Source of the DNA: Roseivirga echinicomitans
GTDB lineage: Bacteria > Bacteroidota > Bacteroidia > Cytophagales > Cyclobacteriaceae
Reading direction: 5' to 3'
DNA: 64,000 nt
Assembly (NCBI RefSeq): GCF_001592935.1
Contig: NZ_LRDB01000004.1
Span: 124,001 to 188,000 of the forward strand
Part shown: one piece after another, positions 1 to 64,000 of the stretch
Numbering within the stretch: position 1 is the stretch's first letter
Layout of the letters: every line of letters starts with the position of its first letter
Notes under the pieces: generated by a model
The model's input: only the letters and a program-made list of their open reading frames with translations
Database searches by the model: none
Told to the model about the DNA's origin: nothing
Made by a program: the position numbers and the translations under genes

Positions 1-372
1 ACCCGCGCTTATAGCTCTTCCAGCAATAAGGTGGAAGGAGTTTCTCGATATGGCAGCACAATCAAGACTTTCGAACAACTGGTTGAAGCGCAGTTTTTAC
101 ATCGTAAATCGCCAACGGAATATGCTGAATTACTCAATGTTTCACTAAAACACTTAAACCGAATTTGTAATCAAGTTTTGGGAATCTCCGTCAGTCAAGT
201 GATTACGGGGCGCGTACTGCTGGAGTCCAAGCGCTTATTGATGATCAAGGATTTGAGTATTGCTGAAATCGCAAATAGGTTGGGTTATAACGACTATTCC
301 TACTTCTCGAGACTGTTCAAAAAGAACACGGGTCAGACCCCTCAAGAGTTTAGGAAGAGTTATATTATTTAA
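1..372 (+). CDS. AraC-family transcriptional regulator, C-terminal part (truncated by window edge)
   Basis: The reading frame is open from base 1, so the start lies outside the window. What is visible is the C-terminal two-helix-turn-helix DNA-binding domain of AraC/XylS regulators. The first HTH covers AELLNVSLKHLNRICNQVLG. The second covers IAEIANRLGYNDYSYFSRLF and ends in the family signature KKNTGQTPQEFRK. The N-terminal effector or cupin part is not visible, so the inducer cannot be guessed. The gene is followed after 15 bases by a convergent lipoprotein gene. A GTG at 31 is an internal codon and not a likely start, because homologous-looking sequence continues upstream of it. The family call is very safe; the biological role is unknown. 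Confidence 0.9.
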   Translation, partial: TRAYSSSSNKVEGVSRYGSTIKTFEQLVEAQFLHRKSPTEYAELLNVSLKHLNRICNQVLGISVSQVITGRVLLESKRLLMIKDLSIAEIANRLGYNDYSYFSRLFKKNTGQTPQEFRKSYII

Positions 373-387
373 GGGATGAAGGTTAAA

Positions 388-1164
388 TTATTCTATTCTC
401 GCACTTTGTAAAGTAAACTCGGGGGTTTCTACAACGTTGCTGCGGTGCAATGCCCTGTCTTGAATTTGGAAAACTATCTTAATTGTGTCAGTTCTAAAAA
501 CAGGAAGAAAAAGCCCTGATTTCATATCGTACTTAATTACTCCTTCAATGGGGCCAGCGTTTTTAGATACTGCTGAGCATGGATCATCTTCATTTGAAAG
601 GCATGGGATTCGACTATCGAAAGGAATTTCTCCACACAAGGTAATTCCATTGGCCGATTCTGGTATTCTTCGAAAATTCAACTCTTCATATGTACCGTTC
701 TTTTTTACAAAAAAATCAATAAAGAAATTGAAACGGTCTTCATTCAATTCTATTCTTAGGGTATCTGTAACGGTACCATTACCATTCAAATCAAGGCCAT
801 TGTCTCCTTCTCCAGCTTCTCTAATGTAATCTACGCAGGTAAAGGGAGGGTCTTCTGGCCTTTCACCAAACTTTACGATCTCTCCATTGGGGTAAGTGAC
901 AAAGTCATAATCGGGCCCAGTATCTCCTCCATCAATGCCGATGTCGCCATCACCATCTGAAATATTGAATGACAAACTCAGTTGGCCAGTTCTAATTTCA
1001 ACGCCAGCAGAACCAATCACTTCAACTATTTCTTTGAACTCTACCTTATTAAAGCCAATTGAAGGCTCTAAGGGTAAATCTGGGGGGCGATTACAGGCCA
1101 GTACAAGCCCAAATAGCGTAATTGAAAGAATGATTTTATAATGTTTTTGAAAACTTAACTCCAT
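388..1164 (-). CDS. predicted lipoprotein, unknown function
   Basis: The 258-residue product begins with a short charged N-terminus, a hydrophobic stretch and a lipobox ending LVLAC near residue 24, so it should be a lipid-anchored envelope protein. Two acidic Gly/Asp-rich stretches, around SDGDGDIGIDGGDTGPDYD and GEGDNGLDLNGNGTVTD, look like calcium-binding-type loops in a beta-rich exported domain; that is inference. I recognise no enzyme motif. The gene converges with the AraC regulator and is divergent from the LuxE-like gene, with 72 bases between their starts, so those two promoters share that gap. Similar single-copy lipoproteins are common in Bacteroidota, but I cannot give a family name. 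Confidence 0.75.
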   Translation of the reverse strand: MELSFQKHYKIILSITLFGLVLACNRPPDLPLEPSIGFNKVEFKEIVEVIGSAGVEIRTGQLSLSFNISDGDGDIGIDGGDTGPDYDFVTYPNGEIVKFGERPEDPPFTCVDYIREAGEGDNGLDLNGNGTVTDTLRIELNEDRFNFFIDFFVKKNGTYEELNFRRIPESANGITLCGEIPFDSRIPCLSNEDDPCSAVSKNAGPIEGVIKYDMKSGLFLPVFRTDTIKIVFQIQDRALHRSNVVETPEFTLQSARIE

Positions 1165-1236
1165 CAGCTTTTATAACTCAATACAATTATAAGCATATTT
1201 GCCCTAATGCTCTATTAAGGGCCGATTGATTAACGA

Positions 1237-2226
1237 ATGGATGCTGTGAAAAGTTTATATGAGCAAGTTTTTTCTGTCGATGAAAACTCATTTGAAGCAT
1301 TGGCCTTGGATATTTTCAGGGCTCAGCACGAAATGAATTCTATTTATCGGGATTTTGTGAATCACTTGGGCGTATCTCCTGAGTTGGTCACTAAGCTTGA
1401 GCAAGTCCCTTTTCTCCCCATTGAGTTTTTCAAAACGCATACGATTAAATCAGGCGATTGGCAATCTGATGTTTGCTATGAAAGTAGTGGGACTACGGGC
1501 CAAATCACCAGTAAACATTGGGTGGCCGATGAAGAATTTTATTTGAAAATAGCTGAACAGATTTTCGCTAAAACCTATGGTGACGTAAAGAATTATACGG
1601 TTTTGGCCTTGCTTCCTTCTTATTTAGAAAGGAGTAATTCTAGCCTTGTAGCGATGGCCAACAGGTTTATTCAAATTTCAAAAGACCCATCTTCTGGCTT
1701 CTTCCTTAATAATTCACAAGAACTTTATGACACACTTCTAAAATGTAAAGCCGAAGGTAGAAAGACGATTTTGTTGGGTGTCACTTTCGGCTTGCTTGAT
1801 TTCGTTGAGCAGTTTCAAATGGATTTCCCTGAACTGATAGTGATGGAAACAGGTGGAATGAAGGGCAGGAGGGAAGAGCTGGTTAGAGACGAGGTGCATG
1901 AATTTTTGAAAGCAGGGTTTGGCGTGGAGAATATCCATTCAGAATATGGAATGACTGAGTTGCTATCGCAAGGCTATTCACAAGGAAAAGGGATTTTTCG
2001 TTGCGGTTACACCATGAGAATTCTAACGAGGGACATTAATGACCCGCTTACGGTAACGAATCAAGTGCGCAGTGGTGGTATTAATATTATCGATTTGGCT
2101 AATCTACACAGTTGTTCCTTTATCGAAACCAAGGATTTGGGCAAGGTATATTCAGATGGTACATTCGAGGTGCTTGGAAGGCTCGACAATTCGGATGTTC
2201 GAGGTTGTAATCTAATGGTGGGTTGA
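1237..2226 (+). CDS. LuxE-like acyl-protein synthetase / AMP-forming ligase-like protein
   Basis: The 329-residue protein resembles the acyl-protein synthetase (LuxE) family, related to phenylacetate-CoA ligases. Family members activate a carboxylic acid with ATP and pass it to a protein thiol. Visible motifs are PIEFFK at about residues 61-66 and the nucleotide loop SSGTTG at 83-88. Further on come ETGGMKGR, SEYGMTEL and a C-terminal LGRLDNSDVRGCNLMV stretch, which matches the adenylate-binding GR.D region. No luxC reductase, luxD or luciferase genes are nearby, so bioluminescence is not indicated. Stand-alone LuxE domains in Bacteroidota are usually tied to lipid or O-antigen-like biosynthesis, but here the gene stands alone. 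The start ATG gives a full-length family member. Substrate unknown. Confidence 0.8.
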   Translation: MDAVKSLYEQVFSVDENSFEALALDIFRAQHEMNSIYRDFVNHLGVSPELVTKLEQVPFLPIEFFKTHTIKSGDWQSDVCYESSGTTGQITSKHWVADEEFYLKIAEQIFAKTYGDVKNYTVLALLPSYLERSNSSLVAMANRFIQISKDPSSGFFLNNSQELYDTLLKCKAEGRKTILLGVTFGLLDFVEQFQMDFPELIVMETGGMKGRREELVRDEVHEFLKAGFGVENIHSEYGMTELLSQGYSQGKGIFRCGYTMRILTRDINDPLTVTNQVRSGGINIIDLANLHSCSFIETKDLGKVYSDGTFEVLGRLDNSDVRGCNLMVG

Positions 2227-2273
2227 AATATTATCTACTTCAACCCGTTCTGATTGAAAATTGAGATTTTACT

Positions 2274-2302
2274 ATTGAAACCATAATAAATTTTTAAATT
2301 TG
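2274..2302 (+). promoter_or_regulatory. Bacteroidota-type promoter of the small lipoprotein gene
   Basis: A perfect -7 element TAAATTTG (TAnnTTTG) lies at 2295-2302. A near -33 element ATTG lies at 2274-2277, 17 bases upstream. Transcription would start near 2307 and give a leader of about 13 bases before the ATG at 2320. The promoter supports the reality of the 45-codon gene that follows. Confidence 0.6.
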
Positions 2303-2319
2303 CTATTCAAAATTGAGTG

Positions 2320-2457
2320 ATGAAGAGATTTAAGTTAGTAGCCCTTTTGTTAGCAGTTGTGATTCTTGGCGTTTCGTCTTGTACCCAAGCTGCGTGCCCT
2401 GCCTATACTAAGGCAGATATGGAGTATCAAAAGGACGTGAAGAAAGCCCGTTTCTAA
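2320..2457 (+). CDS. 45-residue predicted lipoprotein
   Basis: This short gene starts with ATG at 2320 and ends with TAA at 2455-2457. Translation gives a basic N-terminus (MKRFK), a hydrophobic core and a lipobox ending VSSC near residue 21. The mature peptide is only about 25 residues and starts CTQAACPAYTKADMEYQK. It ends with a basic tail KKARF. Its own TAnnTTTG promoter lies 18 bases upstream, and its stop abuts the stop of the convergent regulator gene at 2458 without a gap. A second Cys (in ACPAY) follows the lipidated one by five residues. Function unknown. The coherent signal peptide and the promoter make it a likely real gene. Confidence 0.75.
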   Translation: MKRFKLVALLLAVVILGVSSCTQAACPAYTKADMEYQKDVKKARF

Positions 2458-3612
2458 TTATACAAGGTACTTCTTTACATCTTCGGCACCAATCACATCA
2501 CCAGCCATAATGATCAATCGTTCGGTTACGTTGCGTAATTCACGAATGTTCCCTGACCAATCGTATTTTTGAAGTTCTTCAATCGCGCTGTCGTCAATCG
2601 CCTTCTTTTTGTTGCCGTATTCGTTGGCAATGTCTTGCAGAAATTTATCTACCAAAAGCGGAATGTCTTCTTTTCTATCTTTCAAGGCAGGTACAGCAAT
2701 AAGAATTACGCCCAATCTGTGATACAAATCTTCACGAAAACGACCTTCAGCAATTTCCTTTTTTAAGTCTTTATTGGTGGCCGCCAATACACGAACATTC
2801 ACGTTGATGTCTTTGTCGCCACCCACTCGGTTAATCTTGTGTTCTTGCAAGGCACGTAATACTTTGGCCTGTGCCGAAAGGCTCATGTCTCCAATTTCAT
2901 CCAAGAAAAGTGTTCCGTCATTGGCTTGTTCAAATTTACCAATGCGCTGTTTGATAGCAGAAGTAAACGATCCTTTTTCGTGTCCAAATAATTCACTTTC
3001 AATGAGTTCAGAAGGAATTGCAGCGCAGTTGACTTCTACAAATGGCGCTTTTGCACGATTGCTTCTTTCATGAACTCCATGAGCGACCAATTCCTTACCC
3101 GTTCCATTTGGGCCAGTAATCAAAACGCGGGCATCGGTAGGGCCTACCTTGTCCATCATTTCAATAATGTCTTTCAAAGCGGCAGATTCACCCACCATCT
3201 CATACTTTTTGGAAAGTCGCTTTTTGAGGGTTTTGGTTTCCGTAACTAAAGATGATTTCTCTAGCGCATTTTTCACCGTAAGCAAAAGTCGGTTTAAATC
3301 TGGCGGCTTCGGTACAAAGTCAAAAGCACCCATTTTCGTAGCGTCCACAGCTGTTTCTATGGTGCCATGTGCCGAGATCATGATGAACTGGGTGTCGATG
3401 CCTGCCATCTGAACGCGCTCCAAAAGCTCAATTCCGTCCATTTTAGGCATTTTAACATCGCAAAGGGCAATGTCGTATTTGTCGGCAATAAGTTTCTCTA
3501 AACCTTCCTGGCCGTCTTTGGCTTCATCGATAGTGTAGTTTTCGTATTCAAGAATTTCGCGCAAGGTGCTGCGGATACTTTGTTCGTCATCGATGATTAG
3601 AATTTTTGCCAT
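2458..3612 (-). CDS. NtrC-type sigma-54 response regulator without a DNA-binding domain
   Basis: The 384-residue protein has a receiver domain (about 1-120) with acidic pocket DD at 8-9, phospho-acceptor Asp52 (CDVKMPKMDG) and Lys102. A sigma-54 activator AAA+ domain follows (about 135-384). Walker A is GPNGTGKE near 167-174, Walker B is TLFLDEIGD near 234-242, and the arginine-finger region is FREDLYHRL near 292-300. The sigma-54 contact loop reads GSFTSA (214-219) instead of the usual GAFTGA. The protein ends right after the AAA+ lid (NIRELRNVTERLI) and lacks the Fis-type C-terminal HTH, so it may activate from solution or through a partner. No sensor kinase is adjacent. The start ATG fits the usual receiver N-terminus. 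Confidence 0.93.
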   Translation of the reverse strand: MAKILIIDDEQSIRSTLREILEYENYTIDEAKDGQEGLEKLIADKYDIALCDVKMPKMDGIELLERVQMAGIDTQFIMISAHGTIETAVDATKMGAFDFVPKPPDLNRLLLTVKNALEKSSLVTETKTLKKRLSKKYEMVGESAALKDIIEMMDKVGPTDARVLITGPNGTGKELVAHGVHERSNRAKAPFVEVNCAAIPSELIESELFGHEKGSFTSAIKQRIGKFEQANDGTLFLDEIGDMSLSAQAKVLRALQEHKINRVGGDKDINVNVRVLAATNKDLKKEIAEGRFREDLYHRLGVILIAVPALKDRKEDIPLLVDKFLQDIANEYGNKKKAIDDSAIEELQKYDWSGNIRELRNVTERLIIMAGDVIGAEDVKKYLV

Positions 3613-3747
3613 TTTCTGATGGGTTAGTGTTTTGGAAAAATTAGATTGACATTCTTCGTGCCAACAATAAGCGAAATTAATGTTTCTGCTTAGAACTCAA
3701 ATGGAATTATATGCGGATTGCTAATATAAACCCAAAGAGAAAAAAAA

Positions 3748-4078
3748 GATACAAGCCGATAAGCCGGGTTCTGTTCCTCAACTAGGTCAAGGCCCTTATC
3801 ATTTATCTAGCCCCGTCATTACTGGCGGGATCCATCTGCCTACCCTCCTGCATTGGGCGGGAACCCTCAAAAGCAGGTATATGTGACATTTCACCGCATA
3901 GAGTTTACCTGGTTTCACTACAGCATTACCTGTACATACTTTCTGTTGCACTTGTCCTCTCCGCTTTCGCTAAAGCTAAGGCGGATGACGGCCGTTAGCC
4001 GCTATGCTTCCCTATGGTGCCCGGACTTTCCTCTCCGATTTTGATTACTCTAGTCGCAGCGATAAGGTGGCTTGTATC
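3748..4078 (-). ncRNA. rnpB: RNase P RNA (class A)
   Basis: On the minus strand the conserved 5' core reads GGAGAGGAAAGTCCGGGC and the 3' end reads ACAGAACCCGGCTTATCGGC, both hallmarks of bacterial RNase P RNA. The ends GATACAAGCC and GGCTTGTATC pair to form helix P1 and fix the boundaries at 4078 and 3748. The RNA is the catalytic subunit that trims the 5' leader of tRNA precursors. A run of seven T on the minus strand (3741-3747) directly after P1 should end transcription. An open reading frame can be read across it on the plus strand, but that is an artefact. Confidence 0.97.
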
Positions 4079-4083
4079 GGGGG

Positions 4084-4091
4084 CAAAGGTA
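4084..4091 (-). promoter_or_regulatory. -7 promoter element of rnpB
   Basis: On the minus strand the sequence TACCTTTG matches the Bacteroidota -7 consensus TAnnTTTG exactly. It ends six bases before the first base of P1, which places the transcription start at or next to the mature 5' end of RNase P RNA. I see no clear TTTG -33 element at 19 bases. Confidence 0.6.
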
Positions 4092-4114
4092 GGGAAGTAT
4101 TGCGAATAGACCTT

Positions 4115-4981
4115 TTAATGGTTGATAAACAATTCGGTTAAATCCATGGTGTAAGCTTCTGCATCGCCTACCGCAACAAAGGCTTGAGTGCTACAGTTTT
4201 GGGGCTTGAGTTCTATTGTTTTGTTCGTCCCTTCGCTACTTATTCTGAATTTACCACCCGTCATTTGGCCAACTCCTGATTTAAAACAATTGGAATTGTA
4301 AGTGACTTGGGTAAACGAATTGCTTTCAAAACTCACATTATTTCTATTCAAACCTGATTTTTGAAATTCAGTAACAAAGTAAAATTCGGTTTCAGTGATA
4401 TCTGTAAAGTCCCATGTAGTGTTTCTTTCAGAACTGTAAGTATAAGAGCTGAGGTCATCGAAGGTTAAAATGCCATCATCAACTGTTGATTGAATTTCAG
4501 CATATTGCCTGTGCGTATCTCTGTTGTTTGTTATTGTTCTATTGCCTGATACGAGTACACTTTCGTATTGATAGTTTTCTAGTGTGATTTCTACTCTTCC
4601 AAAAACATTTTCTTTTCGTTCAAAGAGGTTAGCGGTCACTTTGCCAGCCTTAAACCTGCCCATTTCATCCCTACAGCCTGCGCCAAAATCGATAATCACT
4701 TGGGTGTTGTTATTGGTGGTAGTTTTTACTGCACAACGGGTTCTGAATTCGTAAGGGTTGTTTAATTCATGGGTTTGGGTTCCTGCAGCTACACCACGAG
4801 TGAGCGTGAAATTGAAGAGCTGAGAGAGTACCATTTTCTCAATATCATCATCAATAAACTCGGCAATAATTTCTGTGACTACTTCTGAATCATATTTTGG
4901 AGAGGGGAGCTCTTCTGGATCTTGGCGACATGATATGCAGGACATAGAGAGTAGAAGCAAGCCGTATTTCAGAGTTTTCAT
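4115..4981 (-). CDS. predicted lipoprotein, unknown function
   Basis: The 288-residue product has a signal peptide with a lipobox-like end CISC (residues 15-18, with another Cys before it) and then an exported domain. The mature part is rich in Thr, Asn and alternating hydrophobic residues, with four further Cys, as expected for a beta-rich envelope lipoprotein. I recognise no family or catalytic motif. It lies immediately upstream of rnpB on the same strand. It is divergent from the ABC transporter operon, with a 224-base gap between their starts. Confidence is high that it is a gene and nil about its function. Confidence 0.72.
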   Translation of the reverse strand: MKTLKYGLLLLSMSCISCRQDPEELPSPKYDSEVVTEIIAEFIDDDIEKMVLSQLFNFTLTRGVAAGTQTHELNNPYEFRTRCAVKTTTNNNTQVIIDFGAGCRDEMGRFKAGKVTANLFERKENVFGRVEITLENYQYESVLVSGNRTITNNRDTHRQYAEIQSTVDDGILTFDDLSSYTYSSERNTTWDFTDITETEFYFVTEFQKSGLNRNNVSFESNSFTQVTYNSNCFKSGVGQMTGGKFRISSEGTNKTIELKPQNCSTQAFVAVGDAEAYTMDLTELFINH

Positions 4982-5094
4982 GATGGTTTATTAAGGCTGA
5001 TGGTTAAATAACTCATATTCTAACGAATATATTACGCTACGCTTGAATTATTTAAATCAATGCGTAAGTGTATAGAATTGACTTTTTGGAAGTT

Positions 5095-5125
5095 CATAGT
5101 AGACTTTATGACTTTAATAGTTTTG
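5095..5125 (+). promoter_or_regulatory. Bacteroidota-type promoter of the ABC transporter operon
   Basis: TTTG at 5095-5098 and TAGTTTTG at 5118-5125 are separated by exactly 19 bases, a full match to the TTTG-N19-TAnnTTTG form. The expected start is near 5130, giving a leader of about 75 bases that carries the palindrome at 5177-5200. A weaker second set, GTTG at 5144-5147 and TATTATTG at 5165-5172, would start transcription right at the palindrome. Confidence 0.65.
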
Positions 5126-5176
5126 AAAATATTTTGAGTTTCTGTTGCGAAGAAGATTTTTTTCTATTATTGTTGC

Positions 5177-5200
5177 AGTGTACTAGTTATCTAATACACT
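5177..5200 (+). promoter_or_regulatory. palindromic operator candidate for the GntR/YtrA regulator
   Basis: The 24 bases AGTGTAcTAG-TTAT-CTAaTACACT form an inverted repeat with 9 of 10 arm positions paired. It ends five bases before the ATG of the ABC ATPase gene. YtrA-type GntR repressors encoded in the same operon as an ABC transporter typically bind such a site at their own promoter (established for the family). That this GntR binds here is inference. The site also occupies the position where a ribosome binding site would lie. Confidence 0.6.
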
Positions 5201-5205
5201 AAAAT

Positions 5206-6042
5206 ATGATCTCAGTTAAGAACTTATCATTTCATTACGCCAAGAAAAAGGAGCTATTTCATGAACTCAATCTTGAGTTGGGTCAAGGGAATATTGTTGG
5301 CTTATTGGGGAAGAATGGGGCGGGCAAAACAAGTCTCATTAAAATACTCACGGGTTTGCTTTACCCCAAAGCTGGTGAATGTCAAATGCTAGGGGAGACT
5401 CCTTCAAAGCGTAGTCCTCAGTTTTTAGGCAATGTTTATTTTCTGCCCGAAGAAATTGAAGAGTCTAACCTTCGAATGGACAAGCATGTGGCCCTTTATG
5501 CACCATTCTATCCCAAGTTCGATCATGAGGCATTTGCTTCAAACATGACCAGCTTCGGGATCGATCCATCCGAGAACCTTAAAAACTTATCCTACGGCCA
5601 GAAAAAACAGTTCTACATTTCATTCGGTCTAGCTTCTGGCTGTTCGTTGTTGGTATTTGATGAACCCACCAACGGATTGGATATACCTTCGAAAAGCGTA
5701 TTCCGAAAATTGGTGGCCTCAAGCATGACGGATGACAAGCTTATTCTTATTTCTACCCATCAAGTGCGTGATTTGGGGAATCTAATTGACAGGGTTTTAG
5801 TGCTTAATAATGGCGCCATTATTTTCAACAAGAGCACGGAAGACATTTCTAATCAATACGACTTTGTGTCCACCGATACAGTTCCAGATTCTACCCAATG
5901 GCTCTACCATGAAAGGGGCTTAGGCAACGGAAAGGCCATTGTTCAATCACAAGGAAACCTGGAATCAAAAATTGATTTAGAATTACTCTTTTCTGGCATT
6001 GTTGCTCATCCCGAAAAATTCAAAACAACAGCTCATGAATAA
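5206..6042 (+). CDS. ABC transporter ATP-binding protein
   Basis: The 278-residue nucleotide-binding subunit has Walker A GKNGAGKT at 35-42, signature LSYGQ at 128-132, Walker B LLVFDEP at 148-154, a D-loop (GLD) and the switch His185 in STHQ. The signature is LSYGQ rather than LSGGQ, as is common in the drug/lipid-type branch. It is the first gene of a four-gene operon with a permease, a GntR regulator and a membrane-anchored protein. The YtrA-linked context suggests an exporter induced by cell-envelope stress or an antimicrobial (inference). The start at MISVKNLSF fits the family; no Shine-Dalgarno is visible and the operator candidate precedes the ATG. Confidence 0.93.
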   Translation: MISVKNLSFHYAKKKELFHELNLELGQGNIVGLLGKNGAGKTSLIKILTGLLYPKAGECQMLGETPSKRSPQFLGNVYFLPEEIEESNLRMDKHVALYAPFYPKFDHEAFASNMTSFGIDPSENLKNLSYGQKKQFYISFGLASGCSLLVFDEPTNGLDIPSKSVFRKLVASSMTDDKLILISTHQVRDLGNLIDRVLVLNNGAIIFNKSTEDISNQYDFVSTDTVPDSTQWLYHERGLGNGKAIVQSQGNLESKIDLELLFSGIVAHPEKFKTTAHE

Positions 6043-6781
6043 TTCAACGATTAGTCTGCAAAGGTTAAGCAGCTTAGTAAAGCTCACACTTCATCTCAAC
6101 CTAAAACGAATGCTCTATACTGCCTGTATTGGTTTGGGCTTTGCCATATTATTTATAGTGATATACTGGAATATGGATGTTTACTACAATGATATGGTCT
6201 TCAGTCGACATGAATACTTGTTTGTTCTGTCACTCTATATTTCAGGCTTTATTTTCACTGGTAGTTGCTTTATTCGTTTCCGCTCTAAGCAAGGAACTAT
6301 TGACTATTTAATGCTCCCAGCCAGTAATACAGAAAAGTTTATTAGCGAGTTTTTACTTGCCACTTTGGTTTACCCCTTGTTCTTTTTACTAAGCTATTGG
6401 CTGTTTTCAGTTATCGTGAATGGTGTTTTGAATAATATTTCTCAAGCCTTTTTTATGCCTTTTAGTTTCAATATAGCACCCTATGGTTTAGACTTTATGG
6501 TTTACTTTTTCATTCAAACCATATTTCTTTTTGGGGCAGCCTGTTTTCAAAAGATTCCTTTGATGAAAATAGTATTATGGGCTTTATTGGTTGCTGCCAT
6601 TATTGCTTTGTTATTCTATACTGCTTGGTTGAATTTTGATTATTCGAAAGGAACTGATGAACTGGCAATGAATAAAATCTTCTATAGTTCACTGGTCTAT
6701 AACTGGCACTTTTTAACAATTCCAGTTGGCCTAGTTTTCTGGCTGTTGGCATTTTTGAAATTAAAGGAAAAAGAGGCTTAA
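6035..6781 (+). CDS. ABC transporter permease-like membrane protein
   Basis: Starting at ATG 6035 (MNNSTISLQRL), this gives a 248-residue protein that overlaps the ATPase gene by 8 bases. An upstream in-frame start at 5999 exists but would lengthen the overlap and is less likely. About six hydrophobic segments are visible, for example GLGFAILFIVIYW, YLFVLSLYISGFIFTGSCF and VLWALLVAAIIALLFYTAW. The strand order and overlap make it the membrane partner of the ATPase. No substrate-specific motif is recognised. Aromatic-rich helices and small size match ABC-2-like permeases of Bacteroidota. Confidence 0.85.
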   Translation: MNNSTISLQRLSSLVKLTLHLNLKRMLYTACIGLGFAILFIVIYWNMDVYYNDMVFSRHEYLFVLSLYISGFIFTGSCFIRFRSKQGTIDYLMLPASNTEKFISEFLLATLVYPLFFLLSYWLFSVIVNGVLNNISQAFFMPFSFNIAPYGLDFMVYFFIQTIFLFGAACFQKIPLMKIVLWALLVAAIIALLFYTAWLNFDYSKGTDELAMNKIFYSSLVYNWHFLTIPVGLVFWLLAFLKLKEKEA

Positions 6782-6782
6782 G

Positions 6783-7142
6783 ATGGAATTCGAAGATAAC
6801 AAATCCATATTCCTTCAAATAGCTGATATCATGCTTTCTATGATTATCAGGAAGCAATGGAAAGAAAATGAAAGAATTCCTTCTGTACGTGACTTGGCTG
6901 TGGAGTTGGAGGTAAACCCGAATACTGTAATGCGCTCTTATACCCACCTTCAAGAATCTGAGATTATTTATAACAAAAGAGGAGTGGGGTATTTTGTAGA
7001 GAAGAATGGCTGTGCGAAGGCCAAAGGGCTAAAGAAAGCTGAATTTTTGACCCAAGACTTACCGCAAATTTTTGATAAAATGGATGTATTGGACATGTCC
7101 ATGGATGAAATAGTTGAATTGTTTAACAACCGAAAATCATAA
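6783..7142 (+). CDS. GntR-family (YtrA subfamily) transcriptional repressor
   Basis: The 119-residue protein has an N-terminal winged helix with the GntR signature: IPSVRDLAVELEVNPNTVMR followed by YTHLQESEIIYNKRGVGYFV. The short C-terminal part of about 45 residues, without an effector domain, marks the YtrA subfamily, which regulates adjacent ABC transporter operons (known for the family). It lies one base downstream of the permease stop. The palindrome at 5177-5200 is the natural candidate binding site. Its being inside the operon it probably controls implies autoregulation (inference). Confidence 0.92.
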   Translation: MEFEDNKSIFLQIADIMLSMIIRKQWKENERIPSVRDLAVELEVNPNTVMRSYTHLQESEIIYNKRGVGYFVEKNGCAKAKGLKKAEFLTQDLPQIFDKMDVLDMSMDEIVELFNNRKS

Positions 7143-7144
7143 TT

Positions 7145-8020
7145 ATGAAGGCGTCTAAATTGGTACTCACTATTTTCTTTGGGTTTATTTTTATTACGGT
7201 TGCTTACTTGTGTTTCTACATGCTTTCCACAAATCATAATAGAGGAACGAAAGATGAAGTTCGTTATGATTCTTTTGAAACTCCTTTCAAACACTTGGTG
7301 GTAGAAGATGGCTGGCGCCTATCTGCCTTTATTGGTGATGACCCTGTGTTGTTTGATGATCTACACTGGTTTACAACTGATTCAGTTAAGATCAAGGAGG
7401 TTGAGGCCAAATTGGCCTCAAACGGAATGCTGATGACACAGTATTACCCTGTTTACGATGACAAAGAGCTTCTAAGTAGAATTGAGATTAAAAATGACAC
7501 TTTGTTCTTTAGGAAAGTGAAAAGGATAACGTCATCTATTCGAACGATCAGGTTGAATTTGGTTGGTTTGAGCAGTGTGAAGGTTTCAGGAAAAAGCTCG
7601 GTTTCAATGTATTCTAAAAAGAGGTATACTGAAAAGAACTACTCTGATGAGAAGTATTTTAATTTGGGACGTTTTACAATAAACACTAGTGATCAATCAT
7701 CTGCAAGTGCTAATCGATTAGTTTTTGATCAACTAACGGTACGGTCGCAGGATTTCTCTCAGGTGAGTCTAGAATATATGTTCCTTAATTTCCCTCAAGG
7801 GATAAAGGAGGTGCCACTTAATTCTGATGTTGAACTTTCAGACAATGCCACATTGAGAATTCGTCAGAAGGAAATCCTTTTAACTAAATATAAAATTAGT
7901 GACGAAGCTGTAATTCATTACCCAAACAAATCAATTGAAACGGTTTATGGTAAAAAGGATTCTAGATACCTGATCGAACTTAATAAGCAAACCAATGCAT
8001 CTTCGACTTCTTCGAATTAA
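7145..8020 (+). CDS. membrane-anchored periplasmic protein in the ABC/GntR operon, unknown function
   Basis: The 291-residue product has one N-terminal transmembrane segment or uncleaved signal (LVLTIFFGFIFITVAYLCFYML) and a large exported domain. The part around NLVGLSSVKVSGKSSVSM and QLTVRSQDFSQVSLEYM shows repeated short polar strands. These recall the beta-helix-like GIN domain found in Bacteroidota envelope proteins, but the match is weak. It starts two bases after the GntR stop, so it is co-transcribed with the transporter. Its 3' end overlaps the convergent DUF2279-like gene by 41 bases. Function unknown; it may sense or bind the transporter's substrate (inference). Confidence 0.8.
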   Translation: MKASKLVLTIFFGFIFITVAYLCFYMLSTNHNRGTKDEVRYDSFETPFKHLVVEDGWRLSAFIGDDPVLFDDLHWFTTDSVKIKEVEAKLASNGMLMTQYYPVYDDKELLSRIEIKNDTLFFRKVKRITSSIRTIRLNLVGLSSVKVSGKSSVSMYSKKRYTEKNYSDEKYFNLGRFTINTSDQSSASANRLVFDQLTVRSQDFSQVSLEYMFLNFPQGIKEVPLNSDVELSDNATLRIRQKEILLTKYKISDEAVIHYPNKSIETVYGKKDSRYLIELNKQTNASSTSSN

Positions 8021-8855
8021 ACTCGAATGCTGGTGCAGGAAGGTGAATACCATCTAAGATAAATAGCAGCGTTTTGAGCCACTTTTTATCGGTTTTAATG
8101 TAAGAAAGGTCGAAATCTATGCCCAAGTAAAGCTGACGGTAACTGTCAAAACCAGCTTGGTCGTTTTGGACAACTCTGGCGCGGATCATGTCTTCCGCCC
8201 CAAAACCAAGACCCAAGTTCAGCCATTTCGGGAAATTAGACTGCTTTGCAAAAGCATGAATATCTATACTGAACCAATAGGTTTGGCCATTGTAATCCTT
8301 AAAGAGTTCTTCGGCCAGCCCATTGCCTAAAAGGTGTCGGCTTTGCTGCGCTAAAGCGGTTCGGTGAAAGGAGAACTTGGGTTTTATACGTTGCTCGTTC
8401 CATAGTAAATCTTGTCCAAGGAAGAATGCTGAGCCGGCTGTATTGGCGATCATGTCGCCATAGGAAAAACCGAAATCAGGCGAAAACCCGTCCAATATTT
8501 CGATAGGAATGAGTAATCCAGTTCCAGCCACACTTGCCCAAAAAGCAGCTTTTTTCTCTTCAACGCCTGCCCATTGCAAAAATCCATCGCCAATGCGCGA
8601 AAACTGATAGGTGGAATAGAAATGCCCAAATTTATCTACCTGATGCCATTCTGCATTGTCATTGAAAAACTTGAACCTTTCGAAGCCTTGTTCTTTATAC
8701 CAAACCTGACTGAGCCCGATTAATGTTGCCCCGTAAGTAACGCCACTAACGGTCAATACGGTGTTTAGCCGTTTATTTGGAATGCTGTCATTTTGGAAGG
8801 CATACGCTTTTGCCGTGAGCAGAAATGAGAATAGTAAAAGGGCAGTAAATCGCAT
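7980..8855 (-). CDS. DUF2279-like predicted periplasmic/outer-membrane protein
   Basis: The 291-residue product has a signal peptide (MRFTALLLFSFLLTAKAYAF). The body resembles the YfiM/DUF2279 family: the stretch DKFGHFYSTYQFSRIGDGF, then a Gly-rich hydrophobic segment, then EILDGFSPDFGFSYGDMIAN and a downstream conserved SxGDMxAN-type motif. These proteins are exported and of unknown function; a link to the envelope is the only sensible statement. The gene overlaps the end of the convergent membrane protein gene by 41 bases. It is transcribed alone, downstream of the BCCT transporter gene on the same strand with about 100 bases between. Confidence 0.8.
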   Translation of the reverse strand: MRFTALLLFSFLLTAKAYAFQNDSIPNKRLNTVLTVSGVTYGATLIGLSQVWYKEQGFERFKFFNDNAEWHQVDKFGHFYSTYQFSRIGDGFLQWAGVEEKKAAFWASVAGTGLLIPIEILDGFSPDFGFSYGDMIANTAGSAFFLGQDLLWNEQRIKPKFSFHRTALAQQSRHLLGNGLAEELFKDYNGQTYWFSIDIHAFAKQSNFPKWLNLGLGFGAEDMIRARVVQNDQAGFDSYRQLYLGIDFDLSYIKTDKKWLKTLLFILDGIHLPAPAFEFNSKKSKMHWFAY

Positions 8856-8957
8856 GGGACAAAGGTAAAACGATTAAGTGTTCTTTTGGAGTGATTTTGA
8901 GAATTTAGACCCTTCCTGCGTCAGGGAAAGAAAACAGTCGTCTTTAGGCATTCGAAG

Positions 8958-10451
8958 CTAAGCCTTTACTTCTTTTTTCTTCGAAAAGAAAAGGACTTTC
9001 AACAACCCTAAGTTTACAACAATAATGAGGAGCAGAGCAGGTAAGCCACCTAAATTGGAGAGCATTTTTATGCCGTCAATTCCAGCCATACTTACCATGG
9101 TAAATGCCACGGCTCCAATGGTCAATCCCCAAACCACCTTAATGAAAATTGGTGGAGAAGGAGTTTCTGGAGAAATGCCTGTTGAACTGATGCCGCCCAT
9201 GGCTTCAGTATTCGAATCTGCTGCGGTAACGTAAGAAAGAAAAGCAGTAAATAGAAACACTACGGCCACAATATTACTCCATGGCAATTCTTCAAATACC
9301 CGATAAATGATAGATTCTGGCCCTGCTGCTTCTAATAGTTCACCCAAACCAATCCCTTGGTTGATTTGCATATCAATGGCTGTTCCACTAAAAATGGACA
9401 TCCAAATTACGCCAAACAGGCTGGGTAAAATCCAGTTGACCACCATAAACTGCTTTATCGTATAGCCATAACTCAATCGCCCAAGAAAGAGGGCAGTAAT
9501 GGGTGCCCAAGCTAACCAGTTGGCCCAGTTAAACGATGTCCAGCTTTTAGGCCACGGGTCATCAGGGTGAAGCACCGAAATAAGGTTGAACTCTGGCAGG
9601 TTCTGAAAGTACAGCCCCAATGACTTAATGCTCTGAACCAATATACTTCCCGTAGGGCCAAACACGAATATGAAAATGGCTAGAATGATAAAGATCCGAA
9701 TATTGAGGTCGGATAGAACACGGATGCCTTTCATTAAACCTGTAATGGCGGAAATGACAAAGGCGGCCACAATGGTCAGGGTGATGATCAATAAAACCGT
9801 GTCGGATTGATAACCAAAAAGGCTTTTGATTCCCCCAGAAAGGGTGAGGATTCCTGCACCTAATGAAGCCGCCATGCCGGCTACTAAAGCATATAGACAA
9901 ATGCTATCAATGCCAATCCCCAACCATTTATGTCGGTTTGGGCCGATAAAAGGGTAGAGGGTGGATTTTAGACTAAAAGCTCTTTTCTCATTGTAAAAAG
10001 CCAAGGCAAACATGATGGCTGGAATGGTGTAAATGGCATAAGGTGTAAACGTCCAGTGCAAATACATGACAGATAATGCATAACTGCCAGCTGCTGGAGT
10101 ATTGGCTTCAACGCCACTAAAACTGGGCGGTGACATCACATGGAAGATAGGTTCGGCTGTTCCCCAGAATATAATGCCCGTGGCAATGGTAGTGCAGATA
10201 ACGATTGAGAACCATCGCCATTTGGTTAGTAAAGGTTTGGCGTCTTTTCCACCAATTCTTCTTTTCGAAATGGGGTGAAAAAAGATAATCAGGCAGGTGA
10301 GGAGCATCATTAAGGTGCCCAAGCTAAAAAGCCAACCAAACTTATCTAGAATGAAATTATTGATGTTGGAGGTGATTTCCAGAAATTGCTCTACATCCAC
10401 CAAGCTATAAATGAGCGCTACCAAAAGCAGAATAAACGGTGGCCAAAACAC
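8958..10451 (-). CDS. BCCT-family betaine/choline/carnitine-type transporter
   Basis: The protein of about 497 residues has some twelve membrane helices and the BCCT core motif WGTAEPIFH, plus MYLHWTFTPYAIYTIPA and the WANWLAWAPITALFLGR region. Family members take up glycine betaine, choline or carnitine with sodium or protons for osmoprotection. The only canonical start is GTG 10451 (reading VFWPPF). The frame stays open about 20 codons upstream and reads LKSLFKSFRHQ, which resembles normal BCCT N-termini, yet it contains no ATG, GTG or TTG before a stop. Translation may therefore begin at a non-standard codon, or the true start is uncertain. It lies 84 bases downstream of the GH114-like gene on the same strand. 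Confidence 0.92.
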   Translation of the reverse strand: MFWPPFILLLVALIYSLVDVEQFLEITSNINNFILDKFGWLFSLGTLMMLLTCLIIFFHPISKRRIGGKDAKPLLTKWRWFSIVICTTIATGIIFWGTAEPIFHVMSPPSFSGVEANTPAAGSYALSVMYLHWTFTPYAIYTIPAIMFALAFYNEKRAFSLKSTLYPFIGPNRHKWLGIGIDSICLYALVAGMAASLGAGILTLSGGIKSLFGYQSDTVLLIITLTIVAAFVISAITGLMKGIRVLSDLNIRIFIILAIFIFVFGPTGSILVQSIKSLGLYFQNLPEFNLISVLHPDDPWPKSWTSFNWANWLAWAPITALFLGRLSYGYTIKQFMVVNWILPSLFGVIWMSIFSGTAIDMQINQGIGLGELLEAAGPESIIYRVFEELPWSNIVAVVFLFTAFLSYVTAADSNTEAMGGISSTGISPETPSPPIFIKVVWGLTIGAVAFTMVSMAGIDGIKMLSNLGGLPALLLIIVVNLGLLKVLFFSKKKEVKA

Positions 10452-10535
10452 CTGATGTCTAAAGCTTTTAAAAAGGGATTTTAATTGATGAGATGAACTG
10501 ATGGTAGTATTAGTTTATTATTTAATTTAATAATT

Positions 10536-11519
10536 CTACTCTTCAAAGTATTCAAAAGCGTCTATTATATCCAGATAAACACCATCAAAACCAGCGGCTA
10601 AAATCTTTTTAAGGTAGGAGCTTTCATTACCGTAAATAATGGACTTCCAATCGCTGTCCCAATATTTCACTTTGTAATTTCCTTTCCATTCTGGGTTTTC
10701 AGGAGTCAACCATTTTGGTGAAGTGTTATACCAATCCTGTTGCCAATAATAACGGTAATCTTCCGCTTCACCAATGGATAAATATGAAATGACTAACCTA
10801 CTTCCGCCATTAGCTTTGATTTTAAGTCGACTAACTTCATTAGCGCTGAAAGCCACAGCATCAAAGAAAAAGTCTATGATGATAAGATCATAATTTGTGG
10901 CTTCCATGGCGCTTATGAATGATTCCTTGGAATTGAAGTCCTCTGGATTGATGATGAAAATAAAGTTTTTGGCTTTAGAGATAAGGTCAATGTTTGAGTT
11001 GTTTTCGGCATAAATAGGGGAGGGATGGCTTGGGATATTGTTGAGCAAACGTTCATCTGCAGAGAAGGAAATAAATTCATTGGAGTGATTTTTCACATAT
11101 GAATCATCCATTTTTGAATGAGTATAGCAGTAGTCAGTCACCAATATTCTGTTTCCTGACTTCTGTGAAATCTTAAGAAGGTTAATCAAACGATTGCTCT
11201 CGCTATTAGATGTTGATGTATTAACTCCTTCATAGCCATAAAATAAGCTCTCTTGCCCATTTGCATCTATGGCATTCAAGTAAGTATGATTGACAACACC
11301 GTTTTCTTCACTGACCAATTCAATTCCATTTTGTGGAATAATCAAAAAATCAGAATCAACCGCTTTGGCATATTCACTGATTTCTATCACGAAATTTCGC
11401 ATTTCCTGTCTGTAATTTAGGGACGTATCTTTACTATCGTCTTTATCATTGCAAGAAGGAAGCATTGCGCTAAAGACTAAAATTAAAATGGAGTGAAAAT
11501 AACTTTGCTTTATGAACAT
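10536..11519 (-). CDS. GH114/TM1410-like lipoprotein (putative endo-alpha-1,4-polygalactosaminidase family)
   Basis: The 327-residue lipoprotein (signal peptide ending AMLPSC) resembles the TIM-barrel family of TM1410 and glycoside hydrolase 114. Strands end in acidic residues: NYDLIIIDFFFDA, SRLVISYLSIGEAEDYRYYW, then NPEWKGNYKVKYWDSDWK, and the terminal GFDGVYLDIIDAFEYFE. The family pattern LSIGEAE...YR and GFDGVYLD..D is clear. Some members cleave polygalactosamine polymers; whether this one is catalytic is not known. The signal peptide and lipobox place it in the envelope. It shares orientation with the BCCT gene. Confidence 0.85.
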   Translation of the reverse strand: MFIKQSYFHSILILVFSAMLPSCNDKDDSKDTSLNYRQEMRNFVIEISEYAKAVDSDFLIIPQNGIELVSEENGVVNHTYLNAIDANGQESLFYGYEGVNTSTSNSESNRLINLLKISQKSGNRILVTDYCYTHSKMDDSYVKNHSNEFISFSADERLLNNIPSHPSPIYAENNSNIDLISKAKNFIFIINPEDFNSKESFISAMEATNYDLIIIDFFFDAVAFSANEVSRLKIKANGGSRLVISYLSIGEAEDYRYYWQQDWYNTSPKWLTPENPEWKGNYKVKYWDSDWKSIIYGNESSYLKKILAAGFDGVYLDIIDAFEYFEE

Positions 11520-12000
11520 TGATTTGAGTTTAAATTATGACTCTTTGAATTTGGACTTACACTATTCTATAACCTGCTTTTTTGGGTTTCGATGCGCTAT
11601 AATAATGAGAGCAATCATGATATGCATCGATATCGTTGAGGCTTTTATTGTACCAAGGTCTAATCCAACTTTGTCTAAAGGATTAGTTAAGAAATCTCCA
11701 AAAATTACTTTGCTATTCCCCTTATGGAGATACAAGATAGAATAAAAGCGAGGATGAAAACTATAGATTACAGGTTTATCAATGACCGAAGATTGATTTT
11801 CTCTTCAATATAGAGAGGGGTTAGTGAGCCCTTAAACACTGAATCATTTAAGCCTGGGAACTTAGTTATTTAGAACTAGGGCTTTTTATTTGTGCTGCTA
11901 TTCAAGCCCTTTCCGTCATTCAAAGTGTGTTTACCGCTAGTGTATTTGGTGGGCAGGCTATAGTTTTAATGAGTAAATTATTGTTTTAAAACCTTCAGCC
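11520..12000. other. intergenic region upstream of the S9 peptidase gene
   Basis: This 481-base gap holds an open frame of 77 codons (from 11512) with no family features, which I do not accept as a gene. An imperfect hairpin with a T run lies at 11851-11886 (CTTAGTT paired with AACTAGG, an outer AGCC/GGCT, then TTTTT), about 115 bases before the peptidase ATG. A 19-codon frame starts at ATG 11754 and precedes it, but its composition shows no regulatory codon run. The hairpin may end a short transcript or be a leader terminator; this is weak. Confidence 0.4.
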
Positions 12001-14262
12001 ATGAAAAAGAACTTATTCTGTAGTACGCTTATTTGCTTGGGCCTACTGCTCTCATCAGGCTTATTCGCCCAAAAAACTAATTTCACAATTGCGGACGCCA
12101 TCAACGTAAAGTCGCTTGGTAGCCAAACACTTTCGCCAAATGGTCAATTTTTGGCGGGTACTATTTCGGATGGCCGAAGCAGGTTCGGTACTGACCATTT
12201 TAGATTTCGCGACCCAAGCTATTTAAGAACCAGCGCAGGTGAATTGGTGATTATAGATACGAACACGGGGGCTGAATCCCGGCCGTTTACAAGCCCTGTA
12301 ATGGTGACAGGCTTGCAATGGACTGATGATGCTGGGAAACTAGTTTTCTTTCAGCAAAAAGAGGATAAGATGACCATTGCTTACTTTGATATGAAGAGCA
12401 AAAAAGTGAGAGAAGTAAAGATGAGCGACAACAGGTTGCTGACCACTAGTAATGGCATGGAACTGTTACCAAATGGAGATGAGGTGATTGTTGGCGTGAG
12501 AAGAGAAGGTTGGATGAATAAGGCCATGGCTGAATATAAAGAAGCCACCGAAGGTCCGATTGTGGTTTATGATGGCAATGCGCCTTTCTTGAAATGGGAT
12601 AAAATCAATGTAACCAACGGGCTAACCGAAATTGTAAAAGTGAGCTTAAAGTCCGGTAAAGTTGAGAATGTGTTGCCTGAATCGGATTATGGTGGGCTAA
12701 AAGTAGATGCCGAAGGACAGTACTTGTCATACACGGAGAGTTTCCCAATAAAAACCACTTATGATAGGAGTGAAGGCGGAACGGAATATCAGGCGGGATT
12801 TAAAGCGTTATCCTCCAGTGGTGATCCAACCATATTTTATAAGCGAACAAAAAAACGTAGGTCTTTTAGTTGGGACGATGAAGGTAGTCAGTTTGTATGG
12901 ACAGATTCTGGCAACGTGTACTTACAAACTATTGAGGCGTTTTGGGGAAATGATCCAATTAACCTTACAAAGGGCAAAGCTTTTGAAGATAAAGAGCAGA
13001 AGAAAGCAGTGAAATTTTCCGTAATGCAATGGCATCCTCAAGGTGAAAAGCTTTTATTGAGTTCAAGCAAAGGCTGGTGGATAATAGACAGTAATGGTGA
13101 AAACCTTAAAATGGTGTACGCCTTGCCTGAAGACAAAGAAGAAAAGAAGAATGCGCCTAATAGAAGTGTGGTAAAATGGTCGGAAGATGGTAATTACCTC
13201 TATGTTAGCTATTCAGAGAAAGACAAATGGAATCGCGGTATCCAACGCTATAACATCAACAGCGGACAGTTTGAGAACTTGATGAGTAATAGTAACCTTT
13301 ATAACGGTTGGCGTTTTGCAGATGAAGGAAACACTGTGGTGTATAGTAAATCTGATGGAGATTACCCTTCTGATGTGTATGTAAATAAGCTTGATTTCAA
13401 TTCAGAAAAGCAATTAACAAACCTAAACCCTTGGGTTGCCAATAAAAAATGGACTAAGACTGAATTGATCTCCTACCGAGATGCTGATGGTGTTGAGCTT
13501 CAAGGCATTCTATATTATCCAGTGGATTATGACCCGAATAAAAAGTACCCTTTAGTCCTTGAAGTTTATGAGACTTTCTTTGACAATGGTTATCGTTCTA
13601 GTTTAAATTTACTAGCCAACCAAGGCTATTTCGGTTTAAGGCCTTCTGTAGATTTAGAGCAGGGTTACCCAGGGGAAGCTTGGCTAAAAGGGGTGACTTC
13701 GGCCATTAATAAATTGGTGGACGAAGGAAAAGTGGACAACGACAAAGTGGGGATTCAGGGCACTAGCTATGGTGGTTATGCAGCTTCATTACTCATCACC
13801 CAAACCGATCGATTTGCTGCTGCAATCAATATTTCAGGCAAGGTGAATATTATAAGCTTTCTGGGCGATAGCCCTAAAATTGGCACTAGAAACTATGCTG
13901 CGGCCGAAAATGGGCAAGACAGAATCGGTGGGTCGTTTTGGGACGAACCATTAAAGTATTTTCAAACTACAGCCGTGTATTTTGCCGATAGAATTACCAC
14001 ACCACATTTGCTGCTTACTGGCGAGGGCGATTGGAATGTGCCGGGCACCAACACCCGTGAGCTCTATTACGCCATGCGTAGGCTAGGCAAAGATGTAACT
14101 TGGGTAAACTATATGAATGGAGGGCATGGCGCAGGTGGTGCCAGTAATGAAAGTGATTATCATGACCAATGGAATAGGATTTTCGCTTTCTACGAAAAGC
14201 ATTTCAATCCAAAAGAAGAAAAGAAAGAAGGTGATGCCATAGAAGCGGGTCAGGGAAATTAA
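12001..14262 (+). CDS. secreted S9-family (prolyl oligopeptidase-like) serine peptidase
   Basis: The 753-residue protein has a signal peptide (MKKNLFCSTLICLGLLLSSG, cleaved near LFAQ). An N-terminal beta-propeller-like part follows, with several WTDDAGKLVFF and WSEDGNYLYVSYS type blades (about 30-480). The C-terminal alpha/beta hydrolase has nucleophile Ser589 in GTSYGGY, acid Asp677 in GEGDWNVP and His709 in GGHGAGG. This is the layout of exported dipeptidyl/acylaminoacyl peptidases, which take dipeptides or small peptides in the periplasm. It stands alone; its stop overlaps that of the convergent MBL hydrolase gene within the bases TTAA. The exact cleavage specificity cannot be read. Confidence 0.93.
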   Translation: MKKNLFCSTLICLGLLLSSGLFAQKTNFTIADAINVKSLGSQTLSPNGQFLAGTISDGRSRFGTDHFRFRDPSYLRTSAGELVIIDTNTGAESRPFTSPVMVTGLQWTDDAGKLVFFQQKEDKMTIAYFDMKSKKVREVKMSDNRLLTTSNGMELLPNGDEVIVGVRREGWMNKAMAEYKEATEGPIVVYDGNAPFLKWDKINVTNGLTEIVKVSLKSGKVENVLPESDYGGLKVDAEGQYLSYTESFPIKTTYDRSEGGTEYQAGFKALSSSGDPTIFYKRTKKRRSFSWDDEGSQFVWTDSGNVYLQTIEAFWGNDPINLTKGKAFEDKEQKKAVKFSVMQWHPQGEKLLLSSSKGWWIIDSNGENLKMVYALPEDKEEKKNAPNRSVVKWSEDGNYLYVSYSEKDKWNRGIQRYNINSGQFENLMSNSNLYNGWRFADEGNTVVYSKSDGDYPSDVYVNKLDFNSEKQLTNLNPWVANKKWTKTELISYRDADGVELQGILYYPVDYDPNKKYPLVLEVYETFFDNGYRSSLNLLANQGYFGLRPSVDLEQGYPGEAWLKGVTSAINKLVDEGKVDNDKVGIQGTSYGGYAASLLITQTDRFAAAINISGKVNIISFLGDSPKIGTRNYAAAENGQDRIGGSFWDEPLKYFQTTAVYFADRITTPHLLLTGEGDWNVPGTNTRELYYAMRRLGKDVTWVNYMNGGHGAGGASNESDYHDQWNRIFAFYEKHFNPKEEKKEGDAIEAGQGN

Positions 14263-15356
14263 TCAAGGGATTTCCACCAAGGTTCGTTAGGCTCATTACT
14301 CATTACGACTACCTCGCCAATTTGCGGGGTAGTGGTTTTTTGACCCAATCGTTTTGCTGCTGCTGTGCTGCGTTCAATAGGGTCTTTCCAGGTGTGTAAA
14401 GACAACGGAAAGCCAGCCCAATGAACGGGCATCATGATGTTTGATTTGGAATCAAGCGCAGCCTGAACCGCTTCTTCAGGGAACATGTGAATGGCATGCC
14501 AACGCTCGTTGTATTGGCCGCATTCCACAAAAGCCCAATCAAATGGGCCCAATTTATCACCTACAGTTTTAAATACATCGCTTTCACCGCTATCGCCTGT
14601 CCAGTAAATGGAATTTTTGGATGTTTTAAAAACCCAGCCACCCCAAAGTGATTTGGCCCTGTCGGTTAAGCCACGGCCAGAGAAGTGGCGGGAAGGAGTG
14701 AAGGTCATGGAAATTCCTTCGAATTCAATATGATCCCACCAATCGAATTCAGTGATTTGATCGCTTGAAACACCCCAAGCTTCTAAATGACGCGCCACAC
14801 CCAAAGCCACAAACCAGGTACTCACTTTTGACTTCAGTTTTTTAATGCTCGCCAAGTCCAGGTGGTCGTAATGGTCGTGAGTAAGTAGTATCGCGTCAAG
14901 CTGTGGTAATTGGTCGATGATGGCTAAAGTGTTTTCGCTGAATCTTTTGGTTTTGAAAGGCGCAATAGGCGAAGTGTCTGGCCCAAGCATAGGGTCAATG
15001 AGGATATTCTTTCCATCTAATTGCAACAATACTACTGAATGCCCATACCAGACAAACTTTGGCTTTTCTGGCTCGCTTTTCCATGTAGAATTGTCGAATG
15101 GTATGACCGGAATGGGCTGCTTTGGTTTTCGCAAATGACTGTCCCTAAACTGCTCCTTCATTAACCCAATTATGGAACTAAAGCTCATGTCCATTTCGGT
15201 AAGGGTTTCATTCACGAATTTCTTGCCATCCCATTGTTTGGATTGGGCATAATGAGCCTGATGTGTTTGCGTAATCTTGCCTCCAAACTGAGGGTTGAAA
15301 TTGAGAAAGAGCAACAAGGCAATAATTAGGGCAGCAAGAATAATGATAAAGAGCAT
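14259..15356 (-). CDS. membrane-anchored MBL-fold metallo-hydrolase (NAPE-PLD/UlaG-like)
   Basis: The 365-residue protein starts with a transmembrane segment (IIILAALIIALLLFLNF). It then has the metallo-beta-lactamase fold with the metal motif HDHYDH (His160, Asp161, His162, Asp164, His165), DWWDH, RHFSGRGL, WTGDSGESDVF (metal Asp) and a final PVHWAGFPL. The layout, with an N-terminal region of about 100 residues and the RHFSGR motif, is that of bacterial NAPE-PLD-like phosphodiesterases, which act on membrane phospholipids. The substrate here is not known. The gene is convergent with the S9 peptidase (4-base overlap of stops) and is read alone. Confidence 0.9.
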   Translation of the reverse strand: MLFIIILAALIIALLLFLNFNPQFGGKITQTHQAHYAQSKQWDGKKFVNETLTEMDMSFSSIIGLMKEQFRDSHLRKPKQPIPVIPFDNSTWKSEPEKPKFVWYGHSVVLLQLDGKNILIDPMLGPDTSPIAPFKTKRFSENTLAIIDQLPQLDAILLTHDHYDHLDLASIKKLKSKVSTWFVALGVARHLEAWGVSSDQITEFDWWDHIEFEGISMTFTPSRHFSGRGLTDRAKSLWGGWVFKTSKNSIYWTGDSGESDVFKTVGDKLGPFDWAFVECGQYNERWHAIHMFPEEAVQAALDSKSNIMMPVHWAGFPLSLHTWKDPIERSTAAAKRLGQKTTTPQIGEVVVMSNEPNEPWWKSLD

Positions 15357-15387
15357 GGGGTAATTTAAGGAAGATTAAGGCGGATAT

Positions 15388-15783
15388 TTATAAATCGAGT
15401 TTTTGTCTGTTAGATCTAATTTTAGAGCTGCTATTTTTTCTCTGTGCTAAACCACCGAATAGCATAGAAACACCACCGAAAAATGGGCCATATACAACTA
15501 AAAAGTTGTCTCCCAGATTTATTAAACCCGTATAGGTGGCAATTGTTACCCCGGCACCAAGAAGAGCCAAGATGGCCCCAGCAATGATAAGTTCTGTTGA
15601 CCTGTTTTTTGAGTTTTTAGTAAAAGCGCTATTGAGTATGTGGTTATCAACCAGTTTTACTATGGCTCTAATGTCTTCTTCAGGGATGTTATTGGGCTCT
15701 AATTCCTTTCTTATTTGGTCAATTTGAAAGTCTGGGCTTTGAGACTTCTCTATGTAATAATCGATAAGTTTGGCTCTGCTCAT
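15388..15783 (-). CDS. small membrane protein, unknown function
   Basis: I choose ATG 15783 (MSRAKLIDYYIEKSQ). It overlaps the TGA of the upstream gene in an ATGA junction, a sign of translational coupling. A further ATG 39 bases upstream (15822) would give a longer overlap and is less likely. The 131-residue product has a soluble N-terminal helix region and two membrane segments (ELIIAGAILALLGAGVTIATYTG and FLVVYGPFFGGVSMLFGGLA) with a basic tail. No family recognised. Coupling to the secreted protein gene upstream suggests a joint envelope role. Confidence 0.72.
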   Translation of the reverse strand: MSRAKLIDYYIEKSQSPDFQIDQIRKELEPNNIPEEDIRAIVKLVDNHILNSAFTKNSKNRSTELIIAGAILALLGAGVTIATYTGLINLGDNFLVVYGPFFGGVSMLFGGLAQRKNSSSKIRSNRQKLDL

Positions 15784-16580
15784 TGGTCGTTTTTCAAAAA
15801 CTCCATTATTCTTCCGCTCCAAGTAAACCTAACTGAAGCGTCTATTAGCTCTTTCGTTTCCATGTTATATGAAGTTCCGTGTAAGTACGCCTCAACCAAA
15901 TTGTAGGAGACTTCATGAATCAACTCACCATTATTGCTTTCACTGAGTTGTTCAATACCAAATTCACAGTTACATCGAAAATCCAATAATTCACCACTAT
16001 CAAAGATGATTTCCTTCTTTTCGTCAAGAACGATAAAGTGCCAGTTTTCGGGATACCCTGTATCATAATTACCGTCATAACCAGATCGTTTAGCCACAAA
16101 CGTTAGCGTTTGTTTTTGTGCCGAAAAGCTGAAGTTATAGCCCAGAAAATCATGAAGTTTAATATCAGTATAATAGGTCTGTCCATTTATAACTACCTCA
16201 CTCCAAACCTCATGAGTAATTGACCATTTCTTTGTGAAATCCCTTAGAACTCTTTTGCGGTGACTTGTAATGGTTTCAATAAATGAGCTCTTCATGAGTA
16301 CCCCAGCTATATCTTCCTTTCCTTGAGGACTTGAATTTTTGAAGAGGACGATAGGCTGTTCACCAACCACTAAATATTCAGTGCGGTCGGTTTGGTTGAG
16401 TGTTATTTCAGGCTCAATGACCTTAAGGTCTGTTGAGAAGTAGCTAGAGTCTGTGCTTTTTAGCGTATAAACCCCTGAAATAAATTCGCCATATTCTTCA
16501 TCATAAACTCTTTCAGTTTGAATTTGGGCAAGCAACTGTGCTGAAATAAACAGTAGGCAAATTGAAAGGACTCTTTTCAT
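15780..16580 (-). CDS. secreted protein, unknown function
   Basis: The 266-residue product has a clear signal peptide (MKRVLSICLLFISAQLLAQ). The mature part is a beta-rich domain with a Cys pair (DFRCNCEFGIEQL). No family or catalytic motif is recognised. Its stop overlaps the start of the small membrane protein gene by four bases (ATGA), so the two form an operon. Confidence 0.72.
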   Translation of the reverse strand: MKRVLSICLLFISAQLLAQIQTERVYDEEYGEFISGVYTLKSTDSSYFSTDLKVIEPEITLNQTDRTEYLVVGEQPIVLFKNSSPQGKEDIAGVLMKSSFIETITSHRKRVLRDFTKKWSITHEVWSEVVINGQTYYTDIKLHDFLGYNFSFSAQKQTLTFVAKRSGYDGNYDTGYPENWHFIVLDEKKEIIFDSGELLDFRCNCEFGIEQLSESNNGELIHEVSYNLVEAYLHGTSYNMETKELIDASVRFTWSGRIMEFLKNDQ

Positions 16581-16670
16581 TTGATGGGCTTTCGAGCTAG
16601 AATATCTTTATCGTTTTGAATATAGTTAAAATGTGAGTTGAGGCACTGACTATTATGTTTAAATCTCTAA

Positions 16671-17522
16671 TTACTTTAAATAATCAAGTGTATTGACCAT
16701 TTCGAATTTAGGGCTTCTTTCAAGTAATTCCTTTAAAAACGATGCGTGAGCCGCCCCCATGAGAATGAAAACTCTGTCGTCTTTACCCATTGGGATTCGG
16801 TTAAGGTTTGAGTAAATTCTCAGGTTTCTTTGATAGAATTTAGCGGCTTCGTCTGCACCCTCAAAGCCATCTTCAGTGCCTACCTACAGCAGATTATCCG
16901 CATTGATGTTGATATTGAAATCAAGTGTTTTTGGATGGTTGTAAAACCTCAGTTTTTCTAAAAGCGGTAGGTGATCAAAGTTTTTGTCAAGTTCCGCCAA
17001 CTCAGGCGAACCTTTAAATGGATTGTTCATGTAATCTCTGTAAGTAGCAGAGTCGATAGTGTTGACGATTTGCTCTCCGATCAAGTAGTTATAATCCATG
17101 TAGCTGTCAATTCCATAGAGCTGAGTAACATTATTCAATCTAGCTACATCAAAAGCCATCATGCTTTTTTCTCCATAATTGGTGTTCAATTGAGACGGGT
17201 CTTTTAGGTATTCCTGATAAGCTTGATTGATTTCTGCATCGTATTGAGGATGGTTTTCGATACAAATAATGGTCGGTTTAAACTCGGATAGCATTTTGGA
17301 AAGGGCACGAATCTCCTCCTGTATTTTACGGTCATCTTCATCAAAATCTACCTTGTTAGCATCAGAGGTATACCCAAAATGGAAGGTGGCCACATTTAGG
17401 ACTTTGATTCTATCTGATGTTTCCTGCGTTGCCTCAGATTGTGTTTCAATAGTTTTCTTTTGGTTGCAACCCAATAGGGCTATAAATAGCAGCGATAATA
17501 ATAGGGTAGTTGCTTTATGCAT
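16671..17522 (-). pseudogene. DUF5694-like lipoprotein gene broken by an in-frame TAG
   Basis: The minus-strand frame from ATG 17522 encodes a lipoprotein (signal ending IALLGC). Its body begins LNVATFHFGYTSDANKVDF and includes SEFKPTIICIENHP, resembling the DUF5694 family, a TraB-like group. At codon 213 (16884-16886) it meets TAG. Directly after it the same frame continues for 70 codons as VGTEDGFEGADEAAKFYQRN and ends MVNTLDYLK-TAA at 16671. The downstream part contains the family-like C-terminus (FILMGAAHASFLKELLE). Without the stop the gene would be 283 codons plus TAA. It is either a recent nonsense mutation (the codon is one base away from Tyr TAT/TAC), a sequencing error, or readthrough. 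Confidence 0.8.
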
Positions 17523-17766
17523 GAAATACTAAGATTTGATCTAGTTCAATTTTGCGCGGAAGATCTTGAAAAGTCTTCCATGAACCAATGATATGGATTA
17601 ATAAAGTTGGTGGGGAGTCATAAAACCGAAAAGAATCAGGAGATAAATTTAAGGGATACCGAGACAAACTCGGCATGACACTCCGAAAATGCTTGACCTA
17701 ACCATTATTCTCTCCGAAGTTCCAGAGACTAGGTAAAGGGGAAGAAACATGGAATCAGTTAGTTTC

Positions 17767-18234
17767 TTAAGTGGTCATGAACTCACGAACCTTGCTTAAT
17801 ATTCTTTGCAATTCCATTTTATAGATATTCACATCAAGACTCTCTGAAGTTCCATCTTTAAAGCTCATCTCAATGCCGTAGTCTAATCCTTTCAAGGATC
17901 TTCTATGATAGAATGCCAGAAAAGAGGAGTCATATGATCTACCTCTGATTGAAGTGAGTTCACTAATTTTGAATTTCTTGGTTCTGGATAGTTGGGGTAA
18001 GATTGAGGTGTTTAGGTGGTAGAAGTATACACGGTCTATTGCAATATCTTGCTTGCGAGCTAATAAAACTGCCGTGAAGGTTACGAAAGTCAACACATAC
18101 CGGATGTATTCATATGGCGCTTCAAACTCCCAAATAAACAATTGAATAGTCAAAACCGAGGCAATGAATGCTCTGCTAAACCAAAGACTGGGTTTCGAAA
18201 AGTTATTAGTTCTATGTAAAAAATGGTGGTTCAA
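17767..18234 (-). CDS. small membrane protein, unknown function
   Basis: The 155-residue product has two hydrophobic segments near the N-terminus (FSRAFIASVLTIQLFIW and YIRYVLTFVTFTAVLLA). A soluble C-terminal domain follows with TKKFKISELTSIRGRSYDS and KGLDYGIEMSFKDGTSESL, a layout that recalls bacterial PH-like membrane proteins. It lies 20 bases downstream of another unknown membrane protein on the same strand, so the two are probably one operon. No conserved catalytic residue visible. Confidence 0.6.
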   Translation of the reverse strand: MNHHFLHRTNNFSKPSLWFSRAFIASVLTIQLFIWEFEAPYEYIRYVLTFVTFTAVLLARKQDIAIDRVYFYHLNTSILPQLSRTKKFKISELTSIRGRSYDSSFLAFYHRRSLKGLDYGIEMSFKDGTSESLDVNIYKMELQRILSKVREFMTT

Positions 18235-18254
18235 TTTTGGCTATTTATTCGAAT

Positions 18255-18767
18255 TTAGCGCTGATGGCTAAGCTTTAACTCATTAATTAAATGTCTTTTT
18301 ATTATTCTAAGAGTACGAAAATAAAGAAGCAATGGCACAGTACTTACTAACCCAAGTAAAAGCATTCCCATTAAGGCTCTAGGAATAAGGTATTTTAGCT
18401 CATTGGTTTCTTGTATGACGATTTCCGTTAGGATTCCAAAACTCAATATCAAAATGAATGTGAGGAATACTGTTCGACCTATTACATTCATTTTTGAGCT
18501 AAATTGAATTTCTGTGCCTTGACTTCTTGGTATCAAATTACCTTTAATAGTAGGGTAGAAAATACCAGTAGAACCAGCCGCAGAATCATAAACCCATAAT
18601 TTGAATGATTCATTTCTTAAATAACCAGTAACCCTATCATCATGTTTTGCAAAGAAGATCTGTGAAAAATGTGTTTTAAAAGCATCATCGTCTTCGTCTT
18701 CAATAATTAAACTGAGTTTCGATTTCAATTCCTTTAAATCATAATCTGTAAAGAACTTCTTCCTCAT
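18255..18767 (-). CDS. small membrane protein, unknown function
   Basis: The 170-residue product has an N-terminal soluble domain rich in acidic residues (IIEDEDDDAFKTHFSQIFF) and two strong membrane segments (TVFLTFILILSFGILTEIV and LMGMLLLGLVSTVPLLLYF), followed by a basic tail. It is the first gene of a probable pair with the 155-residue membrane protein gene. A tract of six heptamer repeats lies 14 bases upstream of its start (18781-18822). Family not recognised. Confidence 0.62.
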   Translation of the reverse strand: MRKKFFTDYDLKELKSKLSLIIEDEDDDAFKTHFSQIFFAKHDDRVTGYLRNESFKLWVYDSAAGSTGIFYPTIKGNLIPRSQGTEIQFSSKMNVIGRTVFLTFILILSFGILTEIVIQETNELKYLIPRALMGMLLLGLVSTVPLLLYFRTLRIIKRHLINELKLSHQR

Positions 18768-18780
18768 AAACTAGTTCGAA

Positions 18781-18822
18781 CTGATAACTGATAACTGATA
18801 ACTGATAACTGATAACTGATAA
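18781..18822 (+). repeat. six tandem copies of the heptamer CTGATAA
   Basis: Six exact copies of CTGATAA fill 42 bases and are followed by a partial copy (CTA). The tract lies between the stop of the large BNR protein gene (18844) and the start of the 170-residue membrane protein gene (18767), both on the minus strand, so it sits just upstream of a gene. Such tracts can change length by slippage. The heptamer spans the spacer where promoter elements would lie. Confidence 0.95.
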
Positions 18823-18843
18823 CTAATCCCTCTTAACCAATAA

Positions 18844-21800
18844 CTACCTCCCTCCAGTCTTCTCAATTGTCAAGGTTCTATTCTTCTTCTCAAGGGCTTT
18901 GTTGAATTCCTCGATATCATTTTTCTTGATTTTCTCGAACTGTTTTACAGCGTTTTGCAAGCGTTCATTTAGAATTTCAGAAACTTCTCCCTGCTGATTG
19001 GTAGGTTTGAAGTCGATGCCGCTGCCATTGATATCGCTGGCCAGAGCACTTAAACGACCATAGAGTTTCATCGGAGAACGGAATGCATCTTCACGTGCTC
19101 CTGTCAAATGGATGTCGTAAAGCTTACTAGCAATATCTTCAGCAATGGCTTTTAGGCGAATCGCCTCTTTCTGAATTTTCTTGTCGCTTTCTTCGGCAAT
19201 AATGGCCTCCAATTCGCTGCGCAAAACTTCTACCGCATTAATGCTGCTCACTGCAATGTTCATGGCATCGCGCAGTTGCAAAGAGAAGTCCACTTGTGCT
19301 TGAATATCCGCAATGGTTCCTTCAGAGAATGGGTCTTTTAACACGTTGAACTCTTGGACGATTTCCTTTTGTAGGTTATCATTATTGTCCATCATTTTAA
19401 GCACCGCCTTGTATTTGCCGGGCACTACTCTTGGCCCCAACTGACCTGCATTCAAGTCCAAATCCCAAGTAGTTAACGGACGCCAGCCTTCACCATTCAA
19501 TTCCACCCACGGACGGCCAGGAGGCTGTGTTCTCAGTTGTGGTCGGTAAGTAGATTCATACCTGAGGTTCCAAACGGTGCGGTTTACACCTGCATCTTTA
19601 GACGGTTCCATGGTGCGGATCACATCTCCAGTCATCGACTGAATTTCCAACAGCAGTTGGCCATCATGTTTCTGCGGTAAATAGTAATTGATGATGGCTC
19701 CATTAGGCGGGTTCTGCCCTGAATTATTGCTTGGCCCATCGGTTTTAATACTTTCTCTTGAATTGAAACGGTAAGCATCGCGCATTTCAAAAACCTGTGC
19801 TTCGTTGCCCAGTCTGTCTGCGTTACGGATAGCGCCTAAGTCATCTAAAATGTAATAACCACGGCCATAAGTCGCCACTACCAAATCGTCAAAATGCTCT
19901 TGCACTTCCAACCAGTATACCGGGGCAGGAGGAAGGTTGTTTTTTAATCGTGTCCAAGTTTTTCCATCGTTATGGCTGATGTAAATTCCCTTGTCGATGC
20001 CCGCATAAAGCATTCCTTCTCTTTTTGGATCTTCCTTCACTACATGCACGAAACTAGACTCTGACTTCGGAATTCCATCTGAAATTTTCGTCCAGGTCTT
20101 TCCGTAATCAGCTGTTTTATAAATGTATGGATCGAAATCACCCATTTGGTGCAAGTCAACTGAAATATAGGCCGTACCTGCATTGTATTTGGAAGGCTGA
20201 ATATTGGCAATGGTTCCCCAAGCCGGCATACCTTTGATATTGGCAGTAAGGTTTGTCCATTTTTTACCAGCATCGCGGGTCAATTGTACTTGGCCGTCAT
20301 TTGTTCCCACCCATATTAAACCTGCTTCTAAAGACGATTCTTCAATAGCAAAAAGGGTAGCGCCATCAAATGTCATCAAGTTGTCAATGGCCACTCCACC
20401 AGAACTTTCTTGGTGACTTTTATCATTCAATGTCAAATCTGGACTGATGATTTGCCAGCTTTGACCGCCATCGTCAGATTGGTGTACAAACTGGCTTCCA
20501 ACGTAAACTCTGTGTTTCACATGGGTTGAAAAACTCAAAGGGAAATTCCAGTGCCAGCGGTATTTCATGTCTTTTGGTGCCCAGCCATAACCTGCTTCTG
20601 GCCAAACGCGCACTTCTCTGGAATAGCCAGTGCGTAAATCATGTCTTTCTAAACCACCGTCATAACAACCTGACCAAACAATATTGTTATCGTTCGGGTC
20701 TGGCTTCGCGAAGCCACTTTCGCAACCTCCAACGCCTTTCCATAAGCCCAAAGGAATGTAGCCTTGCAGCGAATTACTCGGCCCCATGTATGACCATCCG
20801 TCTTGTCTGTTTCCGAATACATTGTATGGAACTTGATCATCCACTGAAACGTGATACATCTGAGCAATCGGTAATACTACCCGCTGAAAAGAGCGTCCAT
20901 GATCTAATGTTATACTCGCACCCCCATCGTGGGCTACCATCATTCTATCAGGATTGGTGGGGTCAATCCACATGTCGTGATTGTCACCACCACCGCTCGG
21001 AGGCCTTCTTTCTCTGGTTTTACCGCCATCTAGCGATTGCACAAAACGGACGCTCAGCGAGTACACTTCATCTGGGTTTCCTGTACCCACTGCAATTCTA
21101 GTATAATAAGGCGCACGCTCGTTCCAATCATGATCTTGGCTCATCAAAGTCCATGTTTCGCCTTTGTTATCCGATCTCCAAAGTTCAGGGCTATTGATTT
21201 CAAATAGGGCATACACCACATTTGGATTGCTGTAAGAAACGGCCACTGCGGTTTTCCCCACAGGTCTTTTTTCTCCTCCGGGAAGTCCATTTAAGTTCAT
21301 CGGCTCCCAAGTGTCACCACCGTCCATAGAGCGGTAAATGCCACCACCATTGCCACCACTGTTCAAGCCCCATGAGTTAATATGCACAGACCACATGGCA
21401 GCATAGAGAATGTTTGGGTTTTTAGGGTCAATGGCTAAGTCGGAAGCTCCTGTGTTCTCGTCAATGAAAAGAACCCGTTCCCAAGTATCGCCACCATTTT
21501 TACTGCGATAGATGCCTCGTTCTTGTTGGGGGCCGTAAGTGTGACCTAACGATGCAGCATAAATTATCTTGGCATTGGTGGGATGAACAATTACGCGGCC
21601 GATACGGCCTGTTTTTTCTAAGCCTTTATGTTCCCAGGTTCTACCAGCATCAGGGGAAAAGTAAATGCCGTTGCCCATGGCATGTGCGGGACGAATGAGG
21701 AATGTTTCACCTGTTCCTACCCAAACTTGCTTGGGGTCGGTAGGGGCTAAAGCTACTGAGCCTATAGAGGAAATGTCTTGATCATCGAAGATAGGACGCC

Positions 21801-22026
21801 AGTTAAGCCCGCCATTCTCGGTTTTCCAAAGTCCGCCAGAAGCTGCACCAATGTAATTGACCATGGGATTGCCCGGTTCGCCAGCAATGGCGATAGTACG
21901 ATTACCTTCTGGGCCAATAAAGCGAAAGCGTTGAGAACCGAATTGGTCATCTAGGCTGGTTTGAGCCGAAACGAATAGTGGACCAATAAAAAGTAAGGCT
22001 AAGAGAATGAATTTGTTGGTGCGCAT
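18844..22026 (-). CDS. large secreted BNR/sortilin (VPS10)-like beta-propeller protein
   Basis: The 1060-residue product has a signal peptide (MRTNKFILLALLFIGPLFVS, cut near AQT). A long array of BNR/VPS10-like repeats follows, each with a short turn such as GGLWKTENGGLNWRP, IYRSKNGGDTWERV or IYISHNDGKTWTRL, and a strand of the form NPNILYAAMW. The array spans about residues 30-730 and forms a ten-bladed propeller in sortilin-like relatives. The last 300 residues are a beta domain (around SMTGDVIRTMEPSKDAG) and a Lys/Glu-rich helical tail. No active site is visible, and no T9SS sorting domain is present at the C-terminus. Such proteins in Bacteroidota are often annotated as glycosyl hydrolases, without evidence here. 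Confidence 0.9.
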   Translation of the reverse strand: MRTNKFILLALLFIGPLFVSAQTSLDDQFGSQRFRFIGPEGNRTIAIAGEPGNPMVNYIGAASGGLWKTENGGLNWRPIFDDQDISSIGSVALAPTDPKQVWVGTGETFLIRPAHAMGNGIYFSPDAGRTWEHKGLEKTGRIGRVIVHPTNAKIIYAASLGHTYGPQQERGIYRSKNGGDTWERVLFIDENTGASDLAIDPKNPNILYAAMWSVHINSWGLNSGGNGGGIYRSMDGGDTWEPMNLNGLPGGEKRPVGKTAVAVSYSNPNVVYALFEINSPELWRSDNKGETWTLMSQDHDWNERAPYYTRIAVGTGNPDEVYSLSVRFVQSLDGGKTRERRPPSGGGDNHDMWIDPTNPDRMMVAHDGGASITLDHGRSFQRVVLPIAQMYHVSVDDQVPYNVFGNRQDGWSYMGPSNSLQGYIPLGLWKGVGGCESGFAKPDPNDNNIVWSGCYDGGLERHDLRTGYSREVRVWPEAGYGWAPKDMKYRWHWNFPLSFSTHVKHRVYVGSQFVHQSDDGGQSWQIISPDLTLNDKSHQESSGGVAIDNLMTFDGATLFAIEESSLEAGLIWVGTNDGQVQLTRDAGKKWTNLTANIKGMPAWGTIANIQPSKYNAGTAYISVDLHQMGDFDPYIYKTADYGKTWTKISDGIPKSESSFVHVVKEDPKREGMLYAGIDKGIYISHNDGKTWTRLKNNLPPAPVYWLEVQEHFDDLVVATYGRGYYILDDLGAIRNADRLGNEAQVFEMRDAYRFNSRESIKTDGPSNNSGQNPPNGAIINYYLPQKHDGQLLLEIQSMTGDVIRTMEPSKDAGVNRTVWNLRYESTYRPQLRTQPPGRPWVELNGEGWRPLTTWDLDLNAGQLGPRVVPGKYKAVLKMMDNNDNLQKEIVQEFNVLKDPFSEGTIADIQAQVDFSLQLRDAMNIAVSSINAVEVLRSELEAIIAEESDKKIQKEAIRLKAIAEDIASKLYDIHLTGAREDAFRSPMKLYGRLSALASDINGSGIDFKPTNQQGEVSEILNERLQNAVKQFEKIKKNDIEEFNKALEKKNRTLTIEKTGGR

Positions 22027-22182
22027 AGTAAGGTTGTTTCTTCAGCAAAAGATAGAAAATATTATTAGGATGAACCGACAGAAATTTATTTGTGGTCAAA
22101 CAAGGGTTTCATATTGATTACATATTAAAAAATAAACATGTGTAAATATGTAAATAATAATAAATTAAAATATGTTTAATTA

Positions 22183-24780
22183 TTAATTATTAATTTCGAA
22201 GCCCTGTTCAATTGTTTTCCCATTGACAGCGAATAGGAGGGTGTATTTTCCTCTTGGAATGAATTCGTCAAAATTAACGAAATAGGGTTGGTCGCTTTCT
22301 ACGGATTTAAGAATTAAATCCCAGCGATACTGGTTAATTCCTTTTTTACCGGCCAGCTCTTTTGTCCAGATAATGCTCTCTTTTTCATCCTTAATCATCA
22401 AACTGACTTTTGCCGCAGTGGGCAGGTAATAGCTGATTGCGGTTCTGGTTAAGGTTTCATAATCAGGGTTTCGATGCGTGTCACCATAGGCAGGTCTTTT
22501 GAACTCAGGTAGGTTAAAAAGAAAGGCTTCTTGGTTGTTTTTAGGGATTTCATGTACAGGCTTTAAATTTACCTTGTACAGCCCACGGCCATGCGTGGCC
22601 ACCACTAAATCCATGCTTTTTCTATTGATTTCCAAATCTCCCACAGCTACTGCTGGTAGGTTTTCGCCTAAAATGGACCATGAATTTCCTCTATCTGTTG
22701 AAATATAAACGCCTTGATAAAGCCCAGCATAGAGGATATTTTCATTGATCGGGTCTTCTAAAATAACATTGGCAATTTCGTTGGGTAGATTGTTCATCAG
22801 TGGCTTCCAGTTCGCACCATAATCTTCCGAAACATAGAGGTAGGTGTTTAAATCATCATAATTCAAACCCGTAAGTGCCACATAAACTCTAGAGGCTTTG
22901 AACTGCGAAGGCACAATGCTGCGGATGTAATTATTGGGTAAGCCTGTGGAATGCTCCTCCCAATTTTTGCCATCGTTTTTGCTTACCCAGAAAGCACCTT
23001 TGTCAGTGCCCATGTAAAGCAGCCCTTTCTTAAACTTCGATTCCACCAAAGCGCCCGCAGCAACAGACTTCTTTTGTGGATTAGCCGAAATAGCTAAATC
23101 TCCACTTATTACTTCCCAGCTGTCTCCTCGATCCACACTTTTAAAAACGAAGTTTCCAGCATGGTAAAGTGTTTTATTGTCGTGAGGCGAAATGAAATAA
23201 GGGGTTACAAAGTTGAACTCAAGACTTCCCGCATGGTCTTTTGGTAGCCGTGGTTTGATAGAAACGGAAGTCCCAGCGGCCATATCCTTCCTTCTGGCTG
23301 CACCATTTTGCATGCTGAAATAGACCGTATTGGGGTCTGTCGGGTCAACGCAAGTGACGCAGCCATCGCCACCACTCCAAGCATCTACCCAAATGTATTT
23401 CCAGTCTTTATGGTAACGTGGGTCATATTCTGAAGAGGGGCCGTAGACACTGGCATCATCTTGCACACCGCCATAAATCATATAAGGCTCTTGTTCGTCC
23501 AATGAAATGTCATAGAATTCACCTGTTGGAATATTGTTGTGATGAAGCCAGTTTTTGCCCTTGTCATAAGTGGTGTATAGGCCGCCATCATTCACCAAAG
23601 CCATGTGGTTTGGGTTGGTCGGGTTGATCCACAATTCGCAATGATCTAGATGCAGAGGATCAGCTGCGCTAGGGAAAAGGTGATAGACATCTCCACCCAC
23701 ATAATCGAAGGTTTTACCACCATTTGTGCTGTGTGCCATGCGCGGGCCGAGGCCATAGATTTCATCATCGTTTTGTGGGTTCACGTACATGTCGGCAAAA
23801 TACCAACCAATGGTGGAGAAGAAAGGGAGCCCCTTTTCATGTGTCATTTTCCAGTTTTTACCGCCATTTACACTTTGAAAGAACTTGGCGGCTCCTTCGT
23901 TTTGGTCGCGGTTTCTATGGTCCATTAAAGCATATACCTTATCTGGGTTGGTATATGAAACGGCCAAGCCAATTCGTCCCACATTGGCGTCTTGAATCAT
24001 TCCGTTTGTTACTTTCTTCCACGTTTTTCCAGCATCCTCACTTTTATATACTCCGCTGCTCGACCCGTTCACTTCTGGGCTATGCTGCCACATGGAAGCG
24101 TACATAATATTAGGATTGGAAGGTGAAATCACAATGTCATTTCCTCCCGTTTGATCATTGACATAGAGCACCTGCTGCCATGTTTTTCCACCGTCTTCCG
24201 TTCTGTAAATTCCTCTTTCAGCATTGTCAGACCAGAATTTACCCAGTACCGCAACCAAAGCAATGTCTGGATTGGTAGGGTGAATAGCGATTTCTCCAAT
24301 GTGCCATGAGTCGGAGAGGCCAAGGTGTTTCCAGGTTTCACCAGCATCGTCAGATCGATAAACGCCTGTGCCAGGCATCGTAAAGTTTCGAGGCTTTTTC
24401 AGGCTTTCACCAGTCCCTAAATAGAGAATGTTGGGGTTGGAAGGAGCGAGAGCAACATCTCCAATTCCCAAAGCCGCTTGATTTTCAAAAATGGGTTTCC
24501 ATGTAAGTCCGTTATTGATGGTTTTCCAAAGATTCCCAGACCCAAAAGCTACATACATTGTTCCTGGATTTGCGGGATCAACCTGAATGGCATCTGCCCT
24601 TGCTGAATTGATGGTGGGGCCGATTTGAATCCATTCTAGACCAAATTCAGTTTCCGCCTTCATACTTTGGTAATCCTTAAATGAAGCCATTAAAGGGTTT
24701 TGGCTTTGCTGTGCGCTTAGAGGTGAAAGCGAAAAAAACAGCAGTGCAATGGCAGGAATGATAACGTGAAATCTTTTCAT
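22183..24780 (-). CDS. large secreted BNR/sortilin (VPS10)-like protein, paralogue of the preceding one
   Basis: The start chosen is ATG 24780 (MKRFHVIIPAIALLFF), which begins the signal peptide; an ATG five codons upstream is also possible. The 865-residue protein shows the same BNR/VPS10-like repeats as its neighbour, such as NLWKTINNGLTWKPIFE, IYRTEDGGKTWQQVLYV and VYISTDRGNSWSILGEN. It lacks the long C-terminal helical tail. The genes lie in tandem, 156 AT-rich bases apart, with about a third of their residues visibly shared in the repeats, so they look like an old duplication. Function unknown; binding of protein or polysaccharide is plausible. Confidence 0.88.
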   Translation of the reverse strand: MKRFHVIIPAIALLFFSLSPLSAQQSQNPLMASFKDYQSMKAETEFGLEWIQIGPTINSARADAIQVDPANPGTMYVAFGSGNLWKTINNGLTWKPIFENQAALGIGDVALAPSNPNILYLGTGESLKKPRNFTMPGTGVYRSDDAGETWKHLGLSDSWHIGEIAIHPTNPDIALVAVLGKFWSDNAERGIYRTEDGGKTWQQVLYVNDQTGGNDIVISPSNPNIMYASMWQHSPEVNGSSSGVYKSEDAGKTWKKVTNGMIQDANVGRIGLAVSYTNPDKVYALMDHRNRDQNEGAAKFFQSVNGGKNWKMTHEKGLPFFSTIGWYFADMYVNPQNDDEIYGLGPRMAHSTNGGKTFDYVGGDVYHLFPSAADPLHLDHCELWINPTNPNHMALVNDGGLYTTYDKGKNWLHHNNIPTGEFYDISLDEQEPYMIYGGVQDDASVYGPSSEYDPRYHKDWKYIWVDAWSGGDGCVTCVDPTDPNTVYFSMQNGAARRKDMAAGTSVSIKPRLPKDHAGSLEFNFVTPYFISPHDNKTLYHAGNFVFKSVDRGDSWEVISGDLAISANPQKKSVAAGALVESKFKKGLLYMGTDKGAFWVSKNDGKNWEEHSTGLPNNYIRSIVPSQFKASRVYVALTGLNYDDLNTYLYVSEDYGANWKPLMNNLPNEIANVILEDPINENILYAGLYQGVYISTDRGNSWSILGENLPAVAVGDLEINRKSMDLVVATHGRGLYKVNLKPVHEIPKNNQEAFLFNLPEFKRPAYGDTHRNPDYETLTRTAISYYLPTAAKVSLMIKDEKESIIWTKELAGKKGINQYRWDLILKSVESDQPYFVNFDEFIPRGKYTLLFAVNGKTIEQGFEINN

Positions 24781-24951
24781 ATCGGACTTTTGCATGCCTC
24801 AAAATACGTAAAACATAATTCAGCTTAAATGAAAGATTGATTGATGGTGAAATGATTTTTTATCTTTATGTTCCAATAGGATCCTTCAACTCGTTCAGGA
24901 TAAGAAAGATGAGCGTATAGGATTCTTATTTGTTAGATTAAATATCAAAAC

Positions 24952-25653
24952 ATGAAACGACTCTATCTTTTACTCACGTTTTTTTGCATGTCATTTTCAC
25001 TGTCAGCGCAATATGGAAATGGGAGATACACTTTCGTTTTTTTGAATACTAACCCCAATAAAGCCGAGCTCTCTCAAGCAGAAGTGGATTCTTTACAAGC
25101 TGGGCATATGAATAATATCAATCGCTTAGTGAAGGAGAAGAAGATGATCGCTGCAGGGCCGTTTTTTACTGGCGGTGGTGTTTTCTTATTCGATACCGAT
25201 TTAGAAGCAACGCAAGCCATTCTTAGTTCTGACCCTGCCATTGCTGCTAATCGCTATATATTGGAGGTTTTCTCCACCGATCCTATCCCTCATAATGCTG
25301 TAAAGAAAACACTTTGCACACTTTGGGATAAAAATGAAGCCGATGTAGAAATGGCCATGAACTACTATTTTGTTCGATACAAACCCAATAAGGCGGATGA
25401 GAATGTTGCAGCTGTTAAAACCAATCGTTTCACTGAAAATTTAATCGGATCTGTTTCAAAGAAAAGTGGCCGAAACACCATCATAGGTGCTTTAAATCTC
25501 AATGACAATGAAGGTCAATTGATTTTTTATCAGTCCGATATTGAAGGCGGAATTGAATCTGATTTTGCAGCACATGAGCTGGTAAAAAAGGGTTTAATGA
25601 CTTATGAACACGATCAGATTTATTTCCCGAAAGGGGTGTTTTGCGAAAAATGA
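24952..25653 (+). CDS. secreted YCII-like domain protein (two domains)
   Basis: The 233-residue product has a signal peptide (MKRLYLLLTFFCMSFSLSAQ). It contains two copies of a YCII-like ferredoxin-fold domain. The first spans about 25-115, with YTFVFLNTNPNKAELSQAE, HMNNINRLVKEKKMIAAGPF and an AANRYILEVFSTDP end. The second spans about 135-230, with NYYFVRYKPNKAD and GRNTIIGALNLNDNEGQLI. Cytoplasmic YciI-like proteins are usually single-domain, so the exported double form is typical of Bacteroidota but not understood. It is read just upstream of the ilv leader region, but a promoter after its stop suggests it is not part of that operon. Confidence 0.8.
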   Translation: MKRLYLLLTFFCMSFSLSAQYGNGRYTFVFLNTNPNKAELSQAEVDSLQAGHMNNINRLVKEKKMIAAGPFFTGGGVFLFDTDLEATQAILSSDPAIAANRYILEVFSTDPIPHNAVKKTLCTLWDKNEADVEMAMNYYFVRYKPNKADENVAAVKTNRFTENLIGSVSKKSGRNTIIGALNLNDNEGQLIFYQSDIEGGIESDFAAHELVKKGLMTYEHDQIYFPKGVFCEK

Positions 25654-25665
25654 AATTGAAAATTC

Positions 25666-25696
25666 TTTGATTAGAAAAACAATCTACTTTCCTTTG
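25666..25696 (+). promoter_or_regulatory. promoter candidate of the ilv leader and operon
   Basis: TTTG at 25666-25669 is followed after exactly 19 bases by TTCCTTTG at 25689-25696, a one-mismatch version of TAnnTTTG. Transcription would start near 25701, only a few bases before the ATG of the first leader peptide at 25705. I see no second promoter between the two attenuators, so one transcript would carry both. Confidence 0.5.
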
Positions 25697-25704
25697 AACC
25701 AACA

Positions 25705-25758
25705 ATGAGAGCAAATACTATTATTATCACCCAAATTATTACTGTCGTGAAAACATGA
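25705..25758 (+). CDS. ilv leader peptide 1 (17 residues)
   Basis: The 17-residue frame reads MRANTIIITQIITVVKT. It contains five Ile, two Val and four Thr codons, clustered between 25717 and 25749. This is the composition expected of an attenuator that senses branched-chain aminoacyl-tRNAs. It is followed directly by a G-rich antiterminator arm and a terminator. Its stop codon lies two bases before that arm, so a ribosome ending there would mask it, while one stalled in the Ile codons would leave it free. Confidence 0.88.
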   Translation: MRANTIIITQIITVVKT

Positions 25759-25759
25759 T

Positions 25760-25800
25760 GGGAGGGGATGATATAGTTTAAAATATCGAGCGCCTTTCCC
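25760..25800 (+). promoter_or_regulatory. antiterminator of ilv attenuator 1
   Basis: GGGAGGGG at 25760-25767 can pair with CCTTTCCC at 25793-25800, giving 8 base pairs including two G-U. The second segment overlaps the 5' arm of the terminator stem, so the two structures exclude each other. The stop codon of the first leader peptide ends at 25758, just before the first arm. Confidence 0.65.
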
Positions 25801-25821
25801 AATCGGAAAGGCTTTTTTTTT
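25792..25821 (+). terminator. intrinsic terminator of ilv attenuator 1
   Basis: GCCTTTCC (25792-25799) pairs perfectly with GGAAAGGC (25805-25812) around a five-base loop and is followed by nine T. It lies downstream of the leader peptide and well upstream of ilvE, so it would end transcription before the structural genes when the leader is translated freely. Confidence 0.9.
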
Positions 25822-25831
25822 GTACTCCTGT

Positions 25832-25856
25832 GTCATCCTGAACTTGTTTCAGGATC
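25832..25856. repeat. short interspersed palindrome between the two ilv attenuators
   Basis: The sequence GTCATCCTGAACTTGTTTCAGGATC contains the inverted repeat TCCTGAA/TTTCAGGA. It resembles the short degenerate repeats often seen between genes in Bacteroidota genomes. It separates attenuator 1 from attenuator 2, and might mark how the tandem arrangement arose. Copy number elsewhere cannot be judged from the window. Confidence 0.5.
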
Positions 25857-25912
25857 CGTTAGAAAAACATAAACATAGAGAAGTAGATAAAAGACAAAGA
25901 GATTAAGCATAG

Positions 25913-25969
25913 ATGTTAAAGTACGCAGTCATTATTACAGTAGTCATTATTACCACCCGGACGGGGTGA
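25913..25969 (+). CDS. ilv leader peptide 2 (18 residues)
   Basis: The 18-residue frame reads MLKYAVIITVVIITTRTG. It has four Ile, three Val, one Leu and four Thr codons, clustered from 25928 to 25954. Its stop codon at 25967-25969 lies inside the antiterminator arm 25963-25971. That is the geometry of ribosome-mediated attenuation: a ribosome reaching the stop covers the arm and the terminator forms; one stalled in the Ile/Val run leaves the arm free. Confidence 0.88.
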   Translation: MLKYAVIITVVIITTRTG

Positions 25970-26012
25970 AATAGGATACTATTGTCAATGCATTAGAAGC
26001 CTTTTTCACCCC
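25963..26012 (+). promoter_or_regulatory. antiterminator of ilv attenuator 2
   Basis: GGGGTGAAA at 25963-25971, overlapping the leader peptide stop, is complementary over nine bases to TTTCACCCC at 26004-26012. That segment includes part of the 5' arm and the loop of terminator 2. The structures are therefore mutually exclusive, as needed for a switch. Confidence 0.75.
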
Positions 26013-26029
26013 GTGAGAAAGGCTTTTTT
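25998..26029 (+). terminator. intrinsic terminator of ilv attenuator 2
   Basis: A 12-bp stem, AGCCTTTTTCAC (25998-26009) with GTGAGAAAGGCT (26013-26024), contains one U-G pair and a three-base loop. It is followed by T at 26024-26029. It resembles terminator 1 in the stem core (AGCCTTT/AAAGGCT) and lies about 190 bases before the ilvE start. Confidence 0.88.
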
Positions 26030-26216
26030 CATGCCTTAATGTCAAAATCAGCAACTGAAAACAGTCAGAAAGCAGGATGTTGAAGTTGTAAGTAGTCTTG
26101 ATGTAAGATGTTGAAATACAGGGTTTATCAAAAATAATAACCATGCATTGAGATTGTAGAAGTAAAAAAATTCATAACCAGAATGAAAAAGAGGCAAGAT
26201 AATTTTAAACCATAAA

Positions 26217-27110
26217 ATGATGTATTACGGATCAAATACCACAGTTTTTTTAGACGGCCAGTGGCTGAAAGCCTCAGAGGCCAGCGCTAGTTTGTACAGC
26301 CAAAGTATGCACTACGGAAGTGGTGTCTTCGAAGGTATTCGGGCTTACGATGTCGATGGGACCCCATCGGTATTCAAAGCAGAAGCGCATTATGAAAGGT
26401 TGCTGAGTTCAGCGGCTGTTATGCACATGCCTTTTGATTATTCGGTAGACCAACTGACAGCGCTCACTTACGAGTTGCTTGAAAGAAATCAGCTGACTGA
26501 TGCCTATATCCGTCCCTTGATTTATTTGGGTGAAAACATGGGTTTGGGCCCAGTGGATCAATCTCATTTGTTTCTCTGCGCTTGGGAATGGGGGCGATAC
26601 TTAGGTGATAAAAGCCTGAATGTAATGGTTTCTTCCTACGAAAGACCGAATCCTCGTTCTGTGCCTGTTGCAGCCAAAGTGACGGGGCATTATACCAACT
26701 CCATTTTAGCCACTACGGAAGCCAAGCGTAAAGGCTTTGACGAGGCTTTGCTTTTAGACGAAAACGGTTCAGTGGCCGAAGGCAGTGGTGCCAATTTCTT
26801 CTTTGAACATGATAAAGTGCTTTACACACCACCATTGGGGAATATTCTTCCAGGAATCACTAGAGAAACGGTAATGGACATTGCCAGAGAACTAGGGTAC
26901 GAGGTAGTGGAAGCCTATTTTCCTCCTGAAAAAGTGAAGGGAACCGATGGCGCCTTCTTTACTGGAACAGCGGTAGAAGTTGCTGGAATTCGTTTGCTCG
27001 ATGGCAATCCTTTTCGCTTGCCTTGGGAAGAAACTATCGGCTATCAAGTGGCCAAAGTCTATCAAAACTTGGTAAGAAAGCCTTCAAAAACACAATTAGT
27101 AAATACCTGA
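26217..27110 (+). CDS. ilvE: branched-chain amino acid aminotransferase
   Basis: The 297-residue protein is a fold-type IV PLP aminotransferase, which makes the last step of Val, Ile and Leu synthesis from the 2-oxo acids with glutamate. Visible motifs are [14 protein letters not shown] near the N-terminus, the PLP lysine region [20 protein letters not shown] and the phosphate-binding EGSGANFF. IlvE normally has about 300-310 residues, so it is complete. It is the first gene of the ilv operon and overlaps ilvD by one base (TGATG). The preceding attenuators control it, so regulation by Ile/Val availability is expected. Confidence 0.95.
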
Positions 27111-28783
27111 TGGAACTCAATAAATACAGTAAACGACTCACGCAAGACGAAACCCAGCCTGCCTCGCAAGCCATGCTTTATGGCGTTGGTCTATTAGAGG
27201 CCGATATGAAAAAGGCACAAGTGGGAATTGTGAGCATGGGCTATGATGGCAACACTTGCAATATGCACTTGAATCAATTAGCAAGTCAGGTCAAAGCAAG
27301 CGTTTGGAATAATGATTTGGTGGGTCTGATTTATCATACCATAGGCGTCAGCGATGGCATTGCCAATGGCACCGAAGGCATGCGTTATTCGCTGGTTTCC
27401 AGAGAAATCATAGCCGATTCCATTGAAGCGGTAGCTGGTGCGCATTATTACGATGCCATTATTGCCGTGGCTGGTTGTGATAAGAACATGCCGGGTTCAG
27501 TGATTGCCATGGCACGACTCAACCGTCCTTCCATTATGCTCTACGGTGGTACCATTGCCTCAGGCTGCTATAAAGACAAGAAACTCAATATTGTTTCTTC
27601 ATTTGAAGCGTTGGGAGAACGTTTTTCTGGGAATATCTCGGATGAAGATTATAGGGGAGTGATTAAGAATTCTTGTCCTGGAGCGGGAGCTTGCGGTGGA
27701 ATGTACACGGCCAACACGATGTCCTCTGCCATAGAGGCTTTGGGAATGTCATTGCCTTTCAGTGCCTCAAACCCTGCCGTAAGTGGTGTGAAAAATCAGG
27801 AATGTGAAGCCATTGGCAAAGCCATTAAGAACCTTCTTGAACTGGATTTGAAACCCAAAGACATCATGACGAAGAAGTCATTCGAAAATGCGATTCGGGT
27901 GGTGATTGTTTTGGGCGGCTCCACCAATGCGGTAATGCATTTGTTGGCCATGGCCAAAAGCATAGATGTTGATTTGACACTGGCTGATTTCCAGCGACTA
28001 TCCGATACTACTCCGCTCTTAGGTGATTTGAAACCCAGCGGAAAGTACTTGATGGAAGACCTTTTCCAAGTAGGCGGAGTACCTGCAGTCATGAAGTATA
28101 TGCTAGAAAAAGGCATGCTTCATGGAGATTGCATGACTGTAACAGGTAAAACTGTAGCAGAGAACTCGACTGATGTTCCTTCATTGAGTTCAGGTCAGCA
28201 AGTGATACGCTCAACTGAAAACCCAATTAAACCTCAAGGCCATCTTCAAATGCTTTTTGGCAATTTGGCAGAAGGAGGTTCGGTAGCGAAAATCACAGGG
28301 AAAGAAGGGGAAAGGTTTGAAGGCAAAGCCATTGTTTTCGATAACGAATTTTTAGCAATTCAAGGAATTAGAGAAGGAAAAGTGAAGGCGGGTCATGTTG
28401 TGGTCATTCGGTACGAAGGACCAAAAGGCGGACCAGGAATGCCCGAAATGCTCAAGCCAACCGCAGCCATAATGGGGGCTGGTTTGGGGAATTCCGTGGC
28501 ATTGATTACCGATGGCCGATTTTCAGGAGGAAGCCATGGTTTTGTGGTAGGTCATGTGACTCCAGAAGCCCAAGAGGGCGGTACTATTGCCGTGGTTCGA
28601 GATGGCGACCCAATTACCATCGATGCCATTCAGAATAGAATTTCATTGGACATTCCTTCCAAAGAAATAGCCCAAAGGAAAGCGGAATGGAAAGCCCCGG
28701 CCTTAAAAGTAAGCCGAGGAGCCTTGTATAAATATGCCAAAACCGTAGCCTCTGCTTCAGAAGGCTGCATAACCGATCAGTGA
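27110..28783 (+). CDS. ilvD: dihydroxy-acid dehydratase
   Basis: This 557-residue iron-sulphur enzyme converts dihydroxy-isovalerate and dihydroxy-methylvalerate to the 2-oxo acids. Signature motifs are CDKNMPG (cluster Cys), [12 protein letters not shown] (cluster Cys) and [20 protein letters not shown] near the C-terminus. Translation starts at ATG 27110 ([10 protein letters not shown]), coupled to the ilvE stop (TGATG). A longer frame starting at 27023 would overlap ilvE and is not used. The gene order ilvE-ilvD-ilvB-ilvN is coherent with one operon. Confidence 0.96.
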
Positions 28784-28784
28784 T

Positions 28785-30512
28785 ATGTATTTAGAAGCTA
28801 CACTTACTCCACCAGTAAAGGAAACGATGCGTACTTCGGGCGCAGATGCGGTGCTCAGGTCATTTATTGCTGAAGATGTTGATTTGATTTTTGGCTATCC
28901 AGGTGGCGCGATAATGCCCGTTTACGATGCGCTTTATCATTATCAAGAACAAGTGCGCCATGTGTTAACTAGGCATGAGCAAGGCGCCATTCATGCAGCA
29001 CAAGGTTATGCCCGCGTAACAGGAAAAGTAGGGGTGGTGCTCGCCACTTCTGGCCCTGGCGCTACGAACTTAATCACCGGAATTGCGGATGCAATGATTG
29101 ATTCAACTCCATTGGTCTGTATTACGGGACAAGTTGGCTCGCATTTATTGGGCACAGATGCTTTTCAAGAAATTGACATCATCAGTATTTCGATGCCAGC
29201 CACGAAATGGAATTATCAGGTAACAAAAGCCGAACAATTGCCAGAAGCGCTTTCCCGTGCGTTTTACATTGCTCGTTCTGGCCGACCTGGACCAGTTTTG
29301 ATTGACATTACCAAGGATGCGCAATTTGAAATGTTTGATTTCGCTTACCGCAAATGCAAACAGATTAGAAGTTATACCCCCGTTCCAACTTTGAATTTAA
29401 ACCGAGTAGGAGAGGCTGCTGATTTGATCAATTCAGCCAAGAAGCCACTGGTGGTTTTTGGGCAGGGCGTAATTTTGGGCAATGCAGAAAAGGAATTTAG
29501 GCAGCTAATTGAAAAGGCCAACTTACCCGCTGCAACCACACTTTTAGGGCTTTCTGCACTTCCTTCAGATCACCCATTGCATGTGGGGATGTTGGGAATG
29601 CACGGTAATTATGCACCCAATGTCTTGACTAACGAATGTGATGTTTTGATTGCCATTGGAATGCGTTTTGACGACCGCGTTACAGGTGATTTGAGCCGTT
29701 TTGCCAAGCAAGCCAAGGTGATTCATTTTGATATTGATCCCTCCGAAATTAATAAGAATGTCCAAGCCGATGTAGCGGTATTGGGCGATTGCAAGGAAAG
29801 CTTACGAGCATTGATTCCACTGGTGTATGAGCGCTCTCATCAAAACTGGTTGCAAGAATTTGAGGTATTGAAAGGAGTGGAGCAATGCAAAGTTATCGAA
29901 CAGGATTTAAAGCCGACCTCTGGTTCAATTTCCATGGGAGAAGTAATTCATCAGGTGAATTTACAAACTGATGGCAATGCGGTTTTGGTTACTGATGTAG
30001 GGCAACATCAAATGGTAGCCAGCAGGTATACGCAGTTCAAGCAAAGCAAAAGCAATATTACTTCTGGCGGATTGGGCACGATGGGCTTCTGTTTGCCCGC
30101 TGCTTTGGGTGCTAAACTGGGTGCGCCTGAGCGCGAAGTGATTGCTGTTATTGGTGATGGCGGTTTTCAAATGACCATTCAGGAATTGGGTGCCATTTTT
30201 CAAACCAAAGCGGCAGTTAAAATTATCATTCTCAACAATTCATTTTTGGGCATGGTGCGCCAATGGCAACAGCTCTTTTTCGATAAGCGATACTCTTCCA
30301 CCGAAATGGAAAACCCTGATTTTGTGGCCATCGCCAAGGGCTATGGGATTGAAGGGGAATCGATTAGTGAGCGAGAAGATTTGCCAGCCGCTGTCAGTGA
30401 AATGCTTCAACATAAAGGCAGTTTCTTATTAGAGGTGCATGTAGGTAAAGGAGATAATGTATTCCCAATGGTGCCCACGGGCGCTTCGGTGTCAGAAATC
30501 AGATTAGAATAA
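28785..30512 (+). CDS. ilvB: acetolactate synthase, large catalytic subunit
   Basis: The 575-residue ThDP enzyme condenses pyruvate with pyruvate or 2-oxobutyrate. Motifs: the glutamate-containing HEQGAIHAAQGYAR, LATSGPGATNLITGIADAM, the FAD-binding region in the middle, and the ThDP signature GDGGFQMTIQELGAI. It starts one base after the ilvD stop and ends one base before ilvN, which encodes the regulatory subunit. The size and motifs are those of typical AHAS large subunits. It is the first committed step of the pathway. Confidence 0.96.
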   Translation: MYLEATLTPPVKETMRTSGADAVLRSFIAEDVDLIFGYPGGAIMPVYDALYHYQEQVRHVLTRHEQGAIHAAQGYARVTGKVGVVLATSGPGATNLITGIADAMIDSTPLVCITGQVGSHLLGTDAFQEIDIISISMPATKWNYQVTKAEQLPEALSRAFYIARSGRPGPVLIDITKDAQFEMFDFAYRKCKQIRSYTPVPTLNLNRVGEAADLINSAKKPLVVFGQGVILGNAEKEFRQLIEKANLPAATTLLGLSALPSDHPLHVGMLGMHGNYAPNVLTNECDVLIAIGMRFDDRVTGDLSRFAKQAKVIHFDIDPSEINKNVQADVAVLGDCKESLRALIPLVYERSHQNWLQEFEVLKGVEQCKVIEQDLKPTSGSISMGEVIHQVNLQTDGNAVLVTDVGQHQMVASRYTQFKQSKSNITSGGLGTMGFCLPAALGAKLGAPEREVIAVIGDGGFQMTIQELGAIFQTKAAVKIIILNNSFLGMVRQWQQLFFDKRYSSTEMENPDFVAIAKGYGIEGESISEREDLPAAVSEMLQHKGSFLLEVHVGKGDNVFPMVPTGASVSEIRLE

Positions 30513-30513
30513 T

Positions 30514-31017
30514 ATGGAACAAGCATATACACTTTCAATTTTCTCAGAAAACAGTGTGGGGTTATTGAACCGCATCACTTCCATACTGACCAGACGGCAT
30601 TTAAATATTGATAGTATTAACAGCTCTGAATCAGAGAGTTCAGGGATTTATCGATTTACAATTGTAGTGAAAACCACCGAGGCTCAGGTAAAGAAACTTG
30701 TACTTCAACTTGAAAAGCAAGTAGAGGTAATGAAGGCGGTGTACCATACCGATAGTGATACGGTATTTCAGGAGATCGCTTTGTATAAAATATCGACAAG
30801 GTCGATTTCAGAAGGGAATCTGGTAGAAAAGCTGATTCGAGATAACAATGCTCGGATACTTTCTGTGGAATCGGATTTCATGATTATAGAGAAAACAGGG
30901 CATAAGGAAGAAACGCAGGAGTTGCTCGACTTTCTGAGTCCTTATGGTGTACTGGAGTTTGTCCGTTCAGGGCGAGTTTCAGTAACGAAGCCGATGGGTG
31001 AATTGGAAGGGATTTAG
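30514..31017 (+). CDS. ilvN: acetolactate synthase, small regulatory subunit
   Basis: The 167-residue protein starts with an ACT domain (LSIFSENSVGLLNRITSILT, then RHLNIDSINSSESESSGIYRFTI). It continues with the C-terminal AHAS small-subunit domain, with LVEKLIRDNNARILSVESDF and a closing FLSPYGVLEFVRSGRVSVTK. It binds valine and gives feedback inhibition to IlvB, its operon neighbour one base upstream. Length matches the IlvH/IlvN family (about 160). Confidence 0.95.
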   Translation: MEQAYTLSIFSENSVGLLNRITSILTRRHLNIDSINSSESESSGIYRFTIVVKTTEAQVKKLVLQLEKQVEVMKAVYHTDSDTVFQEIALYKISTRSISEGNLVEKLIRDNNARILSVESDFMIIEKTGHKEETQELLDFLSPYGVLEFVRSGRVSVTKPMGELEGI

Positions 31018-31020
31018 AGT

Positions 31021-31082
31021 GAGCGGAGAGATTGCTTCGTCATCAAGCTTTTGGCAAAGCTTAATTTCTCGCAATGACGGCC
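31021..31082. repeat. interspersed palindromic repeat between ilvN and ilvC
   Basis: The stretch contains GAGATTGCTTCGTCATC, the small hairpin AAGCTTTTGGCAAAGCTT and CTCGCAATGACG. This combination of AGATTGCTTCGTC and GCAATGACG is a repeat form seen between genes of many Bacteroidota. It lies inside the operon and may act as a processing or pausing signal in the ilvN-ilvC transcript (inference). Confidence 0.55.
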
Positions 31083-31135
31083 AGAGATGTATCAGAAGGA
31101 TTTAAACAAAATTAGAAACACTAAAAACAATAATA

Positions 31136-32212
31136 ATGGCAAAGATCAACTTTGGCGGGGTAGAAGAAAACGTTGTGACCCGCAATGAATTTCCGCTAGC
31201 AAAAGCACAAGAAGTATTATCGAACGAAACGGTTGCGGTAATTGGTTATGGCGTTCAGGGCCCTGGGCAATCGCTCAATTTGAAAGACAATGGCATCAAT
31301 GTAATTGTTGGGCAAAGAAAGGAATCCAAAACATGGGACAAAGCTGTGGCTGATGGCTGGGTGCCGGGAGAAACACTCTTCCCAATTGAAGAAGCACTAG
31401 AACGAGGAACAATTATTTGCTATTTGTTGTCCGATGCGGCTCAAATTGCAGTTTGGCCTACAGTGAAAAAACACCTGACTGCTGGTAAAATGCTATATTT
31501 CTCTCATGGCTTTGGAGTGGCATATAGTGAAAAAACGGGCATTATCCCTCCAACAGATGTTGATGTAGCTTTGGTAGCACCAAAAGGTTCGGGTACTTCA
31601 TTGCGTTCACTTTTTGTGGAAGGAAAAGGACTGAATTCTTCCTTTGCCATTCACCAAGATGCCACGGGTAAAGCCAGAGATCGCGTCATTGCTTTGGGTA
31701 TTGCAGTGGGGTCTGGTTACCTTTTCGAAACCACTTTTTACAAAGAAGTAACCTCTGACCTTACAGGCGAGAGAGGGACATTGATGGGCGCCATTCAAGG
31801 CTTGTTCCAGGCGCAGTATGAAGTGCTTCGGGCAAATGGACATTCACCTTCTGAGGCCTTTAACGAAACGGTAGAAGAAGCAACGCAGTCCCTCTATCCG
31901 CTTATTGCTGATAATGGTATGGATTGGATGTATGCTAATTGTTCGACTACCGCACAGCGCGGTGCTTTGGATTGGAAAGATAAATTCTATGCTGCTACAA
32001 AACCTGTTTTTGAGCAGTTGTACAAGTCCGTTACGGATGGCGTAGAAGCCAAAAACTCTATCGATTCTAACTCTCAGTCAGATTATCGTGAGAAGCTTGA
32101 AGTAGAATTGGAAGCTATCCGCAATTCTGAAATGTGGCGTGCGGGTAAGGCAGTAAGAGGTTTAAGGCCTGAAAATGTTCCCGTTCCTAAACCAGAAGAG
32201 GCTTTGGTTTAG
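31136..32212 (+). CDS. ilvC: ketol-acid reductoisomerase
   Basis: The 358-residue NADPH enzyme converts acetolactate to dihydroxy-isovalerate. The dinucleotide site is GYGVQGPGQS, followed by the phosphate-binding loop VGQRKESKTWDKA. The catalytic domain has FVEGKGLNSSF, DLTGERGTLMGAIQGLF (metal ligands) and a C-terminal helical domain. The size fits the family (about 340-360). The gene follows ilvN after 118 bases. That gap contains a palindromic repeat but no clear terminator, so it should belong to the operon. Confidence 0.95.
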   Translation: MAKINFGGVEENVVTRNEFPLAKAQEVLSNETVAVIGYGVQGPGQSLNLKDNGINVIVGQRKESKTWDKAVADGWVPGETLFPIEEALERGTIICYLLSDAAQIAVWPTVKKHLTAGKMLYFSHGFGVAYSEKTGIIPPTDVDVALVAPKGSGTSLRSLFVEGKGLNSSFAIHQDATGKARDRVIALGIAVGSGYLFETTFYKEVTSDLTGERGTLMGAIQGLFQAQYEVLRANGHSPSEAFNETVEEATQSLYPLIADNGMDWMYANCSTTAQRGALDWKDKFYAATKPVFEQLYKSVTDGVEAKNSIDSNSQSDYREKLEVELEAIRNSEMWRAGKAVRGLRPENVPVPKPEEALV

Positions 32213-32221
32213 GTTTGACGG

Positions 32222-32264
32222 AAAGACTGCTTTACGCTGTCTAAGTGTGAAGTAGTCTTTTGGT
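32222..32264 (+). terminator. hairpin with U-rich tail between ilvC and ilvA
   Basis: AAAGACTGCTT (32222-32232) pairs with AAGTAGTCTTT (32250-32260), with one G-U pair, around a 17-base loop, and is followed by a short T run. This is a weak intrinsic terminator. It may lower expression of ilvA relative to the upstream genes rather than fully end the transcript. Confidence 0.5.
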
Positions 32265-32293
32265 TCTAATAATGGTATAAGGAAGAACGAAAA

Positions 32294-33559
32294 ATGTACA
32301 AAACCTCCCATGCTTACTCCCCAAGCTTAGAAAACATAAAGGCAGCCCAAACGATCCTCAAAGGAATTGTTACGCATACGCCCTTAATGCCCAACTTTAC
32401 CTATTCAGATAAATTTGGGGCGAAAATCACGTTTAAACGTGAAGACCTTCAGGTGGTGCGTTCTTACAAAATCCGTGGTGCTTACAATAAAATTAGCGGG
32501 CTGTCGGCTGAAGAAAAGGGCAGTGGTGTGGTATGCGCCAGTGCTGGAAATCACGCCCAAGGCGTAGCGCATTCTTGTCAATTATTGGCGGTGAAAGCCA
32601 CCATCTTTATGCCAGCGCCTACACCAAGGCAAAAGGTAGAGCAAGTCCGCTTTTTCGGAAAGGAGTTCGTAGAGATCGTGCTCGTTGGAGACACTTTTGA
32701 CGATGCCCAAAAAGAGGCGATTTCATTTTGTGATCAGCACTCAAGCATTTTTATCCCTCCTTTTGATGATCAAAAGGTAATTGAAGGTCAAGGAACTGTT
32801 GGCTTGGAAATTCTAGAGGATTGCGGCAATCCGATTGACTATCTTTTCTTACCCATTGGTGGAGGAGGGTTGGCCTCTGGTGTTGCTTCTGTGTTTAAAA
32901 CACTCAGTCCGCAAACGAAGATTATCGGGGTAGAACCTGCTGGCGCACCTGCCATGAAGAACTCAATGGCTTTAGGCCAAAACACCAAACTCGACAGTAT
33001 TGATAAGTTTGTTGATGGCGCGGCCGTACAGCAAGTAGGCGATTTGACTTTCGAGATTTGCCGAACGCATTTAGATGCGGTGGTGACAGTTCCCGAAGGA
33101 CTGATTTGCAGCACTATGCTCGAACTGTATAACCGTGATGCCATTGTGGTGGAACCTGCGGGTGCATTGTCTGTAGCCGCTTTGGCGCAGTTTGCCGAAG
33201 AGATCAAAGGCAAAAATGTGGTGTGTATCCTCTCTGGATCATATAACGATATTTCTCGCACCGAAGAAATTCGTGAGCGCTCTTTACTTTACGAGGGATT
33301 GAAGCACTATTTCATTGTACGTTTTCCACAAAGAGCGGGCGCATTAAAAGAGTTTTTGGTGGAAGTCCTCGGCCCAACTGACGATATCGTTCATTTTGAA
33401 TACACCAAAAAGACCGCACGTGAAAAAGGACCTGCCTTAATTGGAGTAGAACATCAGCATAAAGCCGATTTTAACGGGCTAATGCAACGAATGAAAGAGA
33501 AGGACTTGAATTTTGAGTACCTGAATGAAAGGCCTGATCTATTCGGTTTTATCGTTTAG
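32294..33559 (+). CDS. ilvA: threonine deaminase (biosynthetic)
   Basis: The 421-residue PLP enzyme makes 2-oxobutyrate from threonine, the first step to isoleucine. The catalytic Lys is in VVRSYKIRGAYNKI, the PLP phosphate loop in PIGGGGLASG, and a single ACT-like regulatory region follows residue 330 (KHYFIVRFPQRAGALKEFL, EYLNERPDLFGFIV). The short form with one ACT-like region resembles the Gram-positive type. It is the last gene of the ilv cluster. Its presence agrees with the Thr-rich leader peptides. The stop is five bases from the convergent methyltransferase gene. Confidence 0.94.
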   Translation: MYKTSHAYSPSLENIKAAQTILKGIVTHTPLMPNFTYSDKFGAKITFKREDLQVVRSYKIRGAYNKISGLSAEEKGSGVVCASAGNHAQGVAHSCQLLAVKATIFMPAPTPRQKVEQVRFFGKEFVEIVLVGDTFDDAQKEAISFCDQHSSIFIPPFDDQKVIEGQGTVGLEILEDCGNPIDYLFLPIGGGGLASGVASVFKTLSPQTKIIGVEPAGAPAMKNSMALGQNTKLDSIDKFVDGAAVQQVGDLTFEICRTHLDAVVTVPEGLICSTMLELYNRDAIVVEPAGALSVAALAQFAEEIKGKNVVCILSGSYNDISRTEEIRERSLLYEGLKHYFIVRFPQRAGALKEFLVEVLGPTDDIVHFEYTKKTAREKGPALIGVEHQHKADFNGLMQRMKEKDLNFEYLNERPDLFGFIV

Positions 33560-33564
33560 GGGGC

Positions 33565-34227
33565 TTATTTCCCTAATATAGCAACAGCATAATTTCGGTT
33601 GATTAACTCATTGGCTGTGCCTATTACATTTTCAGTTTTGTCACTAATGCTGATAAGCTTAAAGCTTGATTTACTTACTAAGTCTGAAAGGTCTTGATTG
33701 TTGTAGAGCTGGAATTTCTCTTTAACAAAGGGAAGATCCTTCATAAATTCCTTTTGCGCAAAAGCGATTACAAACGTACCATTGGGTTTCATTACTCTAT
33801 AAATTTCTTCTAAGAACTGAAGTGGCTTTTTCCAGAAGTAAATGGTATTCGCTGTCATGGCCTTATCGAAGGAATTGTCTGGAAAAGGAATGGTGATGCC
33901 GTCATAGCGTGTAAACTCAACTTTTTGAGGCTTTAAATATGCCTTATTCTTAAGTTCAGCTTCGGTTTTCATGGTTTCCGAAATTTCAAGGCCATGGAAC
34001 TGAATATTTTCGGCTTGTTTTAAAATTAGGGGTAGGTGGTGGCAGTTACCGTGTCCGATCTCAAGAACCTTGTTACCGCTGGCGATGGCCAAGGCATGGA
34101 TGGATGAAGTGATCATTCCCAGGTTAGTGGAATGCATGTTTTGGCCTACATCAATTCCAAATTGCCCGTTGGGGTGGCTCAACTGACTTTCTATTTCAGA
34201 GAGTTGTTCCGGTGTTAGGTTTTCCAA
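33565..34227 (-). CDS. class I SAM-dependent methyltransferase
   Basis: The 220-residue protein has the SAM-binding motif NKVLEIGHGNCHHLPLILK (motif I, with GHGNC in place of the usual GCGxG). It also has FHGLEISETMKTEAE (motif II acidic end) and DGITIPFPDNSFDKAMTANTIYFW (motif III), as in the methyltransferase-11 group. The substrate is unknown. It is read alone, convergent to ilvA and divergent from the MocA-like gene. The gap before it contains inverted repeats (GATACGG/CCGTATC and TTTCAATGAT/ATCATTGAAA). Confidence 0.85.
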   Translation of the reverse strand: MENLTPEQLSEIESQLSHPNGQFGIDVGQNMHSTNLGMITSSIHALAIASGNKVLEIGHGNCHHLPLILKQAENIQFHGLEISETMKTEAELKNKAYLKPQKVEFTRYDGITIPFPDNSFDKAMTANTIYFWKKPLQFLEEIYRVMKPNGTFVIAFAQKEFMKDLPFVKEKFQLYNNQDLSDLVSKSSFKLISISDKTENVIGTANELINRNYAVAILGK

Positions 34228-34261
34228 TGTTTTGGTACGTTACAGTAAATGTTCCATTATC

Positions 34262-34335
34262 GATACGGAGTATTGAATAGATGGTTTTGTTTCAATGATT
34301 CATTAATAATACAGTCATTTACCGTATCATTGAAA
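34262..34335. promoter_or_regulatory. nested inverted repeats upstream of the molybdenum cofactor cluster
   Basis: Two inverted repeats nest: GATACGG at 34262-34268 with CCGTATC at 34322-34328, and TTTCAATGAT at 34290-34299 with ATCATTGAAA at 34326-34335. They lie within the 112-base divergent gap between the methyltransferase and the MocA-like gene and end five bases before the latter's ATG. They could be an operator or a leader RNA structure; I recognise neither. Confidence 0.4.
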
Positions 34336-34339
34336 TAGA

Positions 34340-34933
34340 ATGACGAATTTTTCAGCCATAGTGTTAGCAGCAGGGCTTTCTTCTAGAATGAAAGGAGGAC
34401 ATAAACTTCTAATGCCTATGGAAGGAAAGACCATTTTTGAACGTAGTTTGAAGTCGATTACAGAAGCTAATTTTTCGGAAATCATTGTGGTTTTAGGGAA
34501 TGAAGCCGAAAAGATCGAAAACCTGATTCCGAAAGATAACAGACTTAGAACATTAATGAACCCCACTTTTGAACAAGGAATGACTTCTTCAATTCAAGTG
34601 GGAGTTACGGAAGCCACAAGCGATGTATATGTTATTTGTTTGGCGGATATGCCATTTTTGACAGCGGCAGATTATAACCAGTTGATGAATCGTTTCAGGG
34701 AAGAGAACGGGAAGAATATTCTTGTTCCGCTGTACATTGGTCAGAAAGGTAATCCTGTATTTTTTGCCAGCGATTATCAAAAGGAAATTCTGGAGCATAC
34801 CGATCCTAACGGTTGTAACCAGATGGTCAAACTAAATTCAGAAAAGGTAGACTTCTTTGAAACCAACAACCTTCGCTTTACCTTAGATATTGATACCCAA
34901 ACCGATTTAGATAAGTTTACGAATGCTGAATAA
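34340..34933 (+). CDS. MocA-like nucleotidyltransferase (molybdenum cofactor)
   Basis: The 197-residue protein starts with the nucleotidyltransferase signature IVLAAGLSSRMKGGHKLLMP, followed by ICLADMPFLTAADYNQL and a Gly-Asn loop (GQKGNPVFFAS). This is the MobA/MocA NTP-transferase family, which attaches CTP or GTP to molybdopterin. The adjacent MoeB, MoaD and MoaE genes support a molybdenum cofactor role. Whether CTP (MocA) or GTP (MobA) is used cannot be told safely; SSRMKGGHKLLMP resembles MocA. Its end overlaps the MoeB gene by 11 bases. Confidence 0.85.
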   Translation: MTNFSAIVLAAGLSSRMKGGHKLLMPMEGKTIFERSLKSITEANFSEIIVVLGNEAEKIENLIPKDNRLRTLMNPTFEQGMTSSIQVGVTEATSDVYVICLADMPFLTAADYNQLMNRFREENGKNILVPLYIGQKGNPVFFASDYQKEILEHTDPNGCNQMVKLNSEKVDFFETNNLRFTLDIDTQTDLDKFTNAE

Positions 34934-36062
34934 AGAAGAGCTCATACGCTATAACAGGCAAATCATTCTGCCTGACTTTGGTATTGAAGGACAAGAGAAA
35001 CTTAAGTCCTCCAGTGTCTTGGTGATTGGGGCTGGGGGCTTGGGGATTCCTAACCTTAGCTATTTGGCTGCAGCAGGAGTGGGGCGAATTGGCTTGGTGG
35101 AGTTTGATGAAATTAGCCTTTCTAACCTGCAGCGTCAGGTGATGTACAAGACTAAGCAAGCGGGCGAATCGAAAGGAAAATCGGCTGTCAAGGTGATTCA
35201 AGAATTGAATCCAAATGTGAAAGTTGAACATTTTGAAACACGATTGGATGCTGAAAATGCCTTAGCTATTATTCGTGATTTTGATTTAGTAGTGGATGGC
35301 AGCGACAACCTGCCCACACGATACTTGGTCAACGATGCCTGTGTGCTGCTGGGTAAACCCTTGGTGTATGCCGCAGTTTTTCGCTACGAAGGCCAAGTGA
35401 GTGTTTTCAATGCCCAACGAAAAGATGGTAGCCGAGGGCCAAATTACCGTGACCTTTTCCCTACACCGCCACCTCCCGAAATGGTGCCCAGCTGTAACGA
35501 AGGAGGCGTATTTGGCGCACTCACTGGCATCATAGGTGCCATGCAAGCCAATGAGGCCATTAAGCTTTTAACTGGTCTAGGAATTCGATTAGATGGTAGG
35601 TTGTTTCTATTTGATAGCCAGTATTTTACCACAAGGTTTTTAAACATTAAGTCGAATCCTGAAAATCCGCTTTCTGGTGAAAATCCTACGATTACTAAAT
35701 TGATTGATTATGAGGCCTTTTGTGGCTTGAGTGAAGCCAAAAACGAGGCTGATGAAATCACAGTTCAGGAGTTACATCAGTTGATTGAATCGGGAAATGC
35801 TCCCTTTATTCTGGATGTCCGCGAACCCTATGAATATGTCATTTCTAACCTTAAAGGGCTGAATATTCCATTGTTTGAGCTGAGAGCTGAGTTTGGTCGG
35901 TTGTCTCAAAATGAAACAATAGTTATTCACTGTAAAAGTGGGCAACGCAGCAGAAAAGCCCTTGAATTACTTAAAAAGGAAGGTTTCTTAAAATTAAGGC
36001 ACTTGAAAGGCGGAATATTGGCTTGGCAGAAGGAGATTGATAATAGTATGGAAATCTATTGA
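34923..36062 (+). CDS. moeB: MoeB/ThiF-like adenylyltransferase fused to a rhodanese domain
   Basis: The 379-residue protein has an E1-like domain (about 1-240) with nucleotide motif GAGGLGIPNLSYLAAAGVGR, then FDEISLSNLQRQ and PSCNEGGVFGALTGIIGAMQ. A rhodanese domain (about 275-379) follows, with the active-site loop CKSGQRSRKAL. It would adenylate the Gly-Gly end of MoaD, with the rhodanese domain bringing sulphur. The paired CxxC zinc ligands of E. coli MoeB are missing: the CYRC position reads NYRD. The fusion of E1 and rhodanese is common, for example in MOCS3. The start overlaps MocA by 11 bases. Confidence 0.9.
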   Translation: MLNKEELIRYNRQIILPDFGIEGQEKLKSSSVLVIGAGGLGIPNLSYLAAAGVGRIGLVEFDEISLSNLQRQVMYKTKQAGESKGKSAVKVIQELNPNVKVEHFETRLDAENALAIIRDFDLVVDGSDNLPTRYLVNDACVLLGKPLVYAAVFRYEGQVSVFNAQRKDGSRGPNYRDLFPTPPPPEMVPSCNEGGVFGALTGIIGAMQANEAIKLLTGLGIRLDGRLFLFDSQYFTTRFLNIKSNPENPLSGENPTITKLIDYEAFCGLSEAKNEADEITVQELHQLIESGNAPFILDVREPYEYVISNLKGLNIPLFELRAEFGRLSQNETIVIHCKSGQRSRKALELLKKEGFLKLRHLKGGILAWQKEIDNSMEIY

Positions 36063-36065
36063 TTC

Positions 36066-36824
36066 ATGGACTACGAATTGATCTTCTTCTTTTTCGCAAT
36101 CGCCTTTTTGTATTCCTCCGTGGGCTTTGGTGGCGGCTCCAGTTATTTGGCCATCCTATCCCTTTATAGCTTTGAATATCGACTGCTGCGCAGCATCGCT
36201 CTGGTGTGCAATCTTATTGTGGTAAGTGGCGGCACCTACCTCTTCGCGAAGCAAGGCCATATTAAATGGAAGAAGACTTTACCACTGGTTTTGATCAGTG
36301 TGCCGCTGGCATTTCTTGGGGCGAGAATTCCTTTTAAGGAAAATGTATTCTTCATTCTTTTGGGTTCAACCTTGGTCATTGCTGGTATCATCATGTTGTT
36401 GGAAGATTACTTGAGGAAGGTGAGTATTGAGAAAGCATCAAAAGAAAAGAAGGACATGCCAATCGTGAATGGAGCCATTGGTGGTGGTATTGGCTTGTTG
36501 GCGGGTTCCGTAGGGATTGGAGGCGGGATTTTCCTTTCGCCTTTGCTGCATATTATGCATTGGGACAAGGCCAAAACCATTGCAGGTACTGCTAGTTTTT
36601 TTATCCTGATTAATTCAGCATCAGGTTTGGCGGGGCAACTCAGTCAGGACAATTTGACCTTTGACTTTGAAATGATTTTATACTTGGGCCTTAGCGTTTT
36701 GGTAGGAGGGCAATTGGGCTCCAGGCTTTCGGTTTTTAAGCTTTCGCAGAAAAAGGTGAAAATGCTCACTGCATTCTTAGTGTTATTTGCTGGCGGACGC
36801 CTATTATTGAAGTACCTTGTTTGA
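36066..36824 (+). CDS. TSUP (TauE/SafE) family membrane permease
   Basis: The 252-residue protein has about eight hydrophobic segments and two internal repeats, each with a Gly-rich pattern: FLYSSVGFGGGSSYLAIL and LLAGSVGIGGGIFLSPLL. This is the mark of TauE/SafE sulphite or sulphonate exporters. It lies between moeB and moaD, three bases after moeB, with its end overlapping nothing but close to moaD. Its place in a sulphur-transfer gene set suggests a sulphur compound such as sulphite is moved (inference). Confidence 0.88.
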   Translation: MDYELIFFFFAIAFLYSSVGFGGGSSYLAILSLYSFEYRLLRSIALVCNLIVVSGGTYLFAKQGHIKWKKTLPLVLISVPLAFLGARIPFKENVFFILLGSTLVIAGIIMLLEDYLRKVSIEKASKEKKDMPIVNGAIGGGIGLLAGSVGIGGGIFLSPLLHIMHWDKAKTIAGTASFFILINSASGLAGQLSQDNLTFDFEMILYLGLSVLVGGQLGSRLSVFKLSQKKVKMLTAFLVLFAGGRLLLKYLV

Positions 36825-36835
36825 AAAGAGATAAG

Positions 36836-37078
36836 ATGAAAATTGAAGTGATTGCTTTTGGCATTGCGAAGGATATTCTGAACGGTAATCAGGTCACGCT
36901 AGAAATGGATGAACAGAGCTCTGTGGCCGATGTGCGCCAAGCTTTGGTTGATCTCTATCCTGCGTTCCAAGGGCTTGCTTCTCTGCAATTGGCCGTCAAT
37001 GCCGATTATGTGAATGATGATTATTTGATTAAAGAAAATGACGAGGTGGTGCTAATTCCACCTGTAAGTGGCGGATGA
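36836..37078 (+). CDS. moaD: molybdopterin synthase small subunit, MoaD
   Basis: The 80-residue protein has a ubiquitin-like fold and ends in the Gly-Gly (VSGG) that is adenylated and thiocarboxylated. I start it at ATG 36836 (MKIEVIAFGIAK); a TTG at 36821 would add five residues and is not needed. The last base pairs overlap the moaE start in an ATGA junction. It partners with the MoeB-like protein three genes upstream. Confidence 0.92.
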   Translation: MKIEVIAFGIAKDILNGNQVTLEMDEQSSVADVRQALVDLYPAFQGLASLQLAVNADYVNDDYLIKENDEVVLIPPVSGG

Positions 37079-37494
37079 AAACACTGATTCATATTACTTC
37101 TGAAAAACTCGACCCTCAAGCTTGCTTAGCGGCTGTCTCTTATCCTGAGTGTGGGGGCATTGTCAGTTTTGTAGGCACCGTGCGCAATCAAACCAAAGGC
37201 AAACCAGTCCTCAAATTAGAATTTGAAGCCTATGAGAAAATGGCATTGAAGGAAATGCAGAAGATTGCTGATCGAGCCAAGGCTAAGTTTCAGGTAGAGG
37301 AAGTGCTGATTCATCATCGCGCAGGTTTGGTGAAAGTAGGAGAGGAAGCCGTGGTGATTGTGGTGGCTGCTCCACATCGAAAAGCGGCTTTTCATGCCTG
37401 TGAATACTGTATTGATACCCTAAAAGAAACGGTACCCATTTGGAAGAAGGAGTTTTTCGAGGATGGTGAAATCTGGGTTTCCGCGCACCCATGA
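37075..37494 (+). CDS. moaE: molybdopterin synthase large subunit, MoaE
   Basis: The 139-residue protein shows the MoaE signature: GGIVSFVGTVRNQTKGKPV near the N-terminus, LEFEAYEKMALKEM, HRAGLVKVGEEAVVIVVAAPHR, and the C-terminal PIWKKEFFEDGEIWV with catalytic lysines. It forms the heterotetramer with MoaD to make molybdopterin. It is the last gene of the cluster; moaA, moaC, moeA and mogA are not in the window. The start overlaps moaD by four bases. Confidence 0.94.
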   Translation: MKTLIHITSEKLDPQACLAAVSYPECGGIVSFVGTVRNQTKGKPVLKLEFEAYEKMALKEMQKIADRAKAKFQVEEVLIHHRAGLVKVGEEAVVIVVAAPHRKAAFHACEYCIDTLKETVPIWKKEFFEDGEIWVSAHP

Positions 37495-37509
37495 TTTTTT
37501 AGCTAGGCT

Positions 37510-38202
37510 TTATTCCGTTTTCATCTTTAAGAACTTTTCTAAATCCTTGTTGGATCCATAGAGCACGAGGATGTCATCTTGTTCGAGCATAAAGTCTGGT
37601 GTTGCAACGCCCTGAACTTTCGACTCAGTTTTAGTTTTACCCAAAATACTCTTCACCTCTTTTTTTCTAATGGTAGTCAATACCAAGAGGTTGAAATTCT
37701 CTCTGAAACGCACTTCTTGAATTGTTTGCCCGATGTGTTCTTCAGGTACATTGGCTTCTATAATACTATAGTCTTCGCCTAATTCGTATGAGTCTACGAC
37801 ATTTTTCATGCAAAGCTTTTTGGCCCAACGTTCTGCGGTTTCTTGCTCAGGATACACTATTTCATCTACCCCTAATGCTTTAAGTACTTTTTCGTGTAGT
37901 GGGTTTATTGCTCTGCTGATCAGTCGTTTAACCTCAAGGTTTTTGAATATGGCGGTCACCATTATATTTGAGCCTTGGTCTTCGCCAATGGCTATGATTA
38001 CGATGTCGGTATCTTTTAAGGGCAAGCCTGCTACGGTAAACTCATCGGTGGCATCCATGCAAATTGTATGAGAAATTTTCTCTTTGAACGTGTCTACCTT
38101 TGACATTGAAGTGTCAATTCCAATCACTTCATTCCCTTGAGCAGTCAGTTTTTCAGCCAACGAAGCTCCAAAATTCCCTAATCCAACTATGATGTATTTC
38201 AT
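37510..38202 (-). CDS. TrkA/KtrA-like potassium uptake regulator (RCK)
   Basis: The 230-residue protein starts with the NAD-binding motif GLGNFGASLAEKL and has a single TrkA-N plus TrkA-C arrangement, as in KtrA rather than the two-domain TrkA of enterobacteria. It should bind nucleotides and gate the membrane partner encoded directly upstream (12 bases between). The pair is a K+ uptake system. The two genes are in the order TrkH-like then KtrA-like on the minus strand. Confidence 0.92.
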   Translation of the reverse strand: MKYIIVGLGNFGASLAEKLTAQGNEVIGIDTSMSKVDTFKEKISHTICMDATDEFTVAGLPLKDTDIVIIAIGEDQGSNIMVTAIFKNLEVKRLISRAINPLHEKVLKALGVDEIVYPEQETAERWAKKLCMKNVVDSYELGEDYSIIEANVPEEHIGQTIQEVRFRENFNLLVLTTIRKKEVKSILGKTKTESKVQGVATPDFMLEQDDILVLYGSNKDLEKFLKMKTE

Positions 38203-38213
38203 TGATTGAAGTT

Positions 38214-39962
38214 TTAATTGATCGTAATTTCTTCCGTAGGATACCTGTAACTCTTGTGCTTTACTTTATCCATAATAGCAATCATAATGGATAACATGCT
38301 TACTCTACCCACAAACATGATGATAACGAGCACAATCTTGCTCACACTGGTTAAATCGCCCGTAATGCCCAAGCTTAAGCCTACTGTACTGTAAGCCGAG
38401 AAGCATTCAAAAGCAATTTGCATGAGCGTTTTATCGCCATCGAACATTGAAATGACCATGATTCCAAACCCAATTACTACTAGGGAAAGGGATATAATAG
38501 CATAAGATCTTCTCACCGATATATCGGATATTTCTCTTCTGAACACTTCAATTTTCGTTTTCCCTCTGGCAATACTCAGAATGTTCAGGGTGGCTATGGC
38601 GAAAGTACTGGTTTTAATCCCCCCGCCGGTTGAAGAAGGCGATGCGCCAATCCACATCAATAGCAATGTCATTACTAGGGTTGGGAAGCTCAAAGCAGCC
38701 ATATCCACGGAGTTAAAGCCAGCGGTTCTAGGCGTGGCAGCACCAAATAGGGCGGTCACTATCTTACCGAAAAAGCTATGTTCGGCCATTGTGTTATTGT
38801 ACTCCAGCATAAAGAACAATACAAATCCAATGGCTGTCAATGAGATTGTTGTGATTAGGTTAATCCGGCTGTTTAGGTTCAGTACCCAAGGTTTGTAATT
38901 CTTTAGTCGACTTGAAAAGGTAAACACCTGTGACAAACGATACTTCAAGTAATTCAGAATATTGACCACAATTGGGAAGCCCAGGGCACCCAAAAAGAAG
39001 GTAGAAATTAATACAATTTGTAAGAAGTAATTGAATTTAAAGCCTACGTCATATACGCTATTGCTGAGCGTGGAAAAGCCTGCGTTACAGAATGCTGAAA
39101 TAGAATGAAATACAGCGAAAAATATTTGGCTGTATTGAGACTCAAAAGTGCTGGGATCCAAGCTGAAATAAATCAACGAGGCTGATAACATTTCAATGCC
39201 AAAGGTGATAATGAGCACATATTTTAAGGTGGAGAAGACTTCACTGAGCTTTTTTGAATTGCTCATATCGCCCAGTGCCAATTGGTTTTCATAGGTAGAG
39301 CCGCCTTTAAAGAAGTAGCTGAAGTAGCTGGCAAAGGTCAAAATCCCCAAGCCGCCAATTTGAATTAGGCATATGATAATAATCTGCCCAAATTCCGTGA
39401 AGTAGCTTCCAGTGTCCACTACGATAAGACCTGTGACACAAACTGCACTGGTAGAGGTGAAGAAGGCGTCAATGAACGAAATCCCATCATAGGTGGCTCG
39501 TGGGAGCATCAGAAGCACCGTGCCCAGTAGAATGATGACCAAGAAACTGATAATGAACAATTGAGCTGGGTTGAGCACCGTCCGCTTATAAATGAGCCTT
39601 AACTCTGAAAATTCCCGAATAAAGGTCAGGATTACGGCAGACTTAATCAGGTTGTCATTGAATAGTATGGGGTGTAGCTTGTGGCTTGACCCATGGATTA
39701 AATGAAGATAAAGTACAGTGAGGGTGATGAGTACGCTAAGGATATCGAAGATGAGTACCTTAGTCTTTTTCTGGTTTTTTCGCTCAACATAGCGAAGCGT
39801 GATTGATGTCAGTCCAATCCCCAGTACTACAAAATAATAGCTATTGATGATACTTTGAGATAGGTCTGATTGGGTATAGCCAAAGTCGGCAATAAAAACC
39901 ACGATTCCTGAAAGACTAATCCAGAAAGCGAGGTGATCAAGCCGCTTTAAATTGAAATGCAT
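38214..39962 (-). CDS. TrkH/KtrB-like potassium uptake membrane subunit
   Basis: Starting at ATG 39962 (MHFNLKRLDHLAF) gives 582 residues; the start overlaps the stop of the preceding gene by one base (TAATG). The four pore repeats carry TSAVCVTGL, SAFCNAGFS, ATPRTAGFN and SAYSTVGLS selectivity-filter regions. An extra N-terminal membrane region of about 100 residues precedes the core. It works with the KtrA-like protein. The family's cation specificity (K+ or Na+) follows the filter glycines, all present. Confidence 0.93.
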   Translation of the reverse strand: MHFNLKRLDHLAFWISLSGIVVFIADFGYTQSDLSQSIINSYYFVVLGIGLTSITLRYVERKNQKKTKVLIFDILSVLITLTVLYLHLIHGSSHKLHPILFNDNLIKSAVILTFIREFSELRLIYKRTVLNPAQLFIISFLVIILLGTVLLMLPRATYDGISFIDAFFTSTSAVCVTGLIVVDTGSYFTEFGQIIIICLIQIGGLGILTFASYFSYFFKGGSTYENQLALGDMSNSKKLSEVFSTLKYVLIITFGIEMLSASLIYFSLDPSTFESQYSQIFFAVFHSISAFCNAGFSTLSNSVYDVGFKFNYFLQIVLISTFFLGALGFPIVVNILNYLKYRLSQVFTFSSRLKNYKPWVLNLNSRINLITTISLTAIGFVLFFMLEYNNTMAEHSFFGKIVTALFGAATPRTAGFNSVDMAALSFPTLVMTLLLMWIGASPSSTGGGIKTSTFAIATLNILSIARGKTKIEVFRREISDISVRRSYAIISLSLVVIGFGIMVISMFDGDKTLMQIAFECFSAYSTVGLSLGITGDLTSVSKIVLVIIMFVGRVSMLSIMIAIMDKVKHKSYRYPTEEITIN

Positions 39963-40564
39963 TATAAAAACATCTTCTGCAAACCAGCCCAAATGGCCTT
40001 TTTCAAGGCCACAGTTGCTTCTATTTCGCCAAGGTCGTCCGCTTTCATGTAGAACTTCTTACGATCTTCTTTGACTTCGTAAACTGGGCTGTTGTTATAA
40101 CTGTCTAGTTTTTTAGAATTGAAGACTAAGACATGACGGTGGTTAAACTCATTCAACATCGCTTCAATTTGTGCTGGAGAAGCTTCTTTCACATTCACCA
40201 AAAGCACATCGTCTAAACTTCGTTTTACGGAAGTCAATACCTTAAGGAGGAAAGCTTTTTTCTCAGCTTCCAATTGAGGCTGTTCAGCTTCAAAAAAGAT
40301 GAGGCAATGCTTGAGATTATTGCCTTCAGTAGGGAGGGGCTTGATGTAAACGGGTTTAGCCTCTTCCACCACGGGAGCTGGTGGGGACGAAATAACCTTC
40401 TCAACAGGAGTTTCTGCTACCTCTTCCGTCTTCACTTCTTTGGTAGGGGTTGGGCTGGCTTTTTCAGTCTTAATCTCTTGGGTTGCCGCTGGCGCAACAT
40501 CATCTTTAATCAGATAAATTTCTTCAGTAATAAAATGAGAAAGGAATGAGATCTCCTCAGCCAT
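39962..40564 (-). CDS. unknown protein with Pro/Glu-rich linker, coupled to TrkH gene
   Basis: The 200-residue protein has a short N-terminal segment, a Pro/Glu/Lys/Thr-rich disordered linker (about 25-75) and a C-terminal alpha/beta domain. The C-terminal domain includes HCLIFFEAEQPQLEAEKKAF and RHVLVFNSKKLD. No family recognised. Its stop overlaps the ATG of the TrkH-like gene by one base, so the two are translationally coupled and the protein is probably linked to potassium uptake, or it is a cytosolic factor that merely shares the transcript. Confidence 0.7.
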   Translation of the reverse strand: MAEEISFLSHFITEEIYLIKDDVAPAATQEIKTEKASPTPTKEVKTEEVAETPVEKVISSPPAPVVEEAKPVYIKPLPTEGNNLKHCLIFFEAEQPQLEAEKKAFLLKVLTSVKRSLDDVLLVNVKEASPAQIEAMLNEFNHRHVLVFNSKKLDSYNNSPVYEVKEDRKKFYMKADDLGEIEATVALKKAIWAGLQKMFL

Positions 40565-40616
40565 GGCGCCAATTGGTTATTTTGATAAATCTAACAATTG
40601 TCTAGTGAAATATAGA

Positions 40617-41138
40617 CTATGATCCAAAGAAAAGACTTTTCAGCTCTGTCGCTTCGTCTGGCTTCATCCTTTTGGCCAAAACCAAACGGAGTTGTCTTCT
40701 CCTTAATGCTCCTTCGTATTGCTCCTTTTCTTCAGCAGTTTCTGGAACGAGTTCTGGTACATCAATCGGTCTTCCACTTTGATCTACCGCAACAAAGGTA
40801 AAGTAGGCACTGTTGCTTTTGAATTTACGTCCAGAAGGAATGTTTTCAGCCCATACTTCGCAATATACCTCCATAGAAGAGTTGAAAGCACGGGTGACGT
40901 TGGCAGTAAGCGTCACTACATCTCCCAAAGCAATAGGCTTTCCGAAGGAGATGTTATCGGCAGAGGCAGTAACCACAATACGATTAGAGTGCTTTTGCGC
41001 TGCGATGGCAGTATTAATGTCCATCCAGTGCATCAGTTTGCCCCCCATAAGGTTGTGGAGTGTATTGGTGTCGTTAGGAAGTACTAACTCCGTCATTGTT
41101 ACGCGTGAATCTTTGGTGGTTTTTGTCTTTACTGCCAT
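40617..41138 (-). CDS. acyl-CoA thioesterase, hotdog fold
   Basis: The 173-residue protein has the hotdog fold of the YciA/BACH type. Visible are the N-terminal LPNDTNTLHNLMGGKLMHWM (with the conserved Asn and Gly-Gly), a hydrophobic helix and SADNISFGKPIALGDVVTLT. It hydrolyses acyl-CoA thioesters. It is transcribed on the minus strand downstream of pcm, separated by the perfect palindrome at 41207-41246. Substrate range unknown. Confidence 0.9.
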   Translation of the reverse strand: MAVKTKTTKDSRVTMTELVLPNDTNTLHNLMGGKLMHWMDINTAIAAQKHSNRIVVTASADNISFGKPIALGDVVTLTANVTRAFNSSMEVYCEVWAENIPSGRKFKSNSAYFTFVAVDQSGRPIDVPELVPETAEEKEQYEGALRRRQLRLVLAKRMKPDEATELKSLFFGS

Positions 41139-41206
41139 AACTTCGTTTTATGCTGCAAAGCTAATGCGGTAAGATGAAAGAATGGAATGGAATTTCATTT
41201 TTATAA

Positions 41207-41246
41207 ATTAAATAACCATCATATTTAAATATGATGGTTATTTAAT
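41207..41246 (-). terminator. perfect 40-bp palindrome after pcm
   Basis: Twenty bases (ATTAAATAACCATCATATTT) are followed directly by their exact reverse complement. The palindrome starts two bases past the stop of pcm and lies before the thioesterase gene. AT-rich tails occur on both sides (a T run TTTTTT at 41252-41257 on the plus strand). It may be a terminator, a processing hairpin or an operator. Confidence 0.7.
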
Positions 41247-41248
41247 GT

Positions 41249-41899
41249 TTATTTTTTCCAACCATCGTCACCGAGTAGGGGCACGAACTTGAAATCGTGG
41301 AAAACTTCTTTGCGAAGCTTGTTGCCCTCCAGTCGGGTAAGCTTTAGCATTTGCTGGGTTTTGGCATTGCCCACAGGAATGACCAAGCAACCGTTTACTT
41401 TTAGCTGGTCTATGAGCGCATCGGGTACAGTAGGAGCGCCTGCAGTGACGATTATTTTATCGTAAGGAGCAAACCTTGGTAAACCCAGCGATCCATCTCC
41501 ATAGAAGAAGTTAGCCTTGTAGCCCATTTCGGGTAGGGCGAATCTGGTACGCTCATAAAGCTCCTTTTGATACTCAATGGTATACACTTCGGCACCAAGT
41601 TCTAAAAGGACTATGGACTGGTAACCTGAACCCGTTCCTATTTCCAAAACCTTATCGCCTGATTTTATATTCAGTAATTCAGTTTGAAAGGCTACGGTAT
41701 AAGGTTGAGATATGGTTTGCCCAGCCCCAATGGGGAAAGCTTTATCTTCATAAGCGTGCTCTACTAAGGCATTTTCGAAGAAAAAATGGCGTGGAATTTT
41801 CCCGATCGCGTCCAAGACCCGTTCGTCTTTAATGCCTTTGGAGCGAACCACTTTGACGAGCTGTCTTCGCATTCCCTTGTGTCTGTAACTATCTTCCAT
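41249..41899 (-). CDS. pcm: protein-L-isoaspartate O-methyltransferase
   Basis: The 216-residue enzyme repairs isoaspartyl damage by methylation. Visible motifs are PRHFFFENALVEHAYEDKAF, GQTISQPYTVAFQTELL and the SAM motif KVLEIGTGSGYQSIVLLEL. The size fits the bacterial family. Its stop lies directly beside the perfect palindrome. It is one of a series of minus-strand genes from tyrS to the K+ uptake genes. Confidence 0.95.
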   Translation of the reverse strand: MEDSYRHKGMRRQLVKVVRSKGIKDERVLDAIGKIPRHFFFENALVEHAYEDKAFPIGAGQTISQPYTVAFQTELLNIKSGDKVLEIGTGSGYQSIVLLELGAEVYTIEYQKELYERTRFALPEMGYKANFFYGDGSLGLPRFAPYDKIIVTAGAPTVPDALIDQLKVNGCLVIPVGNAKTQQMLKLTRLEGNKLRKEVFHDFKFVPLLGDDGWKK

Positions 41900-42019
41900 A
41901 TTGAAGAAACCGTATTACGGTTTGCACTGCTGATTTGAATTGATCTGTGTGAAAAGGGAGAAAGCGCCAAAAATCAATTTCTTAACGCTTTCTTTTTGAA
42001 TGATTTAGCTCAATTTACC

Positions 42020-43306
42020 TTATTCGGTAATTGAAATCAAGTAGTAATTCTTTTTCCCTTTCTGAACCAAGAAGTACTTCTCCTGAAGTAAACGAATGGT
42101 TGGTTTAGCATTCATGTCTTCTATTTTTACTTTGTTGATGCTCACTCCGCCATCTTGCAGCATTCTGCGGGCCTCACCTTTAGATTTAAAGATCACCTCT
42201 TGCGTCACTACAGAAAGCAAGTCAATAGCGTTCTCTGTTTGATCTAAGTCCGCTTTAGACACTTGTACCTGAGGAACTCCTTCAAATACTGAAAGTAATG
42301 TGTCTTCATCTAAAGACTCAAGGTCTTCGGTGGTAGACTTTCCGAAAAGAATGTTAGACGCCTTAATAGCTGTTTTTAAATATTCTTCAGAGTGAACCCT
42401 AAGAGTGATGTCTTCCGCCAAAGCCTTTTGTAAAGTTCTTAAATGCGGTGCTTCATTGTGTTCAGTTTCCAGAGCCTCAATCTTTTCTTTCGGAAGAAGG
42501 GTAAACACACGAATGAAATTCGAAGCGTCTTCATCAGACGTATTCAACCAAAACTGGTAGAATTTGTAAGGGGAGGTCTTCTTCGGATCCAGCCAAACGT
42601 TTCCGCCTTCTGATTTACCGAATTTAGATCCGTCTGCTTTTCTAATCAAAGGAGCCGTCATGGCAAAAGCCTCGCCTTGCACCTTTCTTCTGATCAATTC
42701 AGTACCCGTAACAATGTTGCCCCACTGGTCTGAACCACCCATTTGCAATTTGCAATCGTAGTTTTGGTTCAAGTGAAGGAAATCGTAGCCTTGAACGAGT
42801 TGGTAAGAGAATTCAGTGAATGACATTCCGCTTTCCAATCTGTTTTTCACAGAATCTTTGGCCAACATGTAATTCACAGTGATGTGCTTGCCCACTTCTC
42901 TGATAAAATCAAGGAAGTTGAAATCTTTGAACCAGTCGTAGTTATTGACGAGTTGCGCAGAATTTTCACCGCAATCAAAATCTAAGAACTTGCGAAGCTG
43001 TTTTTTCTGTGAGTCCAGGTTATGGTTTAAGAGTTCTTCCGAAAGCATTGGTCTTTCAGATGATTTCCCTGAAGGATCACCCACCATACCCGTAGCACCA
43101 CCCACCAAAGCGATAGGCTTATGGCCTGCCTTCTGAAGGTGCACCAAAAGCATTACAGGAACCAAGTTGCCAATGTGCAATGAATCGGCAGTAGGGTCGA
43201 AGCCAACATAACCTGTGGTTTGCTCTTTATCTAGTTGTTCTTCGGTACCGGGCATGATGTCGTGGATCATGCCTCTCCATTGTAGTTCTTTGATGAGTTC
43301 GCTCAT
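42020..43306 (-). CDS. tyrS: tyrosyl-tRNA synthetase
   Basis: The 428-residue class I synthetase has the HIGH-type motif [10 protein letters not shown], the tyrosine-binding [20 protein letters not shown] and the KMSKS-type motif KFGKSEGG, plus an S4-like C-terminal domain ([14 protein letters not shown]). Length agrees with bacterial TyrRS. It is read from the minus strand just downstream of tRNA-Asp, with a bidirectional terminator between. Confidence 0.96.
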
Positions 43307-43374
43307 AGGTTTATTTTGAATCGGGAGCGCAAATATAGAGTTTGAAAGGAGAGGTTAAAAGGTAGAAACAAAAA

Positions 43375-43398
43375 AAGCCTTAGATTTCTCTAAGGCTT
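43375..43398. terminator. bidirectional terminator between tRNA-Asp and tyrS
   Basis: AAGCCTTAGA (43375-43384) pairs with TCTAAGGCTT (43389-43398) around TTTC and is flanked by A and T runs on both sides, so either strand can end here. It directly follows the 3' end of tRNA-Asp on the minus strand and precedes tyrS. Confidence 0.85.
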
Positions 43399-43402
43399 TT
43401 TG

Positions 43403-43476
43403 CGGAACGGACGGGACTCGAACCCGCGACCTCCTGCGTGACAGGCAGGCATTCTAACCAGCTGAACTACCGCTCC
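43403..43476 (-). tRNA. tRNA-Asp (anticodon GTC)
   Basis: On the minus strand the cloverleaf is complete: acceptor GGAGCGG with CCGTTCC (one G-U), D arm GTTCAGCTGGTTAGAAT, anticodon arm CCTGC-CTGTCAC-GCAGG with anticodon GTC, and T arm CGGGTTCGAACCCCG. The discriminator is G and CCA is not encoded. The length is 74 nucleotides. Confidence 0.96.
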
Positions 43477-43514
43477 AATATCTTTGTTTGTAATCCCTTT
43501 CGTTTAAGGTGATG

Positions 43515-43545
43515 CAAAAGTAGTATACTGTTCTTGATTTACAAA
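43515..43545 (-). promoter_or_regulatory. Bacteroidota-type promoter of tRNA-Asp
   Basis: On the minus strand TTTG (43545-43542), a 19-base spacer and TACTTTTG (43522-43515) match TTTG-N19-TAnnTTTG exactly. The predicted start near 43508 lies about 32 bases upstream of the mature tRNA. This is one of the clearest promoters of the window and supports the Bacteroidota assignment. Confidence 0.8.
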
Positions 43546-43843
43546 CATCAGGAGCTAAAAAAACGAACTAATTTTTCGAATATTCTTCAACTGTTTGGTC
43601 TTGAGTAGGATAAAAATCTCTACAGTGAAGATTTATTTTGATGGCGAAGTGATCTTTGGGCTTTAACTCATCAAATCTATGTCTTTTTTTCCTTTAGGCT
43701 TTATTGATTTGATCTAGGTAAATCACTTAGGTAAATAATTTATGAGTTTCACTGAGTTTAATAAATTCTTATTCGTTCTCCTTTGTAATGAAGAATAATT
43801 GAAGAGGCTCAGTTATTCCGTATTTCCTCAACCTGAAAAAATG

Positions 43844-43878
43844 AAGCTCATGTAACGTATTTACATGGGCTTATTTTT
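43844..43878 (+). terminator. orphan terminator-like hairpin upstream of the GNAT gene
   Basis: AAGCTCATGTAA (43844-43855) pairs with TTACATGGGCTT (43861-43872), with one U-G pair, and is followed by ATTTTT. No gene on the plus strand ends before it. It lies 76 bases before the GNAT start. An 18-residue frame (ATG 43742 to TAA 43798) precedes it, so a regulated leader or small RNA is possible but unproven. Confidence 0.55.
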
Positions 43879-43954
43879 CACCCCAATTATAGGGTATGAT
43901 TTATAAATCACCTCCCTGTTTCTTAACTTGGTATTGTAAATTCAAAAAGAAACC

Positions 43955-44239
43955 ATGGGAACAATTATACAGCAGCAAGAAACAGAGAATAAGGGTAGTT
44001 TTTATTTTGAAAAAGAGGGAGAACGGCTAGCTGAAATGACTTTCTCGAAAGCAGGACCCGATAAAATCATTATTGACCATACAGAAGTAAGCGATACGCT
44101 TAGAGGTACAGGTATGGGGTTAAAGTTAGTTGAGCATGCCGTGGAGTATGCACGTAAAAATAAAGTCAAAATCATTCCACTGTGCCCTTTTGCAAAAGCT
44201 ACATTAAAGCGTAATGAGGAATGGAAGGATGTACTATAG
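43955..44239 (+). CDS. GNAT-family N-acetyltransferase (YjdJ/COG2388 type)
   Basis: The 94-residue protein is the short GNAT type: a central strand AEMTFSKAGPDKIIIDHTEV, the acetyl-CoA loop RGTGMGLKLVEHAVEYARKN and a closing VKIIPLCPFAKATLKR. This one-domain form of about 90 residues is common and its substrate is unknown. It converges with the CBS protein gene, three bases apart. Confidence 0.88.
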   Translation: MGTIIQQQETENKGSFYFEKEGERLAEMTFSKAGPDKIIIDHTEVSDTLRGTGMGLKLVEHAVEYARKNKVKIIPLCPFAKATLKRNEEWKDVL

Positions 44240-44242
44240 TTT

Positions 44243-44701
44243 CTACCAAGAAGAAGTTTTTAAGTCTCTAGTGGCCTGAAGAATGTCTCTTCTACTTACT
44301 TGGCCTTTGATTCTACCGTTTACATCGACTACCGGAAACCTTCTGTAATGCGTTCTAAGGAACTTTTGAGCGCAGTCTAAGACATCCATGTCAACAGATA
44401 CTGTAGCTACGTTATTGCTCATGTATTCTGCAACAGTAATCTTTCCATGATGAAGGTTGTGGTAAGCTTCGTCTACCATAATTCTCATACAATCAATCTC
44501 TGAAAGTATTCCAATAATTTTTCCTTTCTCATCAATGACGGGTGCGCCTGAAATGTGCTTGTCTAAAAAGATATCCATAGCATCTGCTATGCTTTGTTCA
44601 GGGCTGAATGAAATAACCTCGTGGGTCATGTAATCGGTAACTGGGCGGTACTGCTGAACGCCTTTGGGTACCTCTGGTGCTTTTACTCCTTGGAAATTCA
44701 T
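44243..44701 (-). CDS. CBS-domain-pair protein
   Basis: The 152-residue protein has two CBS domains (about 20-78 and 85-147): MTHEVISFSPEQSIADAMDI with HISGAPVIDEKGKIIGILSE, and MSNNVATVSVDMDVLDCAQK with YRRFPVVDVNGRIKGQVSRR. Such proteins bind adenosine nucleotides and regulate partners. It is read from the minus strand, 207 bases downstream of citrate synthase, with a strong terminator between, so it is probably independent. Confidence 0.88.
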   Translation of the reverse strand: MNFQGVKAPEVPKGVQQYRPVTDYMTHEVISFSPEQSIADAMDIFLDKHISGAPVIDEKGKIIGILSEIDCMRIMVDEAYHNLHHGKITVAEYMSNNVATVSVDMDVLDCAQKFLRTHYRRFPVVDVNGRIKGQVSRRDILQATRDLKTSSW

Positions 44702-44856
44702 ATAGTTTCGAATTTAGTGATTTTGAATATTTGTCAAATTGAAGTATAATATACTGTAAATCAGTTAAATATCAAAACTATAATTTAGTGTATGTTGTTT
44801 TGGTGTAATTAATATTTTGGTATACTCTTTTGCGTTTTTAGACTTTGTACCAACAA

Positions 44857-44888
44857 AAAAGGAGTTTATCACAAGATAAACTCCTTTT
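44857..44888. terminator. terminator downstream of citrate synthase
   Basis: AAAAGGAGTTTATC (44857-44870) pairs perfectly with GATAAACTCCTTTT (44875-44888) around ACAA, a 14-bp stem. On the minus strand it lies just after the gltA stop and is followed by a T run. It ends gltA transcription. Confidence 0.88.
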
Positions 44889-44908
44889 AAATATCAAGTA
44901 AAACTTAA

Positions 44909-46195
44909 TTATCTTTTATCAATAGAAGTGTAAGACCTTTCGTTGTAACCAGTATATACTTGTCTTGGTCTTCCGATTGGTTCTTTGTTCTCACGCATTT
45001 CTTTCCATTGTGCAATCCAACCAGGAAGTCTACCCATCGCAAACATTACTGTAAACATGTCGGTAGGGATGCCTAAGGCTCTGTAGATAATACCCGAGTA
45101 GAAGTCCACATTTGGATATAGTTTTCTTTCTACGAAGTAAGCATCGTTCAAAGCTTCTTCTTCCAAACCTTTGGCGATTTCTAAAATAGGGTCATTAACT
45201 CCTAATTTTGCCAAAACATCGTCTGCCGCTTTTTTGATGATTCTAGCCCTTGGGTCAAAGTTTTTATAAACCCTGTGTCCGAAGCCCATCAAACGGAATG
45301 GATCGTTTTTGTCTTTAGCTTTCGCCATCCACTTTTTAGTGTCTCCACCGTCTTTTTTGATGCTTTCAAGCATTTCGATTACCGCTTGGTTAGCACCACC
45401 ATGTAACGGTCCCCAAAGGGCATTGATTCCACCTGAAATGGAAGCATATAAACTCGCATGAGATGAACCTACCATTCTTACAGTTGAAGTAGAGCAGTTT
45501 TGTTCGTGATCAGCATGTAAGATCAATAACTTATCTAAAGCATTCGCAACTACAGGATCAACCTCATAAGCCTCCGCTGGGTTAGAAAACATCATCTTAA
45601 GGAAGTTGCTACAGTAGTCCAGACTATTGTCTGGGTAGTTTACTGGATGCCCAATTTGGTTTTTGTATGACCAAGCTGCAAATGTTGGCATTTTAGCAAG
45701 CAAACGGATAATACTCATGTCCACTTCTGGCGCTGCTCTATTAGGGTCTAAAGAAGCAGGGTAGAAGGCTGTTTGAGCACAAACCAAAGAAGATAATACG
45801 CCCATAGGGTGAGCAGTTGAAGGAAATCCTTCTAGAATCTTTTTGATGTCTTCATGTGCCAATGTGTGGTTGGTGATGGTTTTGGTAAAATCTTTATACT
45901 GTTCTGGGGTAGGGAGTTCTCCGTAAATCAGAAGGTATGAAACTTCAAGGAAGGTAGACTTCTCAGCTAACTCTTCGATTGAGTAACCTCTATAACGTAG
46001 AATTCCTTTTTCACCATCAAGGAAAGTAATGGCGCTTTTGGTTGAACCTGTATTTTTAAATCCTGGGTCGATAGTGATCACGCCACTTTCTCCTCTTAGA
46101 GAAGAAATATCTATGGCTTTCTCATTTTCGGTGCCCTCAATTACCGGTAGTTCTAATGTTTTACCGTCAACTTTAATCTCAGCAGTACTTGACAT
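44909..46195 (-). CDS. gltA: citrate synthase
   Basis: The 428-residue type II citrate synthase condenses acetyl-CoA and oxaloacetate. Visible are the first catalytic His region NCSTSTVRMVGSSHASLYAS, the GPLHGGANQAVIEML region and the MGFGHRVYKNFDPRA motif. It also has DFYSGIIYRALGIP and the C-terminal RPRQVYTG. Length fits the bacterial hexameric type. It stands alone between the CBS gene and the prohibitin-like gene. Confidence 0.96.
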   Translation of the reverse strand: MSSTAEIKVDGKTLELPVIEGTENEKAIDISSLRGESGVITIDPGFKNTGSTKSAITFLDGEKGILRYRGYSIEELAEKSTFLEVSYLLIYGELPTPEQYKDFTKTITNHTLAHEDIKKILEGFPSTAHPMGVLSSLVCAQTAFYPASLDPNRAAPEVDMSIIRLLAKMPTFAAWSYKNQIGHPVNYPDNSLDYCSNFLKMMFSNPAEAYEVDPVVANALDKLLILHADHEQNCSTSTVRMVGSSHASLYASISGGINALWGPLHGGANQAVIEMLESIKKDGGDTKKWMAKAKDKNDPFRLMGFGHRVYKNFDPRARIIKKAADDVLAKLGVNDPILEIAKGLEEEALNDAYFVERKLYPNVDFYSGIIYRALGIPTDMFTVMFAMGRLPGWIAQWKEMRENKEPIGRPRQVYTGYNERSYTSIDKR

Positions 46196-46294
46196 TCTAT
46201 AAAGTGTTTTACTAGTTTGGGGTGCTTTATTAGGCGAGCGAATTTAATGTATTAAACACTTAAATGAAACTCTTGTTCCCTACTTTAGTTATTT

Positions 46295-47122
46295 TTAATT
46301 GTTACCCCCTAAAATTAACGGTAAGCCCTCATCTCCTTGACCAATAATAACCACTTTTGAGTTGGGAGATTCAGCCAATTTCAACGTTGCTTCAATGCCA
46401 CGCATCTTTAAAAGGCTTGGTGTTAAGCTATTGTTAATAATCTTATTGGCAGCAGATTCACCTTCAGCGGCAATTCTTTTTCTCTCCGCTTCACTCTTTT
46501 CTTTGTCCAAACGGAACTGATAAGCCAAAGCTTCTTGCTCTTGCTGTAATTTACTTTCAATGGCTTGCTTAATTTTGTCCGGAAGGTTGATCGAACGGAT
46601 AAGAAGCGCTCTCATTTCAATGTTATTAGACTCACTGCCTAATACTTCTGCAGTTTCTGTTCGAATTGCAGTTTCTACTTCTGGTCTTTTTGTAGAGTAA
46701 ATTTCTTCGGCAGTGTAACGGCCCATTACTTGACGCACCGTGGAGCGTACTTCTGGTGTAACCAAAGTATTCACATAACTCTTTCTGAAACTTTCATAGA
46801 TATAGCCAACACGCTCAAATTTAGGGTAAAAACGAACCGACACATCTACTTTAATACTCAAGCCGTTTTTGTCGAGCACATCCATGGTTTCTTCCACTTG
46901 GGTTTCAGCTACATCAAAAACAATCAGTTCATTCCAAGGCGCTTTTACATGAAAGCCTTGAGTAATCACATTGTCCTTGTCTAAACCTCCAGAGAATTTT
47001 TTAAAGAGAATGGCTCTCTCATTGGCTTGGATGGTATAAAAAACGCTGCTTGATATTGCAAAAAGAATGATCACCGCAATGACTGTGATGACTATTGCGG
47101 GTAAATATTTTCTGTTGTCCAT
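46295..47122 (-). CDS. prohibitin/SPFH-family membrane protein
   Basis: The 275-residue protein has an N-terminal membrane segment (AIVITVIAVIILFAISSSVFY), the prohibitin (SPFH/band 7) domain with VKAPWNELIVFDVAETQVEE and the long C-terminal helix EQEALAYQFRLDKEKSEAER. It forms large membrane rings in relatives and acts in membrane protein quality control. It is 17 bases downstream of an oxidoreductase gene and in the same direction. Confidence 0.9.
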   Translation of the reverse strand: MDNRKYLPAIVITVIAVIILFAISSSVFYTIQANERAILFKKFSGGLDKDNVITQGFHVKAPWNELIVFDVAETQVEETMDVLDKNGLSIKVDVSVRFYPKFERVGYIYESFRKSYVNTLVTPEVRSTVRQVMGRYTAEEIYSTKRPEVETAIRTETAEVLGSESNNIEMRALLIRSINLPDKIKQAIESKLQQEQEALAYQFRLDKEKSEAERKRIAAEGESAANKIINNSLTPSLLKMRGIEATLKLAESPNSKVVIIGQGDEGLPLILGGNN

Positions 47123-47139
47123 AATATAGTTGTTTATGT

Positions 47140-48126
47140 TTAAGAGCCAATCTGTTTGAGGTTGGCTTCAATAATGTCTAGAATTTGTTGGGCTACTTTC
47201 AATGCTTTGTAGCCATCTTCTATGGTTACGATGGGTTCTGTGTTATTGTTTATTGCTTGGTTAAAAGTGAATAGTTCTTCACGGATGGCATTGGTTGGGT
47301 GAATCTTCGGGTTTTCAAAAATGATCTCCTTTTTGCTCTTGCCTTCACCTAGGTCCAAGATCATAGAAAAAGGGCCTTCTTCTCCCGTGGCTTCTTGCAT
47401 TCTCACGATTTCAGACTTCTTTTCAAGGAAATCTACCGATACATAAGCGTCTTTTTGGAAGAAACGTGATTTGCGCATGTTTTTTACTGCTATACGGCTA
47501 GTCGTAAGGTTCGCTACGCAGCCATTTTCGAATTCTAAGCGCACATTGGCAATGTCTGGTGTATCACTGACTACAGCAACCCCGCTGGCCGAGATATGTT
47601 TAACTGGAGATCCAACAGCGTGTAGAATGACATCAATATCGTGAATCATCAAATCGAGCACTACAGGAACATCCAAACCTCTTGGGTTAAATTGTGCCAA
47701 TCGGTGCGTTTCAATAAACATAGGCTGCTTAAGGTAGGCTTGAGCAGCGACATAGGCTGGGTTGAATCGTTCTACATGGCCTACTTGAATTTTTAGTCCC
47801 TTTGCTCTTGATAGCTTGATAAGTTCTTCGGCTTCAGCAATCGTATTGGTTACTGGTTTTTCAATAAACACATGTTTGCCAGCATCCAAGGCTTGCTTGG
47901 CACAATCGAAATGAGACAAAGTAGGAGTGACGATATCGATTACATCAACTACCTCAAGTAATTCAGCAATAGTGTCATAGGCTTTAATACCATGCTCTAG
48001 CGCCACTGCTTTTGCATTTTCTTCCGAAGCGTCATAGAATCCCACGAGCTCGTATTCGGGAATGTCTTTGATGCATTTGATATGAATTTTGCCGAGATGA
48101 CCGGCACCTAGAACGCCAATTTTGAG
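47140..48126 (-). CDS. Gfo/Idh/MocA-family NAD(P)-dependent oxidoreductase
   Basis: Starting at ATG 48126 (MLKIGVLGAGHLGKIH) gives 328 residues, with the Rossmann motif at the very N-terminus. A frame ten residues longer exists but adds nothing. The motif EKPVTNTIAEAEELI contains the family catalytic Lys, followed by a C-terminal beta sheet. Substrate unknown; sugars or sugar-nucleotide derivatives are typical. It is upstream of the prohibitin-like gene in one operon. Confidence 0.9.
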   Translation of the reverse strand, partial: LKIGVLGAGHLGKIHIKCIKDIPEYELVGFYDASEENAKAVALEHGIKAYDTIAELLEVVDVIDIVTPTLSHFDCAKQALDAGKHVFIEKPVTNTIAEAEELIKLSRAKGLKIQVGHVERFNPAYVAAQAYLKQPMFIETHRLAQFNPRGLDVPVVLDLMIHDIDVILHAVGSPVKHISASGVAVVSDTPDIANVRLEFENGCVANLTTSRIAVKNMRKSRFFQKDAYVSVDFLEKKSEIVRMQEATGEEGPFSMILDLGEGKSKKEIIFENPKIHPTNAIREELFTFNQAINNNTEPIVTIEDGYKALKVAQQILDIIEANLKQIGS

Positions 48127-48305
48127 CATGAGGTATGGTTTTTTGAATTGTGGCAAAAGTAGCCATAAAAATATCAGGCTCTAAGGAAAGGCGCTGTTTT
48201 TGGGTATCTTGTCTTTAATATCAGTTTCCAGTGGGTGATAGTTGTCCCTGAATTATTTTTTAATTGAACCTTTCCATCATTTATGCGACTCCTTATTAGA
48301 TTTTT

Positions 48306-48854
48306 ATGAAACGGAGTTCAGACCAAATTTTTGATGAGTTGCTTGTTTTGCGCTGCCAAGACAAAGACCAAACTGCGGTTGGCCTGTTATGGAAACGCTG
48401 GCAGCCTAAAGTTTTAAGCTGGTCATATGGCTTTTTGAAAGACCAAGATCAAGCTTATGAAATTGCTCAAGAAAGTTGGGTCTCTATTATTAAATGCATT
48501 CACAAACTGAAAGATCCTGCTTTGTTCCGGTTTTGGGCTTATAAGATTGTTCAGCGAAGGGCAGCGGATTGGATTAAACAGCAGCAGCGCGAAAGGAACA
48601 GTGTACATCAGTTTGAGGTTGAAAATATTTCACCTTCAGAAGCTGAACCGCAGGGTCAAATGGAGCTTATGTTGGCGGCCATTCATGACTTGCCTCAACA
48701 GCATCAGCAGGTCTTACGGCTTTTCTATTTGGAAAAGACTCCGATAAAAATCATTGCTCAAATACTCGATAAGCCGGAAGGCACAGTAAAGTCGAGTTTA
48801 TACCATGCACGAGAACAGTTAAAAAAGAAACTTAAATACGAGAGTTATGAATGA
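48306..48854 (+). CDS. ECF-type RNA polymerase sigma factor
   Basis: The 182-residue sigma factor has region 2 (DQAYEIAQESWVSIIKCIHK, FRFWAYKIVQRRAADWIKQQ) and region 4 with YLEKTPIKIIAQILDKPEGT, the sigma-4 helix-turn-helix. It overlaps the downstream membrane protein gene by eight bases. The downstream protein may act as a membrane partner or anti-sigma factor (inference). Such pairs respond to envelope signals. Confidence 0.92.
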   Translation: MKRSSDQIFDELLVLRCQDKDQTAVGLLWKRWQPKVLSWSYGFLKDQDQAYEIAQESWVSIIKCIHKLKDPALFRFWAYKIVQRRAADWIKQQQRERNSVHQFEVENISPSEAEPQGQMELMLAAIHDLPQQHQQVLRLFYLEKTPIKIIAQILDKPEGTVKSSLYHAREQLKKKLKYESYE

Positions 48855-49230
48855 TTCAGAAAAAGAAATGGATGATTTAATCCACCAAGCGCTTACTAAA
48901 GAAGAGGCTGCTTATTACGATCAGTTAGGAGAACAAAACATGCCTCAGATGATTTTAGGCCTGTTTAAAGGAAAGAACAGCTGGATTACTCTAGTTATGT
49001 TTGTATTCAACTTAGTAGTGCTAGGCCTTTCGATTTATACGTTTGTGGAAATGCTCAATACCGATGTAATTGTAGATAAACTAGAGTGGGCTGTTTATAC
49101 CTTGCTTGGTTTTATTACCATGTCCCTGCTTAAGGTCTACAACTGGAATCAAATGGATAAAAATGCCCTGCTTAGAGAAATCAAACGACTTGAGTTTCAG
49201 GTGTCGCTTTTGGGGAAGAAAGGAGAGTAA
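48847..49230 (+). CDS. membrane protein coupled to the ECF sigma factor gene (DUF6768-like)
   Basis: The 127-residue protein has an N-terminal soluble part with a Glu/Asp-rich helix (DSEKEMDDLIHQALTKEEAA), two membrane segments (ITLVMFVFNLVVLGLSIYT and LEWAVYTLLGFITMSLLKV) and a basic tail. The N-terminal EEAAYYDQLGEQ motif recalls a Bacteroidota family I remember as DUF6768. It overlaps the sigma gene by eight bases, so it is co-translated and is the natural candidate for its regulator. No zinc-binding anti-sigma motif is present. Confidence 0.8.
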   Translation: MNDSEKEMDDLIHQALTKEEAAYYDQLGEQNMPQMILGLFKGKNSWITLVMFVFNLVVLGLSIYTFVEMLNTDVIVDKLEWAVYTLLGFITMSLLKVYNWNQMDKNALLREIKRLEFQVSLLGKKGE

Positions 49231-49235
49231 ACAAA

Positions 49236-49529
49236 TTACTCTTTTCCTTTCCAATTATCAGGGTCTTGGCTTGTGTGGAAAACGGCTATAAAGATTATAC
49301 GAGTATCATAGAGTTTGTATGAAACACCAAAAGAGAATCGCCTAAGGAACGCTATTCGTATTTTTCCAAGTCGTTCTTGGTAGTCTTCTGGTAAGTCTTG
49401 GATATTGGCAAAACAATCTTCAATTTCATCAAGAAATGCCTCGGAGAGTTTAGGGTTTATCAGGTCGTAGTAGTCAACAGCCCTTTGAATGTCCTCATAT
49501 ACTGAAGGACGGAGAGAGAAACTAGCCAT
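49236..49529 (-). CDS. RelE/ParE-type toxin
   Basis: The 97-residue protein fits the ParE fold: VYEDIQRAVDYYDLINPKLS and IRIAFLRRFSFGVSYKLYDT near the C-terminal strand. ParE toxins inhibit gyrase; RelE types cleave mRNA; which this is cannot be told. It overlaps the antitoxin gene by eight bases. It lies just downstream of the sigma/membrane pair on the other strand (five bases apart). Confidence 0.85.
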   Translation of the reverse strand: MASFSLRPSVYEDIQRAVDYYDLINPKLSEAFLDEIEDCFANIQDLPEDYQERLGKIRIAFLRRFSFGVSYKLYDTRIIFIAVFHTSQDPDNWKGKE

Positions 49530-49740
49530 GCTTTCGAGTGATAAGTGATCTATCCCAAGCTAAGCCTTTGTCAGTTGCTTTATCCGCTTCATCTTCTCTC
49601 TCTTTCAACATTTTAACTTGTGAAGGAGAAAGCTCAAAAGCTTCTTCTTCAACCAAAATAAGCTCTAATTTTAATTCTTCAAGGTCTTTGAAGTGGGTTT
49701 TACGGAGTCGGATGTCTTTATCTATAGTTATATTAGTCAC
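49522..49740 (-). CDS. antitoxin candidate of a ParE-type module
   Basis: I choose GTG 49740 (VTNITIDKDIRLRKTHFKDL), giving 72 residues; an ATG 39 bases upstream (49779) exists but its added residues look unlike an antitoxin start. The protein is rich in charged residues with KEREDEADKATDKG near the end. Small size and the 8-base overlap with the toxin gene identify it as the antitoxin. No DNA-binding motif of a known class is clear. Confidence 0.72.
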   Translation of the reverse strand: MTNITIDKDIRLRKTHFKDLEELKLELILVEEEAFELSPSQVKMLKEREDEADKATDKGLAWDRSLITRKHG

Positions 49741-49880
49741 CGCTTGAAGATAACGAAAATCCAAAAGAAAATGATGCACTCCACTTGTGATTTATGATTC
49801 CCCGAACAGCTTATACTGATTCCTATAATGCAGAAAGATCTGCATGAACTTGATACAACTGAAATTTCAAATACCTCTTG

Positions 49881-50279
49881 TCAAACCAACCTGAAAATTA
49901 ACATCCACACTAATATTATAACACCCAAGAAATAAGTGATACTGATGCCCTTTGCTATTTTATAAGATGCTTTCTCTTCTCTGTCTTTACCATGCTTAAT
50001 AATGATTAGGGCAGATTTCTTAGTGCCGAAGAAGTAAAAACTTAAAATCGAAAAGGATAAATAAAGACAGCTATAGATCCATATGTTTTCTTCTGGGGCA
50101 AAGAAGATGAATACAAGGAGGTTAATGAGCGTAAACAAGATACATGTTTCAAAAGATCGGAAGTACCTTTCATAGGCAAAAGGCCAAGGAGAAAACCGAT
50201 CTAGCCGTTTTTGAAAAATTCTCAATAAAACATGAGAAGCTGTAAATAAGTCTTTTGTGAAAATCCAGAGTGTTTTCAT
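49881..50279 (-). CDS. small membrane protein, unknown function
   Basis: Starting at ATG 50279 (MKTLWIFTKDLFTAS) gives 132 residues. A frame ten residues longer exists upstream. Three hydrophobic segments are visible (CILFTLINLLVFIFF, CLYLSFSILSFYFFG and YFLGVIILVWMLIFRLV), with basic loops. No family is recognised. The gene lies directly after a tRNA and a perfect palindrome on the minus strand. Confidence 0.6.
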   Translation of the reverse strand: MKTLWIFTKDLFTASHVLLRIFQKRLDRFSPWPFAYERYFRSFETCILFTLINLLVFIFFAPEENIWIYSCLYLSFSILSFYFFGTKKSALIIIKHGKDREEKASYKIAKGISITYFLGVIILVWMLIFRLV

Positions 50280-50299
50280 TTGGCTTGTCCTAAAACAAA

Positions 50300-50327
50300 A
50301 ATAGCACAATCAATTGATTGTGCTATT
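50300..50327 (-). terminator. perfect 28-bp palindrome downstream of the CAT-anticodon tRNA
   Basis: AATAGCACAATCAA and TTGATTGTGCTATT form an exact 28-bp palindrome. On the minus strand it starts two bases after the tRNA discriminator and is followed by TTTTGTTTT, so it terminates the tRNA transcript. Confidence 0.85.
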
Positions 50328-50329
50328 CG

Positions 50330-50403
50330 TGGGCCCACCTGGGCTCGAACCAGGGACTTTCTGATTATGAGTCAGATACTCTAACCAGCTGAGTTATAGG
50401 CCC
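50330..50403 (-). tRNA. tRNA with anticodon CAT (Met or Ile2)
   Basis: On the minus strand the acceptor GGGCCTA pairs with TGGGCCC (one U-G), the D arm is AACTCAGCTGGTTAGAGT, the anticodon arm is TCTGA-CTCATAA-TCAGA and the T arm is CCTGG-TTCGAGC-CCAGG. The discriminator is A and CCA is not encoded. The anticodon CAT belongs to elongator Met, or to Ile2 if a lysidine modification is made; the sequence does not settle which. It is not an initiator type, since the acceptor ends in a G-C pair. Confidence 0.93.
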
Positions 50404-50533
50404 AAGATCTTATTTAAAGCGGCTGGTTTTATGTTGAAGCTATTCTGAAAAACGAACAAGCTACATTGTGCTTTAAACCCTTTGATTTTGGGAGTGCAAT
50501 GTTACATATTTGCGATTAATTAAACAACAAAAC

Positions 50534-51160
50534 ATGACGCCAGATTTAAGCAATATAGATTCAATCATTTTCGACTTAGGTGGGGTAATCATTAATTTAG
50601 ATGAAGCCGCAACCATTAAGGCATTTGCTGAAATCTCTGGGCGTACTGAAAATGAAGTACTTGAACTGTCGAAAACAGCTGAATTCTTTAAGCTTTATGA
50701 AACAGGCCATATTGACGACCCCACTTTTAGGGCGCATTTAAGGGAGTCATTAAATGTATTTTCTGAAGACAATGTTTTAGATGGTGCTTGGAATGCGATG
50801 TTGGGTCAAATCCCTCTACATAGGTTGGAGAAACTGGAACTGCTTTCTCAAAAATATAAGCTCTTTGTGATGAGCAATACCAACGATATCCATGCTAGGT
50901 TTTTCCTCAGACTTGTCGACTTGATTTCTCCAAATAAGTCGTTTCACGAGTATTTTACTCAAGTTTACTTTTCGCAGGAAGTAGGGGAGCGAAAGCCTAA
51001 CTTTGGGGCATGGCAACCTATTCTTAACGATCATCAACTGGATACTTCACGCACCTTGTTTATCGATGATAAATTAGAGAATATTCAAGCCGCCCTGGCC
51101 ATGGGCTTGAATGGCTTCCACAACATTACACCAGACGATTGGGTAAATGTGATTGAGTAG
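50534..51160 (+). CDS. HAD-family hydrolase (HAD-IA)
   Basis: Starting at ATG 50534 (MTPDLSNIDSIIFDLGG) gives 208 residues. The nucleophile motif reads DLGG (the first Asp), with motif II in LFVMSNTND and the last motif in LFIDDKLENI. A small helical cap is consistent with phosphoglycolate/YihX-like phosphatases. The substrate is unknown. It is read alone, divergent from the CAU tRNA gene, with about 130 bases between. Confidence 0.9.
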   Translation: MTPDLSNIDSIIFDLGGVIINLDEAATIKAFAEISGRTENEVLELSKTAEFFKLYETGHIDDPTFRAHLRESLNVFSEDNVLDGAWNAMLGQIPLHRLEKLELLSQKYKLFVMSNTNDIHARFFLRLVDLISPNKSFHEYFTQVYFSQEVGERKPNFGAWQPILNDHQLDTSRTLFIDDKLENIQAALAMGLNGFHNITPDDWVNVIE

Positions 51161-51169
51161 CTGTGGGAG

Positions 51170-51193
51170 TTAAATCCTCGTTACAAACGAGGA
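51170..51193. repeat. 24-base hairpin repeat, copy 1
   Basis: TTAAATCCTCGTT-ACA-AACGAGGA: a perfect 8-bp stem (TCCTCGTT/AACGAGGA) with an ACA loop, preceded by TTAAA. An identical 24-base copy lies at 51416-51439. Confidence 0.85.
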
Positions 51194-51415
51194 GCCCTAC
51201 AACTTACCGTTACTCTGAGGTTGACGTTTGAAAAACGAAACCGTGAGAGTCTGTCTGTTCGGAGAGGAAACATTAGGGCCTACTTTTAGTCGCTAAACTT
51301 GTTATTCCAGTCATTCCTGCAAGTTCCGAAATTTCAGAAACAAAGACATGTTTGACTTGTGGGGCGTAAAAAGATGCTTACAGCATGACTTATTTTTGAA
51401 GTGCGTGCTCTTTTA

Positions 51416-51439
51416 TTAAATCCTCGTTACAAACGAGGA
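51416..51439. repeat. 24-base hairpin repeat, copy 2
   Basis: This is identical to copy 1 (TTAAATCCTCGTT-ACA-AACGAGGA), in the same orientation. The two direct copies bound a 222-base segment with no gene. Confidence 0.85.
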
Positions 51440-51577
51440 TTATTGGGGCCTCGGCTTTGAATAGACAGATTCCCACGATCGCCTGAAAAAGGCACCCCTG
51501 CGCCAACGCTGTAGCTAAGGCGTAAGCTTTCGGAATGACGTGCTGAATGAATGGGGAATTGGGACTTTGAATTAGGA

Positions 51578-51880
51578 TTAGTCTTGATCGGCTCTGAAAG
51601 CCTCAATACCACCAATAAGGTTTCTAACATTGGTGAAGCCTCTAGAAATTAAGTATTTCTGAGCCCTGCCAGCTCTTGCGCCAGACTTGCAGTGGATAAT
51701 AAGCTCCGTTTCTTTCAGTTCTTCAATTTCAGTAACTCTATGAGGAATATCGCCCAATGGGATCAATTTGGCACCTAAGTTATCCTCTTCGAATTCCCAC
51801 TCTTCTCTCACATCAATGAAGTATTTAACTTCTCCGTTGAGCATTCTTTCCTTCAATTCTTTTACTGTAATATCAGCCAT
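51578..51880 (-). CDS. single-domain rhodanese
   Basis: The 100-residue protein is a rhodanese domain: KYFIDVREEWEFEEDNLGAK, then the active-site loop with Cys in CKSGARAGRA and a final RGFTNVRNLIGG. It would transfer sulphane sulphur. It is two bases downstream of the T9SS cargo gene on the same strand, and the cluster continues upstream with a PASTA protein. Confidence 0.93.
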   Translation of the reverse strand: MADITVKELKERMLNGEVKYFIDVREEWEFEEDNLGAKLIPLGDIPHRVTEIEELKETELIIHCKSGARAGRAQKYLISRGFTNVRNLIGGIEAFRADQD

Positions 51881-51882
51881 GG

Positions 51883-53766
51883 TCAGTGGTTTAGAATCAA
51901 TCTTTTTGTGATGATTTTTCCTTCTTTTTTAACGTGGAGCAAATATATGCCTTTTTGATTTTTTCCAAAAAGAACTTTGAGTCCAGTTTCAGTCTCTTCC
52001 ACAGTGAATTGCGCTTCTTTTCCCCAACTATCGAAAAGTTGAATGGCTTCTACTTGGCCTCTGATGTTGAATTCACCATGACTTGGGTTAGGGTATATGT
52101 CCAATCGGACTTCAGAAGCGACTTTTCCTGGAACAAAATTAGCTGCTACGGTTTTGTTAAACCGAGGGCGAATAAGTAAACTTCCCTTTACATTTTTATT
52201 CCTTTTCCATGTACCATCTACATTATAGAACATCTTGTCTCCGGAATCTTGATTCTTATCGAGCCCCACGGCTAAAAACTCATTTGTAGCTTGTTGGAAA
52301 CCGATATAGAAAGTGTCTTGTACAAAAATAGGAGTGTCCAATGCGTAGCTGGCCATTGCACCAATGCTTGCAGGACGTAATACGCTGTAGGAATCCTGAA
52401 ATAGAATTTCCTCAGCCCTTCCTTCTTCTTCAATGTTGGACCAAACAAACAGTTCAATAGGTTCTCCAGCTTGTTGGGTGAATGGGAAATTGATATCGAT
52501 ATGGGTGAGCAAAGCGCGTTCTTCAGCATAAAACTCATAAGCGAGTTTACCTCCATTCTGATTTATTCCCGCAGCAAAATCGGCATCGTCATCATCGTAA
52601 GCAAAGAAATCATGAATCTTGGTGACTACCCTAACGGTATCGTTTAGCCTGTAATCGAGGCTTGTGTTAAAGGTGGTGTCATTGGTTGCAGAAATACGCT
52701 GAATGTAAAAGTTATCTCCAGATTTAATGTAATAAGTAGTTTCCAGCCAAAGCGAATCGGCATTAGTATCAATATTGGCCACCGAAAGCGTAGGGGAAGT
52801 GAATGTCCTTCGTGCATAAGGGCCTGGTGGAGGATTGGCCACACTTTCATTGTTCAATACTTCCAGTTGATTTCCAGTACCAAGGTCTTTTACAGTAGTC
52901 GTAAATTGAATGGGCTGAAAGAAGTCGTTTAGATTGTAAAAGCCCGTGTTGGTTTCGGATAAATACTTTGTTGGGTTAGCAAAGAACTGCTCTGTAGGCA
53001 TGGCTGAATAAGGAGCAATCAAGAATGAAGGTTTTCTGGTAAGTGCACGGTCCACATGGGCTACATCTCCTTCATAGCGACTGTCATTCAGGTAAATGTA
53101 GTCCACAAGCCAAGTGTCAAATGCACCTGCCAAACGAGTAAAAGATCTAAAACGAAACTGGAATCCGTCATAGAAAAATGAGGAGTTCACTTTTAGCACC
53201 ACTTGGTTGAATTCTTCGGATTGATTGTCCATTCCTCCAATTTGCCTCCAAACGCTTTGCCAAATACCATCTGGCTTTCTGAATTGAAGTACCAATGAAT
53301 CCTGTCTGTCGGGCAACTCACCATTTCCAGTAGCTTGCCAAAAAAAGCTAATGTAAACGGAATCTGCTTGATTTATTGGAACCGTGCTTAAGTCTATGGG
53401 TTGAGAAACTAAACTGTCAGTAGCACCATTCAGTAAACTGGTTGGGTTGTATGGTCTGCCACTGGCGTCCACACCATCAAAAACGGCTACATTTAAGGTA
53501 GGGGCAGCAATTGCAATAGAACTGCTGATTCTTACATTTTCACCTGATTTCCAGATTAAAGGATTCGGAGAAAAGCTAGCTTGTGAGAAATCATCCCAAA
53601 AAGGAAGTGTTAGGCTGGCTTGGGTTTGGTTAACTCCTGCGGCTGCCGAAACAAAATTACTGTTATTTTTCGGTTTGATCTTAAAAGGTAAGGGTCGTTC
53701 GGTAATCTGAGCCACAGTTTGAATGGCAATAAAAGCGAACGATATGAGCAGTAGTTTTTTTAACAA
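51883..53766 (-). CDS. secreted protein with T9SS C-terminal sorting domain
   Basis: The 627-residue product has a signal peptide (MLKKLLLISFAFIAIQTVAQ) and a long beta-rich mature part. Its last 80 residues are a type A T9SS sorting domain: VRLDIYPNPSHGEFNIRG, then IQLFDSWG and GIYLLHVKKEGKIITKRLIL. It is therefore exported by the gliding-associated type IX system and probably attached to the surface. Earlier in the protein a jelly-roll-like domain can be seen (FWDDFSQASFSPN and a DAGRD-like DKNQDSGDKMFYNV). Its role is unknown; genes of this type often sit in cargo sets. Confidence 0.88.
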   Translation of the reverse strand: MLKKLLLISFAFIAIQTVAQITERPLPFKIKPKNNSNFVSAAAGVNQTQASLTLPFWDDFSQASFSPNPLIWKSGENVRISSSIAIAAPTLNVAVFDGVDASGRPYNPTSLLNGATDSLVSQPIDLSTVPINQADSVYISFFWQATGNGELPDRQDSLVLQFRKPDGIWQSVWRQIGGMDNQSEEFNQVVLKVNSSFFYDGFQFRFRSFTRLAGAFDTWLVDYIYLNDSRYEGDVAHVDRALTRKPSFLIAPYSAMPTEQFFANPTKYLSETNTGFYNLNDFFQPIQFTTTVKDLGTGNQLEVLNNESVANPPPGPYARRTFTSPTLSVANIDTNADSLWLETTYYIKSGDNFYIQRISATNDTTFNTSLDYRLNDTVRVVTKIHDFFAYDDDDADFAAGINQNGGKLAYEFYAEERALLTHIDINFPFTQQAGEPIELFVWSNIEEEGRAEEILFQDSYSVLRPASIGAMASYALDTPIFVQDTFYIGFQQATNEFLAVGLDKNQDSGDKMFYNVDGTWKRNKNVKGSLLIRPRFNKTVAANFVPGKVASEVRLDIYPNPSHGEFNIRGQVEAIQLFDSWGKEAQFTVEETETGLKVLFGKNQKGIYLLHVKKEGKIITKRLILNH

Positions 53767-53768
53767 TC

Positions 53769-54578
53769 TTATTGCATTTTAACATCACCTTCGGGTGATT
53801 CATCTGGCTCTTCATCATTTGAATCACTACCGTTCACCCAGATTTCGATCAGATTACCAGACCTAATCATACTTCCTGCAGGAGGCAATTGCTTATAGAC
53901 AGTGTTAGGAGCAATACTATCTACCATAATGAAGTTGATTACATCAAGTTTAAGTTTTGATGCGTTGATTTGAAATTTAACATCCTCTAAGGTCTTTCCA
54001 ATAAAGTTGGGGGCGAGAAAACGTTGCACGCCTTCGCCATCACCGATCACTAAATCAATAGAAGAACCTTTAAAGATAGACGTACCCGCCTCTATGGGTT
54101 TTCCACCAACTGTTTGGGACAATACTGCGTTGTTGGCCAAATTGGGCTCGTAGGTCAATGAACCAAGCTTCAGCCCGTTTGTATTAAGAATGTCTTCTGC
54201 ATTTTGAACATCAGTATTGATAAGGTTGGGCATTTTAACTTTGGGCGGAACCTTGGCATTGAGAGAGATGTAAATTTTCCTGTTCATCTTTACTTTAGAC
54301 CCAGGCTTTGGGTTTTGAGAAAGAATGGAAAGCGGAGCAGACGATTCAGAATAACCAGAGTCCTCTACTATTTCATACCTTAAATCCCTTTTGATGACAA
54401 ACTCATCCAAGTCTTCGAATGTTAAACCAATCAGTTCGGGCACTGTGATGGTTTCATTGTGGTTGGTGGAAGAGGGGAGATAGATATAAAAGAAGAACAG
54501 CACGAAAACGACTCCGATGCTGGTCATGATCAATATATTCTTCAAAAATCTGCTAAACGTAAAAGACTTGTCACTCAT
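53769..54578 (-). CDS. PASTA-domain membrane protein without kinase
   Basis: The 269-residue protein has an N-terminal membrane segment (ILIMTSIGVVFVLFFFYIYL) and then three PASTA repeats (about 45-110, 115-185 and 190-255). Each has the form of TVPELIGLTFEDLDEFVIKR and PGSKVKMNRKIYISL. A Ser/Asp/Glu-rich tail ends it. PASTA domains in Gram-positive bacteria sense muropeptides on kinases, while Bacteroidota have kinase-free forms of unknown role. It is two bases upstream of the T9SS cargo gene, so it shares its transcript. Confidence 0.9.
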   Translation of the reverse strand: MSDKSFTFSRFLKNILIMTSIGVVFVLFFFYIYLPSSTNHNETITVPELIGLTFEDLDEFVIKRDLRYEIVEDSGYSESSAPLSILSQNPKPGSKVKMNRKIYISLNAKVPPKVKMPNLINTDVQNAEDILNTNGLKLGSLTYEPNLANNAVLSQTVGGKPIEAGTSIFKGSSIDLVIGDGEGVQRFLAPNFIGKTLEDVKFQINASKLKLDVINFIMVDSIAPNTVYKQLPPAGSMIRSGNLIEIWVNGSDSNDEEPDESPEGDVKMQ

Positions 54579-54737
54579 AAGGTTTCGTATTGCTTGAAGT
54601 AGGTTAGAAATGTGATGGTTCTTAGGTTACTTCGTTCACAAAGATAATCAATTAAGAAAACGGTCAAATGTTTAATAACAACATGAACAGTCTAAGTTAT
54701 TTTTTGTTGGATATGGTCATTTGTTTGAAATCAAAAA

Positions 54738-54763
54738 AGGCACAGTGCTTTAACACTATGCCT
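54738..54763 (-). terminator. terminator downstream of the Nfu gene
   Basis: On the minus strand AGGCATAGTG pairs with CACTGTGCCT (one mismatch) and is followed by six T (minus TTTTTT, 54733-54738). It follows the Nfu gene stop at 54791 and precedes the PASTA gene 160 bases on. Confidence 0.8.
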
Positions 54764-54790
54764 CATTTAATAGGTGTCAGTTGAGGAGTA

Positions 54791-55027
54791 TTATACGGTT
54801 GTTGTACTTACTGCAACAACTCCTTTTATTTCGGGTATATCTCTCTTTATAGCCTCTTCAATACCAGCTTTCATGGTCATGTGCGACATTGGACAGCTTT
54901 CGCAAGCACCAAGTAATTCAAGCCTCACAATCATGTCGTCTGTGATTTCAAGCACTTTTACATCACCGCCATCGGCCTTAAGAAATGGCCTGATCTTCTC
55001 CAAAGCTGCTTCAACTCTTTCTATCAT
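54791..55027 (-). CDS. NifU C-terminal (Nfu) Fe-S scaffold protein
   Basis: The 78-residue protein is the Nfu domain: FLKADGGDVKVLEIT and the cluster-binding CxxC (Cys42, Cys45) in LLGACESCPMSHMTMKAGIE. It would deliver Fe-S clusters. The Mrp ATPase gene lies 15 bases upstream in the same direction, which fits a joint Fe-S role. Confidence 0.94.
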   Translation of the reverse strand: MIERVEAALEKIRPFLKADGGDVKVLEITDDMIVRLELLGACESCPMSHMTMKAGIEEAIKRDIPEIKGVVAVSTTTV

Positions 55028-55042
55028 AGGTATAAATGTACG

Positions 55043-56140
55043 TTAAACTTTTAATTCTACCCGCTTTGTTTCAGCTAATTGCGCATTTCTTATCGCTACC
55101 TGTTGAGCAACTTGCTGAGACAAGCTATTAAAGGCATCGGCACTCACTGAATCTTGCATTACCGCTGGGTAGCCAATATCGCCCGCTTCGCGAATACTTT
55201 GCACTAGTGGAATTTGCCCTAAGTAAGGTACTTTGTGCTTTTCTGCGAGGTTCTTACCCCCGTCTTTTCCGAAAATATAGTATTTATTGTCTGGCAATTC
55301 TTCAGGAGTGAAATAGGCCATGTTTTCAACAATACCTAAAATAGGTACATTGATTTGTGGTTGCATAAACATGGTCAAACCCTTTTGAGCGTCTGCCAGC
55401 GCCACTTTTTGCGGTGTAGTCACCAATACAACTCCAGTTACTGGTACGGTTTGCACCAAAGTCAAGTGGATATCGCCTGTGCCTGGAGGAAGGTCAATTA
55501 ATAAATAATCCAACTCACCCCAATCGGTATCTCCAATAAATTGTTTTAATGCGCTACTCGCCATCGGTCCTCTCCAAACCACTGCATTTTCTGCTGGAGT
55601 GAGGAACCCAATTGACATTAACTTTACACCATACTGCTCAATCGGAATGATTAAATTTCTTTCACCTTCCTTCTTAATATTAGGTTGTTCGTGTTCGCAA
55701 TTAAACATGGTAGGGATAGAGGGGCCATAAATATCGGCATCGATCAGACCTACTTTTGCACCACTTCTGGCCAAGGCTACCGCAAGGTTGGCGGTAACGG
55801 TAGATTTACCTACACCACCTTTTCCTGAAGCAATGGCAATAATGTTTTTTACCTGAGGAAGGAGTGGAGCATTGTCACGAGTACTGGTTACCTGAGAACT
55901 CATGTTAATGCTAACTTCGATATCAGCACCCACATGTTCTTCAATGGCTTTTAAGCAATCGTTTTTGATCAATTCTTTTAGTGGACAAGCAGGGGTAGTC
56001 AACATCACTGTGAAAGTGAGTTTGTTAGCTTCAATTTCAATGTCCTGAATCATGTTTAAGGTCACCAGATCTTTCTTGATATCTGGGTCGTCTACATGTC
56101 GAAGTGCTTTGATTACATTTTCTTTAGTCAGTGCTGCCAT
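55043..56140 (-). CDS. Mrp/ApbC-like Fe-S carrier ATPase
   Basis: The 365-residue protein has an N-terminal MIP18/DUF59 domain (about 1-90) and the P-loop ATPase with the deviant Walker A GKGGVGKST, the switch IDADIYGPSIP and DYLLIDLPPGTGD. The CxxC of Mrp homologues is not seen in a clear form (only one Cys region, MFNCEHEQ). It follows the Nfu gene on the same transcript. It is divergent from dnaG, with their starts about 120 bases apart. Confidence 0.93.
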   Translation of the reverse strand: MAALTKENVIKALRHVDDPDIKKDLVTLNMIQDIEIEANKLTFTVMLTTPACPLKELIKNDCLKAIEEHVGADIEVSINMSSQVTSTRDNAPLLPQVKNIIAIASGKGGVGKSTVTANLAVALARSGAKVGLIDADIYGPSIPTMFNCEHEQPNIKKEGERNLIIPIEQYGVKLMSIGFLTPAENAVVWRGPMASSALKQFIGDTDWGELDYLLIDLPPGTGDIHLTLVQTVPVTGVVLVTTPQKVALADAQKGLTMFMQPQINVPILGIVENMAYFTPEELPDNKYYIFGKDGGKNLAEKHKVPYLGQIPLVQSIREAGDIGYPAVMQDSVSADAFNSLSQQVAQQVAIRNAQLAETKRVELKV

Positions 56141-56240
56141 AGTTCTTTAATTCCGCTGCAAATTAACGGCTTTTTGTCTAGTCTGAATAACAGGATTAAA
56201 TGAAATTCGTTCCTTGCTTTTTCAAGCCTTAGCAATGCCC

Positions 56241-56248
56241 TATATTTG
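56241..56248 (+). promoter_or_regulatory. -7 element of dnaG
   Basis: TATATTTG matches TAnnTTTG exactly and places the transcription start near 56253, eight bases before ATG 56261. It overlaps the alternative TTG start at 56246, which argues for the downstream ATG. The -33 element is weak. Confidence 0.55.
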
Positions 56249-56260
56249 AGGCAAGAAGGG

Positions 56261-58183
56261 ATGGCAATCAGCGACAGCACAATACAGGAAATTAAGAACC
56301 GCATCGACATAGTCGAGGTGATCAGTGACTTTGTGTCGTTGAAAAAAGTGGGATCGAATTATAGGGCACTCAGTCCTTTCACCAATGAAAAAAGCCCTTC
56401 TTTCTACGTTTCTCCTTCCAAAGATATTTTTAAATGTTTTAGCTCTGGAAAAGGAGGGGATGCCATTGCTTTCATTATGGAGGTTGAAGGCATTAATTAT
56501 ATTGAATCATTAAAATACCTCGCCAATAAATATGGAATTGAGGTACAGGAAGAGGAACAAACAGACGAGCAAATAACGGCTCAAAATGAGCGTGATAGCC
56601 TTTTTATTGCCCTTAAATATGCAGGCGAGTTTTTTCAGGATACCCTTTGGAATCATAGTGAAGGAAAAAGCATTGGACTCAGTTATTTTAAAGAAAGGGG
56701 CTTTTCTGAAGCCACAATAAAGAAATTCGATTTAGGTTATAGCCTCGATGCTTGGGATGGATTGATGAAACCGGCTTTGGGAAAAGGCTATTCCGAAGAA
56801 ATCTTAGAAAAGGCGGGCTTAATTCTCAAATCCGAGAATAAAACCTACGATAGGTTCAGAGGACGGGTAATGTTTCCCATTCATAATGTTGGGGGGAAAG
56901 TTATTGCTTTTGGGGCCCGAACACTTCGCAAAGACAAGAAGCAGCCTAAGTATATCAATTCACCCGAGACTGGGGTGTATCATAAGAGTGATATTGTTTA
57001 CGGTATTCACCAAGCTAGACAAGCCATTCGAAACGAAGACCTTTGTTATTTGGTGGAAGGCTATACTGATGTTATTTCCATGCATCAGTCTGGCGTTCAA
57101 AATGTAGTTTCATCCTCGGGTACTTCACTTACCAAAGAGCAAATTCACCTGATTGGTCGCTATACCAAGAACATTACGGTACTTTATGATGGCGATGCAG
57201 CTGGAATAAAAGCTTCATTTAGAGGTATTGACTTAATTCTTGAGCATGACTTAGATGTGCATGCAGTGGTTTTCCCTGAGGGGGAAGATCCTGACAGTTT
57301 TTCGCGTAGCATGAGTTCAGAGGCCTTTCAGCAATTCCTGAAAGACAATGCTCAAGATTTCATCACCTTTAAAACGAACATCCTCACTGAAGGCGGTAAG
57401 AACATCGATCCGGTTAAAAAAGTAGCCGTTATTCGCGATGTAGTAGAAAGCATTTCACTTATTCCTGACGGGATCAAGCGTTCTGTTTATTTAAAGTCTT
57501 GTGCTGATTTGCTTGAAATTGATGAGCAAGTTTTGATTTCAGAATTGAATAAAATTCTGATTAAAAACCGTAAGAAAGACAGGCAGCATGAAGAACGTGA
57601 GTCGAGTGCGGTAGATGAACAGCTGGCCGATTCGCTTCAATCCAAGCAAGAAGAACAATCAGGTAATACTCCTTTCTATGTGGAAAAGGAATGTCTGAGA
57701 ATGATCATTAATTACGCTAACGAACCTTTTGATGAACATCAAAAAATTGGAGAGTTCATTTTGCATGAGACAGCCGATTTAAAGTTTGATGACGTGTTAA
57801 TTAATGAAACTATTTCCATGGCTTCTGGATTTATAAAGGCAGGCAAAAAGGTGGAGCCCGATATGTTCATTGGGCCAAGCAATCCGAAAATGAGTCAGTT
57901 GGTGATTGATCTACTGGACATGAAGTATTTTATCAGCGATGGTTGGGAGGAGCTTCATAGAATTAGTACAAGCCATGAAAAGGAAGATTTACCAACTGCT
58001 ACTTACAAAGTGATTCTAAGATTAAAACGAAAGAAAATCGAGGAAATGCTACACCATAATGAAGAACTTTTGAAGAAATCGTCCGAAGCAAATGAGCAGG
58101 ATGAATTGCTTCAAATGATTAAACAGCTAAAAACACTTTTCGATCAGGTGACCACCGAATTGGGAATTGTGGTGTCAAAATAA
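56261..58183 (+). CDS. dnaG: DNA primase
   Basis: The 640-residue primase begins at ATG 56261 (MAISDSTIQEIKNRIDIVEV). The zinc-ribbon region keeps the normal spacing CX2HX17CX2C, but the ligands are Ser38, Thr41, Cys59 and Ser62, so zinc should not bind. The TOPRIM domain follows with CYLVEGYTDVISMHQSG, SSGTSLTKEQ and the metal motif YDGDAAGIKA. The C-terminal helicase-binding part is present. A zinc-less N-terminus is, as far as I recall, usual in much of this phylum. It is divergent from mrp. Confidence 0.94.
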   Translation: MAISDSTIQEIKNRIDIVEVISDFVSLKKVGSNYRALSPFTNEKSPSFYVSPSKDIFKCFSSGKGGDAIAFIMEVEGINYIESLKYLANKYGIEVQEEEQTDEQITAQNERDSLFIALKYAGEFFQDTLWNHSEGKSIGLSYFKERGFSEATIKKFDLGYSLDAWDGLMKPALGKGYSEEILEKAGLILKSENKTYDRFRGRVMFPIHNVGGKVIAFGARTLRKDKKQPKYINSPETGVYHKSDIVYGIHQARQAIRNEDLCYLVEGYTDVISMHQSGVQNVVSSSGTSLTKEQIHLIGRYTKNITVLYDGDAAGIKASFRGIDLILEHDLDVHAVVFPEGEDPDSFSRSMSSEAFQQFLKDNAQDFITFKTNILTEGGKNIDPVKKVAVIRDVVESISLIPDGIKRSVYLKSCADLLEIDEQVLISELNKILIKNRKKDRQHEERESSAVDEQLADSLQSKQEEQSGNTPFYVEKECLRMIINYANEPFDEHQKIGEFILHETADLKFDDVLINETISMASGFIKAGKKVEPDMFIGPSNPKMSQLVIDLLDMKYFISDGWEELHRISTSHEKEDLPTATYKVILRLKRKKIEEMLHHNEELLKKSSEANEQDELLQMIKQLKTLFDQVTTELGIVVSK

Positions 58184-58213
58184 AAGTATTTATATACGCA
58201 TAGAATAAAGAGC

Positions 58214-59368
58214 ATGATAGAAGCAAATACAATGGAAACTGCAAAGGATAAAATTCAATTAAATACGATTGAAGAGGCAATAGAAGCCATAAAAAATGGT
58301 GAAGTTATTATTGTAGTGGACGATGAAGACCGTGAGAATGAAGGGGATTTTATTTGCGCAGCAGAAAAGGTAACTCCTGAAATCATCAACTTTATGGCAA
58401 CCCATGGCCGTGGACTGATTTGTGCTGCGGTAATTGAAGACCGTTGTGATGAACTAGGCCTTGAAATGATGGTGGGCTCAAACACGGCAGCTTACGAAAC
58501 TCCTTTTACGGTTTCTATTGATTTAATCGGTCATGGATGCACCACTGGGATTTCAGCCAGCGACCGTTCAAAAACGGTTCAGGCATTGGTAAACCCAAAT
58601 ACAAAACCTGAAGAACTAGGGAAACCTGGCCACATTTTTCCTCTACGAGCAAAAAGAGGGGGCGTTTTGAGAAGAACTGGACATACAGAAGCGGCCATTG
58701 ATTTTGCGCGTTTGGCAGGATTACAGGCCTGTGGTGTTTTGGTAGAAATTTTGAATGAAGATGGCACAATGGCGCGTCTTCCGAACCTAAAGAAAGTCGC
58801 TGAAAAGTTTAATTTAAAGCTGGTTTCGATCGAGGATTTGATCTCTTATCGTTTAGAACAAGAGAGTCTTATTGAACGTGTGGACTCTGTAGATTTACCT
58901 ACTGATTATGGAGATTTCCATTTACAGGCCTTCAAACAAACCAATACAGAGGAGGTGCATTTGGCTGTTGTAAAAGGTGAGTGGAAAGAAGATGAACCTG
59001 TTTTGGTACGTGTACATTCTTCAAGTACTTTAGGTGATGTCTTCGGTTTTAACCGTGATACCGGAAATCCAATAAAACATGCACTTCGTATGTTAGAGGA
59101 GGAAGGAAAGGGCGTTGTGCTCTATATGAACCAAGGTGCTAGAGGTGCTCGTTTGTTGGATGAGCTTAAAGCCATTAAAGCCTCGGGGGCAAAAGAAGGT
59201 AAGTTTGGAGTAAAGATGGATCAGAAAGATTTTGGGATTGGTGCTCAAATTTTACGCGACCTTGGTGTTTCTAAAATCCGCTTGATCTCTAATCATCCTA
59301 CAAAACGTGTTGGGCTTATTGGTTATGGCCTGGAGATCGTAGAACACGTTACGTTAAAGAAAAAATAA
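58214..59368 (+). CDS. ribB: DHBP synthase (RibB) fused to a degenerate GTP cyclohydrolase II-like domain
   Basis: The N-terminal half (about 15-215) is an intact dihydroxybutanone-phosphate synthase: [19 protein letters not shown] and [20 protein letters not shown]. The C-terminal half (about 225-384) aligns with RibA, but its zinc cysteines are absent. The usual HSECLTGD..RCDCG reads [18 protein letters not shown]. The catalytic RQEGRGIG reads [12 protein letters not shown] cyclohydrolase II activity is therefore unlikely and the protein resembles the RibBX type. It needs a separate RibA elsewhere. It is a riboflavin gene, 30 bases downstream of dnaG. Confidence 0.9.
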
Positions 59369-59417
59369 ACATTAGGGTTTACAACGAGTTCAACCCAAAA
59401 CAAAAATTTTATGTGAT

Positions 59418-60056
59418 ATGAAATTGTACGTTTATGTTCTCGTATTATTGAGCTTTATGGCCTTTGGTGTCAATGCGCAGACATTTCCGTCTGAGTTATG
59501 GCATGAAGGGCAAGTTAACTTGACTGATGGAAGTGTTAAAAGCGGAAATATAAAGTATGATTTGGATCGACAGACAGTTCAGTTGAAAATTGGCCAACGC
59601 AACGAAACTTATGATGCCAGCCAAGTGACGTCATTCTCTTTTTTGCAAGAGTCAATTAACGCCCGAAGAATGTTTTATTCCCTACCGTATGCCATTCAGA
59701 ATAACTACAGACGTCCGGTTTTTTTTGAGGTAGTTGTTACTGGAAAAATGACTTTACTTGCCAGGGAATATGTAGTAGTTAGAAGTAACAATACCCCATC
59801 TAGCCTTAACAGCAGATACAGGTACCTAGATTATTCGGGTTTTAATGGAAGCAGGAGTTACTTGTCGTACAAAATGTTTTTCGCTAAGGAGGATGGCACA
59901 ATTAGAGAGTCTTCTGGTAAGAAAAATGATGTTCTTTATCAATTTGGGGAAGCGCGATCAGAATTGAAAAAGTATGTCAAAAAAGAGAAGTTAAAGCTTG
60001 ATCGCTTAGAAGATGTAGCGAAATTGGTCGAGTATTATAATAAAGAAATCAATTAG
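59418..60056 (+). CDS. secreted protein, unknown function
   Basis: The 212-residue product has a signal peptide (MKLYVYVLVLLSFMAFGVNAQ). The mature part begins with a DGSVKSGNIKYDLDRQTVQL repeat-like strand pair and contains VVTGKMTLLAREYV. No family recognised. It abuts the surE start without a gap, so it is co-transcribed. Length 212 is complete. Confidence 0.75.
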   Translation: MKLYVYVLVLLSFMAFGVNAQTFPSELWHEGQVNLTDGSVKSGNIKYDLDRQTVQLKIGQRNETYDASQVTSFSFLQESINARRMFYSLPYAIQNNYRRPVFFEVVVTGKMTLLAREYVVVRSNNTPSSLNSRYRYLDYSGFNGSRSYLSYKMFFAKEDGTIRESSGKKNDVLYQFGEARSELKKYVKKEKLKLDRLEDVAKLVEYYNKEIN

Positions 60057-60833
60057 ATGTCAAAACCGCTTATTCTTGTTTCAAACGATGACGGAATCAC
60101 CTCAAAAGGTATTCGTGTACTTATTGAGGCCATGTGCCAAATTGGTGAAGTGATCGTAGTAGCACCCGATAGTCCTCAATCGGGAATGGGGCATGCCATT
60201 ACCATTGGAAACCCACTTAGACTTATTGAAACCAATATTTTTGAAGACTTAGGGGTTGTGGCCTACAAGTGTTCTGGTACTCCAGCTGACTGTGTTAAAC
60301 TGGCAAAGCATTTTGTTATAAAAGATAGAAAACTTGATTTGGTGGTAAGTGGTGTGAATCACGGAAGCAATTTGGCCATTAGCGTACTTTACTCTGGTAC
60401 AATGTCTGCGGCCATTGAGGGGGCAATTGAAGGCTTTCCTTCCATCGGTTATTCCTTGGCTGATTTTTCTTCGAAAGCAGACTTTTCTCATGCCATTGAT
60501 CAGATCATACACATTGCCAAAGAGGTATTAGAGAAAGGAATTGCTAAAAATGTTGCGTTGAATGTGAATATTCCTCCTAAGCAAAACGAAAGAATTAAAG
60601 GGATTAAGATCTGTCGCCAAGCCAAAGCCCATTGGGAAGAAGAGTTCGATCAGCGAAATGATCCTTACGGCAGACCTTATTATTGGTTAGCTGGTAATTT
60701 TGTGAACCACGACAAAGGAGAAGATACAGATGTTTGGGCGGTGGACCACAATTACGTTTCGGTAGTGCCTTGTCAGTATGATATGACTGCCTACCATAGT
60801 ATTGCTCAAATCAATGATGATTGGGACATTTGA
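60057..60833 (+). CDS. surE: 5'/3'-nucleotidase SurE
   Basis: The 258-residue survival protein SurE begins with the metal-binding NDDGI (MSKPLILVSNDDGITSKGIR). It continues with VVAPDSPQSGMGHAIT, SGTPADCVKLAKHF and the metal Asn region GVNHGSNLAISVLYSGTMSA. The family hydrolyses nucleoside monophosphates. It directly follows the unknown secreted gene. Length fits. Confidence 0.95.
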   Translation: MSKPLILVSNDDGITSKGIRVLIEAMCQIGEVIVVAPDSPQSGMGHAITIGNPLRLIETNIFEDLGVVAYKCSGTPADCVKLAKHFVIKDRKLDLVVSGVNHGSNLAISVLYSGTMSAAIEGAIEGFPSIGYSLADFSSKADFSHAIDQIIHIAKEVLEKGIAKNVALNVNIPPKQNERIKGIKICRQAKAHWEEEFDQRNDPYGRPYYWLAGNFVNHDKGEDTDVWAVDHNYVSVVPCQYDMTAYHSIAQINDDWDI

Positions 60834-60855
60834 CCTAAATCAGTTTCAAATTAAA

Positions 60856-61521
60856 TTAGTTCAGGTGATGTTTCTGTTGCGCTGTAGTCTTCAATGATTT
60901 TGAAGAGAAGATGAGCGCTTGAATTACCAATCCAATAATAATGAGAATAGCCATTTCCAATTGTGAAATGGAGATATTCCCCAAAATAATTTTTTCCGAT
61001 TCATCTCTTATTGTTTGTGCTTCACTGGTTTGGATGGCAGACAAGGCGGAAAGGCTAGCGAAGGCCTCAGAAGTGATTTCGTTGTTGTCATTGACCAATT
61101 GATGCAATTGATCAGTAGAGGCCTCATTAACCACCAAGTCCTTTTCGACTTGATCAACGTTGGCAACAATCCCTTTCAATTTATCAAACTCAATTTCTTC
61201 TTCAGGAGTGAGGTAAGTAGTGGCATATTTTTTAATCAATTGATTTCTTTGCGTTCTGGAAGCCGAAAGGGCTGATGCTAAGTGTTTATATCCATCTTGA
61301 GCCGGTTCCATAATCAAGATTTGACGTTGGTGAAGGTTCTCATAGAGCTTGAAAATATAGCTCTCTACCAGCATCCGGTCCTCATACATTGAAGCAAAGG
61401 AAGCATCAAGTTGCTTGAAATGACTTCGCTCAACGAGGTTGTTGGCCAAGGTGACGATCAGAATAGCTGCCAACAGAACAGCAGCAGTAATTTTGTTCTT
61501 AATGCTGTAGGTCCATTTCAT
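60856..61521 (-). CDS. membrane protein with 4-helix MCP-type sensor domain
   Basis: The 221-residue protein has two membrane segments (ITAAVLLAAILIVTLANN and ISQLEMAILIIIGLVIQALIF) flanking a long helical periplasmic region (about 30-185). That region includes HFKQLDASFASMYEDRMLVE and SASRTQRNQLIKKYATTYL. This is the four-helix-bundle sensor of MCPs and kinases. No HAMP or signalling domain follows, so it is a sensor module alone. Its gene converges with surE, 22 bases apart. Confidence 0.85.
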   Translation of the reverse strand: MKWTYSIKNKITAAVLLAAILIVTLANNLVERSHFKQLDASFASMYEDRMLVESYIFKLYENLHQRQILIMEPAQDGYKHLASALSASRTQRNQLIKKYATTYLTPEEEIEFDKLKGIVANVDQVEKDLVVNEASTDQLHQLVNDNNEITSEAFASLSALSAIQTSEAQTIRDESEKIILGNISISQLEMAILIIIGLVIQALIFSSKSLKTTAQQKHHLN

Positions 61522-61713
61522 AATGCTCTTTTTTAATGTTAAAACGCTATATGATACGAAATATGTTTTAGATTTTGACTTAAAATTGGTGTTATCGGTA
61601 TTGGCACGTTTAACCTTAAGAAAAACCTTAGTATGATTCTTCCGTAGGGATTATTTGTATTGATAATCTGCAGATTCATCAATATCTTGTAAACGTCTAT
61701 AAATAAATAACTT

Positions 61714-62454
61714 ATGAAAACCTTGATCGCCTTTTTTGCCCTTGTCCTATTTGGTTGGAGTAACCCCGCTAAGTCTGAGTTATCCCCCGAAGCCTTAAAA
61801 GGAGCTTGGGAAACTACCTTTAAAAATGATCAGGGGAGAGAAGTGCATGCGGTGGCCATTATGAGTGGGGGCTATGTAAGCTCAGCCGCCCATTATACGG
61901 ATGATAATTCGTTTATTTACACCATTGGCGGTTCATGGAAAGTTGAGGGGAACACTATAGTTCAGACCTATGAATTCAATACACAAGATGCCGAAATGGT
62001 AGGGAAATCGGAGACCTATGAATATTCGATTGAAGGAGATAAACTCACTTTTAAAGGAGATGATAGGGTTTGGACAAGGGTAGATAACGGAACAGGTGGT
62101 GATTTGGCCAATGCTTTTTTAATTACAGGCAGACAGCAAAACGGTGAAATTGTGGATCGTCCAATTAGGGCTAGAAAAACAATGAAGATATTGTCTGGAA
62201 CTAGATTTCAATGGATTGCCTACAATGTAGATACAGGAGCGTTTTCTGGAACGGGCGGAGGAACTTACACTACAGTAAATGGGAAGTATACCGAAAATAT
62301 TGAATTCTTTTCGAGAGATGTAAATCGTGTTGGGGCTTCTTTAGAGTTTGATTATAAAGTTATAGATAAGGCTTGGCACCATAGTGGTTTGAGCAGTACC
62401 GGAAGTCCAATTTATGAAGTTTGGACACCTAGAGAGATTATAGAAAAGAATTAG
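61714..62454 (+). CDS. secreted lipocalin-like protein, unknown function
   Basis: The 246-residue product has a signal peptide (MKTLIAFFALVLFGWSNPAK). The mature part has two similar halves: LKGAWETTFKNDQGREVHAV and GGSWKVEGNTIVQTYEFNTQ, then FQWIAYNVDTGAFSGTGGGT. This calycin-like pattern is seen in Bacteroidota secreted proteins. No active-site motif. Its stop overlaps that of the convergent regulator by four bases. Confidence 0.78.
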   Translation: MKTLIAFFALVLFGWSNPAKSELSPEALKGAWETTFKNDQGREVHAVAIMSGGYVSSAAHYTDDNSFIYTIGGSWKVEGNTIVQTYEFNTQDAEMVGKSETYEYSIEGDKLTFKGDDRVWTRVDNGTGGDLANAFLITGRQQNGEIVDRPIRARKTMKILSGTRFQWIAYNVDTGAFSGTGGGTYTTVNGKYTENIEFFSRDVNRVGASLEFDYKVIDKAWHHSGLSSTGSPIYEVWTPREIIEKN

Positions 62455-63020
62455 GAGCTTTCTTTCAGGCTGTTGATGGCCCGATTCAAGTTGCGTTCCG
62501 TAACACCTAAATAGTTGGCCAAATCCTTCTTCGGAATTAAGTTGTATATATTCTGGTCTTCCGACTCAAGCCTTTTTAGGTTGGTCTCTGTATTGTGTGA
62601 CTGGTTAAATGAGTGCCTAATGGCCTTATATTTCACCTTAGAAGCAAGCGATTTTAACATCAACCAATTGAGGACTTTGTTTTTATCGAGTAATTCAGCG
62701 AAGTCTGTATGCGAAATCTTGAAAAGAGAACCATCAGTAGTGGCTTCAATAGAACAAAAACTATAGGCTTCACTGAATATTTCAACCTCTCCAAATATTT
62801 CACCAGGTCCAAAGAACTCCTGTACAAAGTCCTTTCCGGTGTCTTCTGTTAAATAACATTTGGTTATACCTTCTTTGACTATATAAACATTATTCACTTT
62901 GCTATTTTGTTTAAGAATGACATCACCAGCTTCAAAAATATGCTCAGTAATTACGTTTGGATAAGCTGGGTTTTCCAACAGGCTTTCAATAAGGGCGAGA
63001 AATTTTTTGTTGATTCTGAT
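62451..63020 (-). CDS. Crp/Fnr-family transcriptional regulator
   Basis: Starting at ATG 63020 (MIRINKKFLALIESLL) gives 189 residues; a start seven codons upstream is also possible. The cyclic-nucleotide-binding-like domain (about 30-120) has GDVILKQNSKVNNVYIVKEG and GPGEIFGEVEIFS. A C-terminal HTH follows with IPKKDLANYLGVTERNLNRA. The regulator is of the Bacteroidota Crp type with a short C-terminus; ligand unknown. It is divergent from the HD-domain gene, with 93 bases between starts. Confidence 0.88.
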   Translation of the reverse strand: MRINKKFLALIESLLENPAYPNVITEHIFEAGDVILKQNSKVNNVYIVKEGITKCYLTEDTGKDFVQEFFGPGEIFGEVEIFSEAYSFCSIEATTDGSLFKISHTDFAELLDKNKVLNWLMLKSLASKVKYKAIRHSFNQSHNTETNLKRLESEDQNIYNLIPKKDLANYLGVTERNLNRAINSLKESS

Positions 63021-63113
63021 CATGCTGAGACATCGGGACAATTGTCCTTTCTTAAAATGTAAAGGTCAAGTTTATTTGCAGCTGTAAATTTAAAATAAGA
63101 AGGTTGAATACGA

Positions 63114-63698
63114 ATGGAAAGATTAAGAAAGCAGCTTGAGTTTATACATGAGATAGATAAGTTGAAATACATTCAACGAAAAACGAAGTTGTTCAAGAGC
63201 AATCGACATGAAAATGATGCTGAGCACAGTTGGCATTTGGCCATGATGGTGATGGTGTTGGCGGAACACTCAAACGAGCCAATAGACATTCTAAAAGTGC
63301 TGAAGATGGTGTTGATCCACGATATTGTGGAAATTGATGCTGGAGATACCTTTTTGTATGATACATCCAAAAGTCATGACAATTGGAACGAATAACTGGC
63401 AGCAGCTGAAAGAATTTTTGGCTTATTACCGATAGATCAAAAGGAAGAGTTGATAGCGGTTTGGAAGGAGTTTGAAACGGGAGAGACCAATGAGGCAAAG
63501 TTTGCGAAAGCCATCGACAGGCTTGAACCTGTATTGCAGAACCTTTCGAATGGCGGAGGTACTTGGACTGAATTTAGTGTTGAGCTAGAAACTGTGATCA
63601 AGAAGATCAATGGTATTCAGAAAGGCTCAAGTACACTTTGGGACTATACTGAAGAGATGATCGAGAAGGGAATTCAGAACGGAGACTTTAAATTCTAG
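63114..63698 (+). pseudogene. HD-domain hydrolase gene broken by an in-frame TAA
   Basis: The frame starts at ATG 63114 and reads MERLRKQLEFIHEIDKLKYI. It carries the HD motif NDAEHSWHLAMM with MVLIHDIVEIDAGD. At 63393-63395 it meets TAA after 93 residues (HDNWNE). The same frame continues directly as LAAAERIFGLLPIDQKEELI and ends at 63698, with GGGTWTEFSVELETV and TLWDYTEEMIEKGI, a typical end for this family. Without the stop the gene would encode 194 residues plus TAG, which fits full-length HD-family phosphohydrolases. It is a nonsense mutation, a sequencing error or readthrough; no frameshift is needed. Confidence 0.82.
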
Positions 63699-63700
63699 TC

Positions 63701-63940
63701 TTAATGCTTGTGGTCTTTTTTCGGTACTGGATCATAGCCATGTCCACCCCAAGGATGACATTTGCTGAATCGCTTAATGCCTAACCAAAGCCCTTTAAGT
63801 GCTCCCCATTCTTTAATGGCGTCCACTGTATAAGCAGAACAAGTGGGACTAAAACGACAATTGGCACCCAACATTGGCGAGATGGCGTATTGGTAAACGC
63901 GAATTGGAAAAATGAAAATTGCGGCAATAATCCGTTTCAT
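63701..63940 (-). CDS. yidD: membrane protein insertion efficiency factor YidD
   Basis: Starting at ATG 63940 ([20 protein letters not shown]) gives 79 residues; a start ten codons upstream is possible. The family motif [19 protein letters not shown] and the ending [14 protein letters not shown] are complete. YidD helps YidC-mediated insertion of membrane proteins. It is convergent with the HD-domain gene (two bases). Confidence 0.95.
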
Positions 63941-64000
63941 GTTGTAAGATAGTGGATTCAAAGAATCCACTCAGGGTGCTTTAGGGCCTATTTTCGTTTA

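What the first reader, a model, noticed from the sequence alone, without database searches (positions are those of the whole stretch)
25666..26029. Two tandem Ile/Val/Thr leader-peptide attenuators in front of one ilv operon
Seen in the sequence: two complete attenuators lie in series before ilvE-D-B-N-C-A. Unit 1 has a promoter candidate, a 17-residue leader with five Ile and two Val codons, an antiterminator arm (25760-25767 with 25793-25800) and a terminator with nine T. Unit 2 has an 18-residue leader with four Ile, three Val, one Leu and four Thr codons. Its antiterminator (25963-25971 with 26004-26012) overlaps the leader stop, and it has its own 12-bp terminator. Only one promoter candidate precedes both. 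Single ilv leaders are known in bacteria; a serial pair is unusual and would work like a two-step gate with a steeper response or two thresholds. Thr codons in both may also let the leaders report on the IlvA substrate.
Basis: partly seen in the sequence, partly recalled or inferred. Interest (0 to 1): 0.78.

Follow-up and report, generated by a model that had tools for sequence, protein, structure and literature searches.

The report
Twin amino-acid attenuators before ilv operon
A marine bacterium's operon for making isoleucine and valine is preceded by what look like two complete RNA on/off switches in a row, both reading the same amino acids, and many relatives have the same doubled arrangement, which suggests a two-step gate.

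Summary
Confirmed and extended. Upstream of ilvE-D-B-N-C-A in a Roseivirga genome lie two leader-peptide attenuators in series (leaders 25705-25758 and 25913-25969). Each also has a protector hairpin made by leader codons, so the full three-state anatomy is there. They are the only two hits of the detector in 64 kb; 0 of 2000 shuffles give one. Ten of 17 Roseivirga genomes with ilvD have the pair. Single units are common in the family, and same-signal pairs occur in other genera and families; on an IlvD tree at least 4 changes are forced. In five other pairs only 13-19 nt separate terminator 1 from leader 2, so those share a transcript. Antiterminator arms fit their own terminators far better than swapped ones. 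Caveat: between terminator 2 and ilvE lies a conserved, rigidly spaced block, kept in five genus genomes without attenuators; it may be a promoter that bypasses both gates. Thr enrichment is specific to Roseivirga and Thr sensing is unproven. No experiment was done. New variant of a known kind.

The parts
25666..25696 (+). promoter candidate P1, TTTG-N19-TTCCTTTG (predicted start about 25701, about 4 nt before the leader 1 ATG)
   Evidence: 9 of 10 consensus letters, same in G004 and G006; -7 box position -12 to -5 taken from a passage of PMC9723704
25705..25758 (+). leader peptide 1, MRANTIIITQIITVVKT
   Evidence: sequence; 9 Roseivirga homologues aligned
25717..25777 (+). protector (1:2) hairpin of unit 1: 25717-25732 with 25764-25777, inner 25742-25749 with 25754-25761
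   Evidence: MFE -18.6, z -2.77; consensus fold of 9 sequences, 4 pairs of this hairpin with two-sided changes
25760..25800 (+). antiterminator of unit 1: 25760-25767 with 25793-25800
   Evidence: own-versus-swapped test over 89 units
25792..25821 (+). intrinsic terminator 1, 8-bp stem and nine T
25831..25856 (+). repeat-like TGTCATCCTGAACTTGTTTCAGGATC in the spacer between the units
   Evidence: only copy in the window within 3 mismatches; its 17-nt core occurs 4 times in the genome
25913..25969 (+). leader peptide 2, MLKYAVIITVVIITTRTG
   Evidence: sequence; the 18 nt ACAGTAGTCATTATTACC are invariant in 9 of 9 Roseivirga sequences
25937..25985 (+). protector (1:2) hairpin of unit 2: ACAGTAGT 25937-25944 with ACTATTGT 25978-25985, inner CACCC 25954-25958 with GGGTG 25964-25968
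   Evidence: 94.4% of outer-helix cells pair, one-sided changes only; fold z only -1.72, 12 of 200 shuffles as good
25961..26014 (+). antiterminator of unit 2: 25961-25975 with 26000-26014, contains the leader stop
   Evidence: 81.8% of cells pair, 37.5-51.2% when slid; 4 pairs with two-sided change, a count that 135 of 500 shuffles reach, while the covariation score is reached by 0 of 500; -27.6 kcal/mol, z -5.79
25996..26029 (+). intrinsic terminator 2
   Evidence: -18.3 kcal/mol, z -6.63
26076..26207 (+). conserved block between terminator 2 and ilvE: TGTA at 26087 and 26155, box ATAATTTT from 26199; possible second promoter/operator P2
   Evidence: TGTA to box exactly 44 nt in 20 of 21 genomes, shuffles 0.16 of 21; the pattern was derived from these same sequences
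26217..27110 (+). ilvE
   Evidence: PF01063
27107..28783 (+). ilvD
   Evidence: PF00920, PF24877
28785..30512 (+). ilvB
   Evidence: TPP enzyme domains
30514..31017 (+). ilvN
   Evidence: PF10369, PF22629
31136..32212 (+). ilvC
   Evidence: PF07991, PF01450
32294..33559 (+). ilvA
   Evidence: PF00291, PF00585

Best explanation
Two complete ribosome-mediated transcription attenuators act in series on one transcript, and both read the charging of tRNA-Ile and tRNA-Val. In each unit a translating ribosome decides the RNA fold: at the leader stop it covers the 5' arm of the antiterminator and the terminator forms; stalled at Ile/Val codons it breaks the protector hairpin, frees that arm, and the antiterminator forms; with no translation the protector hairpin leaves the terminator free. 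Polymerase must pass both terminators, so leak should multiply and the response should be steeper. In Roseivirga a conserved block after the second terminator may add a promoter that escapes both gates. Shown by sequence: anatomy, conservation, pairing. Inferred: termination, ribosome stalling, one transcript through both units in this genome, the steeper response, and the second promoter.
For: Only two detector hits in 64 kb and 0 of 2000 shuffles; low false-positive rate in relatives' DNA. Pair present in 9 of 9 Roseivirga genomes that have this ilvE and enough upstream DNA (a tenth, G007, is cut by its contig end), and in G013 before ilvD. 89 units in 73 loci, chosen without using pairing: own antiterminator mean -15.15 against permuted mean -10.44 (sd 0.31, lowest of 5000 -11.58) and shuffled arm -7.67 kcal/mol. 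Leader plus downstream arm folds better than synonymous recodings, -21.72 against -16.79, p 1.3e-14, 95 units that had passed the antiterminator filter. Spacers of 13-19 nt between the units in five other tandem loci. Leaders carry more Leu where leuC lies downstream: 0.35 of Leu+Ile+Val (10 operons) against 0.19 (42), p 0.004; near kin collapsed, 0.33 (8) against 0.21 (31), p 0.015.
Against: No transcript data. In this window 91 nt lie between the end of the T run and leader 2, so a weak promoter there is not excluded, although the best score in the spacer, 7 of 10, is no better than shuffles of upstream DNA. The conserved block at 26076-26207 may be a promoter that bypasses both units. In 5 of 17 Roseivirga genomes with ilvD the detector finds no attenuator within 900 nt, and one (G012) has unit 2 only. 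Unit 1 pairs less specifically: own pairing ranks 6, 22 and 35 of 89 in G000, G004 and G006. The unit 2 protector hairpin alone folds only slightly better than shuffles.
Confidence: 0.85

Rival explanations
1. Only unit 2 is active; unit 1 is a decaying older unit or belongs to a separate short transcript, and unit 2 has its own promoter.
For: Unit 2 has the stronger antiterminator and terminator and an 18-nt core invariant in 9 of 9; G012 has unit 2 with only a terminator-like stem and no leader where unit 1 would be.
Against: Unit 1 keeps leader and terminator in all 10 Roseivirga pairs seen, and the nine aligned have two-sided changes in its protector hairpin; the better promoter-like match is before leader 1 (9 of 10), the spacer match (7 of 10) equals shuffles; in five other pairs there is no room for a promoter between units.
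Confidence: 0.1
2. The main promoter of the operon is the conserved block after terminator 2, and the attenuated transcript is a minor supplement.
For: Block found in 21 genomes, 20 with exact 44-nt spacing, among them five genus genomes with ilvD in which no attenuator was found.
Against: In seven tandem loci outside this clade terminator 2 lies about 25-40 nt from the gene, leaving no room for the block (20-nt overlap subtracted for six of them); the box in this window fits TAnnTTTG poorly, no -33 element is seen, and the best promoter score there is at the shuffled level.
Confidence: 0.25
3. The two units read different signals (for example Thr in one and Ile/Val in the other), as in mgtCBR.
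For: Thr makes 68 of 312 leader residues counted in Roseivirga against 83 of 1472 elsewhere.
Against: Both leaders carry Ile, Val and Thr in similar numbers; several Thr codons fall in the RNA helices; leaders of other genera have few Thr.
Confidence: 0.1

Closest known systems
Leader-peptide attenuation of trp/his/ilv/leu operons of enteric bacteria (classical type; anatomy recalled, trp summarised in PMC3641672 section 11)
   Same: Short leader rich in the regulated amino acids; protector, antiterminator and terminator hairpins; upstream of the biosynthetic operon.
   Different: Two whole units in series, in Bacteroidota; Thr-rich leaders in Roseivirga; leader 1 start codon probably about 4 nt from the transcript start.
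Tandem attenuators of Salmonella mgtCBR (PMC3641672; abstract and section 11 read)
   Same: Two leader ORFs in one leader mRNA, each part of an attenuation device.
   Different: mgtM and mgtP read different signals (ATP, proline), and the paper says its stem-loops do not resemble intrinsic terminators; here both units look set to read the same amino acids and each ends in an intrinsic terminator.
Tandem T-box riboswitches before ilv and leu genes of Bacillota (PMC12452182; passages read)
   Same: Doubling of an amino-acid-reading RNA gate before branched-chain amino-acid genes.
   Different: T-boxes bind tRNA directly and need no leader ORF or ribosome (recalled).
Leader-peptide attenuation clues in Flavobacterium psychrophilum (PMC9723704; passages read)
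   Same: Same phylum; 'strong clues' for leader-peptide attenuation upstream of amino-acid biosynthesis operons.
   Different: The passages name no tandem pair, and 'ilv' has 0 hits in the main text; supplements were not read.

Membership tests
Classical leader-peptide transcription attenuator | short ORF enriched in codons of the regulated amino acids before the operon | tested here: met
   both leaders; only two hits in 64 kb; conserved in nine Roseivirga genomes
Classical leader-peptide transcription attenuator | intrinsic terminator downstream of the leader | tested here: met
   the simple scan lists terminator 1 only
Classical leader-peptide transcription attenuator | antiterminator exclusive with the terminator, its 5' arm at the leader stop | tested here: met
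Classical leader-peptide transcription attenuator | protector hairpin between leader codons and the antiterminator arm | tested here: met
   for unit 2 the outer helix shows one-sided changes only and a weak z
Classical leader-peptide transcription attenuator | regulated termination in response to charged tRNA | not testable with these tools
   needs RNA or reporters
Tandem attenuator leader (mgtCBR-like) | two attenuators on one transcript | tested here: inconclusive
   spacers of 13-19 nt in five other pairs; 91 nt and no RNA data in this window
Tandem attenuator leader (mgtCBR-like) | two different signals | tested here: not met
   by codon content only: both leaders Ile/Val(/Thr) rich
Rfam families of leaders and tRNA-reading RNAs | covariance model match | tested here: not met
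   no match here at gathering score; at E up to 1 only a sub-threshold sau-41 match, 23.3 bits against 80, E 0.33

The most novel reading that the evidence does not exclude
Same-signal tandem leader-peptide attenuation is a recurrent, convergent design of Bacteroidota ilv operons, the counterpart of tandem T-boxes in Bacillota, that multiplies two read-through probabilities; in Roseivirga it is layered with an unattenuated second promoter, and the leaders favour the Val codon GTC so that they report one tRNA-Val isoacceptor.
Probability: 0.3. Interest if true: 0.68.

Novelty: new variant of a known kind. Interest (0 to 1): 0.56.

Why it matters
The classical picture of attenuation is one leader and one terminator per operon. 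A natural set of same-signal pairs, singles and absences within one family makes it possible to ask directly what doubling buys (lower leak, steeper response, wider range), and to compare it with the doubling of T-boxes in Bacillota. It also gives a sequence-based set of some 95 candidate leader-peptide attenuators before ilv genes of Bacteroidota, for which the paper searches made here found only general clues.

Tried and rejected
Chance origin: rejected by shuffles and flank scans. Known RNA family: none. Structured-RNA reading of the block after terminator 2: consensus folding gave no pair and column-pair counts gave no convincing helix, so a DNA element is favoured but not shown. Strict pattern search for that block in 19 genus genomes: 3 hits at ilv and 1 elsewhere; it missed most known ilv copies, this window's included, so it says little about specificity. 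E. coli-type promoter scan: 4 found against 2.1 expected in shuffles; not suited to Bacteroidota. Attenuators near leuC and homoserine dehydrogenase of this genome: no convincing leader in about 1.5 kb flanks, which is no test of the true operon starts.

Counts corrected or dropped rows. The detector gave 2 units in 19, 1 in 58 and 0 in 34 of 111 upstream regions, four of which were under 120 nt long; I moved L113 to single (its first hit lies in what looks like a coding gene) and added L065 (second unit seen, but its pairing is weak, -5.9), so 19 again. L081 unit 2 and L085 unit 1 are weak members; L067 is kept as single; L261 is read as single. In one search, 23 of the 30 loci were scanned, three of them from genomes already counted. 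The Leu test had left out seven rows without leuC, five of them Leu-rich; one search includes them (p 0.004 instead of 0.0004). 'No leuC' means none in the 5-12 kb of downstream DNA held. The GTC count read one ilvD out of frame; one search corrects it (132 of 1289 instead of 136 of 1321). Spacers of 0 and 5 nt (L115, L117) rest on doubtful leader starts and are not used; a GTG start would give about 26-30 nt.

PMC9413887 (passages) concerns his genes and tandem T-boxes.

Full report
What was claimed and what is there. Exact places: leader 1 25705-25758, leader 2 25913-25969. Folding confirms antiterminator 1, terminator 1, antiterminator 2 and terminator 2; the second antiterminator is longer than stated (25961-25975 with 26000-26014).

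Chance. A detector for an Ile/Val/Leu-rich short ORF followed within 60 nt by an intrinsic terminator finds these two sites and nothing else on either strand of the 64 kb, and nothing in 2000 dinucleotide shuffles of 25654-26216. In 899,406 bases (both strands counted) downstream of ilvD starts in 40 relatives it gives 3 hits, with pairing of -5.4 to -7.0 kcal/mol only.

A third hairpin. Both units also have a protector (1:2) hairpin. In unit 2 leader codons ACA GTA GT pair with ACTATTGT past the stop: 8 of 8 pairs in five of nine genomes, 6 or 7 in the other four on the alignment used; changes are on one side only, and the hairpin's z is only -1.72. This pairing may explain why 18 nt of leader 2, ACAGTAGTCATTATTACC, are the same in nine of nine genomes, synonymous positions included. 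In unit 1 leader codons pair with the stretch after the stop, and the consensus fold of nine genomes has two-sided changes in four pairs of that hairpin. Over 95 units that had passed the antiterminator filter, leader plus downstream arm folds at -21.72 kcal/mol on average against -16.79 for synonymous recodings (p 1.3e-14). These look like classical three-state attenuators.

Antiterminators. For 89 units in 73 loci, picked without looking at pairing, the arm at the leader stop pairs with its own terminator arm at -15.15 kcal/mol on average; permuted partners give -10.44 (sd 0.31, lowest of 5000 permutations -11.58), shuffled arms -7.67. Not every unit does well: 16 of 89 own pairs rank first, 51 are in the top tenth, and Roseivirga unit 1 ranks 6, 22 and 35 in G000, G004 and G006. 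On nine Roseivirga unit-2 sequences 81.8% of antiterminator cells pair against 37.5-51.2% when slid; four pairs change on both sides, which 135 of 500 shuffles equal, while the covariation score is reached by none.

Conservation in the genus. The nearest named relatives are Roseivirga ehrenbergii (IlvE 93%) and R. seohaensis (92%). Of 19 genus genomes, 10 hold this ilvE and 17 hold ilvD at the cut-off used. The pair is in all 9 with ilvE and enough upstream DNA and in G013 before ilvD: 10 of 17. G007 shows unit 2 before its contig ends; G012 shows unit 2, with a terminator-like stem but no leader where unit 1 would be; in G001, G002, G003, G005 and G009 the detector finds none in 900 nt.

Beyond the genus. 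Of 111 upstream regions (9 Roseivirga, 22 named loci, 80 fetched by place), 77 have at least one unit and 19, after two corrections by eye, have two: Roseivirga 9, G114, G154, G094, G034, G032, G027, G129, G162, G107 and Flavobacterium beibuense. Of 23 loci of the class scanned later (three from genomes already counted), L247, L249 and L252, from two other families, also look tandem. On an IlvD tree of 58 rows (20 tandem, some near-identical) the label needs 7 changes, at least 4 forced by well-supported branches; gain and loss cannot be told apart and transfer is not excluded. In these pairs both leaders are rich in Ile and Val, in some also Leu.

One transcript. The candidate promoter before leader 1 fits 9 of 10 letters with the expected 19-nt spacing; over 77 loci the mean best score before the first leader is 8.04 against 7.06 for shuffles, a modest difference. 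The spacer here (91 nt after the T run) has nothing above shuffles. In five other pairs (L050, L064, L083, L085, L095) it is 13-19 nt from stem end to ATG, too short for a promoter of that type. With the -7 box at -12 to -5, as mapped in F. psychrophilum (PMC9723704, passages), transcription would start about 4 nt before the ATG of leader 1.

Signal. Leader composition tracks gene content: the Leu share of Leu+Ile+Val is 0.35 in 10 operons with leuC downstream and 0.19 in 42 without it in the DNA held (p 0.004; near kin collapsed p 0.015). Roseivirga leaders carry unusual Thr (68 of 312 residues against 83 of 1472 elsewhere). Because several Thr codons lie in the helices and Thr does not recur elsewhere, Thr sensing stays open. 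GTC makes 87 of 182 leader Val codons against 132 of 1289 in ilvD of the same 36 species (higher in 33 of 35 with leader Val codons); this genome has one tRNA-Val each with GAC and UAC among the 30 of 34 tRNA loci read. Pairing with the downstream arm may explain GTC as well as isoacceptor reading would.

A third conserved piece. Between terminator 2 and ilvE there is a block with two TGTA-like sites 66-68 nt apart and a box like ATARGTTT exactly 44 nt after the second, in 20 of 21 genomes (16 other Roseivirga with and without attenuators, this one, G114, G094 and G059; not matched in G154), against 0.16 of 21 in shuffles and 5 of 98 other upstream regions. The pattern was drawn from the same sequences, was loosened to fit odd members, and three sequences are near copies. 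No consensus RNA fold was found. Since five genus genomes without a detected attenuator keep it, it may well hold a promoter; if so the operon here has an unattenuated route too. This is the main reason to doubt a simple two-step gate.

Known systems. mgtCBR has tandem attenuators for two different signals, called a singular example in 2012 (PMC3641672, abstract and section 11). Tandem T-boxes are listed before ilv genes in Bacillota (PMC12452182, passages). The present case joins the leader-ORF device of the first to the doubling of the second. The ten paper searches showed no same-signal tandem leader-peptide attenuator, in a library that lacks most subscription journals. Verdict: real, conserved, a new variant of a known kind.

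Noticed in passing
window about 26076-26207; also upstream of ilvD in G001, G002, G003, G005, G009: Conserved block with two TGTA-like sites and a TAnnTTT-like box at a rigid 44-nt spacing, of unknown function; possible regulated second promoter of ilv operons in Roseivirga and close genera.
   Followed up: partly
leaders of 36 species: GTC is 48% of leader Val codons (87 of 182) against 10% in ilvD of the same species (132 of 1289); across all leaders it is most often followed by ATT.
   Followed up: partly
window 25831-25856; G016 ilvA-thrA gap (L143 about 6517-7044): Repeat-like CCTGAACTTGTTTCAGG (or a close form) sits between the two attenuators and recurs in the gap after ilvA of G016.
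   Followed up: partly
window 25697-25704: Only 8 nt lie between the promoter box and the leader 1 ATG, so leader 1 may be translated from a nearly leaderless mRNA; best matches lie 6-11 nt from the ATG in 6 of 9 Roseivirga genomes.
   Followed up: no
L126 (G190) about 1296-1441: Two overlapping Ile-rich leader-like ORFs share a single terminator.
   Followed up: no
window 3744-4078 (-): Bacterial RNase P RNA class A.
   Followed up: no
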